From a virus: a DNA stretch of 44,631 nt. Below the pieces are notes generated by a model. That model worked only from the letters and a program-made list of their open reading frames with translations. It was not told the DNA's origin and searched no databases. Of this stretch, positions 1-44,631 are shown in pieces. Within the stretch, counting starts at the first letter, position 1. Each line of letters begins with the position of its first letter. Made by a program: the position numbers and the translations under genes. The stretch is from positions 1 through 44,631 of the IMG/VR virus record IMGVR_UViG_3300018469_000285; one strand, given 5' to 3'.

Positions 1-1116
1 ATGTTGTCCGTTTACAGGCGTCACAGCCCATCCTGTGGGCAGACCTCTCGCCGCTACCGTAGGTGCTCCTGCCCCGTCTGGGTGCAAGGGACGCTCGGAG
101 GCGAGGAAATCCGCAAGTCCCTGAACCTGACATCCATCGAAGCGGCCGAGAAGGTCGTGTTCGCCTGGAAAGAAGCCGGGAAGATCGGGGCCGAGGGAAA
201 GAAGGTCGTCTCTCTCGTCGAGGCGTCCGAGAAGTACCTGCGCGACGCTGGCACCCGGCTCAAGCCCTCCACGGTCGATTTGTACAAAAGAGGACAAAAG
301 CATCTTCTCGCGTGGTGCGAGCGGGAGAAGGTCGTCTCTCTCAAGGATCTCGACATCGAGAAGTTGAGGAAGTACCGGGAGACCTGGACGTGCAAACCCG
401 TCACGGCCTGTCGGCGTATCGACCGCCTCAAGATGTTCTTCGGGTTCTGCGTGGACTCGGGGTGGGTGAAGTCGAACCCGGCTAAGTTGCTCAAAGCTCC
501 CGAGGTTCAGACGTTCGGGAAGACTCCGTTCAACGAAGAAGAGATGACCCATATCTTCGACGCGTGCGGGAAATTGGTTACTCGTGGGACGTGGGGCAAG
601 GACAACGTGAAGCGAGTCCGGGCGTTCATCTACATCCTCAGATACACCGGACTTCGAATCTCCGATGCTGCGAGTTTGAAGACGTCGCACGTGCGGGATG
701 GGAAGGTTCTGCTGCGGACGGAGAAGACGGGAACCCTGGTCTGGATTCCCATCCCTGACTACGTCGTCCAGGCGTTAGAGGAAGTTCCGCGGGTGTCGGA
801 GTTCTACTTCCAGACCGGGAACGCCAAAGCGAAGACTGTCCGGGGTGGGTGGGACAGGTGCATCCGGTCGGTTCTCGCGCTTGCGAAGGTGAACCACGGG
901 TCGGCTCACTCTTTCCGCTCCACGCTTGCGGTAGACCTTCTGAACAAGGGAGTCTCGGTGGAGATGGTGGCGACGATTCTCGGGAACAGCCCGGCGGTCG
1001 TGATTAAGCACTACGCGCCGTACGTCGCTTCCCGGCAGGTTGCTCTCGAAACAGCAATTAGGAACATCTGGGCGGAACCGGAGCGGCCGAGATTCCAAGT
1101 CATTCAGGGCGGGTAG
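1..1116 (+). CDS. Tyrosine site-specific recombinase (prophage integrase)
   Basis: Phage-type integrase of 371 aa, expected to recombine an attP site with a chromosomal attB. The C-terminal catalytic domain shows the tyrosine-recombinase residues: Arg219 in TGLRISDA, Lys242 in TEKTG, His303 and Arg306 in HSFR, and Tyr338 in KHYAPY. The usual second His/Trp before the tyrosine is Asn in LGNSP, a substitution I recall from related integrases. The N-terminus has a Cys/His-rich stretch (SCG, RRCSCPVWV) typical of integrases I associate with Acidobacteria, followed by a SAM-like core-binding domain at about residues 70-170. The gene starts at the first base of the window, so its upstream signals and attL cannot be seen. 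It ends directly against a convergent gene. A tRNA 3' end at 41789-41809 is the likely partner att site. Confidence 0.95.
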   Translation: MLSVYRRHSPSCGQTSRRYRRCSCPVWVQGTLGGEEIRKSLNLTSIEAAEKVVFAWKEAGKIGAEGKKVVSLVEASEKYLRDAGTRLKPSTVDLYKRGQKHLLAWCEREKVVSLKDLDIEKLRKYRETWTCKPVTACRRIDRLKMFFGFCVDSGWVKSNPAKLLKAPEVQTFGKTPFNEEEMTHIFDACGKLVTRGTWGKDNVKRVRAFIYILRYTGLRISDAASLKTSHVRDGKVLLRTEKTGTLVWIPIPDYVVQALEEVPRVSEFYFQTGNAKAKTVRGGWDRCIRSVLALAKVNHGSAHSFRSTLAVDLLNKGVSVEMVATILGNSPAVVIKHYAPYVASRQVALETAIRNIWAEPERPRFQVIQGG

Positions 1117-1458
1117 CTACCCCTCGTCCTCCTCCGCTTCGTTAGGATCAAAGCCCTCAGGAATGTCGCGAAGCCTTCTGCCGATGGCGATCCGGTCGCG
1201 GGAGTACAGCTCGTAAACATAGTCGAAGGAGTACGCCTTCAACTCATCCTGGAGAACGTCCGAGAAGATGTTGAAGATGTCGAAGTAGTGGTGGTCGAGC
1301 TCGATGCCGACTCGATCCATCACCCTCTCCATGATGCGAACGGCGAGTCGGCCAGCGTCCAGGGCGACATCCTCATGAACCTGCGGCGGGCGTGGAGGAG
1401 CGATCGGGTAGTCATAGGGACGGTGCGGACGTTCTTCGTCCGGGGGTTCGTTCACCAC
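1117..1458 (-). CDS. Hypothetical protein, 113 aa
   Basis: Unrecognised small acidic protein with a proline-rich N-terminus (PPDEERPHRP, APPRPP) and a helical body; the C-terminal tail is Asp/Glu-rich. It starts at GTG, preceded by a G-rich stretch. It is the last gene of a run of four overlapping minus-strand genes (overlap with the next gene upstream 7 nt), and its stop codon abuts the integrase stop. Tight translational coupling argues that it is real. Function unknown; its place beside the integrase suggests lysogeny or accessory functions. Confidence 0.7.
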   Translation of the reverse strand: MVNEPPDEERPHRPYDYPIAPPRPPQVHEDVALDAGRLAVRIMERVMDRVGIELDHHYFDIFNIFSDVLQDELKAYSFDYVYELYSRDRIAIGRRLRDIPEGFDPNEAEEDEG

Positions 1459-1703
1459 AACTGTCCCCCTCGGTCTTCCCTCAAACCTTCAATAAGAGCG
1501 CAAAGGTCGTAGGCTTCTCTGCTGGTTAGTTCGGCTTCAAGTGTGCGGTGCAAGGACTGGTAAAGGTAGATATTCGTCGCGGTGTCGATGGTCGCCACTT
1601 CGGGTACATCGGAGATAAGGTCGTCGTAGGCCTTCTTCACGAACCGGAAGAGGCGGAGGGTGGAGTCACACTCGGCGTACAGCTCAGAGAGGGTTTCGCT
1701 CAC
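1452..1703 (-). CDS. Hypothetical protein, 83 aa
   Basis: Unrecognised, predicted all-helical small protein. The GTG start overlaps the stop of the upstream gene as GTGA, and its own stop lies inside the next gene, so it belongs to a translationally coupled string of short genes. No motifs, Cys clusters or membrane segments are visible. It resembles its neighbours in size and in its Leu/Glu-rich character (EGLREDRGG near the end), so the cluster could be a set of small paralogous or interacting proteins, but I see no clear sequence identity between them. Confidence 0.65.
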   Translation of the reverse strand: MSETLSELYAECDSTLRLFRFVKKAYDDLISDVPEVATIDTATNIYLYQSLHRTLEAELTSREAYDLCALIEGLREDRGGQLW

Positions 1704-1963
1704 TTCTTCTCACCTATGTAAGTCACGTTAGAAGGTACGCGCTTCTTCATGCGGCGCACCTTCAAGCGTCGTGCGGCGCGGTCACGTCTCTCTTCGTGGT
1801 CTAGGACGATCTCGAGAAGACTGAGAATCCAATCGCCCGCGGGCTCATCGAGGTACTGCATCAAGTTGCCGGAGTCGGTTCCTGTGACTTGGGCCATCTT
1901 GCGGATTGACCGGGCCACGTCTAGAACGGCGTTCACTTCGGGCGCGTAGTCGGGGTATCTCAT
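1700..1963 (-). CDS. Hypothetical protein, 87 aa
   Basis: Unrecognised helical protein with a basic C-terminal third (RRDRAARRLKVRRMKKR) that could contact nucleic acid. ATG start with the 4-nt overlap typical of phage operons; the 3' end overlaps the next gene. No catalytic or metal-binding motif is seen. Member of the overlapping cluster at 1117-2217. Confidence 0.65.
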   Translation of the reverse strand: MRYPDYAPEVNAVLDVARSIRKMAQVTGTDSGNLMQYLDEPAGDWILSLLEIVLDHEERRDRAARRLKVRRMKKRVPSNVTYIGEKK

Positions 1964-2217
1964 CTTCCGGAGGGTTCGTCTTCTCGCTCGAAGTATTCGA
2001 CGGTCGCAAGCGCGAAGTGGGAGAGTTCCCGCGCGTCACACTGAACGGCTTCGGCAACGAGGTCGGAAATCTTGCGGCTGATCATCGCCCGCTGGTCGTA
2101 AGTCAACTCAGCGGCGTTCTCTTCGAATACGAAGCGGTTTATCTCGTTCCCCAAACGCTGAAGACGGATGGTGGCGGAGACGTTCTCGTAAAGGTCGCGG
2201 TAGCCGGGAAAGGGCAC
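1960..2217 (-). CDS. Hypothetical protein, 85 aa
   Basis: Unrecognised helical protein. A GTG start is supported by a good Shine-Dalgarno sequence (GGAGGT about 8-10 nt upstream), which lies over the end of the preceding gene. The C-terminus is acidic (EYFEREDEPSG). Part of the coupled cluster of short minus-strand genes next to the integrase. Confidence 0.7.
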   Translation of the reverse strand: MPFPGYRDLYENVSATIRLQRLGNEINRFVFEENAAELTYDQRAMISRKISDLVAEAVQCDARELSHFALATVEYFEREDEPSGR

Positions 2218-2223
2218 GGGAAA

Positions 2224-2583
2224 CTACCTCCGGGCTGTGATGGCGATGATGTGGTTGATGGAGGCGAGGATGACGGGGTTCGAGAGAAGAGTGTTCCCGG
2301 CGTTGTCCCGCAACTCAACTAAGCCGTGCTTGGCCCACCACCAACCGACGTAAACGTCCTCCCCATCGCGAGCGACAATCAGCTCTCCAGAATGGGCGCA
2401 GTCGCGCAGCTCGGCGACGACGTAGGTGCCGGCCGGAATGTGGCCGTAGTCCGTAAGGAACCTATAAACCACTTCTGTTTCTAGCTCGATTGCGTCGGCC
2501 GGGAGGGAGACGACCGCCTCGGAAGGGATAAGGGGTTTGCCCGGCTCGATGAAGCCCGCCACGTCCACGGGTACGGTGTCCAT
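2224..2583 (-). CDS. Hypothetical protein, ~119 aa
   Basis: Unrecognised, mostly beta-rich protein beginning MDTVPVDVAGFIEPG and ending NHIIAITARR. I chose the internal ATG at 2583 because the 44 residues an upstream start would add look like random translation of the divergent promoter region. The central part (AELRDCAHSGELIV, DVYVGWWWAKHGLVEL) suggests a compact beta-barrel, perhaps SH3-like, but this is a guess. First gene of the minus-strand cluster that runs toward the integrase. No clear ribosome binding site. Confidence 0.6.
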   Translation of the reverse strand: MDTVPVDVAGFIEPGKPLIPSEAVVSLPADAIELETEVVYRFLTDYGHIPAGTYVVAELRDCAHSGELIVARDGEDVYVGWWWAKHGLVELRDNAGNTLLSNPVILASINHIIAITARR

Positions 2584-2782
2584 GCGGCCGAAGCTAACTC
2601 GGAACCTGTAAGAGTCAAAACGAAATGCACAAAGGTGTGTGCGGTATTGCGACGGCGCCGGGAAGAGCGCGCCCCACTCGACGTAGAACAAAAGTCTGTG
2701 CGTTTTGCTGCACACCCCGGAAACACGAGAGGAAGCCGCGCGAACCTAGACAAAATCCGCAGGGTTTCCACACACTCTGCGG

Positions 2783-2968
2783 ATGACGATCACGGTTAGA
2801 AAAGAAGGCGGGATGTGGCACGGCTACCTCGAAGGACACCCGGAGGTAGACGAAAGAGGGCTAACCGAAGAAGTAGCGAGAAGGAAGGTGCAGAATAGGG
2901 CGGAAACCTTGAAGGAGAACGTGAATGGCCGAACCGCTGCCGATACCCGACGAGGTACTAAAGGATGA
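2783..2968 (+). CDS. Small HicB-like hypothetical protein, 61 aa
   Basis: Short plus-strand ORF beginning MTITVRKEGGMWHGYLEGHPEVD, which reads like the beta-beta-alpha start of a HicB-type antitoxin fold (strand, GMWHGYLEG turn, then helix EEVARRKVQN). The last 14 residues run out of frame over the start of the next gene (44-nt overlap). No obvious Shine-Dalgarno. If real, it forms a two-gene unit with the DUF4145-like gene downstream. Family assignment is tentative. Confidence 0.5.
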   Translation: MTITVRKEGGMWHGYLEGHPEVDERGLTEEVARRKVQNRAETLKENVNGRTAADTRRGTKG

Positions 2969-3728
2969 CAGCCTGGCGGAAGTGCTGCGAGTCTGGAAAG
3001 GTCCTGACGGCCGAGTCTACGTATCCTGGGACGACAAGCAGGAGGGTGGGAGTGAGGCGGTAGGCGTCGTCCTCGGAGCGGTCGCTAACGTGATCGCGGC
3101 GCACGCGGGGGAAGCTGCGCGCGACGCAGCGCGCAAGGCGATGACGCAGGGCTTTAGACAAGCGGCGAGAGCGTTCATTCCTGATCATGTGGAGACGTTC
3201 CCTAAGCTCTTCGAGTACAACGACATCGTAGAGGCGTACCACAACGAATCGGATCGGGCGGCCGGGATACTGAGCGCCGCATGGCTGGACAACTATCTCG
3301 GGCAGTGCCTTCGATACTTCCTGGTCCAAGACGCTGAGACAGTGAAGCTCGTCGGCGGCGATAAGCAAACGGACCGACCGCTCAGCCCGTTCAAAGTTCG
3401 TGCGCGGGCGCTATTCTCGCTCGGCTTAATGAGCAAAGACGCACTGGCCGACGTGTCACTAATTGTTAGCGTGCGGAATCACTTCGCGCACCACCCGAGT
3501 GTCACATCGTTCGACGACGAGCAGATTAAGAGCTGGTGTAATGGTTTGCGCGCAGCCAAGATGAAGATGGGAGAGAACGCTCGACTCAACTTCCTGTTCG
3601 CCACAAGCTGGGTCGCGATAGAGTTAAATAACGCGCTAGGGCAAGCTCACACAATCGAAATGGCGCCTGACATCAATAGCGATAGCGCCGCCGTTAAGAA
3701 GGAGAGAGTGAAGCCGCCTACCTCCTGA
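2925..3728 (+). CDS. MltR/DUF4145-like protein (possible HEPN-type), 267 aa
   Basis: The C-terminal half matches what I know of the MltR (mannitol repressor-like)/DUF4145 family: NESDRAAGILSAAWLD at about 107-122, a PLSPF-KVRARALFSLGLMS stretch at 152-170, then SVRNHFAHH at 182-190. The R184-X4-H189 pattern is the arrangement seen in HEPN RNases, so an RNA-cutting role is possible but unproven. The N-terminal 100 residues contain an Ala-rich helical stretch (ANVIAAHAGEAARDAARKA). The start is supported by AAGGAG seven bases upstream. A hairpin followed by a T-rich run ends the unit just after its stop. It lies directly before the large structured RNA candidate. Confidence 0.7.
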   Translation: MAEPLPIPDEVLKDDSLAEVLRVWKGPDGRVYVSWDDKQEGGSEAVGVVLGAVANVIAAHAGEAARDAARKAMTQGFRQAARAFIPDHVETFPKLFEYNDIVEAYHNESDRAAGILSAAWLDNYLGQCLRYFLVQDAETVKLVGGDKQTDRPLSPFKVRARALFSLGLMSKDALADVSLIVSVRNHFAHHPSVTSFDDEQIKSWCNGLRAAKMKMGENARLNFLFATSWVAIELNNALGQAHTIEMAPDINSDSAAVKKERVKPPTS

Positions 3729-3754
3729 GATTCGGAGCATGAGAAGGGGTAAAA

Positions 3755-3780
3755 GCCTACTGTGTAGGTCTTGTTTTATT
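3755..3780 (+). terminator. Probable rho-independent terminator after the DUF4145-like gene
   Basis: CCTAC-TGT-GTAGG hairpin (extended by a G-T pair) followed by CTTGTTTTATTT, 27 nt after the stop of the upstream gene. It would end that mRNA and separate it from the structured RNA that follows. Confidence 0.55.
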
Positions 3781-4735
3781 TCGGCGTTCGTTCCGTTGTT
3801 TCTCGGCGCCGATCACCTTCCGCTCTCCGCTCGGTCAGTTTGCCGATTGGGTAATCCGTTCTCGCCGGAAGGGACGAGAAGCGCGATCTTGATTCCTGAG
3901 CCTTCGGATATACGAGCCAGGGGTACCAAGTCCTAACATTCAAAGGCATCCGGCGGGGGCTGTTAGGTTCGCCTACCCATTCCGCCAGTAAGTTTGTAAA
4001 ACAGGTCAGAGCTTGCGCCCTGAAAGGGATGGACGGGAAGCCATGGCCTAACAGATCAATAAAGATCAGTAGGCGTCCGGCCTCGCATCCATCCCTCTCA
4101 AGGAACCAGCGATTCATTCGCTGAGAACGCCGCAGAAGATTGGGGAGTCAAGCAGGGTTACCCGGCGGAACCTTCGTCTGCAGCCTTCTCAAAGAAGGAA
4201 ATGTTCTCGCTCTGACAGCGGGGAGGGATTACTCCCTCCAGAACGTTTGGAAGTCCTCCGGGCCTACCCCGGTGTCAAAGAGAGAACTCGGTCACGTGCT
4301 GGTGGGGAGGGAGGAAGAACTGCTTCTTGACCGCTATAGCCGTCCGTACTGGCCATCGTTCGTCAACGACCCCTCACCCTGTCAACACACAACCTTCAAG
4401 GAACTCTTTAGGCGGTCTCACCGCCATGCCACGTGTAAGTAGGTCTGTTCTTTCGCAAGGTGGACTTCAGGAAGGTAGGGCGGCGCGGTTCTTTAATTCG
4501 CGCATCTTCTTGCGTCCTGGGAGGGAGAAGGGTTTACTGCATCCCCTTCTGGCTAGCGCCGAGAGCTGTACAGTGGCTCTACGACTCGCCATCCCCCTCT
4601 CAAGAAACAAAACAGCCCGTGATTACGCACGAGCTGATCTGATCGTTCCATCCGCGTAATCAGATGAAACTACTTTCGCGTCAGTTGTCGAAGGAACTCC
4701 TTCATCGTAGACCTTCTGCGGAGGAGTGCAAGTAG
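3775..4735 (+). ncRNA. Candidate large structured noncoding RNA (~950 nt)
   Basis: About 1 kb without a credible gene but packed with nested complementary segments. Hairpins read directly: 3859-3880 (TTCTCG-CC with a GGAA tetraloop, GNRA only on the plus strand); 3932-3938/3961-3967 enclosed by 3921-3925/3974-3978; 4025-4033/4088-4096 (9 bp); 4046-4050/4070-4074; 4107-4112/4118-4123; 4184-4188/4194-4198; a perfect three-way junction at 4203-4244 (4203-4207/4240-4244 enclosing 4208-4211/4217-4220 and 4222-4228/4233-4239); 4258-4262/4268-4272; 4411-4415/4421-4425; 4483-4487/4499-4503; 4526-4532/4544-4550; 4620-4628/4654-4662; 4690-4694/4699-4703. The motif GGAAC recurs between the helices. Size, phage setting and ornate folding recall GOLLD and ROOL RNAs, but I cannot match it to either. 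The ends are uncertain. Confidence 0.7.
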
Positions 4736-4762
4736 GTGGGGGTGTTGATAAGTCAGAACGGG

Positions 4763-4936
4763 TTAGGTTCGCTTCTCGATTGCCTTGAGAAGCTCGATGA
4801 TACGTTCGTTTTGATCGCGGATGTCGAGGAGGATCTCGGCCACGATGAACGTAGCGCGGGGCCCTGTATGCTGTGAGCCGGTATGGTCGCCAAGATGAGT
4901 GATCTCACGTTCAAACGCCTGTCTGTCCTTCTTCAT
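4763..4936 (-). CDS. Small hypothetical protein, 57 aa
   Basis: Short minus-strand gene starting MKKDRQAFEREITHLGDH and ending IELLKAIEKRT. The ATG is preceded by an excellent Shine-Dalgarno (GAGGAG, six bases upstream). The second half (VAEILLDIRDQNERIIELLKAI) is an amphipathic helix that could form a coiled coil. Function unknown. It lies convergent to the structured RNA. Confidence 0.7.
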   Translation of the reverse strand: MKKDRQAFEREITHLGDHTGSQHTGPRATFIVAEILLDIRDQNERIIELLKAIEKRT

Positions 4937-5112
4937 CGGCCGCTCCTCTAAAAAGTCGGGGCGGCTAAGAGTGTCTTGGCGGGTTCACCGCCCCTGCCCG
5001 CGGGAGCAGTATAGCGTCTTCACGGATTCTTCGTTTAAACGCGTTATAAGCGGCGCGGGGTAGTTGCGGTCGTTCCGCGCGCTCTCTCGCCTCTGAGGGG
5101 CAAATAGAGGGG

Positions 5113-5214
5113 TTAGCGGGCCTTGTAGTGGCAGAAGCCAACCCAGGACTCAGTGGCCTTGTCCCAATACAGGGTTGCCACCCGCTGTTTGCATGTCGAG
5201 CAGCGGTAGTTCAA
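5113..5214 (-). CDS. Overlapping zinc-knuckle mini-ORF, 33 aa
   Basis: In a different frame from the lytic enzyme gene, its last codons and the following bases encode YRCSTCKQRVATLYWDKATE, then a tryptophan and FCHYKAR. The Cys-X2-Cys with a later Cys-X-His looks like a genuine zinc ribbon, whereas the same frame further upstream is low-complexity noise. A TTG at 5214 could start it, with GAGGG very close upstream; a ribosomal frameshift from the upstream gene is the alternative. Role unknown. Confidence 0.4.
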   Translation of the reverse strand: MNYRCSTCKQRVATLYWDKATESWVGFCHYKAR

Positions 5215-5602
5215 GCCCTCGTTTAGCGAGACTTTTAACGGAGTTGAACCAGTTAGCCCACCCTCGGGGTTCACGAAGTAGGATCTGGCGGGCGAGGGCC
5301 TTTTGGTATCGGCAGTCGAGCGGTTCCCCAGGTAGGTTGAATTTCCGAGCGTAGCTCTGGATGGTGGCGTCTTGGAACTGGAGGCAGCCGCGTGACCACT
5401 CGCCGTTCGTGTCGATGATCTGGACGTCTTCCCGGCCGGAACTTTCTTGGAACGCAAGGAACTCGATGTAGATGTCGAGCGGGTCTGTCGGCGTGACGGT
5501 GAGGTTTGCTTCATGTGGGACTTCAGGTGTCGTGTTTGTCGCGTTCGCCGGACTCCCGGTTAAAAGCGTGAGCACGAGCACCGTTGAGAGAAAGATACTC
5601 AT
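5150..5602 (-). CDS. Secreted lytic transglycosylase/lysozyme-like protein, 150 aa
   Basis: An N-terminal signal peptide (about residues 1-21, ending SPANA) is followed by a lysozyme-like fold signature: catalytic-type Glu53 in FQESSGRED, then NGEWSRGCLQFQ and a Trp-rich end (REPRGWANWFNSVK). This order (E-S-x-G, then Gly-x-x-Q-F) is typical of SLT-type transglycosylases and phage muralytic enzymes. It probably cuts peptidoglycan after export, as an SAR/Sec-type endolysin or entry enzyme. The last about 15 residues (MQTAGGNPVLGQGH) look unrelated to the fold and overlap the zinc-knuckle ORF in another frame. Confidence 0.65.
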   Translation of the reverse strand: MSIFLSTVLVLTLLTGSPANATNTTPEVPHEANLTVTPTDPLDIYIEFLAFQESSGREDVQIIDTNGEWSRGCLQFQDATIQSYARKFNLPGEPLDCRYQKALARQILLREPRGWANWFNSVKSLAKRGLELPLLDMQTAGGNPVLGQGH

Positions 5603-5699
5603 CCAGGCCTTCGCTCGCGGGGAAGGCTAGCCGGGCATTAATTAACCCTACCAAGCAGGTAGGAGAATGGAAGAGCCGGGCTGGGGATAGAATCGGCGG

Positions 5700-6308
5700 A
5701 TGAAGAAGGCGATCGCGGTGGTGCTGCTCGTCCTGGCCGGCTGTTCGAAGACGGAGGCTCCAGCTCCGGCAGCTCCGGCAGCGCCTCCGGGAGTCATGCC
5801 GCGGATCTCCATCACGGACGCCTGGAAGAAGATGCGGGAGTATACGAAGGACGACTCCCTGAAGCTGGCCTTCGCCTCGAACACCGGAGTGACGGGAGAC
5901 TACGAAGCACAGGTGGACACTCCTAGTGATCGCCTGATGCTGGAGAACGGCGAGGCCGGGCAGTGGGTGTTTGAGATGTACAAGGACACCCCCCAGGCGG
6001 TCACCGAGGGAGACCGGAAGGGGTGGGAGTATCCGTACTACGTCGTCATCGTCGGCGCGAACGCAATCGCACGGGTGGACACGATCCCGGCGATGAGGTT
6101 TCCCCGCAAGCTCGACGCCAGGAGCGAAACCATCGTCTACCACATGGGGACGAAGTTCGTGAACGCGGTCGAGGATCAGAAGAAGAAGCAACCCTTCGAC
6201 TTCGCGAGTGCGACGATGGTCACGTCCGGTGAGGACTGCTCCTGGCTGTTCAAGTTCTACGACGCGGCAACGGGGCAGATAGTCGGCAATATCCACAAGG
6301 CGTGTTAG
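5700..6308 (+). CDS. Lipoprotein, 202 aa
   Basis: Clear lipoprotein signal: MKKAIAVVLLVLAGC with the lipobox Cys at residue 15, followed by an Ala/Pro linker (APAPAAPAAPPG). The mature domain is unrecognised, with Trp- and Tyr-rich segments (GWEYPYYVVIVGANAIARVD) and two late cysteines (EDCSW and the C-terminal HKAC) that could form a disulfide. It stands alone on the plus strand among minus-strand genes and ends at a hairpin, so it is probably a lysogenic-conversion gene expressed in the prophage. TAGAAT lies seven bases before the ATG, so the message may be leaderless. Confidence 0.75.
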   Translation: MKKAIAVVLLVLAGCSKTEAPAPAAPAAPPGVMPRISITDAWKKMREYTKDDSLKLAFASNTGVTGDYEAQVDTPSDRLMLENGEAGQWVFEMYKDTPQAVTEGDRKGWEYPYYVVIVGANAIARVDTIPAMRFPRKLDARSETIVYHMGTKFVNAVEDQKKKQPFDFASATMVTSGEDCSWLFKFYDAATGQIVGNIHKAC

Positions 6309-6351
6309 AAGGCTCAGCGGGTGGGTGGGCTGTGGATGGAACAAATGAAAG

Positions 6352-6372
6352 CCCCCCGCGTAAGCGAGGGGT
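6352..6372 (+). terminator. Hairpin after the lipoprotein gene
   Basis: CCCC-C-CGC / GCG-A-GGGG stem closing on GTAA, with one mismatch, 44 nt after the lipoprotein stop. The T-run after it is poor (GTTAATG), so terminator strength is uncertain. Confidence 0.5.
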
Positions 6373-6437
6373 TAATGAGCATGTCGGTTCTTGTCGAACC
6401 CGAGGGGACTTCGCGCTAGGTCGATTCCTCCTTTTCT

Positions 6438-6689
6438 TCAACTCACGCCGCCTGAGCGGATCGTGGTAGTAGTTCCAACGGGGCGGAACACTTTGCAGCC
6501 GTCTCCTTCATGGCAGGAGCCTTTGGCGTGGGCTTTCTCACCGTGGCCGCATTTACAGATGCGTTCGGGAGTGAAGGTGGGACAACTACATGAGGTGCAG
6601 GGGCCGGTGGGATTCTGCTTCGTGCACCAGTGCTCGCTCTTCTTGTGTCGGCAGGTACAGATGGTGATGAGCCGCCGGAGCGGGAACAT
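6438..6689 (-). CDS. Cys/His-rich small zinc protein, 83 aa
   Basis: Two similar metal-binding modules: ICTCRHKKSEHWC near residues 10-22 with CTSCSC following, and ICKCGHGEKAHAKGSC near 44-59 with a later Cys. The CxCxH...H...C pattern strongly suggests two zinc sites. No other domain is visible. Its start overlaps the stop of the DUF932 gene upstream, so they are co-transcribed. Similar Cys-rich mini-proteins are common in phage accessory regions; function unknown. Confidence 0.7.
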   Translation of the reverse strand: MFPLRRLITICTCRHKKSEHWCTKQNPTGPCTSCSCPTFTPERICKCGHGEKAHAKGSCHEGDGCKVFRPVGTTTTIRSGGVS

Positions 6690-7444
6690 CAGTTCACCGT
6701 TTCGAGGTACCCGGCGAGGCTTGCGGTCGCGCGAACCATCGGCACCGGGTCGAGAAGACCGAAGGCCGAGGTGAAGGCATTGTTCAGCGAGAGCATCGTC
6801 CGCGGCTTGAACTCTTCGAACTTCGGCTCGAAGTAGAAGTCGTTCACGGAGCGCATCAGGTGCTTCGGGGCTTCGAGCCGCTCACCGACGAAGGCGTCGT
6901 AGATGAGAACCTTCGCATCTTTGTCCGAGAGGGAGAATCCCGCCCAGGCATCGAGCTTCTGGCCGAGCATGCCGAAGGCACGCTGAACGCGATCGATCGC
7001 TACGCCGAGCACTTCATCGAGGACGAGGTTCTTGGTGTGCTTTCGTGCGAGCGCCTCGAAGTCGGAATGGAAAGCGAGGTTGTCGCAGACGAGAGTCCTC
7101 CATCCGGCGCACATGCCGAGCGAGAAGCTCTTGTCGTGCGAGTTCCTGAGGCCGATCGTGAAGTTGACTCCGTCTCGCGTGAGGTTCACTTCGATGATGC
7201 CGAACATCCGCATACCGTCCGCAGTGAGGGCGTACTGGTCGCGGGTGACTTCGATGTTTCTGAAGCCGAGGGTCTGAATCACCGTCTCGACGAGATGAGC
7301 GTGCGGAATCGGCTTGTGAGTGTCTGTGCCGGGCGGAGTCTGGATTTCGAGAAGATTCTGCCGGGTCATCAGCTCCGCGCCGCAGTGGGCGAGAAGGCCG
7401 TTCATCGGTGCTGGTTGCACTACTTCAGGGATGAGAGCTGTCAC
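6689..7444 (-). CDS. DUF932 domain protein, 251 aa
   Basis: Recognised as the DUF932 (phage/plasmid-like) family by its core GLRNSHDKSFSLGMCAGWRT followed by LVCDNLAFHSDF near residues 100-130, and by the typical tail containing LNNAFTSAFG. Proteins of this family are widespread on plasmids and phages; their role is not established. Length fits the shorter members. It sits in a minus-strand operon with the Cys-rich gene (1-nt overlap) and the genes at 7425-7942. Confidence 0.85.
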   Translation of the reverse strand: MTALIPEVVQPAPMNGLLAHCGAELMTRQNLLEIQTPPGTDTHKPIPHAHLVETVIQTLGFRNIEVTRDQYALTADGMRMFGIIEVNLTRDGVNFTIGLRNSHDKSFSLGMCAGWRTLVCDNLAFHSDFEALARKHTKNLVLDEVLGVAIDRVQRAFGMLGQKLDAWAGFSLSDKDAKVLIYDAFVGERLEAPKHLMRSVNDFYFEPKFEEFKPRTMLSLNNAFTSAFGLLDPVPMVRATASLAGYLETVN

Positions 7445-7577
7445 TGTTTCTCCTTTGCTGGTTTAGGCGGCGGGCCACTTCGGCCGCGCCTTTCTTGTAG
7501 GTGACGACGGCGACGAGAGTTTCTTGGTCCCAAACGGACCAGAACCGGGTCTTCTTGTAACGGCGGTAGGTGATCAT
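7425..7577 (-). CDS. Hypothetical protein, 50 aa
   Basis: Small basic protein starting MITYRRYKKTRFWSVWDQE. I placed the start at 7577, where the ATG overlaps the TGA of the DUF6876 gene, rather than further upstream where the frame only shadows that gene. The pattern strand-FWSVWD-strand-then-helix (GAAEVARRLNQQ) looks like a small alpha/beta fold. It runs about 20 nt over the start of the DUF932 gene. Confidence 0.6.
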   Translation of the reverse strand: MITYRRYKKTRFWSVWDQETLVAVVTYKKGAAEVARRLNQQRRNSDSSHP

Positions 7578-7942
7578 CAACGTTCTCCGGGCAGCATCAG
7601 AACCTCGTTCTCGAGGTAGAGCCGCATGAATGCGAGAGGGAAGTCGGTAAAAGGCAGAGAGATGCGGAACACTTCGTCTTCTAAAGCTCTGAGGCAAACA
7701 AGGACGCCACTCTTCGTTTCGAGGTCAACGCGTAGCTCCCATACTTGCGATGTGCGGAGCGGACGGTCTTTGCGGCATCGCTTCTGCCAGGACGCGATCA
7801 GTTCGATGAGCCAGTAAGCTCCGGCTTCGTCAGCGAGGAACTTGACGCCGTCGCTGTAGGAGAAACTGGCCGTCTCGTGGTGGTGATAGTCAGCGGTTCC
7901 GGTAAACGCAGCTAGCGCCGACCGGAGTTCGTCCGGTCGCAT
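7577..7942 (-). CDS. DUF6876 family protein, 121 aa
   Basis: Matches the family I know as DUF6876: SYSDGVKFLADEAGAYWLIE in the middle, preceded by an H-rich turn (YHHHE) and followed by VWELRVDLETKSGVLVC and the end motif IPFTDFPL-type (SLPFTDFPLAFMRLYLE, VLMLPGE). Usual length for the family is 110-140 aa, so it is complete. Common on phages and integrative elements; function unknown. First gene of an overlapping run down to 6438. Confidence 0.85.
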   Translation of the reverse strand: MRPDELRSALAAFTGTADYHHHETASFSYSDGVKFLADEAGAYWLIELIASWQKRCRKDRPLRTSQVWELRVDLETKSGVLVCLRALEDEVFRISLPFTDFPLAFMRLYLENEVLMLPGER

Positions 7943-7962
7943 GTGCGCTCCTTAGCTGCGGG

Positions 7963-8193
7963 TTAAATGACGTAAAGAGGGGCGGAGGCGGGAGCTTCGT
8001 TGCGGTGGAAGTGCTTCAACGCGAGCTCCTCCGTCGAGGTCTGGACGGTTTGGGTCTGCTCACAGGCATCGCAGTTCGCGATGAAGTAGAGCTTCTTGTC
8101 CTCGTCGATCCAGATGGTGACTTCGGTAATCTCGATTGGGTCGCCTTTGCGGTTCTTGCAGTTCGGACACGCGATCACGATGCGGTGAGGCAT
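7963..8193 (-). CDS. Zinc-ribbon protein, 76 aa
   Basis: Starts MPHRIVIACPNCKNRKG and carries a second pair in ANCDACEQTQ, giving a four-Cys zinc ribbon (about residues 9-45). The start at 8193 is chosen because AAGGAG sits five to six bases upstream; the frame extends five codons further but without such a signal. The C-terminal helix (TEELALKHFHRNE) may serve contacts. Possibly a nucleic-acid or protein adapter. Confidence 0.7.
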   Translation of the reverse strand: MPHRIVIACPNCKNRKGDPIEITEVTIWIDEDKKLYFIANCDACEQTQTVQTSTEELALKHFHRNEAPASAPLYVI

Positions 8194-8212
8194 ACCTTCT
8201 CCTTTCATAGAT

Positions 8213-8260
8213 TGTTAATGGGGTCTGTGTTAACAGTCCCATCTACACGGAAAAGGTCAA
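8213..8260 (-). promoter_or_regulatory. Possible promoter with operator-like inverted repeat
   Basis: Upstream of the zinc-ribbon gene, on the minus strand, is TTGACC (8255-8260) with a weak -10 about 17 bases on. An inverted repeat TGTTAA-N11-TTAACA (8213-8235) overlaps that -10 and could be a repressor site. The -10 match is poor, so this is only a candidate. Confidence 0.3.
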
Positions 8261-8289
8261 GCCCGTACCCTGTGTAGTTCGCTGGCTCA

Positions 8290-8324
8290 AGCCTCGGGGC
8301 AAATTGGGTAAAAGGAACCGAGGC
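8290..8324. terminator. 8-bp hairpin between holin-like and zinc-ribbon genes
   Basis: AGCCTCGG (8290-8297) pairs with CCGAGGCT (8317-8324) across a 19-nt loop. It follows the stop of the minus-strand holin-like gene, so it could terminate the lysis/virion transcript, but no T-run follows on either strand. Confidence 0.4.
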
Positions 8325-8337
8325 TGAAGTGAGGGAG

Positions 8338-8574
8338 CTAGTCGGCGTTGTTCGACGAAGGAGCGATAGGCTTCGACGTGAGAAGGCGAAGGGCGACGTT
8401 GATGATCGGGCTCGCGGCGACAAGGAAGCCGGCGACGTTCATCGTGAGCTGCTGGTCAGGGTTCCATCCGAAGTAAGCGGCGATCGCCGTGATGATGGTG
8501 AGGACGTTGAACCAGATCGTCTTTGAGAGATACCAAGGTTTAGTGTTCATGTAATTCAATTCGTAATGGGTCAT
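8338..8574 (-). CDS. Holin-like small membrane protein, 78 aa
   Basis: Contains KPWYLSKTIWFNVLTIITAIAAY-type sequence: an N-terminal membrane-proximal segment and a first hydrophobic stretch (about 21-38), a polar break (GWNPDQQ), and a second hydrophobic stretch (about 46-65), then a short polar tail. This two-helix arrangement, next to a peptidase and muralytic gene, fits a phage holin. The start is set at 8574, where AAAGGTCGC precedes the ATG; MNTKPWY eight codons in is the alternative start. Confidence 0.6.
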   Translation of the reverse strand: MTHYELNYMNTKPWYLSKTIWFNVLTIITAIAAYFGWNPDQQLTMNVAGFLVAASPIINVALRLLTSKPIAPSSNNAD

Positions 8575-8581
8575 GCGACCT

Positions 8582-9415
8582 TTACTTCTTTGGTGCGAAG
8601 GGCAAAAGAAGAGTGTAGAGGCGGATCAGCTCACGAATCAGGGCGTTCCGATTCGTAGCGATGTTCACAACGAGCGGCGGGAGGTTTATGGCAGTGCCAC
8701 CCTCACGGATAAACTGCGGCTGGAAGTAGCGACGATGAATCTTCTTCACGGAGAACTGAGGGTCGCTTTCGGTGCTGTCCTTGACCCAGATGTAGTCCTT
8801 GTCGTAGCGGTCATACGCAACTACGAAGTGACCAGAAAGCGGCTGGCTGAAAGTAGGCGTGGTGTTCCTGAAGAATCCAGAGTCGCACTTAATTAGCAGG
8901 ATGACTTCCTTGTTCTGGTAGACGGCATCACACACGGCATCAAACGATAGGTCCGTGAGAAACGCGTAGGATGCGATCTTCTTGGTGGAGGCGTTCTGCC
9001 GCATCTCTGCGGTGAGCGGTGTTCTGCCGTAGGCTTCGACGGACTGCTCTACCGTATTCGGGAGCAGGGGGTAGTCGCAGGCCCCGGTGTTCTTCAGAGA
9101 CTTGAAGATAGAGCGCATGTCAGTGCCGACTTCGAGGGCATAGCCGTCGAAGGTCTTGATGTCGTTCCAGGTGAACTTCGGCGTGTAGTTGGCGGGAGCA
9201 GCGGTGTCGCGGGAGTCCTTTCTGACCTTGAACCAGGTGCCGGCGTGGGCTCCACAGGCCGGTTGGTGACTCTGGTAATAGGTAGGAAGGTTCGATACGT
9301 CTGAGAAGTGCGTTTCTGGGCGGGTGACCGGTGCCTGAACCGCACCGAGGTTAATGTCGCGTTTGTCTTCAGTTCGTTCGACTGCTCCCAGGATGAGGGG
9401 TAATACTTCGTTCAT
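8582..9415 (-). CDS. Papain-like (C1-type) cysteine protease, 277 aa
   Basis: The arrangement is papain-like: Gln51 and Cys54 in SHQPACGAHAGTW, a long middle, His196 in LSGHFVVAYDRY, and Asp213 in VKDSTE where papain has Asn. This order and spacing support a C1-family fold, with Asp in place of the third catalytic residue. No signal peptide is visible. It sits directly upstream of the holin-like gene in a minus-strand operon and downstream of the virion genes, so it may cut peptidoglycan peptides or host proteins during lysis, or act in virion maturation; the sequence does not decide. Confidence 0.7.
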   Translation of the reverse strand: MNEVLPLILGAVERTEDKRDINLGAVQAPVTRPETHFSDVSNLPTYYQSHQPACGAHAGTWFKVRKDSRDTAAPANYTPKFTWNDIKTFDGYALEVGTDMRSIFKSLKNTGACDYPLLPNTVEQSVEAYGRTPLTAEMRQNASTKKIASYAFLTDLSFDAVCDAVYQNKEVILLIKCDSGFFRNTTPTFSQPLSGHFVVAYDRYDKDYIWVKDSTESDPQFSVKKIHRRYFQPQFIREGGTAINLPPLVVNIATNRNALIRELIRLYTLLLPFAPKK

Positions 9416-9478
9416 TGAATCTTAAGGTTGATTTGATACTAGCGCGCCGACAGGAACGCGCAAGGTGAAGGCTGGGGA

Positions 9479-9595
9479 TTAACAGCGGTAGCTCGGACAG
9501 TCAGCATGCTCGATCTTCGGATACTCGGACGTGGCGACTAGTGCTATCCACGTGAAGACTATTGCTAGAACGAAGAGGGTAATGGCTCGGTTCAT
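9479..9595 (-). CDS. Tiny membrane protein, 38 aa
   Basis: Encodes MNRAITLFVLAIVFTWIALV followed by a short tail ending CPSYRC. One transmembrane helix spans about residues 5-22 and two cysteines lie at the end. Its ATG overlaps the stop of the large virion gene as ATGA, which supports it despite the short length. Its place just before the protease and holin-like genes suggests a lysis accessory (spanin- or antiholin-like), which is an inference only. Confidence 0.6.
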   Translation of the reverse strand: MNRAITLFVLAIVFTWIALVATSEYPKIEHADCPSYRC

Positions 9596-12500
9596 TTCTT
9601 TTGGTTGCGACGTTCGGCTTCTCCTCCAGTCGCTTTCTTGAAACGACGGACAGTGGCTTCGAAGACACTCTCTCCGCCGATTTGATCCCGCGGAATTAGT
9701 CCTCCCGTAGCGAGAGCTTGGTCCAGGGCATTTAGAGCCTGGGCGCCGACACCACCGAACGTCTCTTTGATGAATGTTTCGACTTTGATAGGCGAGACCT
9801 TGAAAGCCTTCGCGATGCGCCGAGCGGAGCCGGATGTGTAGTCGTAGACCTGTTCCTCGGCTGGCTTGTTCTTCATGTATGGAGAGACGATGTCCCGTCC
9901 GGTGAAGAAGTTCTTGTTTACTCCCACTTCGAGAGATGGCTTGATCGCCTGCGGAGTGATGGCTGAAAGGACGGAACCCTTGTCCGGCGAGACTGGAGAG
10001 ACTGAACCAATGAGAAGGTCGGCTAGTTCGGAGGCTCTCACGTCGTCATGGCCGAACGCCTGTTCAATCGCCCGGCGGGGGATGGACGAGAGATTGTTCA
10101 CCCCTTGGGCGAGCGGGATCTTGATGACGTTCCAACGGCCTTGCTCGTCCTTCGTGGGGTTTGGCGGCACGATGACGATGTTGTTCTCACGTTCGAATGG
10201 CGCGATGTCCTCGTAGGCTTCTCTACGTTCAGGGTCGCGCATGTTCCATGCGGTGACGATCGAGACCGGCATGAACACGGCGGTGGCGATCTTCGCTGCG
10301 GTCTGGACGGGGCGGGTGCTGGCGCTCCTTACGAGCGTCCTGGTGCCCTGGATGCCGGCGTTGAGATAGAGGAAGGCCGAATTGAGGACGGTTCCCCACT
10401 CCCCGCGGCGGGCGAAGTTGACGGTGTTCTCGCGGGCGGCTTTCGCGGCAGCAATCTTCGCCTCATCTTTCGACATGCCTTCCTTGATGAAGGCTTCCCT
10501 GGAACCGCGGTACTGCTGGAGGCGGGTAAGTTCTTCGGAGCGGCCGATGATGTCCTCCGCGGTTCGGAGTAGCTCAGAAGGGTGCTTCACGGTGTAGAGG
10601 ACGCGCCCGGCCGCGGAGCGGGAGGCGCGGATCTTCCCGATGGTCGCAGGTACTTGGTCGCGCGCGATGTCGAACGAAGTGCCACCGGCACCTTCTCTCA
10701 CCAGCTCTTCGTACAGCTCGTCGTGCTTCACAGCGGAGAAGAGGGCTTTGATGAAGTTCGCAGGGTTGGCAACGGAGGTGGCTAGCGCGCGGTTCGAGTT
10801 GATGAAGCCGCCTACCTGATCTTTGATGATGTTCGAGGCGACGAACGGCACGTTGATGCCGGTAATGCCGAGCTTCGCGACACGCACCGGGAGCGCGAGA
10901 ATCTTCCCGAGGATGTTCATCTGCTGGACGTTCAGGGCTTTCGCGGCTTCCGCAATCTCCTTCGAAGTCTCGAAGGTGCGCTTCACGCCGTCATCAAGGT
11001 ACGAAATGGTGTGCGGGGCGCTCTCTCCTTTCGGTAGTTCGCGTAGACTGAACGGGTTGCCCGGAAGGTCTTTATAGCTGGCAAGAATACGGGCGGCCTT
11101 GTTCTTCTCCCCCTGCCTAAAAGCATCGCTCGTCTTCGCCATGAGTGATTCAATCGGGCTGGCGATCTCACGAGTAGAGCCGGTGAGTTTCTGAACAATC
11201 GTCTGCTTTGAGAGAGAGGCGATGGCCTTGCCTCCGCCAAAGCCAAGGTCGGCTACTTCGTCATCAGCGAAGATGCGCTGGAGCGGGACGTAGTCCGGGT
11301 AGATCTCCTTCAGCTTCGTCGCGAGCTCCTTCGAGATGAGGCCGGAGTCAACGGAGTAGTCGAGGAGCTTCTGCGAGTAAGCGGTGACGGTCTTCGCTAG
11401 GCCTTCATACTCCGGGCCGAGGGTCTCGATCAGCCTCGTGTCGCTCGCAAGGTCTCTACCGGTTTTTAGTCCGTTTGCGGCGACCGTGCGCGTGTGCTTC
11501 GCGATCAGGTACTGGTCGAGAGCATCGAGGTCGGGAGCTTCTTTGATGACAGCTTCGAGGCCGCCGTCTCGCACGAACTGACCAGCGATGGCCGGCGCGC
11601 GGAGTACGCGGTCGATCTGGTTCGTGATGTGTTCCGACGGCCGGAGAGTGGTCTTAGTCTTCTTCAGAGTGTCGGCGAGAACGTCTTCAATCGGTGCGGC
11701 AAAGTCGACGAGTTTGCGTTTCGCCAGGCTAAGGAACGAACCAACACCTTCAAACACCTTTGGTCCGGGTCCTCTGGCGGCTTCGCGTTCAGCAACGTTT
11801 TTCGCGACGTACTTTGCCGCGTCAAACGCATCGTCTGCTTTCGTTACGAGGTTCTTGACCGCCTTTGGTCCCTTGGCGATGTCGTCGAGTGGACCGATCA
11901 TGCCGAGACCAACGCCGAGGGCGAAGGGCGTCATCTTCTTGTTGTTGCTGATGCGAGGGTCGTTCTTCGCGTCGGCGGGATCGGCGAAGACTCCGGCGGC
12001 TACATCGCGGGCCACGCCCCCAGCCTTGCGAACAGGAGCTGGAATCGTGCTCGGATCACGCTCAACAGGAAGCGGCGTTCGAAAAGCCTCGTTCGATCTG
12101 AAGCTCGAATTGACCTTGAAAGGAGAGGTCTCAGGTACTCCGGCCGGCGCGGTGGTGCGGACGGGAACGGCTTCATAGCCCTTCGCGCCGACGTCCGGCA
12201 ACTCAACGCCCTTCGCTTCAGCGATGCGACGCTGACCTTCTAGGAGGCTGATCTGACCGGTGGATACCTGCTTCGAGATCCTGTTAACCAGCGTGTTCAA
12301 CTGGATCGCGCGGCCCTTCGTGGTTCGTCCTGGTTCGAGGCCGAGGTTCGTCTTCTGGTTCGAGCCTGAGAGAGAAAGCGCGATGCGATGATCTAGCTCG
12401 TCGTCGTACCCGGCTCCGAGTTCCTTTCGGATAGCGTCCGTTACCTCTTGAGGTACACGGCCGTTCACGAGCATCTTCCGGTCGATCTTCTGAGGAACGG

Positions 12501-12801
12501 TCGGGTCCCAGGTCGTGGCTACGCGGTTCAAGAGGAGCTGTGATTGTTTGGCTGTCTCGTTCTTGAAGGTGAGGAGAGGCTTGCCGCTCGTGTCGGTGAT
12601 GTTCGAAGCGCCATAGCCCTTACCACGGAAGTACGGGTCGGTGGAAGTCGGTGCACCGGCAGGGATCGGCGTCGATACCTTCGTTGCGAGATTCGCTTTA
12701 GGAACGGTGGTGCTGGCTGGAGGCGCGGGCGGGGTGTCGTTAAAGAGGCGGATCTTCTTCGAAGCTGGCGCGCTAGGTTGTTCGGGGTAAAGCTTGATCA
12801 C
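9592..12801 (-). CDS. Large polyvalent virion (ejection) protein, LPD38-type, with HNH-like N-terminal segment, 1069 aa
   Basis: The region about 390-900 reads as the LPD38-type domain of phage polyvalent proteins (EIYPDYVPLQR at about 499-509, ITGINVPFVASNIIKDQ at 646-662, and AWNMRDPERREAYEDI later). Such proteins are packed in the capsid and injected with the DNA. The N-terminal 60 residues are a Pro/Ala/Thr-rich linker. Residues about 130-160 contain DDELDHRIALSLSGSN and TNLGLEPG, the DH...GSN...NL layout of HNH-type nucleases, so a DNA-cutting module may be fused to it. Glycine/alanine-rich helices at about 290-345 could insert in membranes. It lies at the end of the virion operon, as ejection proteins do in podoviruses. 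Confidence 0.8.
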   Translation of the reverse strand: MIKLYPEQPSAPASKKIRLFNDTPPAPPASTTVPKANLATKVSTPIPAGAPTSTDPYFRGKGYGASNITDTSGKPLLTFKNETAKQSQLLLNRVATTWDPTVPQKIDRKMLVNGRVPQEVTDAIRKELGAGYDDELDHRIALSLSGSNQKTNLGLEPGRTTKGRAIQLNTLVNRISKQVSTGQISLLEGQRRIAEAKGVELPDVGAKGYEAVPVRTTAPAGVPETSPFKVNSSFRSNEAFRTPLPVERDPSTIPAPVRKAGGVARDVAAGVFADPADAKNDPRISNNKKMTPFALGVGLGMIGPLDDIAKGPKAVKNLVTKADDAFDAAKYVAKNVAEREAARGPGPKVFEGVGSFLSLAKRKLVDFAAPIEDVLADTLKKTKTTLRPSEHITNQIDRVLRAPAIAGQFVRDGGLEAVIKEAPDLDALDQYLIAKHTRTVAANGLKTGRDLASDTRLIETLGPEYEGLAKTVTAYSQKLLDYSVDSGLISKELATKLKEIYPDYVPLQRIFADDEVADLGFGGGKAIASLSKQTIVQKLTGSTREIASPIESLMAKTSDAFRQGEKNKAARILASYKDLPGNPFSLRELPKGESAPHTISYLDDGVKRTFETSKEIAEAAKALNVQQMNILGKILALPVRVAKLGITGINVPFVASNIIKDQVGGFINSNRALATSVANPANFIKALFSAVKHDELYEELVREGAGGTSFDIARDQVPATIGKIRASRSAAGRVLYTVKHPSELLRTAEDIIGRSEELTRLQQYRGSREAFIKEGMSKDEAKIAAAKAARENTVNFARRGEWGTVLNSAFLYLNAGIQGTRTLVRSASTRPVQTAAKIATAVFMPVSIVTAWNMRDPERREAYEDIAPFERENNIVIVPPNPTKDEQGRWNVIKIPLAQGVNNLSSIPRRAIEQAFGHDDVRASELADLLIGSVSPVSPDKGSVLSAITPQAIKPSLEVGVNKNFFTGRDIVSPYMKNKPAEEQVYDYTSGSARRIAKAFKVSPIKVETFIKETFGGVGAQALNALDQALATGGLIPRDQIGGESVFEATVRRFKKATGGEAERRNQKK

Positions 12802-13895
12802 TTGGAGTTGTAGCCATCTGGGTAGGTCTCATACACGGCGCGGGCAACGTCCGAAGGTTCGATGTTTGGGTACTTTGCCTGGAGTTCTCGAATGAACTGC
12901 TCACGGGTGCCGGCGCGGTTGAGATTCGTGCGGCTCGCGAGCGCGGCGCGGAACGCGGCTACGGTCTTGTCAGTGCTGGAGCTGGAGGAGGCAGCGGTGC
13001 TCGTCTTTGCTTTCGTCGGCGCGTAGGTCTTGGGTTTGGACACGGTAAGCTCGAAGGCATTCGTGTTCGGATTCCAGGTGTAAACGGAGCTGCCCTCGCC
13101 TACGGTGATCGTGTCAGGCTTCTGAACTGACTGCTTACCCTGTGAATAGGAAGTGAGGTTCTCGCGGGCGCGGGAGGTGGACAGGTTGAGCGCGGCTTCC
13201 TTCGCGGCGCTTTCGAGGTAGTTGAACCGCGCAGTCTTCGTCTTCTCGTCGTAACCGATGTCTTCGGCGTGACGTGCCACGAGCTCCTTCACCTGGTCGT
13301 GGCTGAGGTCATAGCGCGCCAATTCATTCTCGATGTCGGCGTTCGCAAGTTCGGTCAGACGCTTTGCCTCACCGCGGCGATGGGCCTCGTCGTACCAAGG
13401 GTTGTCGTTCACGACACCCATCGCCTTGTTCAGAGCGGATCTCTTGGATTCGACAGAAGAGAGGATGCCGTCGAGTCCTGCGGCCTGATAGGCCTCGCGG
13501 TAGAACTGCTCGGTTGTCTTCGACGGCTTCTGGAACACGTCGGCGTAGAAGGCGTCTGAGTCGGCGTATCCGAATTGCTTTGCGAGTTGGTCTTTCTGCG
13601 CTTTCTGTTCCTCCGGGGTCGCACCGAAGAGTGCGGCGGTGTCGTTGAAGCTCAGGCCCGCGGCTCCAGCGTTCTTGGCAGCTTCGCCGTAATTCACAGG
13701 GGCGGGCGCTACTGACGTTGGGGTGGCACCCGGCTGCGGAAGCGTGGCGGGTCGGGGAGTTTGGGCGGTGAGCTGGATGCCAGAGGAGGGGTCCCGGTCT
13801 GCTTTGGTACTCAGCGCGCGCATCGCTGAGGTCTGGTCGGGCGCATCGAAGGTCGCTACTTGTCCTTGTTTAGTTATGTATTGGTATGTGGCCAT
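12798..13895 (-). CDS. Putative internal virion protein, 365 aa
   Basis: Unrecognised. The N-terminus (MATYQYITKQGQVATF) is followed by a Pro/Thr/Ala linker (about 45-65), a long helical middle rich in Ala, Glu and Arg (about 70-250), a Ser/Thr-rich linker (STAASSSSSTDKT) and a small C-terminal helical domain (REQFIRELQAKYPNIE). It overlaps the start of the ejection protein by 4 nt and follows the adaptor gene, so a partner of the ejection protein or an internal core protein is likely. Confidence 0.65.
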   Translation of the reverse strand: MATYQYITKQGQVATFDAPDQTSAMRALSTKADRDPSSGIQLTAQTPRPATLPQPGATPTSVAPAPVNYGEAAKNAGAAGLSFNDTAALFGATPEEQKAQKDQLAKQFGYADSDAFYADVFQKPSKTTEQFYREAYQAAGLDGILSSVESKRSALNKAMGVVNDNPWYDEAHRRGEAKRLTELANADIENELARYDLSHDQVKELVARHAEDIGYDEKTKTARFNYLESAAKEAALNLSTSRARENLTSYSQGKQSVQKPDTITVGEGSSVYTWNPNTNAFELTVSKPKTYAPTKAKTSTAASSSSSTDKTVAAFRAALASRTNLNRAGTREQFIRELQAKYPNIEPSDVARAVYETYPDGYNSK

Positions 13896-13898
13896 GGT

Positions 13899-14627
13899 TT
13901 AAGAGAAGTTGCCGATATTGTTGTCCCTCCTAGCTCGACCGCTGAAGAAGTCAGGAACTTCGAAGAAGGGACGATTGATGCTTTGCTCGCGGCTCTCGCG
14001 TTCCTTCATCGGAGCCCAGAGCAGTTCGAGAATCGAAAGCGCTTCCTTCTGCTCCTGGAGAGCTTGGGCGTACTGCTTCTTCTTCTCGGAACCGAGGAAC
14101 GAAGCGAAGGCGAGTTTGACGATTGCTTCGTTGCCGCTGTCTTCGCTGTCGTCCTCGTTCGGAGAGAACGCGAGAAGGTCGGTAGAGAGGGAAAGCGTAG
14201 GGGCCTTCAGTTTGCCGAAAAGGGCGATCTCGTCTCCATCGGTGAGGCTGTTCTTGTTCGCGAACCACTGGCGCTTCAGGTTCGCCCAGAACTCGTCCGT
14301 GGCAGTCGGATTGTCAGAGAACCACTTCTTGTAGTCGGCGTAGTTTCGCTTACTCCATTCGGCGTCATTCACAAGAAGCAGATAGATGCTTTCGTCTGCG
14401 AAGTTGTACGGATAGTCAACGTAGTACTCACCGGACTCGGGAGCGGTGTAGGCGAGCTTCACGGCGTCAACCGAGAAGGGCCAGCGCTTGAAGTCCCAGG
14501 CGCGCTTCTGGCCGAGGTTGATCGCGGTGGTGAGTTCAGAGTCGGAATAGAGGTCGTTCGAAGAAATCGTGGAGAGGTCGATGTTCAGCTTACTGCAGAG
14601 GATTGTTTTTGCTTCTAGGAGGGTCAC
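13899..14627 (-). CDS. Head-to-tail adaptor (gp4-like), 242 aa
   Basis: The start MTLLEAKTILCSKLNID followed by a helix ending LYSDSELTTAINLGQKRAWDF matches the usual layout of phage adaptor proteins of the P22 gp4 type: a short N-terminal helix, then a residue pattern predicting an alpha-helical ring subunit that docks under the portal. The length is typical. GTG start preceded by an A/C-rich leader with no Shine-Dalgarno. It sits between tail and ejection genes, as in podoviruses. Confidence 0.65.
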   Translation of the reverse strand: MTLLEAKTILCSKLNIDLSTISSNDLYSDSELTTAINLGQKRAWDFKRWPFSVDAVKLAYTAPESGEYYVDYPYNFADESIYLLLVNDAEWSKRNYADYKKWFSDNPTATDEFWANLKRQWFANKNSLTDGDEIALFGKLKAPTLSLSTDLLAFSPNEDDSEDSGNEAIVKLAFASFLGSEKKKQYAQALQEQKEALSILELLWAPMKERESREQSINRPFFEVPDFFSGRARRDNNIGNFS

Positions 14628-14673
14628 GTTAGGGGTGTTGGTTTAAGTGTAGAACGACGATAGTGAGTGTCAA

Positions 14674-15378
14674 TCAGGATAACCGGGTCAAGGTGATGTA
14701 GCTGGCTTCGGTGCCAGCGACGAGGTTGTTGGTTCCGCCGCTGCTCTGGACGGCATACATTTCAACGTAATCGTCAGTGGTGAGCGCGACGATGTCAGAG
14801 TGAGTGTTCGACGCGGAGGCGGCTGTGGTGCCAGGGACGAAGGCGCTCTCCGAGAACCGCGAACCGTTCTTGTAGAGGCGGGCGATGTACGAGAAGTTAG
14901 CCGTGGGGCTAGACCATTGCAGCGTGGATGTAACGAGGTACTTACCAGCGGTTACGCAAACGAAGCGGTTGCTCCCGCCTTCCCAGGTCAGGCCGTCCGC
15001 GTAGTCGTTGGCGTCAAACGCAACCTTAGTAATGACGCCAGTGTTGAAGGCTTGGTTCGTGGTGAGGTAGGAGCGGCCAACAGCACCGGAAGCGCCGCCC
15101 AACGAGACCGCTCGCCACGCGTCGCCTACGAACAGATACAAGGCGCGGGAGCTGCCGTCATCGTAGAGCTGGATGCAATCGAGGTAGCTCTTCGGAGTAA
15201 ATGTCGGGACAGTAGCGGTGATACGCGCCGGGCTTAGGAGCGGGAAGATGGCCGGGATGAAGTCTTCGAGGGTAAAGCTCCGGTCTTGGGTTACGGCTTT
15301 GAGAGCGTCGGGTCGTGAGGCCGGATCTTGCTTTATCTCCCCGTTCGTTTTCGCTTGGTTGTATTCGTCCTGGGTCAT
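14674..15378 (-). CDS. Tail protein with C1q-like domain, 234 aa
   Basis: The last about 130 residues follow the C1q/TNF-like jelly-roll pattern: TKVAFDANDYADGLTW, AGKYLVTSTLQWSS, YIARLYKNGSRFSES, DIVALTTDDYVEMYAVQSS and a final beta strand (ASYITLTRLS). Such domains form trimers at the tips of fibres or on the head surface and bind receptors. The N-terminal part (about 1-100) probably joins it to the virion. Its start overlaps the stop of the propeller gene by 4 nt. Confidence 0.75.
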   Translation of the reverse strand: MTQDEYNQAKTNGEIKQDPASRPDALKAVTQDRSFTLEDFIPAIFPLLSPARITATVPTFTPKSYLDCIQLYDDGSSRALYLFVGDAWRAVSLGGASGAVGRSYLTTNQAFNTGVITKVAFDANDYADGLTWEGGSNRFVCVTAGKYLVTSTLQWSSPTANFSYIARLYKNGSRFSESAFVPGTTAASASNTHSDIVALTTDDYVEMYAVQSSGGTNNLVAGTEASYITLTRLS

Positions 15379-17036
15379 GAGGTTATGCCAATGTCGTTGT
15401 ACACGAACAAACCTTCATGGAGTTCGAGCTGGGCATTGGCAGAGTCGATCACGACCTTTACGAGGAACTTCTTTCCTCGGTACTTGTTCTTCACGTTGAA
15501 GTAAAGCTCGGGGATGCTCGTCGCAGCGGAGATAGCCTTTTTCCCCACCAGCTTGAAAGGCTGGACGTTCAGGTAGACACCGGTCTCGGTGTTGTTCGGG
15601 AACGTGGTGTCGAGCGTCCAGGTCTCGTTGATCAGACCTTGGTTCGCGATCGCGGTGACGTGAGCAACCAACCCGGCGTTCAAGCCTTCAAGGATGGTGA
15701 TCTCGTCCCCGAGCTGGGCGTGGGTCGAGTTGTTGCCGCGACCGTCGATGCGGAGCTGGTCGCCGGCCGCAGAGACGTCATTCGTCAGGTTCAAGCCCCA
15801 GAGCTGTCGGTCGTAGTCGTAGACCTTCACGGCGATGTTGAAGGTGAGCACCTGGGGGAAGGTCTGAACGGTGGTGACGCCCATGCTTAAGATAACCGCC
15901 TCCGACTGCTTAGTCGTGACGGAGGAAGCGAGGAGCTGCGGGATGAAGGTGCCCGAGCTCCCGCCGGAGGTGCGAAGTCGGCCGATGTAGTTCTTCGAAA
16001 GGAAGGTATCGCTGTAGCCGACGAGAATTAGTTGCGTTGTGGCCTTGGGGGTGTAGATCGCGAGCGGCACGACGGAGCGGACGTTCATCGTAGACATCGG
16101 CACGAACTCGAATAGTTCGGACGTAAGGTCGAAGATGTAGAGTCCCGCCTTCACCCTGGAGAAGCTGTTGGTGGTGGAGGACTGGTTGAGGAGAAAGAGC
16201 TTGTTGTTCACTACGACGAGACCTTGCGGTGCGACCGAGTAGTTGGTAAAGCCCAGCGGGTCGTCGAGGATTGAGAACAGCTTCCGGGTGGAGTAGCCAT
16301 TCGTTGCGAGGATCTCCTTCGTGGTGACGACGATCCAGCCCTCGTCGGTCGGCGTGATCGCCTGGATGTTGCCGTTCGTCCAGATCCAGTCGTTGATGCT
16401 CCGGTCGGTCTGGGTATTCCAGAGCATGAGCACCCCGCGATAGCCGAGGTTCGCGCCAATGAGGATGCCGTTCTTTCCGGCCTTCAAGGCATCTACGGTC
16501 ATCGCGGAGGGAAGCGTGAAGGCGGTGAGGTTCATGTTGTCGGCCGAGTCGATCAAGCCCACGGAATCCCTGTTGCCGAAGATGGTCATGCCTTCGTAGG
16601 TGTCGGCGGGATGGGCGTAGGAAGTGAGGCCGGTCTTCCAGGCGTCGGTATAGGTGGTGCCGTCTGTCGCGAGCCTTCCGACCACCGTGGCCCCGAAGTA
16701 AAGCAACCGGCCCTGGGAGTCGCCGATGAGTCCCTGACCCGCGTAGCCAGCTCCAACGGCGCGGGAGATGGCGAAGTCACCGAAGCCCGTGTTCGCTTCT
16801 TTGAGAATGTTCCCCGCCGAGTCGTAGGCGTAGGTTCTTCCGCTCGCATCGCCGAACCACTTCACGTTCCCCAGGGTGGCGATGTCGCCGGTATCTACAA
16901 GCTTAGAGATGTTGTAGCCGGTCGAGATGCCGAAGTGGGACTGCTGCATACCCTGCGAGTAGTAGTACTCAGAAGCGCGGCGACCATCGCCGAACCCTGC
17001 TACTCGAGGAAAACCGAAAGGCGCTTCTCTGATCAT
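15375..17036 (-). CDS. Tail protein with beta-propeller-like repeats, 553 aa
   Basis: I start it at MIREAPFGFPRVAG (17036), where ATGA overlaps the previous gene's stop, and not at a further upstream GTG. Residues about 50-320 contain repeated Gly/Asp turns with aromatic strands (WFGDASGRTYAYDSAGN, GLIGDSQGRLLYFGA, GLIDSADN, LMLWNTQTD, GLYIFDLTSELFEFV), as in a multi-bladed propeller. The C-terminal part (about 440-553) is beta-rich. In podoviruses such proteins form the tail hub or a carbohydrate-binding tail plate. The exact structure is uncertain. Confidence 0.65.
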   Translation of the reverse strand: MIREAPFGFPRVAGFGDGRRASEYYYSQGMQQSHFGISTGYNISKLVDTGDIATLGNVKWFGDASGRTYAYDSAGNILKEANTGFGDFAISRAVGAGYAGQGLIGDSQGRLLYFGATVVGRLATDGTTYTDAWKTGLTSYAHPADTYEGMTIFGNRDSVGLIDSADNMNLTAFTLPSAMTVDALKAGKNGILIGANLGYRGVLMLWNTQTDRSINDWIWTNGNIQAITPTDEGWIVVTTKEILATNGYSTRKLFSILDDPLGFTNYSVAPQGLVVVNNKLFLLNQSSTTNSFSRVKAGLYIFDLTSELFEFVPMSTMNVRSVVPLAIYTPKATTQLILVGYSDTFLSKNYIGRLRTSGGSSGTFIPQLLASSVTTKQSEAVILSMGVTTVQTFPQVLTFNIAVKVYDYDRQLWGLNLTNDVSAAGDQLRIDGRGNNSTHAQLGDEITILEGLNAGLVAHVTAIANQGLINETWTLDTTFPNNTETGVYLNVQPFKLVGKKAISAATSIPELYFNVKNKYRGKKFLVKVVIDSANAQLELHEGLFVYNDIGITS

Positions 17037-17371
17037 GGAAGGTGTTTGATAAGGTACGACCCGACTAGGCCGAATATGAAAATTACGCAGGAGCCGATGC
17101 CGACCGCCCACCAATACTTCGCGACGAGGAAGTCGATGATCCGGCGGTTGTCGTCAATGCGTTCGTGAATGCGCTTGTGATGGCCTTCAGCTTCGTCCTT
17201 CGCCTCGGCGAACGTAGCGGTGGAGACCTTCTCATCTTCTAGATTTTTGACGCGCCGGGCGATGTCGTCCTTCACATCCTTGATGTCCTTGCGGGCTTCG
17301 GCTACGTCCACGATCAGGCGTTCAACCTGAGTGGAGAGACGGACCAGAAGTTGTTCGTTCGGTTCCATCAT
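17033..17371 (-). CDS. Coiled-coil membrane protein (XhlA-like), 112 aa
   Basis: Residues about 5-75 are a heptad-rich coiled coil (LLVRLSTQVERLIVDVAEAR, DIKDVKDDIARRVKNLED), followed by a single C-terminal transmembrane helix (VGIGSCVIFIFGLVGSYLI). This coiled-coil-then-anchor design is that of hemolysin XhlA and related phage lysis proteins, which assist holins. It lies in the tail gene operon, overlapping both neighbours by 4 nt. Confidence 0.65.
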   Translation of the reverse strand: MMEPNEQLLVRLSTQVERLIVDVAEARKDIKDVKDDIARRVKNLEDEKVSTATFAEAKDEAEGHHKRIHERIDDNRRIIDFLVAKYWWAVGIGSCVIFIFGLVGSYLIKHLP

Positions 17372-19548
17372 GATGGGTACTTCTGTTCGTAGTTGCCCGG
17401 ATTCGACGGGTACTTCTCGGTGTAGCTGCCGGGTTTGGACGGGTATTTGTCCGAGTAGGAGCCTGGATTCGAGGGGTACTTGCGCGAGAAGAACGATTGA
17501 AGGCCGTCGAGGAGAACTCGCACCCGGCCGAGGGCGGTTACGGTAAGGCTCCTGACGTGCGTAGCGACACGCGAGAGGTCGGTAATAGCTGTTGCTGTCA
17601 CCGCGAGAGTCTTTGTGTAAAGAAAGCCCTTCGCGAGATCAAGAACCGCGAGCGAAGTTACCGACAGGGTTATGAGAAAGGTGCTGATCTTCGAAAGGGA
17701 GATTGAAGCGGTAGCAGTTACGGCGAGGTCTCTGACCGACACTAGCCCTTTAACCAACGACGCCACAGCGGAGGTGGTAACGGAGAGAGTCAACAGCATC
17801 GTGCGTACGAACGCAGGGATGACGGCTGTCGCAGTGACTCCGAAGGTTTGAAACATCGTCCTTACGAAGCCCAAGACACTCAGGGCGGTGATCCTGAGTG
17901 TGAACATCACCGTCCGAGCGAGGATGATGGAGGCCGCGACCGTAGGGGCGAGGCTACGGACGGCGGTCATCACTTTCGAAAGGGCGACGACTGCGGTAGC
18001 AACGAGGGAAAGCGGCACCACCTTCACGAGCTGCTTCGAGAGGGTCACCGACGCCACGCCATTGACGGTCGTGTAATGGACGGTGATCCGGATGTGATTC
18101 AACGAGGCCGTATGAGAGGAAGTAAGCGAGTTCGCGTTCCACGCCGATACGCCGACTCCGAATCCAGAGCTATTCACTTCAGCGGGAGTCCAGGTCGTGC
18201 CCCAAAGATCGGAGGAGCCGCCGAAGGATATGTACGCTTCGGCGATCGACCAGACGGTCGATGTCGTCTTCGCAGTCCCCACGAACGCGCCGCCCTTCAC
18301 AAGCTTGGTATTCGCGTTGCGGATGGAGGTGTTCGTCGCCACAACCTTCTCTTCGACGACGACGCCGGTGATCGTGGCGGATGTCGGGATCGCGAAACCG
18401 AAGTTGGTAGCCTTCAGGTAGTGCGAGCTTTCATTACTAACTCCGGCGACGGAGGCCAATACAGCGGTGGCGTACGAACCGTTGTCGGTCTGAGCGTTGT
18501 TAGGATTAGTCCAAGCGACCGTACCAACGGTGGCGTCATCGGAGGTCGTGGCTGGACTCAGCGGGCCATCAGAGAGCGAGACCGTGCCTCCGACCGCGAG
18601 AGAGACGAGATGAATAGCAGCCTTAGTGAGTGTAGGAACAACGGTCGCGGTCAGGGAAAGAGCTTTGACGGTGATCTGGGATCTCGTTAGGGAGAGAACT
18701 GCGGTAGCCGTGATCGCGAAGGAGTTGACGACGGTCCTAACCTTCGAGAGGGCAAGGACGGCTGTGGTAGTCACGGAAAGAGTGGCTAGGGTGATACGGG
18801 CTTTCGTGAGGCTTAGAACTGAAGTAGCAGTCTGCGTGAGGGATCGAACGGCCGTCATCACCTTCGAAAGAAGGACGGATGCGGTCGCAGTGGCCGGGAT
18901 GGACTGCGTGTAGGTGGTGACTTGATCCCGGTACGCGTTGCCGGCTCCGCCGTTATTAAGATCCGTCCTCTCTTGCGACGACAGCACCTTGCTCCAGTAG
19001 TAGCAGAGGTCGAATGACATCGAAGCGCCATTGGCGTTCCCGTGATCCTGACCGATCTTCAGCCCGGATGTGGACGGAACAGACGTTCCACCGGTCGCGA
19101 CGTTGACGAGGTTCTTGTAGAGCTTTAGAGCGATTCCGTCCCAGGTGATTATTACGTGATACGAAACGCCCGTGCTGAGGTTCGCGGCGTCGTTACAGAA
19201 GTTCGCGTCGTTCGTTCCGAAGTAGAGCTTCGAATTGAAAATCTGGACGTTCGGGCCAGCGTTCGCGCTGTCGCCGTCCATGATCTGTGTGTTGGACAGC
19301 GAAGAGGTGTTGAAGAAGAACGAGATTGAACCGGCCGAGCCCCAGGTGATGGAGCTGAAGTCGATACGTGACGAACCGCCGAACCCGGCACCCTGAAGTA
19401 TCTTTCCGTTGCCGGAGGAGTACGTAATCGAGGTGTCTGAGCCGTTGCGCGATCCGACCTCGTCATTCGAGTTGCCTTCGAAGTTCCAGCCAGCAACAAG
19501 GCCCGTTTCAAGGGTTCCTGCTGTGTCGATGTCGAAGTGTTTCGCCAT
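17368..19548 (-). CDS. Repeat-rich tail protein with LamG-like domain, 726 aa
   Basis: Residues about 10-205 look like a LamG/ConA jelly roll (LVAGWNFEGNSNDEVGS, VLSSQERTDLNNGG). Then come repeats of about 20 residues built on [T-A-T-A-V-L-x-L-S-K-V-x-T-x-V-x-S-L-x-V], some five or six before and about eight after a beta domain at about 340-490. The last about 37 residues are four copies of an 11-residue unit KYPSNPGSYTE. The repeated hydrophobic strands probably form a fibrous beta stack. It begins the tail gene block and is likely a host-recognition fibre. Confidence 0.7.
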   Translation of the reverse strand: MAKHFDIDTAGTLETGLVAGWNFEGNSNDEVGSRNGSDTSITYSSGNGKILQGAGFGGSSRIDFSSITWGSAGSISFFFNTSSLSNTQIMDGDSANAGPNVQIFNSKLYFGTNDANFCNDAANLSTGVSYHVIITWDGIALKLYKNLVNVATGGTSVPSTSGLKIGQDHGNANGASMSFDLCYYWSKVLSSQERTDLNNGGAGNAYRDQVTTYTQSIPATATASVLLSKVMTAVRSLTQTATSVLSLTKARITLATLSVTTTAVLALSKVRTVVNSFAITATAVLSLTRSQITVKALSLTATVVPTLTKAAIHLVSLAVGGTVSLSDGPLSPATTSDDATVGTVAWTNPNNAQTDNGSYATAVLASVAGVSNESSHYLKATNFGFAIPTSATITGVVVEEKVVATNTSIRNANTKLVKGGAFVGTAKTTSTVWSIAEAYISFGGSSDLWGTTWTPAEVNSSGFGVGVSAWNANSLTSSHTASLNHIRITVHYTTVNGVASVTLSKQLVKVVPLSLVATAVVALSKVMTAVRSLAPTVAASIILARTVMFTLRITALSVLGFVRTMFQTFGVTATAVIPAFVRTMLLTLSVTTSAVASLVKGLVSVRDLAVTATASISLSKISTFLITLSVTSLAVLDLAKGFLYTKTLAVTATAITDLSRVATHVRSLTVTALGRVRVLLDGLQSFFSRKYPSNPGSYSDKYPSKPGSYTEKYPSNPGNYEQKYPS

Positions 19549-19611
19549 GTGGGGAGAGCGGTAATCCGCTCATCCCTGTTCCTCGGAGGGAGGAAGAGAG
19601 GGAGAGGACAA

Positions 19612-19977
19612 CTAGGTCTGCTTGATGTCGATCGTGAACTGGATCTTGTCTCCCGCGGCGAGAACGACTCCGGTGAAGTCGCCCTTCACCCAGAGGTTGC
19701 CGGAAGACGAAGCGGAGAACAGTCCGCCGTTCGTGATCGTCGCACCGGACACAGAGGTCAAGGTGCAGATGTTTCGAAGCGTGTCGTTAGCGACGGTTGT
19801 CGTGACGATGGACTGAGTAGATGCGGCCCGTTCGGCAGATACCTCGGTGAAGAGGGTGGTGTCGGTCGCGGCAGCGGTTCCAGCTCCAGTTCCCCAGCCA
19901 ACGTAAGGCGTGGCGAGAAGGGTGTTAGAAGCGGCGATCATCTGGGCTTTGCCCGTGTTAGTTAGAACGGTAGCCAT
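19612..19977 (-). CDS. Tail/virion structural protein, 121 aa
   Basis: Beta-rich small protein with MATVLTNTGKAQMIAAS, YVGWGTGAGTAAATDTTLF, and ending AGDKIQFTIDIKQT. I recall this type of sequence from phage structural clusters, often annotated as tail fibre-like; the exact role is unknown. It follows the head genes and precedes the repeat-rich tail protein. Confidence 0.6.
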   Translation of the reverse strand: MATVLTNTGKAQMIAASNTLLATPYVGWGTGAGTAAATDTTLFTEVSAERAASTQSIVTTTVANDTLRNICTLTSVSGATITNGGLFSASSSGNLWVKGDFTGVVLAAGDKIQFTIDIKQT

Positions 19978-20095
19978 GCTTGAGGTTTGCGAGTTTGATT
20001 CTTAGAAAGCTTCCGACCTTTTGAAAGACGTTGCCTCCGACGATGGTTCCAAGGTTCTCCCGCGTTCCATCAGCGCGAATGATCACAGCTCTCAT
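19958..20095 (-). CDS. Small structural-cluster protein, 45 aa
   Basis: Encodes MRAVIIRADGTRENLGTIVGG and a basic C-terminus (RIKLANLKHGYRSN). The start at 20095 has AGGAG six bases upstream. A further upstream ATG at 20134 (MPEIQTIGD) is possible. It overlaps the next gene by 20 nt. Function unknown. Confidence 0.55.
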   Translation of the reverse strand: MRAVIIRADGTRENLGTIVGGNVFQKVGSFLRIKLANLKHGYRSN

Positions 20096-20138
20096 CGTCA
20101 TCTCCTGGTCACCTATGGTTTGGATCTCAGGCATGGGG

Positions 20139-20633
20139 TTAGAGGGTTTGGAGTCCCGGGAGGATCGGGAACGGAGTGTTGATGTAGACGGCGTTCGGGA
20201 CGACAGTAGCGTCGTCGAGATCGGTCGTGCCGCCAACGAAGTCTCCGGTGCCTGTCGGGTTCACGATGGCGAAGCCGATCATGGCGTAGCCGTCAGCGAT
20301 CGTCGGGAAGACCACGCCAGCGAGGGTTGCTCCGGCAGTTCCCATCTGAGCAGTGACAGTGCCGGCGGCGTTCATCGAGAGGACGTATACGTTGAAGAGG
20401 TCGGCGGCGACGGTTCCGGCGATGACTATCTCCGCGGTGGTCTTAGAAGCAAGGACTCCTTCGATTAGAGCGTAGGTCGTGTTCGCAATCTTTAGCTTCG
20501 GTTTGCTCGAAGATCCGATGGTGAGGCCAGCGGAGTTCAAAACCTGGGAGGTTAATGGACGCTGAAGCTTGTCGAAGATAGCTTCGAACTCGGCGAGGCT
20601 GTTCGGGAACTTGATGGATCTAGTTCGGGACAT
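20139..20633 (-). CDS. Virion protein (possible head decoration), 164 aa
   Basis: Starts MSRTRSIKFPNSLAEFE and carries beta-rich Ala/Gly segments (AEIVIAGTVAADLFNVYVLSMNA-like). I set the start at 20633 because the frame upstream shadows the capsid gene and its leader. It sits directly downstream of the capsid gene, where decoration or head-completion proteins are often found. Not matched to a named family. Confidence 0.6.
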   Translation of the reverse strand: MSRTRSIKFPNSLAEFEAIFDKLQRPLTSQVLNSAGLTIGSSSKPKLKIANTTYALIEGVLASKTTAEIVIAGTVAADLFNVYVLSMNAAGTVTAQMGTAGATLAGVVFPTIADGYAMIGFAIVNPTGTGDFVGGTTDLDDATVVPNAVYINTPFPILPGLQTL

Positions 20634-20715
20634 ATGGATAAAGTTGGGTGAGTGATACGACCTTTCGTGTGCTCTTCCCCGCCCCGAAGGGCAGAGAGAG
20701 CACGCGAGAGGCGGC

Positions 20716-21819
20716 TTAAGCGAACTTGACGTACGCGTGGGCGGCGAACTTGCGGCGCTCATCAGCGACCTTACCGTCGTAGACAAAGAGATCTTTGTAC
20801 GCGCAACCGAAGTTGCCGATTAGGTCCTCTTCCATGCCGACCTGAAGAGCCTTGTCCGCGAAGGTCAAGAAGCTCTTTTGAGCCGCCATGATGTGATAGC
20901 CGTTGGTGTTGTCACCGGCCACACGCTGAGTCTTGATGAGCTTGAAGCCTTCCAAGGTGCCCATGTAACCCTTAACAACCAGCGCTTGGTAGGCAGGTTC
21001 GACGGCGAGCTTGATGCCCGTGTCTTTGGCGAGGGTGGTGAAGGCAGCGGCAGGAAGCGGAAGGAAGCGATCTTCCTCCGGTACTTCAGCTTCGTCGAGC
21101 ATCTGCTTCAACGCGAGAACCATAGTCAAGAACGTCGGGTTTGAACCGCCGTTGTCGATGGTCTTCACGGTGTTTGCCTGGATCTCGTAGGTTGCTCCAG
21201 CGGAGATGGCGCCGCCCGTGTAGGCGGAGGTCTCATCGTCGGAGTCGTTCTCAATCACGATGGCGGTGGCAGACGAGTAGGTCTTCACGCGATACCAGAC
21301 GGAGTGGCCGAGGGCCTTGAAAGGCTTGCCAACCATGGCGGCGGTGAAGGTGGTGCCGGAGCCAGTTACGGCGCCGGTGGTTACGTCAACGGTGACAGTA
21401 CCCGTGGTGTACGAGGTGCCGTACCACTGACCCGCGGCGGCGTCGGACCAGAAGCTCAAGATGTAGGTCATCATGTTCTTCCGGCGTTCGCTGGCGGTCT
21501 GAGTGACGATCGTCGCCTTCGGGTTCTTGATGTAGGAAACCCAGTTGTCGATGGTCTTCTCTTTCCAGTAGAACGATTTCTTCTGGTTGATGCGGAAGAC
21601 GGTGTTGACTTCCGTGAGGTCGTCAGCCGTCAAGTTGGACCCGTCGTAGTTTTTCTCCGATACCCGGTTAAGGGAAAGGATGTTCAGGACGGAGCCAACT
21701 GCGTTGATCTCGCCTTCGTAGTCGCGATTGATGATCTCTTCGATCGGCGCGTTCTCGTAGACGTGCTTTATGAGTTTGGCGGAAAAGCCCTCCGCTACAG
21801 TTGTACCTCTTGCAGACAT
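20716..21819 (-). CDS. Major capsid protein (P22-like coat fold), 367 aa
   Basis: Position between scaffold and head genes, size, and the pattern of an N-arm helix (AKLIKHVYENAPIEEIIN), a central beta domain and the C-terminal part (YMGTLEGFKLIKTQRV, YHIMAAQKSFLTFADK, LFVYDGKVADERR) fit an HK97-fold coat protein of the P22 branch. Residues about 138-214 (TTGTVTVDVTTG, VTGSGTTFTAAMVG, GGAISAGATYEI) form an inserted Ig-like beta domain, as in the I-domain of some podovirus coat proteins. The start is preceded by an A/C-rich leader with no Shine-Dalgarno. Confidence 0.8.
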   Translation of the reverse strand: MSARGTTVAEGFSAKLIKHVYENAPIEEIINRDYEGEINAVGSVLNILSLNRVSEKNYDGSNLTADDLTEVNTVFRINQKKSFYWKEKTIDNWVSYIKNPKATIVTQTASERRKNMMTYILSFWSDAAAGQWYGTSYTTGTVTVDVTTGAVTGSGTTFTAAMVGKPFKALGHSVWYRVKTYSSATAIVIENDSDDETSAYTGGAISAGATYEIQANTVKTIDNGGSNPTFLTMVLALKQMLDEAEVPEEDRFLPLPAAAFTTLAKDTGIKLAVEPAYQALVVKGYMGTLEGFKLIKTQRVAGDNTNGYHIMAAQKSFLTFADKALQVGMEEDLIGNFGCAYKDLFVYDGKVADERRKFAAHAYVKFA

Positions 21820-21852
21820 GTTTGTTGGTGTTTAGATGGCACCAACCGCGTT

Positions 21853-22566
21853 CTAGACGTCTAGCTCGGAAGTATCGTGAGTATCGATGTACTCCTTGTA
21901 CTTCTTATAGTCCGTCTCGCGGAGCGTTTTGAGCTCTGAGCCAGACATAAGCTTGGTCTTCTCGGGTCCTCTAGGGCCACCGTTGCCGGGCAAGAGCCCT
22001 GGTGCTTTCGGTGCTGGCGGAGTGGTTGTGGTAGACGATCCTTCGTAGAGGAAAGCTGAGACGAGCGTAGGGAGCGGTGCTCCTTTGTGCGTCGGCTTCT
22101 TCGCAAATTCCTTGAATGCCTGCTCCTTGCCTTGTAAGGAAGGGTTTGATGCGATGGCGAGTTCAAGGTCGGTGTTCCAGCGCTGAGTTGCCTTCTCCTG
22201 TTCTCGCTCAGTGAGGAGCGAGGTGGTGAGGCGCTCTGTCGCGAACGTCCGGCGAGCTAGCTTCCTCTCGGTGTCGGTCATCACTTCCCATTCCGGGAAT
22301 GCTGCCTGGAGATCCGAGTCGGTTGGTTCGTTTGTCAATTCCTTTCGAGGATTCTCAAGCTCGGCAAGCCGGGCGGCGAGAATCTGATTCTCCGTGGTGG
22401 ATGCCGAGAACTTCGCTTTGTAGTCGATGTCGTCTTTCGGCGGTTCAACTACCGGCAAGGTTGGTGGGATCTCAGGGACAGTCGGCTCGATGACCGGCTG
22501 CGGAGCTACAGGCTCCGTCTGTTCGTCCGTCTGCGTAGGCAGGTTTGGATCTACTTCTGGGTTCAT
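21853..22566 (-). CDS. Scaffolding protein, 237 aa
   Basis: Pro/Glu/Thr-rich N-terminal third, a long central amphipathic helix (LAARLAELENPRKELTN, TDTERKLARRTFATERL), and a C-terminal basic/helical tail (LKTLRETDYKKYKEYID). Low complexity, helix content and position directly upstream of the coat gene are those of phage scaffolds. No protease domain is seen, so a chaperone-like scaffold removed or expelled during DNA packaging is likely. Confidence 0.75.
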   Translation of the reverse strand: MNPEVDPNLPTQTDEQTEPVAPQPVIEPTVPEIPPTLPVVEPPKDDIDYKAKFSASTTENQILAARLAELENPRKELTNEPTDSDLQAAFPEWEVMTDTERKLARRTFATERLTTSLLTEREQEKATQRWNTDLELAIASNPSLQGKEQAFKEFAKKPTHKGAPLPTLVSAFLYEGSSTTTTPPAPKAPGLLPGNGGPRGPEKTKLMSGSELKTLRETDYKKYKEYIDTHDTSELDV

Positions 22567-22628
22567 GGGGTTGTGTCCGTCCCGTTTCCGGGGTTTGGAC
22601 GATTAACGACTAGGTTGATTTGAAAGGT

Positions 22629-22832
22629 CTACTTGCTGGCTTTCTTCGCTGCTGGTTCGGCTGGCGCATCTTCGACCGGCGCAGGCACCTTGAGAACCTC
22701 GGCGAACTTCACGACTTCATCGGAAGTGAGATACGAGGCACGAGCGCGTACGAACGCCGCGTCGTCTTCGCTCCAGGTGTTGGTATCCGTGGTGCGAAGG
22801 GTGTCGAGTCTTGCTTGTGAAATTGGGTCCAT
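22629..22832 (-). CDS. Small virion-cluster protein, 67 aa
   Basis: Starts MDPISQARLDTLRTTDTN and ends in an Ala/Pro/Lys tail (EPAAKKASK). Helical, acidic, no motifs. ATG preceded by the A-rich leader CGAACAATCAA without Shine-Dalgarno. It lies between scaffold and portal-side genes; could be a head-assembly helper. Confidence 0.55.
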   Translation of the reverse strand: MDPISQARLDTLRTTDTNTWSEDDAAFVRARASYLTSDEVVKFAEVLKVPAPVEDAPAEPAAKKASK

Positions 22833-22844
22833 TTGATTGTTCGA

Positions 22845-23171
22845 TTAGATTTCGACCTTGAATGTTTGCTTGAGGTGGGCGCGGAGCGAGTCACGCTGCG
22901 CGGATGGGGTATCGAGGAAAAGGGTGAGGGTGTCGTTGAAGTGCGAGAGGGCTTGGTAGAAGGTCTGACGCTTCTCCGAGTTGTCGAACTTCTTCATCTC
23001 CTCGTGAGCCCGCCGGCCTTCGGAGGCGACAAGCTTGCGGATGTCGTCGAGGGTGACTTCGGGTGAGGAGAGGATGCGGCCCCACTCCTGATATGTCTTC
23101 CGCTCTTCCGCGCTCAGCTCATCGAAGCTCTTGATGCCCAACCTTTCGAGTAGTTCGGAGAGGTTAAACAT
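22845..23171 (-). CDS. Portal-adjacent hypothetical protein, 108 aa
   Basis: All-helical (MFNLSELLERLGIKSFDEL, EERKTYQEWGRIL, REHEEMKK-like helix, LKQTFKVEI end). Overlaps the portal gene's 3' end by 8 nt. Small acidic proteins here are often found beside the portal in this kind of phage; function unknown. Confidence 0.6.
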   Translation of the reverse strand: MFNLSELLERLGIKSFDELSAEERKTYQEWGRILSSPEVTLDDIRKLVASEGRRAHEEMKKFDNSEKRQTFYQALSHFNDTLTLFLDTPSAQRDSLRAHLKQTFKVEI

Positions 23172-24849
23172 TGGCGGGTTGAGGTCGGGTTAGTTGAGGC
23201 ATCGGCATGGCAGGGGCTCCAGGTGCACCTCCCGGCATTCCCATACCCATCGCGGCCATCTGGTCGTCGAAGTTCATAATCTCTTCCTTCTGTTCAGGAG
23301 AGAGGTCGCTCAGGTAATCGAGCATCTTCTCTTTCTTGACCTTCTGGAGAGGCGCGTTCAGCGGGAACTGCGCGGCGACGATCTGGAGCTTCTGGATGGA
23401 TTCGAGGGCGTCGGCATCCTTCTGAGCCTTTTGAGTCACGCGACAGCGGTAGCCGGCCTTCGAAGTGAGTTCGGAAGCCTTGACGGTGCGGGGGAAGAAG
23501 CGGCCGGATGGGGACTTCTTGTGGAGAACTACGTCCTCGAGAAGATCCGGGTTCGCGTTTACGAGCGCGGCAACCTTGTTTCCGAGGTCGATGTCTCTTT
23601 GCTTCAGGTACTTGTTGATGGCGCTGATGCGCTGGGAGGCTTTCTGCGCGAGGAGCTGGATCTCGCCGAGGGTCTTCGTGCCGTTCTCCGCGTCACCCTT
23701 CTCGATGCGGGTGGCCGCGGTGGCCGATTCAACCATCGACTTGATCATGCCCATCTCTTCCATGTGCGAGGCGAGCTCCGGCACCTCAACGTGCTGCAGA
23801 ACGTCGGCGGGCTTACCTGGAAGCGGGTAGAAGCCGAACGGCGAAGGGACGTAGCCGACCGGAGACCAGCCTTCCTTCGCGGTGGCGTCGTAGAAGTTCA
23901 TGCCGTAGCCGCGGAGGACGCCGTTCTCTGTCATCTGGGAGAAGTAGACGTTCAGAATCTGGTTCGGGGTGCGAACGATGTCGGCCATGCCGTCAGACCA
24001 GAAGTCGGTGCGTTCAACGTCGGAGGCCCAGGTAACCCACGTATATTCGTTGATACCGAGGATGTCCCTTAGAGGTTTGTCCATCAAGATGGTGTTCCCC
24101 TGGGCCGTCACGACGACATGTACTACGTCTTCCTGCTTCGCTTCATCCCAGACCTTCATCTGGCACTCGTTCAGCTCGACGTAGGTCTCGCCTAGGATCG
24201 GGCTCGTCACATCCGAAACGCCGAGAGATTCGAGTCTCTGGGCCTTATCTGCGGCCATCTCCGCGTTCTGGGCGGCGGCTACTAAACCTAGCTTCGAGGC
24301 GAAGAAGGTCTTGAGCTGGTTCACCATGTTCTTGTCGAACATGGCGTTTCGCTCGATGTCCGAAAGGGTGGCGTAGATGCCGGTGTGGGTGATGCGCCGG
24401 GCGGATTCTAAGTCCCACGGGTTCACGTAGCGGTCCACCAGCACGTCCTGCGGGTCGATGATCTCCAGGGTGAGCCGGCCGGAGATGATGTTCAGTTTCC
24501 AGAAAGAGCGGCCGTAAAGGAACTCCTGCTTCGCGTCGATCTCGTTCAGGATGTTCAGGCGGGAGCGTTCGGCTACGTGCTTCCAGTATTCATTGAACAG
24601 AAGCTCCTTCTGGCCGTCGTTGTCGAGGTTCTCGAAGTAGATGTCCTGCTCTTCCATCCCGGCAAGGAGGGTCTTCCGGGTCTCCTTCATGAGCGGTACA
24701 TTCACGCTCTGGCGCTGGGTCAGCCGGTTCGTGATGACGGTGTCGCGATCCAAAAGATAGTTGTCGGTCCACTGCTGATGTCGGCGTTCTCTAAAACGCC
24801 GATCGGACTCAAGGTTCTTCTGGGTTGTTTCGATGGAAACTTGCGGCAA
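23164..24849 (-). CDS. Portal protein (P22-like), 561 aa
   Basis: The size and regional signature fit a portal: N-terminal helices, a conserved clip/stem zone with LILDPQDVLVDRYVNPW-type sequence near residues 130-150, YTWVTWASDVERTDFWSDG, and the C-terminal helical wing (ASELTSKAGYRCRVTQKAQKDA). The tail is Met/Pro/Gly-rich (about 530-561). It forms the dodecameric DNA entry ring and joins terminase and adaptor. It is the first gene of the late structural operon on this strand and is followed by scaffold, coat and tail genes. Confidence 0.85.
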   Translation of the reverse strand: MPQVSIETTQKNLESDRRFRERRHQQWTDNYLLDRDTVITNRLTQRQSVNVPLMKETRKTLLAGMEEQDIYFENLDNDGQKELLFNEYWKHVAERSRLNILNEIDAKQEFLYGRSFWKLNIISGRLTLEIIDPQDVLVDRYVNPWDLESARRITHTGIYATLSDIERNAMFDKNMVNQLKTFFASKLGLVAAAQNAEMAADKAQRLESLGVSDVTSPILGETYVELNECQMKVWDEAKQEDVVHVVVTAQGNTILMDKPLRDILGINEYTWVTWASDVERTDFWSDGMADIVRTPNQILNVYFSQMTENGVLRGYGMNFYDATAKEGWSPVGYVPSPFGFYPLPGKPADVLQHVEVPELASHMEEMGMIKSMVESATAATRIEKGDAENGTKTLGEIQLLAQKASQRISAINKYLKQRDIDLGNKVAALVNANPDLLEDVVLHKKSPSGRFFPRTVKASELTSKAGYRCRVTQKAQKDADALESIQKLQIVAAQFPLNAPLQKVKKEKMLDYLSDLSPEQKEEIMNFDDQMAAMGMGMPGGAPGAPAMPMPQLTRPQPANV

Positions 24850-24909
24850 TGAAGTGAAGGAAGGTTTGCAATAACTATAACGATGAAGTCTCGATGAAGA
24901 TACAGGGAA

Positions 24910-24935
24910 GGCTGGGGATAAGTCGTGCTATGCTA
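24910..24935 (+). promoter_or_regulatory. Possible promoter of the plus-strand moron
   Basis: GCTATGCTAAAA carries a -10-like TATGCT about 40 bases before the start of the next gene, preceded by the recurring motif CTGGGGATAAGTC. The -35 is unclear. The same CTGGGGATA stretch also precedes the lipoprotein gene at 5700. Confidence 0.35.
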
Positions 24936-24972
24936 AAACCAATCCTAAAACAATTAACGCGAAGGGGTAATT

Positions 24973-26067
24973 ATGGCAAGTCTGCGAATGCATCTTATCG
25001 GTGGACTTCTCGTCCTGTCGTGTACGCAGCTCGGCGCTGCAACGAGTGATTTCGATCGCTGCAATACGGTGGTTACCGAGATCAAAGATCACTACTCGCT
25101 CTATAGCGAGAAGGAGCTGTTTACCCAGTACCAATCACGTCTTAAGCGGGTAGACTCCAGTTCGTACTCGGCCTTCGCTTCGTCCGTTCAGACTCTAGGT
25201 TTGAATCTTCCACTGGCCGAAGATCTCCTAAACCTTAAAGGCACTTCTGATCAGAAATCTTCTGAATTTCAAGCAAAGTACTCGGAGTTCATCAACTCCA
25301 CATATGAGCAGTATGCGCATCGTGAGGTGCTGTCGGTTCGCAGCGATACCGTAAGCGCCGTACTAGCGGCGGCTTGGAACAGATGCTACGAGATTGTCTC
25401 GACTATGCTGCTCCAGCAACAAGGCACATTCATTGCCGCTGACCCCATCGGTGGGTTCGATAATTTTCTAGTGACGGTCTACACACGCGGACCTGTGGCT
25501 GGAGAGAAGGTCACGATAAAAGCGATCGAGCCGGCCAAGTTCATAACGTGCTACTACGGGCATCAGGCGGTAACGCCAGGTATGCAGTTCGATTCGACAA
25601 CGTTCGATCTGACCTGCTCCAAAGACCTAACGATGTTCTCGCCCATGTCCGTCGAGACTAACGTCGGCAAGTCGCAGAAGATTAATCTACCATCGGCCAC
25701 GTCAAAAATTTCTGATCTTCTGTCTGACATTAAGGCATTGCGAGTAGAGATAGCGAAACTGCGCCTTGATGCGGCAAACGCATTGAGTGAGCAGCTTACA
25801 AGGGAAGCGAGCTTAAGGGGTGACGTGACCGCACTGCAAAGCAGGAAGCCGGGCATTTCGGCGACCGTGGAGTATGGCGAGCACGCCGGGCAAGTGGCAC
25901 TCTGGGAGCCGCCGAACGGTACACCTAGCTTTTCCAAGCCCATGTCGTTCACGGATCTTCGTAGCGAAGTAAAGATGGTGTGCCCTCCAACTAATCCTCT
26001 CTTAGCCGGCATACGGTTTCACGCAAACGACCGATACACGATCCTGTGCCGGAATATGACTCCGTAA
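24973..26067 (+). CDS. Secreted protein of unknown function (moron), 364 aa
   Basis: A signal peptide (about 1-23, MASLRMHLIGGLLVLSCTQL then a short AAT) is followed by an unrecognised mature part with a helix-rich first half and a late coiled-coil stretch (SDLLSDIKALRVEIAKLRLDAANAL). Five or six cysteines are scattered, suggesting export and disulfides. ATG with AAGGGG upstream. It is a lone plus-strand gene between portal and terminase, with a hairpin after it: the layout of a lysogenic-conversion cassette. Confidence 0.75.
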   Translation: MASLRMHLIGGLLVLSCTQLGAATSDFDRCNTVVTEIKDHYSLYSEKELFTQYQSRLKRVDSSSYSAFASSVQTLGLNLPLAEDLLNLKGTSDQKSSEFQAKYSEFINSTYEQYAHREVLSVRSDTVSAVLAAAWNRCYEIVSTMLLQQQGTFIAADPIGGFDNFLVTVYTRGPVAGEKVTIKAIEPAKFITCYYGHQAVTPGMQFDSTTFDLTCSKDLTMFSPMSVETNVGKSQKINLPSATSKISDLLSDIKALRVEIAKLRLDAANALSEQLTREASLRGDVTALQSRKPGISATVEYGEHAGQVALWEPPNGTPSFSKPMSFTDLRSEVKMVCPPTNPLLAGIRFHANDRYTILCRNMTP

Positions 26068-26109
26068 GCGTTGAGGGTGATAGAACGGCATTGCGAGGTT
26101 CGTGGTAGG

Positions 26110-26127
26110 GGCCGGCATAGGCCGGCC
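26110..26127 (+). terminator. Strong GC hairpin after the moron gene
   Basis: GGCCGGC (26110-26116), loop ATAG, GCCGGCC (26121-26127): a perfect 7-bp stem 43 nt after the stop of the secreted protein gene. No T-run, so a factor-independent terminator is not assured. Confidence 0.45.
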
Positions 26128-26182
26128 TTGGACGGAACAGGCTAGCCGTCTCGGATGTTGTCCTCCCCCACGGGAGACGAGC

Positions 26183-26392
26183 ATGGCAACGAAAAAAGCG
26201 AAAACGCCGTTTGTGCCGGGCGTGATGCGGTGCGATAGCTGTGACAAGGTGATCAAGGGCATTCACGAGATGACCATCAGGTCCGATTGGAAGGGCTACG
26301 GAACGCCACCCGAGGACGCGATCGTCCACGTGTGCAGCGCGGCGTGCAAACGCAAGTCTAAAGAGTTCGAGGGAACAAGGCGGTGGTGGTAA
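26183..26392 (+). CDS. Zinc-binding small protein, 69 aa
   Basis: Starts MATKKAKTPFVPGVMRCDSC and has a second pair in VHVCSAACKRKS, making a Cys-X2-Cys ... Cys-X3-Cys zinc site across about residues 17-57. The N-terminus and tail are basic. The start is supported by GGGAG upstream; an in-frame extension further upstream reads like noise. A stand-alone plus-strand gene, perhaps from the same cassette as the secreted protein. Confidence 0.65.
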   Translation: MATKKAKTPFVPGVMRCDSCDKVIKGIHEMTIRSDWKGYGTPPEDAIVHVCSAACKRKSKEFEGTRRWW

Positions 26393-26396
26393 CTTA

Positions 26397-26488
26397 CTAG
26401 ACGCCTAGGCCAGGGTAGAACGGCTCACGAGATTGTAGGGTCTCAGGCTCGCCTCTAGGCGATGAGGTGTCCTCGGCGAAGCAGGCGT
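26397..26488 (-). pseudogene. Remnant of a terminase large-subunit 3' end
   Basis: The minus strand here reads FAEDTSSPRGEPETLQSR and then EPFYPGLGV-stop. The intact terminase ends IAEDQMTNAQPMPVPTTG-LV-KPFYPGLGV-stop, so this is a second, diverged copy of the terminase C-terminus without the rest of the gene. It lies just beyond the moron at 26489-27214, so the moron is bracketed by two terminase 3' ends. The nucleotides differ at many silent positions, which indicates a different phage as the source and not a recent duplication. Confidence 0.65.
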
Positions 26489-27214
26489 TTAGGCTACGTC
26501 GATTTTGATGTCGGCGATCCGTGGTAGTGGAGCCTGCGTAATCCTGGCGTTTTGAAGCACAGCCGCGACGGCGTCAGAGGTGACCGTAATCTGGTTTTGC
26601 CGCAACTTCTGCACCACTATTTCGGCGGCCTGGACGGCGAGTCTCTTGTTTTCAATATCAAGCGCGTTGTGTTCGGCCCGCTCCAACATCCACTCGGTGA
26701 CCAGAATGATTGTGAAGGCGGCGGCTAGAGGTCCCGTAACAATCGCTACAAGCTCTAATGGCGATTGCCTAGACGCACGAACTAGCTCAAGGTGGAAAAG
26801 CGGGAAGTCCAGAACCAAGTCGTCAATCGTGGGATAGGCAGCTCGAGCCGCTAGAGTTTCGGAAATAGCCGCTATCTGTGCTGCCGTAAGTTGATCAAGT
26901 TCTGCGCGGCCATTTACAAGGTCACGTAACAACGCGCGCGTTGTCTCGCGCCATAGATTGTGGACGTTACCGGAATGAAACGTATCGGCACGAGGAAGTC
27001 CAAAATCCTCGTCAGCGTAACGCCTCACAGCGTACGCTGCAGCTCTGATGTGTTTCGGCAACGATCGTATGGCGACGTCATCTGGATAGCGCAGCGTGGC
27101 GATAATGCATGAAATTGAGTAGACGGATGGAAGCCTTGCAATCGACAAGATAAAGCCCGTCGAGGCGTTGTCGTCGGCGGCAGTAATTGTCAGTCGTATC
27201 GGGTCTGTTGGCAT
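26489..27214 (-). CDS. Hypothetical moron protein with one membrane segment, 241 aa
   Basis: Unrecognised. Residues about 105-125 and 165-200 are Ala/Leu-rich helices; a likely transmembrane segment lies at about 155-175 (LELVAIVTGPLAAAFTIILV). The C-terminal third is amphipathic (RLAVQAAEIVVQKLRQNQI). No catalytic motif. It sits between a full terminase gene and a terminase 3' remnant, with a hairpin at its upstream edge. The base use is lighter in GC than its neighbours by eye, in line with acquisition. Confidence 0.65.
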   Translation of the reverse strand: MPTDPIRLTITAADDNASTGFILSIARLPSVYSISCIIATLRYPDDVAIRSLPKHIRAAAYAVRRYADEDFGLPRADTFHSGNVHNLWRETTRALLRDLVNGRAELDQLTAAQIAAISETLAARAAYPTIDDLVLDFPLFHLELVRASRQSPLELVAIVTGPLAAAFTIILVTEWMLERAEHNALDIENKRLAVQAAEIVVQKLRQNQITVTSDAVAAVLQNARITQAPLPRIADIKIDVA

Positions 27215-27276
27215 GAAGGTTACGACCCCGAAGGTGTGTTCGAACGTTTCTGCTTGGGCTCAAGAATTGTAGCAGA

Positions 27277-27300
27277 CGGCTAAGGCGCCACTCTTAGCCG
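27277..27300 (-). terminator. Hairpin after terminase large-subunit gene
   Basis: CGGCTAAG (27277-27284) pairs with CTTAGCCG (27293-27300), 8 bp with an 8-nt loop, just downstream of the terminase stop and just before the moron. On the minus strand it is followed by TCTGCTACAATTC, which also offers a -10-like TACAAT for the moron. It may end the terminase transcript and leave the moron with its own promoter. Confidence 0.5.
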
Positions 27301-27309
27301 CCGCGGATC

Positions 27310-28632
27310 TTACACTCCCAACCCCGGATAGAACGGCTTCACCAGACCCGTCGTAGGCACCGGCATCGGCTGCGCGTTCGTCATCTGGTCCTCGGCGATC
27401 GCGGCGTAGCGGTACTCGTCAGCTCCGTGACTCGTCCAGTCGTGGTAGGGCTTCTCGAGGAACATCCCGCGGTTCTCATCCCACTCCTGGCGGTACTGGC
27501 TGATGGCGTCCAGCCACTGCGCGCAGTGCCGCTCGTCGATCCAGAGGCGGGCAAACATCGCCCGGCCTTTCGCGATACCGTCATCCACGGATAACTTCGA
27601 CACGACAACCCACTCCACGTTCGGCCAGAGGCTCTTCGCAGTTGCGAGGCGGGTCTTGCCGGTTCCTGATTCAGTTCCCTCGGCGTCGTGGGGGACGAAC
27701 ATCTTCGCGAAGACGTAGGGCTTGGCTTTGAGGGCGGTGATAGCTTCGGGGATGCCGTCTTTGTTCGAGCCCTGCCAGTAGTCGATCTTGTGGGTCTCTG
27801 CCCCTACCCGCTGGTAGATGCCGATCGCGAGGTTCTGTCCAACGCCAAGATCCCAGACCGCGTGGGCCTTCAAGGCCGGATCGTAGGGAACGAGCTTCAC
27901 CCTGCCGTCCGCCCTGGCTTTGGCGATGTGAGGGCCGTAGTAGGCACCCTTCACGGACGCTTCGAAGGAGCAGTACCACTCTTGGTTGAACTCGTCCTCG
28001 GTGATCACCCCGCTCTCAACGAGACGCCGGTCGTCCTCCAAGGCCTGACGGAGGTTATCGATGGTCTCGCCCGTTTCGTCTCGGAGGGAGTCGTCGATGG
28101 TCTTGAAGACGACTGTCCAGGTGGTGTCACCTAACGCCTTCGTGTAGAGGCGGTGGAAGTCGTTCTTGCCCTTCGGCGTGCCGAAGAAGATCGCGTAGCC
28201 GAGGTGGTCAGCGAGGGCTTTCGAGATGATCTCCGAGAAGATGTTCGATGGCTGCTGGGAGTACTCGTCGAAGCCGACACCCCAGAGAGCGATACCGCGG
28301 AGGGAGTCTGGGTTGTCCGAACCGGCGAGGAAGAGCTTTGAGCCGTTCGGGTACTTCACCGTCAGCTCGGATTCGTTGTACTCAACTCCAGGGATGTCCC
28401 GGCTGATCTTCTTCGCGATGTCCCAGGCGACGCGCTTGGACTGCTTGTAGGTCGGGCCGATGTAGGCAAACTGGCTCTCGAAGATTCGAAGGCAGTCGCG
28501 CTGGAGATGGTTCAGAACCGCCGTGGTCTTTCCGGCTCTCCGGTGGAGAACCATGATGATCCAGCGTGTGGTTGCGTCGTGAAGGGCGAGGGACCAGTTT
28601 CGAGGCTTGTAGTCGATTACTACTTCTGCCAC
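27310..28632 (-). CDS. terL: Terminase large subunit, 440 aa
   Basis: Packaging motor and nuclease. ATPase: Walker A HRRAGKTT at 30-37 and Walker B GVGFDEYS with Asp122-Glu123, and coupling motif IFFGTPKG near 149-156. Nuclease: acidic residues Asp261 (VWDLGVGQN), Asp316 (VPHDAEG) and Asp405 (HGADEYRY). It cuts concatemeric DNA and drives it into the portal. GTG start, overlapping the small-subunit gene by 13 nt. The end KPFYPGLGV is repeated as a remnant 0.9 kb away. A second N-terminal copy lies at 43250-43396. Confidence 0.9.
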   Translation of the reverse strand: MAEVVIDYKPRNWSLALHDATTRWIIMVLHRRAGKTTAVLNHLQRDCLRIFESQFAYIGPTYKQSKRVAWDIAKKISRDIPGVEYNESELTVKYPNGSKLFLAGSDNPDSLRGIALWGVGFDEYSQQPSNIFSEIISKALADHLGYAIFFGTPKGKNDFHRLYTKALGDTTWTVVFKTIDDSLRDETGETIDNLRQALEDDRRLVESGVITEDEFNQEWYCSFEASVKGAYYGPHIAKARADGRVKLVPYDPALKAHAVWDLGVGQNLAIGIYQRVGAETHKIDYWQGSNKDGIPEAITALKAKPYVFAKMFVPHDAEGTESGTGKTRLATAKSLWPNVEWVVVSKLSVDDGIAKGRAMFARLWIDERHCAQWLDAISQYRQEWDENRGMFLEKPYHDWTSHGADEYRYAAIAEDQMTNAQPMPVPTTGLVKPFYPGLGV

Positions 28633-28898
28633 GTGACGATGAGTGGTCCGCCATCGCCGCCTTCGAGACGGTTGGTATCAGGGAACAGCTTCTTGAAAAG
28701 GACGGCGTCTCGTTCCTTCAAGCCGTCGTAGGCGCGAAGAAGAAACCGCTCTTGGATGGAGAGCTGCTTGCCGGCGAAGTTTCTCTCGATGAGGGACTCG
28801 ATGAACTTTGGATCACTCCACTGCTGCCACAGCTTCTCGAAGTCGGCGAACTCTCTTCCTGCTCCTTTTCGGCCGGAGCGACCTGGTTTACCTGCCAT
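28620..28898 (-). CDS. terS: Terminase small subunit, 92 aa
   Basis: Starts MAGKPGRSGRKGAGREFADF and has a compact helical body (FEKLWQQWSDPKFIESLIERN, LSIQERFLLRAYDGL). It is the usual small partner that recognises the packaging site and regulates TerL, on size, basic N-terminal GRKGAGR and position just upstream of terL. A frameshifted relative occurs at 43384-43663. No Shine-Dalgarno; leader is A/T-rich. Confidence 0.7.
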   Translation of the reverse strand: MAGKPGRSGRKGAGREFADFEKLWQQWSDPKFIESLIERNFAGKQLSIQERFLLRAYDGLKERDAVLFKKLFPDTNRLEGGDGGPLIVTWQK

Positions 28899-28902
28899 GT
28901 AA

Positions 28903-29097
28903 TTAAAATCGGTTTCGTTTGGCTTTCCGTGACTTCTTCGCTGCGAAGCCCATCACGTTGGCTCCAGCGTTCGGCTGCGACTTCTTCCAGTCATCGTCGA
29001 GCCAAACGTCATCCGGGGCAATCTGCTTCTCGATCCTCAAAGCTTCGGCGGCCGAGGCCGCGCTCACGTACTTTCGAACGATGAAGAGCTTCTTCAC
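28903..29097 (-). CDS. Small basic hypothetical protein, 64 aa
   Basis: Starts at GTG (MKKLFIVRKYVSAASAAEAL) and ends in a very basic tail (FAAKKSRKAKRNRF). Overlaps the previous gene as GTGA. A deleted derivative with the same tail type survives in the right flank (43668-43739), which shows the family is shared by the two phages. Likely DNA- or terminase-associated. Confidence 0.6.
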   Translation of the reverse strand: MKKLFIVRKYVSAASAAEALRIEKQIAPDDVWLDDDWKKSQPNAGANVMGFAAKKSRKAKRNRF

Positions 29098-29240
29098 TTG
29101 AAGGCGATCTTGATGGCTAGCGCCTGGACAGGACGCCAGATGAAGGAAGGAAGCCAGAAAGGTTTGCGGCGCATAGACGCCTGAAGCGTGTGGAAGGCCG
29201 CTTTCTCGATCTGTTCTCTTCGGTTGAATTTGCGGGACAT
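29094..29240 (-). CDS. Small basic hypothetical protein, 48 aa
   Basis: MSRKFNRREQIEKAAFHTLQ followed by RKPFWLPSFIWRPVQALAIK. Too short for automatic calling but supported by a homologue in the right flank at 43736-43903 that shares the start MSRK and the W-x-P-x-x-I-W-x-P pattern. A basic N-terminus and an aromatic C-terminal helix. First gene of the packaging operon. Confidence 0.6.
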   Translation of the reverse strand: MSRKFNRREQIEKAAFHTLQASMRRKPFWLPSFIWRPVQALAIKIAFK

Positions 29241-29249
29241 GCTTTCAGA

Positions 29250-29275
29250 CTAGAACACCCACCAGAAACGTCAAG
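29250..29275 (-). promoter_or_regulatory. Conserved block before the packaging operon
   Basis: A 26-base block, CTAGAA(C)ACCCACCAGAAA with CGTCAAG following, is present here and at 43913-43938 with one change, while the sequence beyond it is unrelated. On the minus strand it reads CTTGACG... with a TTGACG -35-like hexamer; the -10 is not obvious. It marks the start of the operon and the edge of the variable moron slot. Confidence 0.5.
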
Positions 29276-29328
29276 TGCTACCACGCTACCGTATCTCACG
29301 ATACTCTTGGTACGAGAGCGAGGCCGTC

Positions 29329-30117
29329 ATGCGTCTGACATTTTGGTGCTTCATTGCTGTGCTGGCTATTTCTTCCGTCGCCGATGAGAAGGTCGAACCG
29401 AAGCAAGTGACGGGTGGCACGAGCGAAGCCGTCGTGTCGTTCGACCAGATGACCGGCGCACCGAAACCAGGACAGAACAAGATTTGTCAGAACCTCACAG
29501 GAAGTCTCTTTTGCCTCTGTCGGTACGTTGACGCGAAGGGCATGGAAGCGGCGCCGTGGATCTCATTTTGCGAGAATAACGTTGAACTGAGGTTGCCCAC
29601 ACGCTTTGAATACAAGGCTTGGTGTCAAGCGAACTGGGATCAACGCTGTAATTACACTGCTCAATATGAATACCCACCAAACATGCAGTACTGCTCCCAT
29701 CAGTGGGTGGAGGAATCGAAGTCGCCTTTTCACGCCTCGTGGTTTGATAAGGGGTGTGGGCTAAAGTTTTGCTCCGCGGAGCTGCAGGCGAATGGAAGCT
29801 TTATGCCTCTCGATAAAAAGGGCGGATCCGTGTTTCTACGGCTGGACCTTCGGTTGGTGCCAAGCGACTTCACCCCTGAGGAGCGAGCCAGGTACAAATG
29901 TCGTCCGCCAGCGACAGGAGGGCGCAATATCATAGGTTGCACGGTTGGTGACGCCGCAGCGGCTGCGAAGTGTTACAAGACGAACTCACCCTGTTGGCAA
30001 CTGGAAGGGCTGCGGTTTAGCCAGTGCGTAAACATTCGAGATCCCCAGATTGAGCAAACATGTAAGTCGGGTGGATACAATTTCTTCTATGTTGAAAATT
30101 CTCCAAGTTGCCCATGA
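29329..30117 (+). CDS. Secreted Cys-rich protein (moron), 262 aa
   Basis: Signal peptide MRLTFWCFIAVLAISSVA followed by a mature part with about 17 cysteines (e.g. ICQNLTGSLFCLCRY, NWDQRCNYTAQ, YCSHQW, GCGLKFCSAE). The cysteine richness points to a disulfide-stabilised exported protein. No family recognised. I start at 29329, because the upstream frame extension before MRLTFW is not signal-like. It lies in a plus-strand slot opposite the terminase operon and overlaps the neighbouring gene region; the related slot in the right flank carries an unrelated gene. Confidence 0.7.
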   Translation: MRLTFWCFIAVLAISSVADEKVEPKQVTGGTSEAVVSFDQMTGAPKPGQNKICQNLTGSLFCLCRYVDAKGMEAAPWISFCENNVELRLPTRFEYKAWCQANWDQRCNYTAQYEYPPNMQYCSHQWVEESKSPFHASWFDKGCGLKFCSAELQANGSFMPLDKKGGSVFLRLDLRLVPSDFTPEERARYKCRPPATGGRNIIGCTVGDAAAAAKCYKTNSPCWQLEGLRFSQCVNIRDPQIEQTCKSGGYNFFYVENSPSCP

Positions 30118-30170
30118 TTGCGCCGGTGAAAGCATCTCGCGCGGGATTCGGCGGGGTTAGGATAGCTGTT

Positions 30171-30749
30171 ATGCAATCGGACTCTGTCCACTGGACCACC
30201 TACGTTCAAACCGTCGCGGTGATCGCCTCCACAATCGGGACGTTCCTGTACGTGTACTTCACGTACCACATCATGAAGTGGGCTATCGATCAGGGCAAGG
30301 TGTCAGTTCAACAGACGGAGCTGGCAATCGCCGAGATGAGTGAGCGTCGTGAGGCAGCGGATGCTGGCGTGGGCGTTTCTTTAATGCTGGACTGCGCGCG
30401 GCTGCAACGACTACGTTCCGCGCTGCGGACCGTGCCACTATGCGACCCGTGGGAGTCGACCGGTCAACCGATTGCCAAAATCGAGGAGTTGCATGCACGG
30501 TGGATGTCGCTGCTTCAGCGGGAGTTGCCGAGGGAAGTACGTCGGGTGTTGGATGTCTCATGCGCAATGTTGGTCGGCGCTAGGCTGATTTGCAAAAATC
30601 GGCCAAGTGACGAAGAGCTGGCCGATCGGCGACTAACGCTGCTCGGGCTCTTAGACTCAGCAAGCGCTGATCTGGAAGCGCTGGTTCGAGAACGGTACGA
30701 ATCGCAGTTCTTGAATGCCATCCTAGAGGACGATTGGAGTCCACTCTAG
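30171..30749 (+). CDS. Membrane-anchored hypothetical protein (moron), 192 aa
   Basis: Starts MQSDSVHWTTYVQTVAVIAS; one N-terminal transmembrane helix at about 8-34 (VAVIASTIGTFLYVYFTYHI), then an amphipathic coiled-coil-like stretch (QQTELAIAEMSERREAAD) and a helical C-terminal domain with several Cys. Start chosen at 30171, with AGGA upstream. Probably a phage-coded surface or signalling protein of the lysogen. Confidence 0.65.
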   Translation: MQSDSVHWTTYVQTVAVIASTIGTFLYVYFTYHIMKWAIDQGKVSVQQTELAIAEMSERREAADAGVGVSLMLDCARLQRLRSALRTVPLCDPWESTGQPIAKIEELHARWMSLLQRELPREVRRVLDVSCAMLVGARLICKNRPSDEELADRRLTLLGLLDSASADLEALVRERYESQFLNAILEDDWSPL

Positions 30750-30762
30750 GACGGTAATACCA

Positions 30763-31140
30763 TCAAGTCTCCCTGAAGATCTTAGTTTCACCTTCCCTGC
30801 TAAGGTACTTGGACTGAATCGTCGCAGTGACGGCCAGTTTGAGATCTACGGCGGTGATGGAATTGAACGCCGGGCGATCCGCAATCAGTTCCAGAATCTC
30901 CCTGGCTGTCTGCTGCTGGGCTTCGGTCTGAATGTCGATCACGGCTTGGCGGCCAATTACGGCATGCTGGAGTCCTTTGGAGTGACCATCCTGCTTCCCC
31001 GCTTCGTATATCTCGGTCATGGCTTCGTTCAAGATGCGTTCGGCGTTACCGAGGGTGACGTAGGTCCCGCCCGCAGCGGCGGGATAACCCGACAGCTTCC
31101 TAAGCTCCTCCAGCTTCTTTGTGATGATAGGGTTGGTCAT
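30763..31140 (-). CDS. Hypothetical protein, 125 aa (paralogous to the 59-aa gene at 38323)
   Basis: Start MTNPIITKKLEELRKLSGYP, then a helix-rich body; the section EAQQQTAREILELIADRP and ending VTATIQSKYLSRE resembles the small gene at 38323-38502 (EAQRQVAREIVEMLDEP, LRAIVAKYLQPE). The two therefore look like members of one family. Overlaps the 54-aa membrane gene as ATGA. Last gene of the recombination operon. Confidence 0.65.
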   Translation of the reverse strand: MTNPIITKKLEELRKLSGYPAAAGGTYVTLGNAERILNEAMTEIYEAGKQDGHSKGLQHAVIGRQAVIDIQTEAQQQTAREILELIADRPAFNSITAVDLKLAVTATIQSKYLSREGETKIFRET

Positions 31141-31301
31141 GGGAGATATTTGAGACAATATCGAGGTAGCGGTACCTCGTGATATTCGATCATCTTCTGA
31201 CAATCGCGCGGGATGTCGCGTAGCCCGACGTGCGCGATGTAGACAGTTCCTGCAATGCAAACGACGAGCAACAGGAGGTAGAGAACATCGGATAGCTTCA
31301 T
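31137..31301 (-). CDS. Small single-pass membrane protein, 54 aa
   Basis: MKLSDVLYLLLLVVCIAGTV is one transmembrane helix, followed by a polar tail with cysteines (RDCQKM, RYCLKYLP). Its stop overlaps the start of the next gene (ATGA), which supports it. Unrecognised. Confidence 0.6.
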   Translation of the reverse strand: MKLSDVLYLLLLVVCIAGTVYIAHVGLRDIPRDCQKMIEYHEVPLPRYCLKYLP

Positions 31302-31307
31302 AGGTTC

Positions 31308-31631
31308 TTACTTCTTGGTTTTCGCCTTGCGACGTTTAAGCGGGGTGAGGTCGAGTTCCGGAGCTTTGAGTTTGTCGTAGTGTTCCGGCACCGCTGGTAT
31401 CAGCTTGTACATTGTGCCGTCCTGGTCGATCCGGTCGTAGGTGCGGCGATGCATCGGGCAGTAGTAGGCCTTGGCAAAGCCACGGCGGTCGAGCCAGGAG
31501 TATGTGAAGTACATGTACCCCTCGGTCTCAACGGCTACGATCTGAGCATCGGTGACGTCGATGTAGTGTTTACATTCGTCGCACTTGACCTGCTGCGGCT
31601 CCTCCTTCGGGTCTGATGTGAATAGGCTCAT
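31308..31631 (-). CDS. Zinc-finger-like hypothetical protein, 107 aa
   Basis: A Cys pair in VKCDECKHYIDV and a later CPMHRRTYD give a C-X2-C ... C-X2-H site. Between them is a Tyr/Phe-rich beta part (EGYMYFTYSWLDRRG). The C-terminal tail is very basic (LKRRKAKTKK). Likely binds nucleic acid. ATG follows the A/C-rich leader AATCAACAAACACA, with no Shine-Dalgarno. Confidence 0.65.
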   Translation of the reverse strand: MSLFTSDPKEEPQQVKCDECKHYIDVTDAQIVAVETEGYMYFTYSWLDRRGFAKAYYCPMHRRTYDRIDQDGTMYKLIPAVPEHYDKLKAPELDLTPLKRRKAKTKK

Positions 31632-31651
31632 TGTGTTTGTTGATTGATGAA

Positions 31652-32023
31652 TTAACGATTGCTCCTCGCGATGTCGATCTCCGCGCGAGGGTTCTTCGGG
31701 TCTACTGCTCCGAAGTGGAGGGTGAGGTCCGGCACCACGCTCCAGTTGTCATCCGAGAGAATCTCGGCATCTACCAGCAGATCCATGACGCTTTCCGCGG
31801 CGTTCGAGAGGTCGAAGGTGCGGCGGGTGTCCGGGTAGAAGGTGATGGAGATCTTGGCCTGCGCGAGCGGCGCCGCTGGCCGGTGTCCCCGTAGCCTCAG
31901 CATCATCTCCTCGTGCCACGCTACGTACGCGGCGGACGGGAGGACTCGTGGCCGGCCGGAGGTGCAGAAGATGCGCTTCGAGTTCTTCTTCGACGGCACA
32001 CGGCCAGGGAGGGTGATGGTCAC
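31652..32023 (-). CDS. RusA-like Holliday-junction resolvase, 123 aa
   Basis: Matches the RusA pattern: PGRVPSKKNSKRIF near the start, GRPRVLPSAAYVAWHEEM, then TFDLSNAAESVMDLLVDAE and DDNWSVVPDLTLH with the acidic cluster of the active site, and the C-terminal PRAEIDI. RusA cuts four-way junctions to finish recombination. The GTG start at 32023 overlaps the winged-helix gene as GTGA; the 55 residues upstream in the same frame are a shadow. In the recombination operon. Confidence 0.85.
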   Translation of the reverse strand: MTITLPGRVPSKKNSKRIFCTSGRPRVLPSAAYVAWHEEMMLRLRGHRPAAPLAQAKISITFYPDTRRTFDLSNAAESVMDLLVDAEILSDDNWSVVPDLTLHFGAVDPKNPRAEIDIARSNR

Positions 32024-32319
32024 CCGAAGAGTGAAGTTGGTTTGTGTTCCGGTTCCGAGGCCGGTTCTTCCTTCAGCTTCCAGAGGTGGGCTTTGCGGCC
32101 GGACTTGGTGACGGTGTAGCCCGCCTCGACTACCTCGCCGAGCTCCCTCATCTCTTTTACGCGCGGTGTCACGGTGTTGATCGGCCATTCAAGCGCGCGG
32201 GCGATGGCTTCATTGTCCATCGGGCCGAACTTCTCTAGGACGTAGCGGACTTTCCGCTGTTTCTCGTTCAGGTGGGCGCGGATCGAGTTATACGCGTCGA
32301 GCGTGGTGTCTTGGAGCAT
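32020..32319 (-). CDS. Winged-helix protein, 99 aa
   Basis: The core (about 18-80) has a helix-turn-helix-like layout: KVRYVLEKFGPMDNEAIARALE with a recognition-type helix INTVTPRVKEMRELG and a wing (VVEAGYTVTKSGRKAHLW). Such proteins bind DNA as small regulators or accessory replication factors. The C-terminal tail is disordered. It overlaps RusA by 4 nt. Confidence 0.7.
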   Translation of the reverse strand: MLQDTTLDAYNSIRAHLNEKQRKVRYVLEKFGPMDNEAIARALEWPINTVTPRVKEMRELGEVVEAGYTVTKSGRKAHLWKLKEEPASEPEHKPTSLFG

Positions 32320-32323
32320 GGGT

Positions 32324-32845
32324 TTAGAAGGTAGGCATGTCGTCCGCGTCCTGCTCGGTGAGTTTGACGGAGTTGATTTGGTCGAACGCTGGTGTTTCTA
32401 GGCGTTCCACTCGGTTCAAGAGACCGTCTACAATCTGCGCGAGGTCGAGGAGGTCGACGTTTGCCTTCTGAAGTTCGGCTCCGAGCTTCTCGATTTGCGC
32501 GAGGAGTGGGGATGAAGGACTTGCGGGGGTGCCGATGCCGATAGCTGGACTGGCAGAGCCGATGGTAGTCGAGCGGTAAGGCTTGGCCGGCATGTTGTCG
32601 ATGGAACCTGCGTAGCCGAGGATGTTCTTGTTGACGTACGGCTGTCCGTTGCGATCAAGCTTCTCCGAGGTCGTCTTCTCAACCTTGAAAGTCGCTGTCT
32701 CTCCCGGCTGAAGGGACATGTCGAAGTACGAGTAGAACCCGTCATCCGTCTTCGCTCGGTACAACGTCCAGGTAGAGCCGTCTTTCTTTGGTCCGGTCTT
32801 TACTATTTCAACGCTTTGAATCGTCAGCTTCTTGATGTCTTCCAT
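32324..32845 (-). CDS. SSB-like OB-fold protein with acidic tail, 173 aa
   Basis: The N-terminal 70-80 residues resemble an OB-fold (IQSVEIVKTGPKKDGSTW, YRAKTDDGFYSYFD, TATFKVEKTTSEK). A Ser/Pro linker and a coiled-coil segment follow (LLAQIEKLGAELQKANVDLL), and the chain ends DADDMPTF, which resembles the acidic C-terminal tail (DDxPF) by which bacterial SSB recruits partners. Likely a phage single-strand binding protein, based on this tail and its recombination neighbours; the fold itself is inferred. Confidence 0.65.
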   Translation of the reverse strand: MEDIKKLTIQSVEIVKTGPKKDGSTWTLYRAKTDDGFYSYFDMSLQPGETATFKVEKTTSEKLDRNGQPYVNKNILGYAGSIDNMPAKPYRSTTIGSASPAIGIGTPASPSSPLLAQIEKLGAELQKANVDLLDLAQIVDGLLNRVERLETPAFDQINSVKLTEQDADDMPTF

Positions 32846-32863
32846 GTGATGTGTTGATTGGGG

Positions 32864-33094
32864 TTATTCGGTTGGTGCGGGCTCCTGTTCTCCGAGGTGT
32901 TCGTACTCCGGGGCGATGCGGTCTTCTTCGCCCTGGGGCTCCTTCAGCATCTCGACGAGCGCTTGGGTGGCTCGTGCGCCGCGCTCCCTCGCGTCGTCCA
33001 AATGTTCTATGTGGTAGGCCATGTCCGCCTGCGCTTGCTCGCACTGCTTGATGAGGTACTGCCTGTCCTCGTACCACTTAAGAGGTTCGTTCAT
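32864..33094 (-). CDS. Hypothetical helical protein, 76 aa
   Basis: MNEPLKWYEDRQYLIKQCEQ and an amphipathic helix (ADMAYHIEHLDDARERG), ending acidic (QGEEDRIAPEYEHLG). Overlaps the next gene by 4 nt. No motif. Confidence 0.6.
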   Translation of the reverse strand: MNEPLKWYEDRQYLIKQCEQAQADMAYHIEHLDDARERGARATQALVEMLKEPQGEEDRIAPEYEHLGEQEPAPTE

Positions 33095-33339
33095 AGGTCG
33101 GTGTGGTTGGGGTCTGTGGCTGGCGGTTCGGCCTTTGGTAAGAAAGCGGCGATGTCTTTCAGGACTTGCTTGCGGCAGAAGTCGTAAAGAGCCTGGGAGG
33201 TCTTGTCAGCGTCTTCCGGCTTGCACTCCTTCTTCGCTGAGCAGAAGAAGTCGGCGGATTCGTAATTGCCGAGGTTCTTCTTAAAAGAGAAGGACCGGGC
33301 AATCTCCATCGTTCCTTCGTCTCTGATGTTGAGTTGCAT
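33091..33339 (-). CDS. Hypothetical protein, 82 aa
   Basis: Starts MQLNIRDEGTMEIARSFSFK; the remainder carries NLGNYESADFFCSAKKEC and ALYDFCRKQVLKDI, a compact segment with three cysteines. I recall related short proteins next to recombination genes in phages, but no function. Start at 33339 chosen because the upstream in-frame part is low-complexity. Confidence 0.6.
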   Translation of the reverse strand: MQLNIRDEGTMEIARSFSFKKNLGNYESADFFCSAKKECKPEDADKTSQALYDFCRKQVLKDIAAFLPKAEPPATDPNHTDL

Positions 33340-33343
33340 GTTC

Positions 33344-33820
33344 TTAGAAAGCGAATGGTTTCTGTTCCTCCTTTTCGAGAGAAGGGTCTTTGGCGGGGTC
33401 GTAGAGTTGGTTGTCGGGATCCAGTAAGTCTGGGTTCTCGTGAATGTTGCCGATGACTTCGATTGGTGCGCCGGAGAAGTGGGCATCGGCGAGCGGTATG
33501 CCGTCGTAGCCTACGCCGGGACTGACGAGCCAGGAGCCGTGTCCCCAGAAGACGGGGCAGTTAAAGAAGTCGTGAGCGACATCTGACACGTTGTTGTATA
33601 CGGTCATGGCCTTAACGATGTCCCCCCCGTAAATCTCCTTGCCGTTCTTATCGAGGAGGCCGGTGAATTGACCTACCGTAGACGCGTCAACTGGAACCTC
33701 CCACTTATTAGTTTCATCGAATATGTAGACTTGCCCGTCCTTCACAAGATAGGAACCGTAGACCCAACGATGGTCCATTGTGAGTGCGCGTGCCCGGAAC
33801 TTGATTGGTCTTTGTTGCAT
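33344..33820 (-). CDS. YopX family protein, 158 aa
   Basis: Recognised by the YopX order: N-terminal RPIKFRARAL..WVYGSYLV, then TVGQFTGLLDKNGKEIYGGDIV in the middle and VIGNIHENPDLL at the end. YopX proteins are common on phages; function not settled. Start at 33820 follows an A/C-rich leader (ACATCACCAAC), no Shine-Dalgarno. Length normal. Confidence 0.85.
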   Translation of the reverse strand: MQQRPIKFRARALTMDHRWVYGSYLVKDGQVYIFDETNKWEVPVDASTVGQFTGLLDKNGKEIYGGDIVKAMTVYNNVSDVAHDFFNCPVFWGHGSWLVSPGVGYDGIPLADAHFSGAPIEVIGNIHENPDLLDPDNQLYDPAKDPSLEKEEQKPFAF

Positions 33821-33909
33821 GTTGGTGATGTGAACTCGTCGGCGGGCAGACACCTTCTCAGATAGAACTGCCTGCCGATGAGTGAGAACGTGTTTTTGCG
33901 ACTGGTGGG

Positions 33910-34059
33910 TTAGTGTAGGACTACTGGATTCGCGAGGATGAACGCGACGACTGCGATACCGGCGAGTAGAACGACGATTCCGGCAGTGATGAGTGCGCGG
34001 TTCAATCGGCGCTCACGGTCGGCGCGGTACTGTCCGGCGTCGTCTAGTGGGTTGAACAT
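33910..34059 (-). CDS. Small membrane protein, 49 aa
   Basis: Basic N-terminus (RADRERRLNRA) followed by one transmembrane helix (LITAGIVVLLAGIAVVAFIL). First gene of the minus-strand operon that runs to 30763, just downstream of a promoter candidate. Confidence 0.65.
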   Translation of the reverse strand: MFNPLDDAGQYRADRERRLNRALITAGIVVLLAGIAVVAFILANPVVLH

Positions 34060-34101
34060 CTAGGGGGCGGTGGGGTGAGTGTTGCGACCTTTGATATATT
34101 C

Positions 34102-34129
34102 ACTTTACTCCGTCCTGTACACAAGTCAA
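34102..34129 (-). promoter_or_regulatory. Promoter candidate of the recombination operon
   Basis: On the minus strand TTGACT (34124-34129), a 16-base spacer, and TAAAGT (34102-34107), 43 bases upstream of the start at 34059. A DnaA-box-like TTATCCACA (34140-34148) lies just upstream, which could couple this promoter to replication. Confidence 0.5.
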
Positions 34130-34139
34130 ATGCAGTGGC

Positions 34140-34148
34140 TGTGGATAA
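34140..34148. other. DnaA-box-like nonamer
   Basis: TGTGGATAA, which is TTATCCACA on the other strand and fits the consensus TTATNCACA. It lies inside the control region between two minus-strand genes. Related motifs with one or two changes appear elsewhere in the window. Confidence 0.5.
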
Positions 34149-34150
34149 GT

Positions 34151-34321
34151 CTAGGCGGCGGCTTTCGCCTTCAGCTCGCGGTCTCTGGCTCGGTACTCGC
34201 GCTGTTTGAGCTTCCTGTACTCGCGCAGGTGCTGGAGGTTCCGGCGGCGGTAGCGGCGGAAGTAAGCGCGCTTCTGTTCGACGGTCGCGTTCTTCGCGAG
34301 AGACGGTTTTACTGTGTCCAT
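34151..34321 (-). CDS. Small basic protein, 56 aa
   Basis: MDTVKPSLAKNATVEQKRAY then an Arg/Tyr-rich helix (FRRYRRRNLQHLREYRKLKQ). Highly basic, probably an amphipathic helix that binds DNA or RNA. Divergent from the CHC2 gene. Start ATG at 34321; its own operator or promoter is unclear. Confidence 0.6.
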   Translation of the reverse strand: MDTVKPSLAKNATVEQKRAYFRRYRRRNLQHLREYRKLKQREYRARDRELKAKAAA

Positions 34322-34418
34322 TCTCTAACCCTACCTTATGTACTTGCGGCGTCAATCCCCAGACCTTGCCTTGCCCTTTCCCGTCCTTGTTCTACGGTTA
34401 AGTGGAAAGGAGGCTCGG

Positions 34419-34973
34419 ATGAGCAAGTACAAAGTGGACTTCGCGGCACTCAAAGCGCGAGTCGGGCTTGAGGCGATCTGTCATCACTACGGCATCGTCC
34501 TCAAGCGGAGCAAGGACAGCTCGTGGGTGTCCGGGGATTGTCCCCTGCCACAGCACACGGCTGAAACCAAGGGCTCTTTGAAAATCAATCTGGAGAACGA
34601 GAAGTGGCACTGCAAGTCAGCGTCTTGCGTGGAGGCCAGAGATGGAAAGCCGGGCGGGGATCTCATCAACTTCGTTGCGTGGAAAGAGAACGTCAACTAT
34701 CGCAAAGCCGGTGAACTCATCGCGGAGTGGTTTCCCGAGACTCCTTGGCAAGTGGCTCCGGTCGAAGTGGTCGAAGCGCCTCCCGCAGTAATGCGGCCGG
34801 AGGTCGTCGAGGTCAAGGCCGAGCGGTACATGGAGGAGCTGGACAGGTTCCTCCGCGAGCTCCTCACCGTCCCCGAAAACATGACCGTTGCCGACTGGAA
34901 GGAGAAGGTCATTAAAGCCCTGAAGAGAAGAGTGCTCGAATCGTTCCGAGCCGGAAAGGAAGCGACGGCGTGA
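34419..34973 (+). CDS. CHC2 zinc-finger (primase-like) protein, 184 aa
   Basis: Has the DnaG-type zinc-binding layout: residues Cys41 and His46 in GDCPLPQH, then Cys65 and Cys70 in WHCKSASC, followed by KPGGDLINFVAWKE, where DnaG has GGDVI-F-V. It lacks the catalytic TOPRIM domain, so it is a zinc module alone, maybe a DNA-binding accessory to a primase. The C-terminal helix (ERYMEELDRFLRELL) could interact with other replication proteins. The start is strongly supported by AAAGGAGG just upstream. It is divergent to the HerA operon. Confidence 0.8.
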   Translation: MSKYKVDFAALKARVGLEAICHHYGIVLKRSKDSSWVSGDCPLPQHTAETKGSLKINLENEKWHCKSASCVEARDGKPGGDLINFVAWKENVNYRKAGELIAEWFPETPWQVAPVEVVEAPPAVMRPEVVEVKAERYMEELDRFLRELLTVPENMTVADWKEKVIKALKRRVLESFRAGKEATA

Positions 34974-34992
34974 TACGCCTCCAAAAAGAATC

Positions 34993-35018
34993 AGCCCTCA
35001 CAGAACATCGTGAGGGCT
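34993..35018. terminator. Bidirectional terminator between convergent genes
   Basis: AGCCCTCAC (34993-35001) with GTGAGGGCT (35010-35018), a 9-bp stem and 8-nt loop. On the plus strand TTTCGATTT follows; on the minus strand GATTCTTTTT follows. It separates the CHC2 gene from the convergent gene at 35039. Confidence 0.75.
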
Positions 35019-35038
35019 TTCGATTTGGGAGGGAGGGG

Positions 35039-35344
35039 TTACTTCTTGTCGGGCTTGGGAGGCGTAGCGGGCGCCTTGGCTTCGGGCTTCGGCGGGGCAT
35101 CGGCCGGCGGCTTGGGGTCGTTCTTGTGACGCCGGGCGTCGTGTCCCGTCTCGCCGCAGACCGGGCACTTCTTGTTCGGGTCAACCTGCCGCACGAGGGG
35201 TGCTTTCTTCGTGCTGTCATGGCCGAGAACCTTCAATTGCTCGTCGATCGTCTGCCGCTGTTTGAGCAGGTCTTGAATCGCTACCTGCTTCGCTTCCTCA
35301 TACTGCTTCTCAAGGTCGAGTACCTTCTGAACATTAGCGTTCAT
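35039..35344 (-). CDS. Coiled-coil protein with CCHH-like knuckle, 101 aa
   Basis: An N-terminal coiled coil (VQKVLDLEKQYEEAKQVAI) is followed by a knuckle, KCPVCGETGHDARRHK, and a Pro/Ala/Lys tail. The C-X2-C ... H-X3-H pattern resembles a zinc knuckle, suggesting a nucleic-acid link. GGAGGGACAG precedes the ATG. Confidence 0.65.
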   Translation of the reverse strand: MNANVQKVLDLEKQYEEAKQVAIQDLLKQRQTIDEQLKVLGHDSTKKAPLVRQVDPNKKCPVCGETGHDARRHKNDPKPPADAPPKPEAKAPATPPKPDKK

Positions 35345-35429
35345 GTGGTCTGTCCCTCCTTCGGGATTAACCCTAAAGGACGTGCAGAATCTGGCAATAG
35401 GTTGGGGTGTGTGTAGCGGTTCTGGCGGA

Positions 35430-36701
35430 TTAGGTCAGAATCTTGTTGATGTGATCCGAGACTTTCTTCCTTGAATGGAGGTAGTTGGTCCGGGTGCGGT
35501 TCTGGATAGATTCAAGTCTTGCCCGCTTCCCCTTGGAGAGAGGAACAGGAGGTCTAAACGACTTCATGAGGTGCGGATCAGATGTCGTCCCGTCGTCGTT
35601 CGTGGTTGTGACGTACCACGTGTGCGCGTCCATGCGAACAAGGGTCTTGGGTTCCTGAATCGGGAGCGCGTTCGCCAGGAGTTCCGCGTCCTCGGGGCCT
35701 ACCCTACCAACTCCGAGCGTGCCGATGTTGCCGAGAATCGCTTTGGTGAGGTCTTCGAAGTCCCGCCCGCCCGTTGTCTGGTCGAGGATAGTCAGATGCA
35801 CTCCGTACTTCCTGAGCGACCGGAACATCTCCTCGAAGGTCACTTCACCCGGCCGGACTATCGAGTGAAACTCGTCCATGTACAGGTAGAAGTCTTCGCG
35901 CTCTTCCTTCGCGATCGCCTCGCGCTCCAGCGCCTCAGAAAGAATCTCGGACATAACAAGCGAAGCGATGGCAGAGACGAGCTTCGAATCCATCCGCCCC
36001 GCGGAGAGACGCAGGAGGAAGATCGGCTTCGCGTTCATGATCGCGCCCATGCTCGCGCCCTGGTAGCTCCCGACCATTTCGCGGAGGAAGGGCTTCGAAA
36101 GGAAGTCGATCTTGTTCGTGATCGGAGCTGCGGCGGTGTTCCGCTGGCTGGCGTTCCAGTCCTCGTCGAACTGTTGGAAGAACAGATCGACGTTAGCCGC
36201 GTCGATGTAGGGACGCAGGGATTCGCGGTACGGCTTCGAGGTGAAGGCTTTGAGGAGATGCGCCAGCGTCGGGGCTTGTTCTTTACACAGGACCGCATAG
36301 CCGACGTTGAACGCGTTACGGTCTGACGCGCCGCCCCAGCCGTTCGGGAAAAGAGCGGAGAGAATCGAGACGACTTGCCCGAGCTTCTTCACTCTTCCCT
36401 CGAAGGTCTGAGCCCGGAGCAACGGAAGTCGAAACACCCACTCGATGTCCGATGGGTCGATGAGGATTACGTCATCCGTCCTGTTCGAAGGGATGTGCTT
36501 CAGGATGTCGTCTACCAGCTCGCCGTGCGGGTCGATGACTCCTACTCCGTCGCCGTTCTTGATGTGGTGGGTGACTTGACTTAGCGCCAGCGAGGATTTC
36601 CCGGAACCAGTCTTCCCGTAGAACGCCGCGTGACCGTTTGCCGGCATGGTGATGACGGGAGGGCCGAAGTACTTGAGTTGTTTGCCGAGGGGGATTCGCA
36701 T
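35430..36701 (-). CDS. HerA/TraD-type DNA-pumping ATPase (coupling-protein-like), ~423 aa
   Basis: Walker A GKTGSGKSS near residues 29-37 (counting from MRIPLGK), then GVGVIDPHGELVDDILKH, and Walker B FYLYMDEFHSI with Asp-Glu. This is the HerA/FtsK fold of conjugative coupling proteins (TraD/TraG/VirD4) and DNA pumps; the sequence GVIDPHGEL ... is shared with the second ATPase at 38592. No membrane segment is visible, so it is not anchored by itself. I start it at the second ATG because GGGGAG precedes it. May pump or unwind DNA during replication, partition or transfer. Confidence 0.8.
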   Translation of the reverse strand: MRIPLGKQLKYFGPPVITMPANGHAAFYGKTGSGKSSLALSQVTHHIKNGDGVGVIDPHGELVDDILKHIPSNRTDDVILIDPSDIEWVFRLPLLRAQTFEGRVKKLGQVVSILSALFPNGWGGASDRNAFNVGYAVLCKEQAPTLAHLLKAFTSKPYRESLRPYIDAANVDLFFQQFDEDWNASQRNTAAAPITNKIDFLSKPFLREMVGSYQGASMGAIMNAKPIFLLRLSAGRMDSKLVSAIASLVMSEILSEALEREAIAKEEREDFYLYMDEFHSIVRPGEVTFEEMFRSLRKYGVHLTILDQTTGGRDFEDLTKAILGNIGTLGVGRVGPEDAELLANALPIQEPKTLVRMDAHTWYVTTTNDDGTTSDPHLMKSFRPPVPLSKGKRARLESIQNRTRTNYLHSRKKVSDHINKILT

Positions 36702-36807
36702 CAGATGGCTCCCCGCCCCTCTCATACACCAGACGGGCTACGTCTGAAACGATGAGAGGGATAGGCGGAGCACCGACCGTAGCCGGATTTAGGTATGGAC
36801 TTTCAGT

Positions 36808-36966
36808 TTAGCAGTTGGTGGAGTTGGTGTCGGGGTCACGCCTGTGCAGAGCGGCGAACCGAGCCTCCCAATCAAAAACGTGGTCGCACTTGTGACACCC
36901 GATAGTGCCACGGAACGATGAGTAGCGATGTCCACCAGTAATCCAACAAAGGAGGCGCGAGAACAT
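36808..36966 (-). CDS. Small zinc-binding protein (DUF1660-like?), 52 aa
   Basis: MFSRLLCWITGGHRYSSFRG followed by a pair GCHKCDHVFDW. Early Cys plus His and a later C-X2-C resemble the small prophage zinc proteins of the DUF1660 kind, a tentative match. Its start overlaps the stop of the replication-relaxation gene (TGATG type), which supports it. Confidence 0.55.
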   Translation of the reverse strand: MFSRLLCWITGGHRYSSFRGTIGCHKCDHVFDWEARFAALHRRDPDTNSTNC

Positions 36967-37805
36967 CAGAGGTCGAGTAGCGAGTACGACCTTTCGGGGT
37001 AGTCAGCCGGAGTGTGAAAGACCTTTCCCATCGGGTCGGCTAGAAACTCCTTGTCAGTCGCGATCCAGACGCGGCGGAAGGCAAGGTTCATCTCGACGAG
37101 CTTCTTCAGAAGGTTCTTCTTCCGAGCCTGGGGTTTCCGGTCGTTGTCCTTCACGATGAAGATGACGCGGAAGTCGTCGAAGAGCTTCCAGTCTTCGCGA
37201 ACCTTCCTCTTCAGCTTGCCCATGCGGTAGTCGTCGTACTTCTTCACCTTCTTCACGAGCCCGGAAACTCCGGGGTCGGTGTAGTGATTCATCCTGGTGC
37301 GCTCGTACTCGAGGAAAAAGAAGTGGCCGGTCTTGCCATCGCGCGAGATGCCGAACATTGCGTCTGGGTTCACGGTGCGCTTCATGTGGCGCTGCTCCCA
37401 GATGACTTTGCCGGGAAACTTGTCGAGGGCCTGATGTAGCGCAGTTAGATTCTGGTCGTGGTTCGCGGAGGTCGGGGTCTTCTCGCCGAGGAACTTGCCT
37501 TTGGTGGCGAAATTTGCCCCGTGCTTTGAAAGCCGATAGGAATACTCCGCGGCGGGAGCCCGGCGGATGACCGATTCATCCGGCATGATCGGAGTGCGGA
37601 GCAGGTAGCCAGCCTCGAACATTAGAAGGAGGCGGTTGCGGACAGCACGCTCAGAAAGGTTGCCGCCGTCCGCTCTGGTGCGGGTGGCGCCGAGGAGTTC
37701 GTACACCTGCTTCGAGGTGAGGTACTGGTGCTTCTCGAACAGGTCGAGCAGAGCAACCCGTTCGGGGGTGAGGTAGCGGGGATGGTTCGAGCCGATGCTT
37801 CTCAT
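36966..37805 (-). CDS. Replication-relaxation (Replic_Relax) family protein, 279 aa
   Basis: Recognised by its N-terminal winged helix (YLTPERVALLDLFEKHQYLT at 11-30) and the C-terminal nuclease-like motifs: His116 (NHDQNL), Pro147-Asp148 (NPDAMFG), Glu166-x-Glu168 (FLEYERTR) and Lys/Tyr at 185-190 (KVKKYDDY). This set resembles a PD-(D/E)XK-type fold. Family members are annotated on plasmids and integrative elements as putative relaxation or replication proteins. Next to two HerA-type ATPases, it would be the site-recognition partner. Size is usual. Confidence 0.75.
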   Translation of the reverse strand: MRSIGSNHPRYLTPERVALLDLFEKHQYLTSKQVYELLGATRTRADGGNLSERAVRNRLLLMFEAGYLLRTPIMPDESVIRRAPAAEYSYRLSKHGANFATKGKFLGEKTPTSANHDQNLTALHQALDKFPGKVIWEQRHMKRTVNPDAMFGISRDGKTGHFFFLEYERTRMNHYTDPGVSGLVKKVKKYDDYRMGKLKRKVREDWKLFDDFRVIFIVKDNDRKPQARKKNLLKKLVEMNLAFRRVWIATDKEFLADPMGKVFHTPADYPERSYSLLDL

Positions 37806-37898
37806 GGGGAGGGAGTGTGAGGTGGGGGTGAATGAGGGAGAGAGGACTGCGGGGGGTGTAGCGGAAGTGTGAGCCGAGGTGTAACGAAAAGCGGGATG

Positions 37899-38312
37899 CT
37901 AAGAGGCTTCGGCCCGGTTCGTTGTTTCGGGGGAGGGTGTTTTTAAAAGGTCGTTTTCGAGGAGGTAGATGAGCATTTTGGCGCGGGCGTCGGCTTCGCT
38001 CTCCTCGCCAATGAGGTCAAACTTGTTGTGAATCGTGGACTGGCAATACCAACCAATATCCTCATCACTGTATCCAGAGGACAATCCGCTTTGCTTCAAC
38101 ATCTCCCCTAGCTCGGCTACGGTGAAGGCGGAGATTCTGTCTTTGATATGCCAACCGCCCTGGTAGTCAGATTTCTCAACAACGTGTTGATAATCGTCAT
38201 AGGAGTTGCTGAAGTTCTCATTGAGCCAACAGAGGTAACTCTCTTGCTTCACTCCCAGCTCTTTCAGTTTCTTCGCAAGCTCTAGGCTTACGACTTGTTG
38301 TTCTAGTTTCAT
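37899..38312 (-). CDS. Hypothetical phage protein, 137 aa
   Basis: Starts MKLEQQVVSLELAKKLKELG and has KDRISAFTVAELGEML and ADARAKMLIYLLENDLL. I recall similar proteins in phages and prophages of many hosts, without function. Helical; no metal or catalytic motif. The ATG is preceded by AATTGACCTACCTCAC without a Shine-Dalgarno. Confidence 0.7.
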   Translation of the reverse strand: MKLEQQVVSLELAKKLKELGVKQESYLCWLNENFSNSYDDYQHVVEKSDYQGGWHIKDRISAFTVAELGEMLKQSGLSSGYSDEDIGWYCQSTIHNKFDLIGEESEADARAKMLIYLLENDLLKTPSPETTNRAEAS

Positions 38313-38322
38313 GTGAGGTAGG

Positions 38323-38502
38323 TCAATTGGTTTGCTCTGGCTGGAGGTACTTCGCGACTATCGCGCGAAGAGCAGTGTTTACGGTGTCGTGGTCGCGCTC
38401 GCAGTAGTGGCTGGTGGCCGGTTCGTCGAGCATCTCAACGATCTCTCTTGCTACCTGACGCTGGGCTTCGGCAACGGCGGTCTTGACGTCGATCTCGGAC
38501 AT
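38323..38502 (-). CDS. Small hypothetical protein, 59 aa (paralogue of 30763 gene)
   Basis: MSEIDVKTAVAEAQRQVARE then IVEMLDEPATSHYC and LRAIVAKYLQPE. Shares this pattern with the 125-aa gene at 30763-31140, including the EAQxQxAREI core and the KYL end. It starts just downstream of a promoter with an operator palindrome and could be the first gene of that operon. Confidence 0.6.
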   Translation of the reverse strand: MSEIDVKTAVAEAQRQVAREIVEMLDEPATSHYCERDHDTVNTALRAIVAKYLQPEQTN

Positions 38503-38546
38503 GTAGGTGTTAGATAGATTAATGTAGCTGGACGGGCTACATACTC

Positions 38547-38574
38547 ATACTACTACCACAGTGGTAGCCGTCAA
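38547..38574 (-). promoter_or_regulatory. Promoter with operator palindrome between -35 and -10
   Basis: On the minus strand: TTGACG (38569-38574), 16-base spacer, TAGTAT (38547-38552). The spacer contains the perfect palindrome CTACCAC-A-GTGGTAG (38553-38567), placed between the two polymerase contacts, which is how phage repressors often work. The half-site CTACCAC recurs at 40637-40643. Candidate control of the gene at 38323 and the genes after it. Confidence 0.6.
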
Positions 38575-38591
38575 GGGCAGGGGTTGATAAG

Positions 38592-39809
38592 TCAATCCTG
38601 TGGAAACGGCGTCGGTTCGGGATCTGTGTCAAGAGCGATCGGTGCAGCAACCGGCTCCGCTTTCACGATGGCCGGGTATCTGGATCGTGTGTGCTCGATT
38701 ATCTCGTCTCTGAATCCTTCCGGCGGGCGGGGCGGGAACTCTAAGACGTGCTTCTTTGCATCCGCCGGTCGGCCGGGGCGGAAGATGTAATGGAGCTTCG
38801 GAAGATTCTGCAGGTCTTCGGCAGTCAGTTTCCCAACCTGTGAGCCGAACTTCTTCGCGTCTGCGTCCATCAGTCGGAAGAAGACAGCGGTGCCGCATTT
38901 CGAGATCGCGTTCTGAAGTCCGGCTTCCTTCAGGTCTTCGATGGCCTGATTAGCAAGAGTCAAACACAAGCGATACTTCCGAGACTCGGTAATGATCTCG
39001 TTGAAAGCCGAGGTTCTGAAGTTCTGGAACTCGTCGATGAAGAGGTAGAAGGGAATCCGGTCTCGTTCGGGTAGGGCGCTCTGTCTGAAGCCTGCCAACT
39101 GGAACTGCGAGACGAGAAGAGTCCCCAGGATCGGCGAGGTGTCAATCCCGACGTTCCCCTTCGCGATGTTCGCGATGAAGATTTTCCGCTCCCGAACGAT
39201 GTCCGAGAAGTTCAGCTCGGAGAGAGTCGAGGTCACAGCCTTCAGATACTTGTTAGTCACGAACTCCAGGAGTCGGGTGACCAAAGGTCGCTCGGCTTCC
39301 GGGTGCCTGTACGTAGTCCAGACTTCGCGCCAGAAGTGCTTAATGTCCGGGTCTTGAACCTTCGCGACTATCTGAGACCGGAAGTAGTCATCTGTAAAGA
39401 GGCGGTAGAAGTCGAAGAAGGTCGAGCCGGGAACATCAAGAAGCGTAGCGATCGACATCTTCATGATCGCGTCTAACTGCACTCCCCCACCCCGTTTGTC
39501 ATCTCCTACAAGGCGTTGAAAGAGTAGGAACAAGTCGCCGGAAACAAGTATCCGCTCTTCAGGAGTCCGGGCACCTAACAGATTCAACCCGATAGGGGTA
39601 ACCTGCGGGTTGAAGTAGACGCAGTCCTTGATCCGATTCCGGGGCACGTACCTAACAACCTGCTCCGCTAGGTCCCCGTGAGGGTCGATCAGTCCTACCC
39701 CTTTGCCGTTCAAGATGTCCTGCCGGAGCATCGAACGCATAAAAGTCGTCTTCCCCATCCCGGATAAACCGAGGATGTAGACGTGCTCACTTCGCGGGGG
39801 AGCGTCCAC
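38592..39809 (-). CDS. Second HerA/TraD-type ATPase (coupling-protein-like), 405 aa
   Basis: Walker A GLSGMGKTT at 14-22, GVGLIDPHGDLAEQVVRYVP at 38-57 as in the other ATPase, Walker B PFYLFIDEFQNF with Asp259-Glu260, and a C-terminal region (FRLMDADAKKFGSQVGKLTAEDL) resembling the TraM-recognition/coupling class. The two ATPases share order and motifs but differ widely in length and tail. GTG start overlapping the stop of the membrane protein gene upstream (TAGTG), so it is translationally coupled to a membrane anchor. Confidence 0.8.
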   Translation of the reverse strand: MDAPPRSEHVYILGLSGMGKTTFMRSMLRQDILNGKGVGLIDPHGDLAEQVVRYVPRNRIKDCVYFNPQVTPIGLNLLGARTPEERILVSGDLFLLFQRLVGDDKRGGGVQLDAIMKMSIATLLDVPGSTFFDFYRLFTDDYFRSQIVAKVQDPDIKHFWREVWTTYRHPEAERPLVTRLLEFVTNKYLKAVTSTLSELNFSDIVRERKIFIANIAKGNVGIDTSPILGTLLVSQFQLAGFRQSALPERDRIPFYLFIDEFQNFRTSAFNEIITESRKYRLCLTLANQAIEDLKEAGLQNAISKCGTAVFFRLMDADAKKFGSQVGKLTAEDLQNLPKLHYIFRPGRPADAKKHVLEFPPRPPEGFRDEIIEHTRSRYPAIVKAEPVAAPIALDTDPEPTPFPQD

Positions 39810-40408
39810 TAGTACGGAATCTCCACCCCATCTCCGAGGTCAACTGAATCCGTGACAGTCTTCTTCTTCGGGGTGTCCCAGCGAACAACAGTGATTCCCA
39901 GAGTATCCGCGTAAGCGGACATGTTGAGGTCGGGGATGGTTCTAAGCAGTTCGGCAATCCGGTCAGGGATGTTGCCGGATTTTACGAATTGCCGGATACG
40001 GTCTAAGTTCGGCTTCCAAACAATGATGTAGCGGTATTTGTATTCGGCACTTTGCCGGGTCGTCACAATCTGGTTGCCGGATTTGCCGGAAATCGTCTGC
40101 TTCCCGAAAGGGCCTTTGTCGTTGTGGCCTTCCTCAGTCGCGTAGCCGGATTCATCGGAGAACGTATCGACGACAGAAACGAGTCCCAACACATCCACCC
40201 CAAAAGTCGTGATCCGTTCCTCGATGTCGATCAGTTGGTACTTGAAGGGAAGGTGAACCGAGCCGGCGGGGTAAACAGTCTCGCCGTCCCAGGCGACACT
40301 TCCGGTAGGAACCTTCACCATCGAGGCATTCACATACTGCTTCACGTAGTACGAGTAGGAGAAGATAGCTATGACGATGAACACGGTGAGCCCGATGAAT
40401 ACGTCCAT
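39809..40408 (-). CDS. Membrane-anchored protein coupled to the second ATPase, 199 aa
   Basis: An N-terminal transmembrane helix (about 2-21, VFIGLTVFIVIAIFSYSYYV) followed by a soluble beta-rich domain (VPTGSVAWDGETVYPAG, HLPFKYQLIDIEERI). The start at 40408 (MDVFIGLTV) avoids a weak TTG 12 codons upstream that overlaps the inverted repeat. Unrecognised family. By analogy with coupling-protein partners it may dock the ATPase at the membrane. Confidence 0.65.
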   Translation of the reverse strand: MDVFIGLTVFIVIAIFSYSYYVKQYVNASMVKVPTGSVAWDGETVYPAGSVHLPFKYQLIDIEERITTFGVDVLGLVSVVDTFSDESGYATEEGHNDKGPFGKQTISGKSGNQIVTTRQSAEYKYRYIIVWKPNLDRIRQFVKSGNIPDRIAELLRTIPDLNMSAYADTLGITVVRWDTPKKKTVTDSVDLGDGVEIPY

Positions 40409-40429
40409 CAGTTCACCAGTGAACCAGTC

Positions 40430-40547
40430 CGCCAACCGTCCCAAGCGAAGCGCAGGGCAATTCTCTTAAGGCGGTCCGGTAGGATGAGGAACGGTTAGAG
40501 ACGAAAGACGTAGAGAATTGCCCTGCGATAGAAGGGGACGGTTGGCG
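40430..40547. repeat. Nested inverted repeat (cruciform), candidate origin or transfer site
   Basis: Outer arms CGCCAACCGTCCC (40430-40442) and GGGACGGTTGGCG (40535-40547), 13 bp; inner arms CGCAGGGCAATTCTCT (40451-40466) and AGAGAATTGCCCTGCG (40512-40527), 16 bp, both perfect. A 45-nt loop lies in between. Short flanking hairpins follow at about 40592-40670 (GGATACG/CGTATCC, CGCTG/CAGCG). It lies between the membrane-protein gene and the HTH gene and is the most palindromic stretch of the replication module. Confidence 0.75.
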
Positions 40548-40675
40548 AATCAGTCTCTCGGCGGTAGCCAACGGCGATAGCCTTTAGTCTCAATACGTTA
40601 AGCGGATACGCCGAGTGCCCGACGTATCCTCAACCACTACCACCGCTGTTACCAGCGGGGGTATACATCAAGGTA

Positions 40676-40903
40676 CTACTCAGTCACGGTCATCCGACTA
40701 AAAACGCGGATGGCGACCCACCCTGGGACTCGGATTGTCCGGTATGTTCTTCGGCCGGTGTGCTGCATCTGAAAGATCAGGACGCCCGGTTCTTCCTCGA
40801 ACAACCTTGTGATGGATTCCTCCGACATGTTAGTGGTGAAGGCGAGCTCCTTAAGGGCGTAACTGTAGTTCGGATCGAGCTGATAGACGTTCGTTGTATC
40901 CAT
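40676..40903 (-). CDS. Helix-turn-helix DNA-binding protein (excisionase-like), 75 aa
   Basis: MDTTNVYQLDPNYSYALKEL with a compact HTH-like core (ELAFTTNMSEESITRLFEEEPG) followed by a wing (VLIFQMQHTGRRTYRTIRV). Short proteins of this design regulate phage or integrative-element genes, or act as excisionases. Well supported start: AAGGAAGG upstream. It lies in front of the cruciform and the ATPase genes, so it may control the replication module. Confidence 0.7.
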   Translation of the reverse strand: MDTTNVYQLDPNYSYALKELAFTTNMSEESITRLFEEEPGVLIFQMQHTGRRTYRTIRVPGWVAIRVFSRMTVTE

Positions 40904-41001
40904 CCCAAACCTTCCTTTTTGGGGTTGGTTTGGTTCCCTCGCGTTCCCGATCCGTCGAGGTAGCCGGGACACTCCTGCGCCTGCGATGGTAGCATTTTGG
41001 A

Positions 41002-41679
41002 ATGAGAACAGTCCGGGTGAGGCGAACCGCGTACATATTTAAGTGGTTGTGCTTCCTAGCGGTTATCGCCCTGGGTATCTGGTGGACGATGTGGCTCTTG
41101 GAGAAGAACAAGCCGCGCGTGAAGCCGGCGGTAGCCGTGGTGAGGCCTCCGGTGCGGTGGGCGCCTGATCCTGTCTCGGAGGCGAAGCCGGAAGCGAAGA
41201 AGAAGAGAGTCCGGGCGAGTAAGCCCGCCCCGGCGTCGGCTCCGGCCGTGGAGCCCACCAGAGCGGCGGTAGACGCCCACGACTACGTTCCTGCCCCTGA
41301 ACCAGCCCGAGAGCCCGTGAGGGCCGCTGAGCCGCGTCTAGGCGTCGAGGAAGAACCTCCGGCGCCTGCTAAGGCCTGGGTGGAGCCGAAGGACGTTACC
41401 TACCTTGGGAAGGTCGTCGTATGCGAAGGGACGAAGTACGATCAGTCCTCGGTGATGGGTGCGATTGACCGGCAGGGGCTGAACTCGTTTTACCTGTGCC
41501 TGGACGTCGGCAACGCGTTCACGAAGGTGCAGGTCGATAACCTCTACAACCCGGTCATGTTCACGCACCGAGGCGGCGAGTACCGGGCGGTGCAGCTTCG
41601 GAAGAACGACGTCGTCCGGGTCAAGGTGAACGACGGCCAAGCGCTCAAGGTCGAGATGGTGAAGTCGGTGAAGGACTGA
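41002..41679 (+). CDS. Membrane-anchored Pro/Ala-rich protein, 225 aa
   Basis: A membrane helix at about 13-35 (YIFKWLCFLAVIALGIWWTM), a low-complexity Pro/Ala/Lys/Glu linker (about 38-130) and a C-terminal beta domain (KDVTYLGKVVVCEGTKYD, FYLCLDVGNAFTKVQVD, YRAVQLRKNDVVRV). Such anchor-linker-domain proteins occur in envelope and secretion complexes. It faces the cruciform from the other side and is the last gene before attR. Function unknown; could be part of a surface or translocation apparatus. Confidence 0.65.
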   Translation: MRTVRVRRTAYIFKWLCFLAVIALGIWWTMWLLEKNKPRVKPAVAVVRPPVRWAPDPVSEAKPEAKKKRVRASKPAPASAPAVEPTRAAVDAHDYVPAPEPAREPVRAAEPRLGVEEEPPAPAKAWVEPKDVTYLGKVVVCEGTKYDQSSVMGAIDRQGLNSFYLCLDVGNAFTKVQVDNLYNPVMFTHRGGEYRAVQLRKNDVVRVKVNDGQALKVEMVKSVKD

Positions 41680-41788
41680 CGCCCCGTGTACTTGAAATGT
41701 ACTTAGACGGGGGAATTTCAGCGGTTCGAGAGTTTTTAGCGTCGTTTAGAATCAGTAACTTACTGAATCTACGAAGGGTCAAATAGTA

Positions 41789-41809
41789 CAAGTCCTCTTG
41801 CCCCGACCA
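41789..41809 (+). other. tRNA 3'-end fragment, likely attR core
   Basis: CAAGTCCTCTTGCCCCGACCA ends a tRNA: loop-like CAAGT, T-stem strand CCTCT, acceptor strand TGCCCCG, discriminator A and encoded CCA. The 5' half of a tRNA is absent, as expected for the short copy made when a phage integrates into a tRNA gene. A strong terminator follows, as if displaced from that tRNA. The other copy must lie just left of the window. Confidence 0.6.
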
Positions 41810-41822
41810 TTTGACTGACCGG

Positions 41823-41848
41823 ACGCCGCGCGGAAGCGCGGCGTTTTT
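41823..41848 (+). terminator. Strong rho-independent terminator (likely of the interrupted tRNA)
   Basis: ACGCCGCGC (41823-41831), loop GGAA, GCGCGGCGT (41836-41844), then TTTT. Nine perfect base pairs with a GNRA loop and a T-run. It follows the tRNA 3' end at a natural distance of 13 nt. Confidence 0.85.
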
Positions 41849-41850
41849 GC

Positions 41851-42014
41851 TATGGAGTGCGGTAACGCCAGTTACCGCTTTGCCTGCTTCTGTTCGCGCA
41901 GCAATCCGTGGCCGGTGCAATCTCGCCGCGTCGCACGAGCGAAGGCTGGACCTGTTCGCGTTGCAGGGCAAACAAAAACAGTCAAAGCGGTAACTCGCGT
42001 TACCGCACTCCATA
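41851..42014. mobile_element. MITE-like element with 32-bp terminal inverted repeats
   Basis: Left arm TATGGAGTGCGGTAACGC... (41851-41882) and right arm ending CGCACTCCATA (41983-42014) match in 31 of 32 positions. Each arm also holds an internal palindrome (GCGGTAAC / GTTACCGC). Total length 164 bp; no gene inside. It starts right after the tRNA terminator. Non-autonomous insertion element of the host chromosome; a possible target duplication is not clear. Confidence 0.75.
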
Positions 42015-42083
42015 AGCTGCGGCGCACCGCAGTCACCCCGTCCAATTCCCGAACACCTCCGGTTACGAGCGTGTGACGTGAAC

Positions 42084-42845
42084 CCCCCCTTTCCGAGGCT
42101 TCCCCTCAGAGATCGGCTCCCTGCCCGCGGTCCGGAATCTGGACACCGCGGCATCGGGACCCTTCGGCGCAGGGTTCAGAACCCAGGACAGGTCTGTAAA
42201 CCGATATCCACCCATATCGTTCGACCCCACGGGCGAGGGTTCCGAGGACTGGTGGCAGCCTTCGCCGGGCTGAAAATTACCTCCCGAGGACTAAAACCTG
42301 CCTTCGCAGGGCTGACCTCAGTCCTTGGAGGACTCGCCGGAGGGTTCCGAGGACTCGATCCAGGGTTCCCGTTCACTGTTTCGTGTCCATCGAACCCTAT
42401 CGGCAGCCTATGAAAGGCACGAAATTGCCTTCCGAGGCTTGGATCCGGTCCTTCGTGTCCAGAAATCAGTCATCCGGAGGCTCGGCCGTGCCTCGCGAGG
42501 ACTTTGCGCTGCCTTCCGACCCCACATGCGTTGCCTCGATTGATATGGGTCCATGTCGATCGAGCCCCGGCCGAAGGCCACGGAACCCAAAATCCAGTCC
42601 ACCGAGGGCAATGCGCAGCCTTCCGTGGACTGGGTCCAGTCCTCTGTACCTTCGGCGGAACCTTCCGCGGACTCGCAAATGGCTATCGAAGACTGGAGCG
42701 AGCCTTCGGAACCCTCGAGCTTAGGGTCGGAAGACAATTCCGAGGGGTCCGAAGGCAATTCCGAAGGGTCGGAAGGCAATTCCGAGGCATCCGAACCCAA
42801 TTCCGAAGGGTCGGAACCCAATTCCGAAGGGGTCGGAACCCTCCG
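42084..42845. repeat. Degenerate 21-bp tandem repeat array (~36 units)
   Basis: The stretch is periodic at 21 bases: units such as GGTTCCGAGGACTGGTGGCAG, CCTTCGCAGGGCTGACCTCAG and AATTCCGAAGGGTCGGAACC follow one another. Unit sequences differ strongly while the length is kept. Translated, it gives heptads in every frame (e.g. NSEGSEP, GLKPAFA), which explains open frames on both strands; I do not count them as genes. The array fills the gap between the MITE and the adenosyltransferase pseudogene. Confidence 0.75.
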
Positions 42846-42857
42846 CCGTGCCTCTGT

Positions 42858-43249
42858 CTACCGCTTCCAGGGCACGTCATCCACCCCCGCCCGGCGGTTG
42901 GCGAACCTGGCCGCCACGAACAAAAGTCGGACAGCCGGTTGAGGTAGGCGATGTGGAGAGGGTGGCGGAGGAGTCGTGCTGCAGGGCCACCACCAGCCGT
43001 TCGGCGCGGCGGCAGACCGTGCAGGCCACGTGCAACTGGGCGGCGGGGGCGGAGCCGGCGGGGAGGATGAAGTTGCGGAGCGGGTTCGAGCTCCTGCTCC
43101 ATGGCGTCGATGGCGTTTTCCAGCTCGGTGATCCGGTCCGGCTCGACGCCCGGAAAGCGGCTCGTGCCGGGGGAGGCGAGATACGCGCCGACTTCGAACA
43201 GGTCGAGCTGCACCTGGTGCAGCACCGCGTCAGTCTCGCCCGGGACGGT
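42858..43249 (-). pseudogene. PduO-type cob(I)alamin adenosyltransferase, truncated and frameshifted
   Basis: The minus strand encodes [33 protein letters not shown], then in other frames [39 protein letters not shown] and VDDVPWKR-stop. These are the family's core segments in order, but the reading frame shifts at least three times, so no enzyme can be made. The N-terminal part (nucleotide-binding end) is missing and replaced in frame by the start of a phage terminase. A host gene relic, disrupted by phage DNA. Confidence 0.75.
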
Positions 43250-43396
43250 GCGGAGGCAGTCTCGCTGGAGATGGTTCAGAACCTCTGTCGTCTTCCCGGC
43301 TGTCCGATGGAGAACCATGATGATCCAGCGAGTGGTAGCGTCGTGAAGAGCGAGAGACCAGTTGCGCGGCTTGTAGTCGATTACTACTTCTGCCAC
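43250..43396 (-). pseudogene. Second terminase large-subunit start (49 residues), fused to PduO relic
   Basis: Reads MAEVVIDYKPRNWSLALHDA and continues to NHLQRDCLR, nearly the same as the first 49 residues of terL at 28632, with HRTAGKTT for HRRAGKTT and EVLN for AVLN. It then switches, in frame, to adenosyltransferase sequence at about 43249. The nucleotides differ from the first copy by roughly a tenth, so it comes from a related phage and not from duplication of this one. Confidence 0.8.
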
Positions 43397-43663
43397 GTCA
43401 CGATTAGTGGTCCGCCATCGCCGCCTTCGAGTCGGTTGGTATCAGGGAAGAGCTTCTTGAAAAGGACGGCGTCTCGTTCTTTGAGGCCGTCGTAGGCGCG
43501 AAGAAGAAACCGCTCCTGGATGGAGAGCTGTTTGCCGCCGGCGTTTCGCTCGATGAGAGACTGAATGAACTTGGGATCGCTCCACTGCTCCCAAAGCTTC
43601 TCGAAGTCGGCGAACTCTCTTCCTGCTCCTTTCCGGCCGGAGCGACCTGGTTTTACTTGCCAT
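43384..43663 (-). pseudogene. Second terminase small subunit, frameshifted
   Basis: Colinear with terS at 28620-28898, but an additional base near codon 4 (AAAACCAGG against AAACCAGG) shifts the frame, so the start MASK runs into an Arg-rich shadow. The downstream codons still match terS when read in the original frame. Confidence 0.75.
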
Positions 43664-43667
43664 GTAA

Positions 43668-43739
43668 TTAAAATCGATTTCGTTTGATCTTCCGGGCTTT
43701 CCGACGCGTGATGACGAGAAAGTACTGGCGGTTAGTCAT
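43668..43739 (-). pseudogene. Deletion derivative of the 64-aa basic gene, 23 aa
   Basis: MTNRQYFLVITRRKARKIKR ending NRF: the start and the basic end correspond to the gene at 28903-29097, with the middle lost. Its start overlaps the next gene (ATGA). Confidence 0.5.
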
Positions 43740-43903
43740 CTCCAAATTGCGAACCAGAGCGCCAGCCGGACGAGGGCGGGACGGTTCCATATGACACGAG
43801 GAACCCAAGTAGGCCGTTTCGTCCTGCGTCTCGAAAGCGCCCCTTGGAGGATTTGCATGCCGCGGGCGTACTCGCGTTTAGTTCGGTCGACTTTGCGGGA
43901 CAT
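43736..43903 (-). CDS. Small basic protein, 55 aa (relative of the 48-aa gene at 29094)
   Basis: MSRKVDRTKREYARGMQILQ then RRTKRPTWVPRVIWNRPALV. Corresponds to the gene at 29094-29240 in position, basic start and the W-x-P-x-x-I-W pattern. Open and intact, unlike its neighbours, so it may still be translated. Confidence 0.5.
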   Translation of the reverse strand: MSRKVDRTKREYARGMQILQGALSRRRTKRPTWVPRVIWNRPALVRLALWFAIWR

Positions 43904-43912
43904 GTCTTCAGC

Positions 43913-43938
43913 CTAGAATACCCACCAGAAACGTCAAG
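43913..43938 (-). promoter_or_regulatory. Second copy of the conserved packaging-operon block
   Basis: CTAGAATACCCACCAGAAAC with GTCAAG following; identical to 29250-29275 except one base. It separates the terminase relic from an unrelated plus-strand gene, as the other copy does. Confidence 0.5.
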
Positions 43939-43980
43939 CGATGGCCTGTGCAACGGCCGCCGCGAGTACCATCGGAAGCC

Positions 43981-44631
43981 ATGGCCACGATGAAGCAAAT
44001 TCACCTTAAGTGCTTTCCAGAACGACCGTTTCAGCCAGGCTTCGTGTCGATGAGCACGTACGGCGAAGACATGGAGTGGGAGGTGCTCGGAGAACATTGG
44101 CACAACGTTCTTAAGGGAGCGGTGGAGTCGATCCGCTCGAACGAGGAGCTGCGTGTGTATTGGGGATCGATTGGTGGCAGCTACATCGCCTTCCCAATCG
44201 TCTACAACTACCGGCATGTGGTCGAACTTTACCTGAAGGGGATTCTCCTAACCGGGGAGACTGCCTTGGTGCTGGACGGTCAGGCAGGGATCGACAACGA
44301 AATCTTCAAGGAACACTCCTTCGGAAAGATTCGCCCGGAGGTCGAGCGTGTATTCGATACCCTCCATGTTCCGTACGATCTGGGCCTCGACGGCTTCCGA
44401 ACGAAGAGGGAGTTTCGCCGCTTTCTCGCGGAGCTGGATGCGATGGAGATTCGCTACCCCATCAACACGAAGCGTGAACCGAGCATGAAAAATCGCTTCA
44501 TGTGTTTCAACCTGTTCGAGTTTGCTCAGACAATGGACGTGCTTCTCCACTCGATGAATGGCCTTCTGAGTGCGATCGGGTACGAGGTCGACGCCCGATG
44601 CGAAATGGCCGCTGAGTCTCACGACTACTAG
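43981..44631 (+). CDS. Hypothetical moron protein (HEPN-like?), 216 aa
   Basis: Unrecognised. The segment FPIVYNYRHVVELYLKGILL at about 65-85, followed by HSFGKIRPEVE, resembles the helical pattern of HEPN-type proteins (a conserved helix, then a His-containing helix start), but the RX4-6H motif is not clear. Start at 43981 chosen over an earlier upstream ATG because MATMKQIHLKC looks natural. It occupies the same slot, next to the conserved block, as the Cys-rich moron at 29329. Ends with the window. Confidence 0.6.
   Translation: MATMKQIHLKCFPERPFQPGFVSMSTYGEDMEWEVLGEHWHNVLKGAVESIRSNEELRVYWGSIGGSYIAFPIVYNYRHVVELYLKGILLTGETALVLDGQAGIDNEIFKEHSFGKIRPEVERVFDTLHVPYDLGLDGFRTKREFRRFLAELDAMEIRYPINTKREPSMKNRFMCFNLFEFAQTMDVLLHSMNGLLSAIGYEVDARCEMAAESHDY

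Follow-up and report, generated by a model that had tools for sequence, protein, structure and literature searches.

A conserved minus-strand structured RNA with covarying kissing loops in a gene-free gap of a phage genome

The locus studied here raises the question of what a stretch of phage DNA that is rich in helices and poor in genes encodes, from which strand, and how the product might act. The window, i.e., the whole stretch of DNA analysed, is the 44,631-nt IMG/VR virus record IMGVR_UViG_3300018469_000285, whose phage character is evident from its integrase, capsid and terminase. Positions 3755-4700 of this 44-kb virus almost certainly encode, on the minus strand, a structured RNA of up to ~950 nt. 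This RNA is non-coding and conserved, and its helices and loop-loop pairing are kept by compensatory change.

Coding content, fold and strand of the gap

The flanking genes converge on the gap, with an MtlR/HEPN-like gene ending at 3728 (+) and a 57-aa ORF at 4936-4763 (−), the latter read in the same direction as the RNA. All ORFs in 3740-4740 scored negatively (−0.09 to −0.36 bits/codon) by the codon usage of the phage's own genes, a yardstick on which real genes of the same phage reach +0.08 to +0.62 bits/codon; the first-pass annotation, which had seen no credible gene in the region, was right on this point. It was right, too, about ornate structure: the whole region folds beyond dinucleotide shuffles on both strands, with z-scores of −5.24 on the minus and −3.65 on the plus strand, although in two of the relatives described below the z-scores of the two strands are about equal (G003 and G027). 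The signal is strongest at 3900-4200, downstream of the 5′ domain, where 200-nt windows (3900-4199) gave z-scores of −6.5 and −7.1 on the minus strand versus −2.4 and −3.8 on the plus strand. As a control, 40 positions elsewhere in the genome, taken on both strands, had a mean of −0.46 (sd 1.33, minimum −4.2).

The plus strand, on which the annotation had placed the RNA, had to be given up, as the better fold, the conserved U.G pairs, the promoter and the covariance model are all on the minus strand. The GNRA loop (3859-3880) by which it had fixed the strand gives way to a conserved GNRA that is the GCAA of a minus-strand hairpin at 4022-4007, and part of the recurring GGAAC that it saw is explained by complementarity to the GUUYYUU leaders of the minus-strand modules and not by a plus-strand motif. 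It had also proposed the neighbouring MtlR/HEPN-like gene (2925-3728, +) as a partner. The gene assignment stood (Pfam MtlR, E 5.9e-8, residues 117-214, with a weak N-terminal DUF5076), but the partnership did not, since the gene adjoins the RNA only in the window and the other scanned flanks hold unrelated proteins, including HNH-like and unknown-family ones. A plus-strand RNA with this protein as partner would account for the adjacency in the window and for a plus-strand fold that also beats shuffles; we nevertheless give it almost no credence, because the covariance model R1 (see below) and the promoter lie on the minus strand, the minus fold is the stronger one in the window, the scanned neighbours in other phages are unrelated, and the MtlR gene is separated from the region by a terminator-like hairpin.

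The MtlR/HEPN-like protein had no close relatives in viral and genome collections, also when used as a search anchor, and its distant relatives were seen on five plasmids. A small HicB-like-looking ORF at 2783-2968 (+), MTITVRKEGGMWHGYLEGHPEVDER..., had no Pfam or PHROG match; it is conserved in G027 (63% over 51 aa), where it likewise precedes the gap.

Homologues in four further phages and the 5′ domain

RNAs of this kind escape Rfam and DNA search, and the homologues surfaced only via protein relatives. Blastn with the window region found none in phage or plasmid collections, and the L227 RNA as query likewise found none. IMG/VR relatives were gathered via the capsid and a second conserved structural protein, 23164-24849, which we term portal from its genome position, without a family match. 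When the whole records of these relatives were searched with the region, two short collinear matches appeared in G027, and the G027 gap in turn yielded G003, the closest phage relative (E 7e-26). The string UUUGUUUCUUGAG, identical in the window, G027 and G003, was used as a pattern and led to L227 and L243; the last pattern scan gave 98 matches, of which L227, L243 and the already known G027 and G003 were true and the others chance. Four further IMG/VR phages (G003, G027, L227 and L243) carry homologues in gene-free gaps, the RNA spanning ~950 nt in the window and about 480-670 nt in the analysed stretches of the other phages. The positions recorded were as follows.

L227, ~9260-9930: RNA homologue
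L154 (the G027 record), 5405-4830, minus strand: RNA homologue
L243, 298-940: RNA homologue

Other routes were unproductive. The integrase as anchor gave none by 8-mer patterns in the viral contig collection; the plus-strand patterns AAGGAACTCYTT..GYAAGTAGGT and CTTGCGYCCTGRRAGGG gave nothing or chance coding matches; and the pattern CTTGAGAGGG..ATGG..CGAG gave coding matches only.

Apart from the 5′ domain, no long stretch is clearly common to all five phages. In the window, this domain comprises the following features.

4645-4670, minus strand: hairpin HP1, GUUUCAUC-UGAUUACGCG-GAUGGAAC, whose loop kisses HP2; within the model R1 match
4613-4636, minus strand: hairpin HP2, CAGCUCGUG-CGUAAU-CACGGGCUG, whose loop CGUAAU pairs with AUUACG of the HP1 loop
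4599-4612, minus strand: linker UUUUGUUUCUUGAG, U-rich and terminator-like after HP2, running into module 1; strictly conserved

HP1 and HP2 adjoin via a short linker and differ in stem length. The HP1 stem is 100% paired in the five phages, with one pair changed on both sides, while 7 of the 12 pairs of HP2 are changed on both sides. Over the whole five-sequence alignment of the domain, 96.9% of pair cells hold standard pairs and 8 of 20 pairs are double-changed, a level reached by none of 500 shuffles; when the partner strand was slid, only 37-47% remained paired. The homologues thus show paired changes and not the coding conservation by which the first-pass annotation would have been refuted. 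The string UUUGUUUCUUGAG is identical in all five homologues. Furthermore, a covariance model of the domain (R1), built from G003, L227 and G027 only, with the window left out, gave 44.2 bits (E 7.6e-7) for minus-strand positions 4670-4596 of the window and 38.7 bits for L243, with no match on the plus strand of the window. R1 also found no match in 79 loci around portal relatives.

The two loops are complementary in every phage. Four different loop sequences occur among the five phages (AUUACG/CGUAAU, AUUGAG/CUCAAU in two phages, GGAUAG/CUAUCC and GAAUGG/CCAUUC), each complementary to its own partner, and cognate loops form 6-7 Watson-Crick pairs whereas non-cognate ones form only 2-4. The pairing could equally well join two copies or form within a single molecule. 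A tentative possibility is that copies of the RNA self-assemble through kissing loops and constitute a new phage RNA class; as the loop varies by phage yet always matches its own partner, each RNA would then recognise only itself.

A promoter lies just upstream of HP1, and a terminator-like hairpin lies at the other end of the region.

4704-4731, minus strand: sigma70-like promoter, TTGCAC (4731-4726), 16-nt spacer, TACGAT (4709-4704), with a start predicted at ~4697
3751-3769, minus strand: terminator-like hairpin CCUACACAGUAGG then CUUUU, with U-runs in both directions; likely the 3′ limit of the RNA

A −35-like hexamer (TTG..., or TCGACG in G003), 16-17 nt and TANGAT precede HP1 in each of the five phages, and TTG-N19/20-TANGAT occurs a single time in the entire window, counting both strands; the generic promoter scan missed the site because it has only 7 of 12 consensus matches. 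The hairpin at 3751-3769 was called by the scan on the plus strand, with a number of sites at chance level, and its minus-strand tail was read by eye. The RNA thus probably starts near the predicted position 4697 and ends at or before the hairpin at 3769-3751.

HP2 followed by UUUUGUUUC resembles an intrinsic terminator, so a ~95-nt RNA could be the main product. The functional unit would then be a short leader or attenuator made of the first ~95 nt (promoter, HP1, HP2 and U-tract), in which pairing with the HP1 loop tunes the HP2 terminator to yield either a small RNA or read-through, and what lies downstream would be secondary. The GC-rich HP2 followed by UUUUGUUUCUU and the lack of any other long stretch clearly common to the five phages speak for this reading, as do the R1 matches in 4 of 287 unrelated Patescibacteria genomes, which are plain terminator-like hairpins. 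We consider it unlikely, however, as the U-tract is identical through UUGAG, beyond what a terminator needs, covarying stems and GNRA hairpins are maintained in the modules further on, and the strongest fold signal likewise lies downstream, at 3900-4200. One capsid relative sits in a Paceibacterota bin, and the 287 genomes were drawn from that phylum; as homologues of the RNA, the four matches were judged false, lacking HP1 and the kissing pairing.

Repeated modules, 3′ part and tRNA-like pieces

Beyond the linker, the RNA carries modules with the grammar UUGA(G/A)-helix-(C/U)(C/U)CAG, represented by ten stems and differing in number between phages. Those of the window are listed below.

4509-4603, minus strand: Module 1, UUGAGAGGG ... 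CCCUCCCAGGACGCAAG, a covarying stem with an invariant first U.G pair
4291-4393, minus strand: module with the stem GUUGUGUGUUGA ... CCAGCACGUGAC, counterpart of L227 module 2 (GUUGUGCGUUGA ... CCAGCGCAUGAC)
4107-4192, minus strand: Module 2, UUGAGAAGG ... UUCUCAG
4123-4107, minus strand: closing hairpin of Module 2, CAGCGA-AUGAA-UCGCUG, with counterparts in G003, L227 and L243
4007-4101, minus strand: Module 3, UUGAGAGGGAUGGA (4101-4088) ... UCCAUCCCUUUCAG (4033-4020), whose stem and hairpin covary
4022-4007, minus strand: GNRA hairpin of Module 3, CAGGGC-GCAA-GCUCUG, with covariation

Eight of the ten stems are followed by a 6-bp hairpin (CAGGGC/GCUCUG or CAGCGA/UCGCUG), which has a GCAA loop in five cases. 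In the ten stems, 84 of 90 cells are paired versus 67 after shuffling (reached by 0 of 2000 shuffles); since these stems were picked by eye before counting, the 5′ domain carries more weight as evidence. Every one of the ten opens with U.G, a pair that would be C.A on the plus strand, which fixes the minus strand. Module 3, the site of the first blast homology with G027, contains the 9-bp stem that the first-pass annotation had read at 4025-4033/4088-4096; it proves to be part of a 14-bp stem (4101-4088 with 4033-4020) whose counterparts in the relatives covary. For the module at 4291-4393, the window and L227 match over 44 nt (73%) and the stem is predicted in both folds, the pairing being compared by eye. 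For the window by itself, the tandem-duplication statistic lacked significance, being reached by 6 of 60 shuffles.

A 3′ domain with 73-80% mutual similarity is common to G003, G027 and L227. A model of it (R2) found no match in the window or L243, indicating that the 3′ part is not homologous throughout. CCUAACA/UGUUAGG in the window was considered as the counterpart of a G003 pseudoknot, but this by-eye match is not claimed, as R2 misses the window.

The variable region also holds tRNA-like pieces, among them the following string in the window.

3970-3987, minus strand: UGGCGGAAUGGGUAGGCG, tRNA D-arm-like, with a counterpart in G027 and L243

This region matches G027 over 18 nt (89%) and lies inside a 57-nt match to L243 (72%). 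A D-arm-like GGCGGAAUAG(G)UAGACG lies at the end of an acceptor-like stem in G027 (record L154) and L243, and a T-arm-like AGAGGUUCGACUCCUCU adjoins an acceptor-like stem in L227. In addition, CATGCGAGGTGACTATACGAGT is exactly common to the variable parts of G027 (L154) and L243. These D-arm-like and T-arm-like strings, together with a weak YrlA match in L227 (18 bits, E 0.65), would fit a tRNA mimic or decoy that binds or occupies tRNA-processing enzymes, ribosomes or a host anti-phage tRNA-attacking nuclease. Such a role seems rather improbable, given that ARAGORN found no tRNA in the window or the searched homologue loci, that no tRNA or tmRNA family of Rfam matched, that the YrlA match falls far short of the gathering score of 69, and that the elements are not common to all homologues.

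Genomic setting, proposed working and known phage RNAs

The RNA has the same location in four of the five phages (the window, G027, L227 and L243), with early genes (a Cys-rich gene and, where found, SSB) on one side and a related integrase on the other, although L227 and L243 have structural genes for the most part unrelated to those of the window. Another relative, G024, has the same Cys-rich gene and a 63%-identical integrase, but neither an RNA motif nor an R1 match was found between the two, which indicates that the RNA is accessory and dispensable. The small Cys-rich protein (6477-6674, − in the window) is 66-77% conserved in four RNA-bearing phages and in the RNA-less G024 and belongs to no Pfam or PHROG family. 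A related integrase in G036 (40969-42036, −) has an internal TAA stop and perhaps marks a decayed prophage. At 35430-39809 (−), the window encodes two TrwB/HerA-like ATPases and a Pfam Replic_Relax protein, an arrangement known from mobilisable elements and seen here in a tailed-phage genome. A further motif lies upstream of the RNA promoter.

4743-4751, minus strand: DnaA-box-like TTATCAACA, by sequence resemblance only

Counterparts lie in a similar place in L227 (TTATCCACA) and in L243 and G003 (TTATCCCCA), and none was seen upstream of the RNA in G027. The sites TTATCAACA, TTATCCACA and TTATCCCCA may point to a link with replication or DnaA control.

It could be argued that the locus acts as DNA, its folded single strands serving as a replication origin, transfer origin or packaging site; a DnaA-box-like TTATCMMCA upstream in four of five phages, the Replic_Relax and ATPase genes, and the fact that both strands beat shuffles would agree with this. 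We regard it as improbable, because the conserved U.G wobbles are strand-asymmetric, with the module-opening U.G invariant in 10 of 10, the promoter is conserved in the right place, and the relative G024 does without the element.

The reading that we favour, by a modest measure, is an autonomous, trans-acting structural RNA comparable with GOLLD and ROOL. Action through the fold is preferred because conservation falls on shapes and loop contacts and not on a target-like sequence or an ORF, and because the RNA has its own promoter. The predicted minus-strand transcript of up to ~950 nt would start from this promoter at about 4731-4704 and would be made as one molecule, comprising in order two adjacent kissing hairpins, repeated stem modules with short hairpins, and a tRNA-like variable region. 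Made during phage life in the cell, it may, like GOLLD and ROOL, form a stable folded particle, organised by the loop-loop contact within one molecule or between copies, and its role would be structural or sequestering and not the regulation of neighbouring genes.

We compared the RNA with known classes. At the gathering threshold, no family of Rfam release 15 was found in the window, and when the cut-off was relaxed to E ≤ 10, the region itself gave nothing credible, and neither it nor any of the four homologues matched GOLLD, ROOL, OLE, HEARO or group I/II introns; a short search of open-licence papers returned no description of the RNA. The first-pass annotation, which could match the region to none of the known giant RNAs and thought it similar to GOLLD and ROOL in size and setting and perhaps a new class, is thus upheld: this is a large structured phage RNA, unmatched in Rfam. 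It is long and non-coding, with a covariation-supported multi-helix fold and loop contacts, as expected of a large ornate phage RNA, which is a working kind and not a curated family.

The phage RNAs GOLLD and ROOL assemble into cages made of RNA only, with intermolecular kissing loops, GOLLD being a 14-mer nanocage whose variable region can hold a tRNA, and OLE is a large ornate bacterial RNA that forms a homo-oligomer (PMC12286853). Like GOLLD, the new RNA is a large multi-helix phage or prophage RNA with kissing loops kept by covariation and a variable region, here with tRNA-like pieces. In contrast to GOLLD, its kissing hairpins are at the 5′ end and are followed by UUGAR/YYCAG modules; it shares the phage setting of GOLLD, which lies near tRNAs, and no tRNA genes were found in the window or the searched homologue loci. 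It resembles ROOL as a phage or prophage RNA of similar length with loop-loop pairing and without a known protein partner, but its helices differ and it was not seen near tRNA genes. OLE is a bacterial and not a phage class. With YrlA it shares tRNA-like elements, through a weak similarity confined to L227 and absent from the window.

The phi29 pRNA is a phage RNA with two mutually complementary loops. The new RNA has this trait in common with it, whereas phi29 pRNA is far smaller, has another fold, comes from an unrelated phage type and gave no Rfam match here.

As it fits no catalogued family, the RNA looks like a new class of giant phage RNA, plausibly one within the large ornate phage RNAs. 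The large structured RNAs described from phages so far fall into very few classes. With its simple modular build, small 5′ domain and swappable loop pairing, the present one would offer a tractable system for studying what such RNAs do. A further unrelated class would also help to ask whether RNA-only assembly evolved repeatedly; if the RNA does self-assemble, RNA-only particles of phages would have a third origin, unrelated to GOLLD and ROOL and built from repeated modules.
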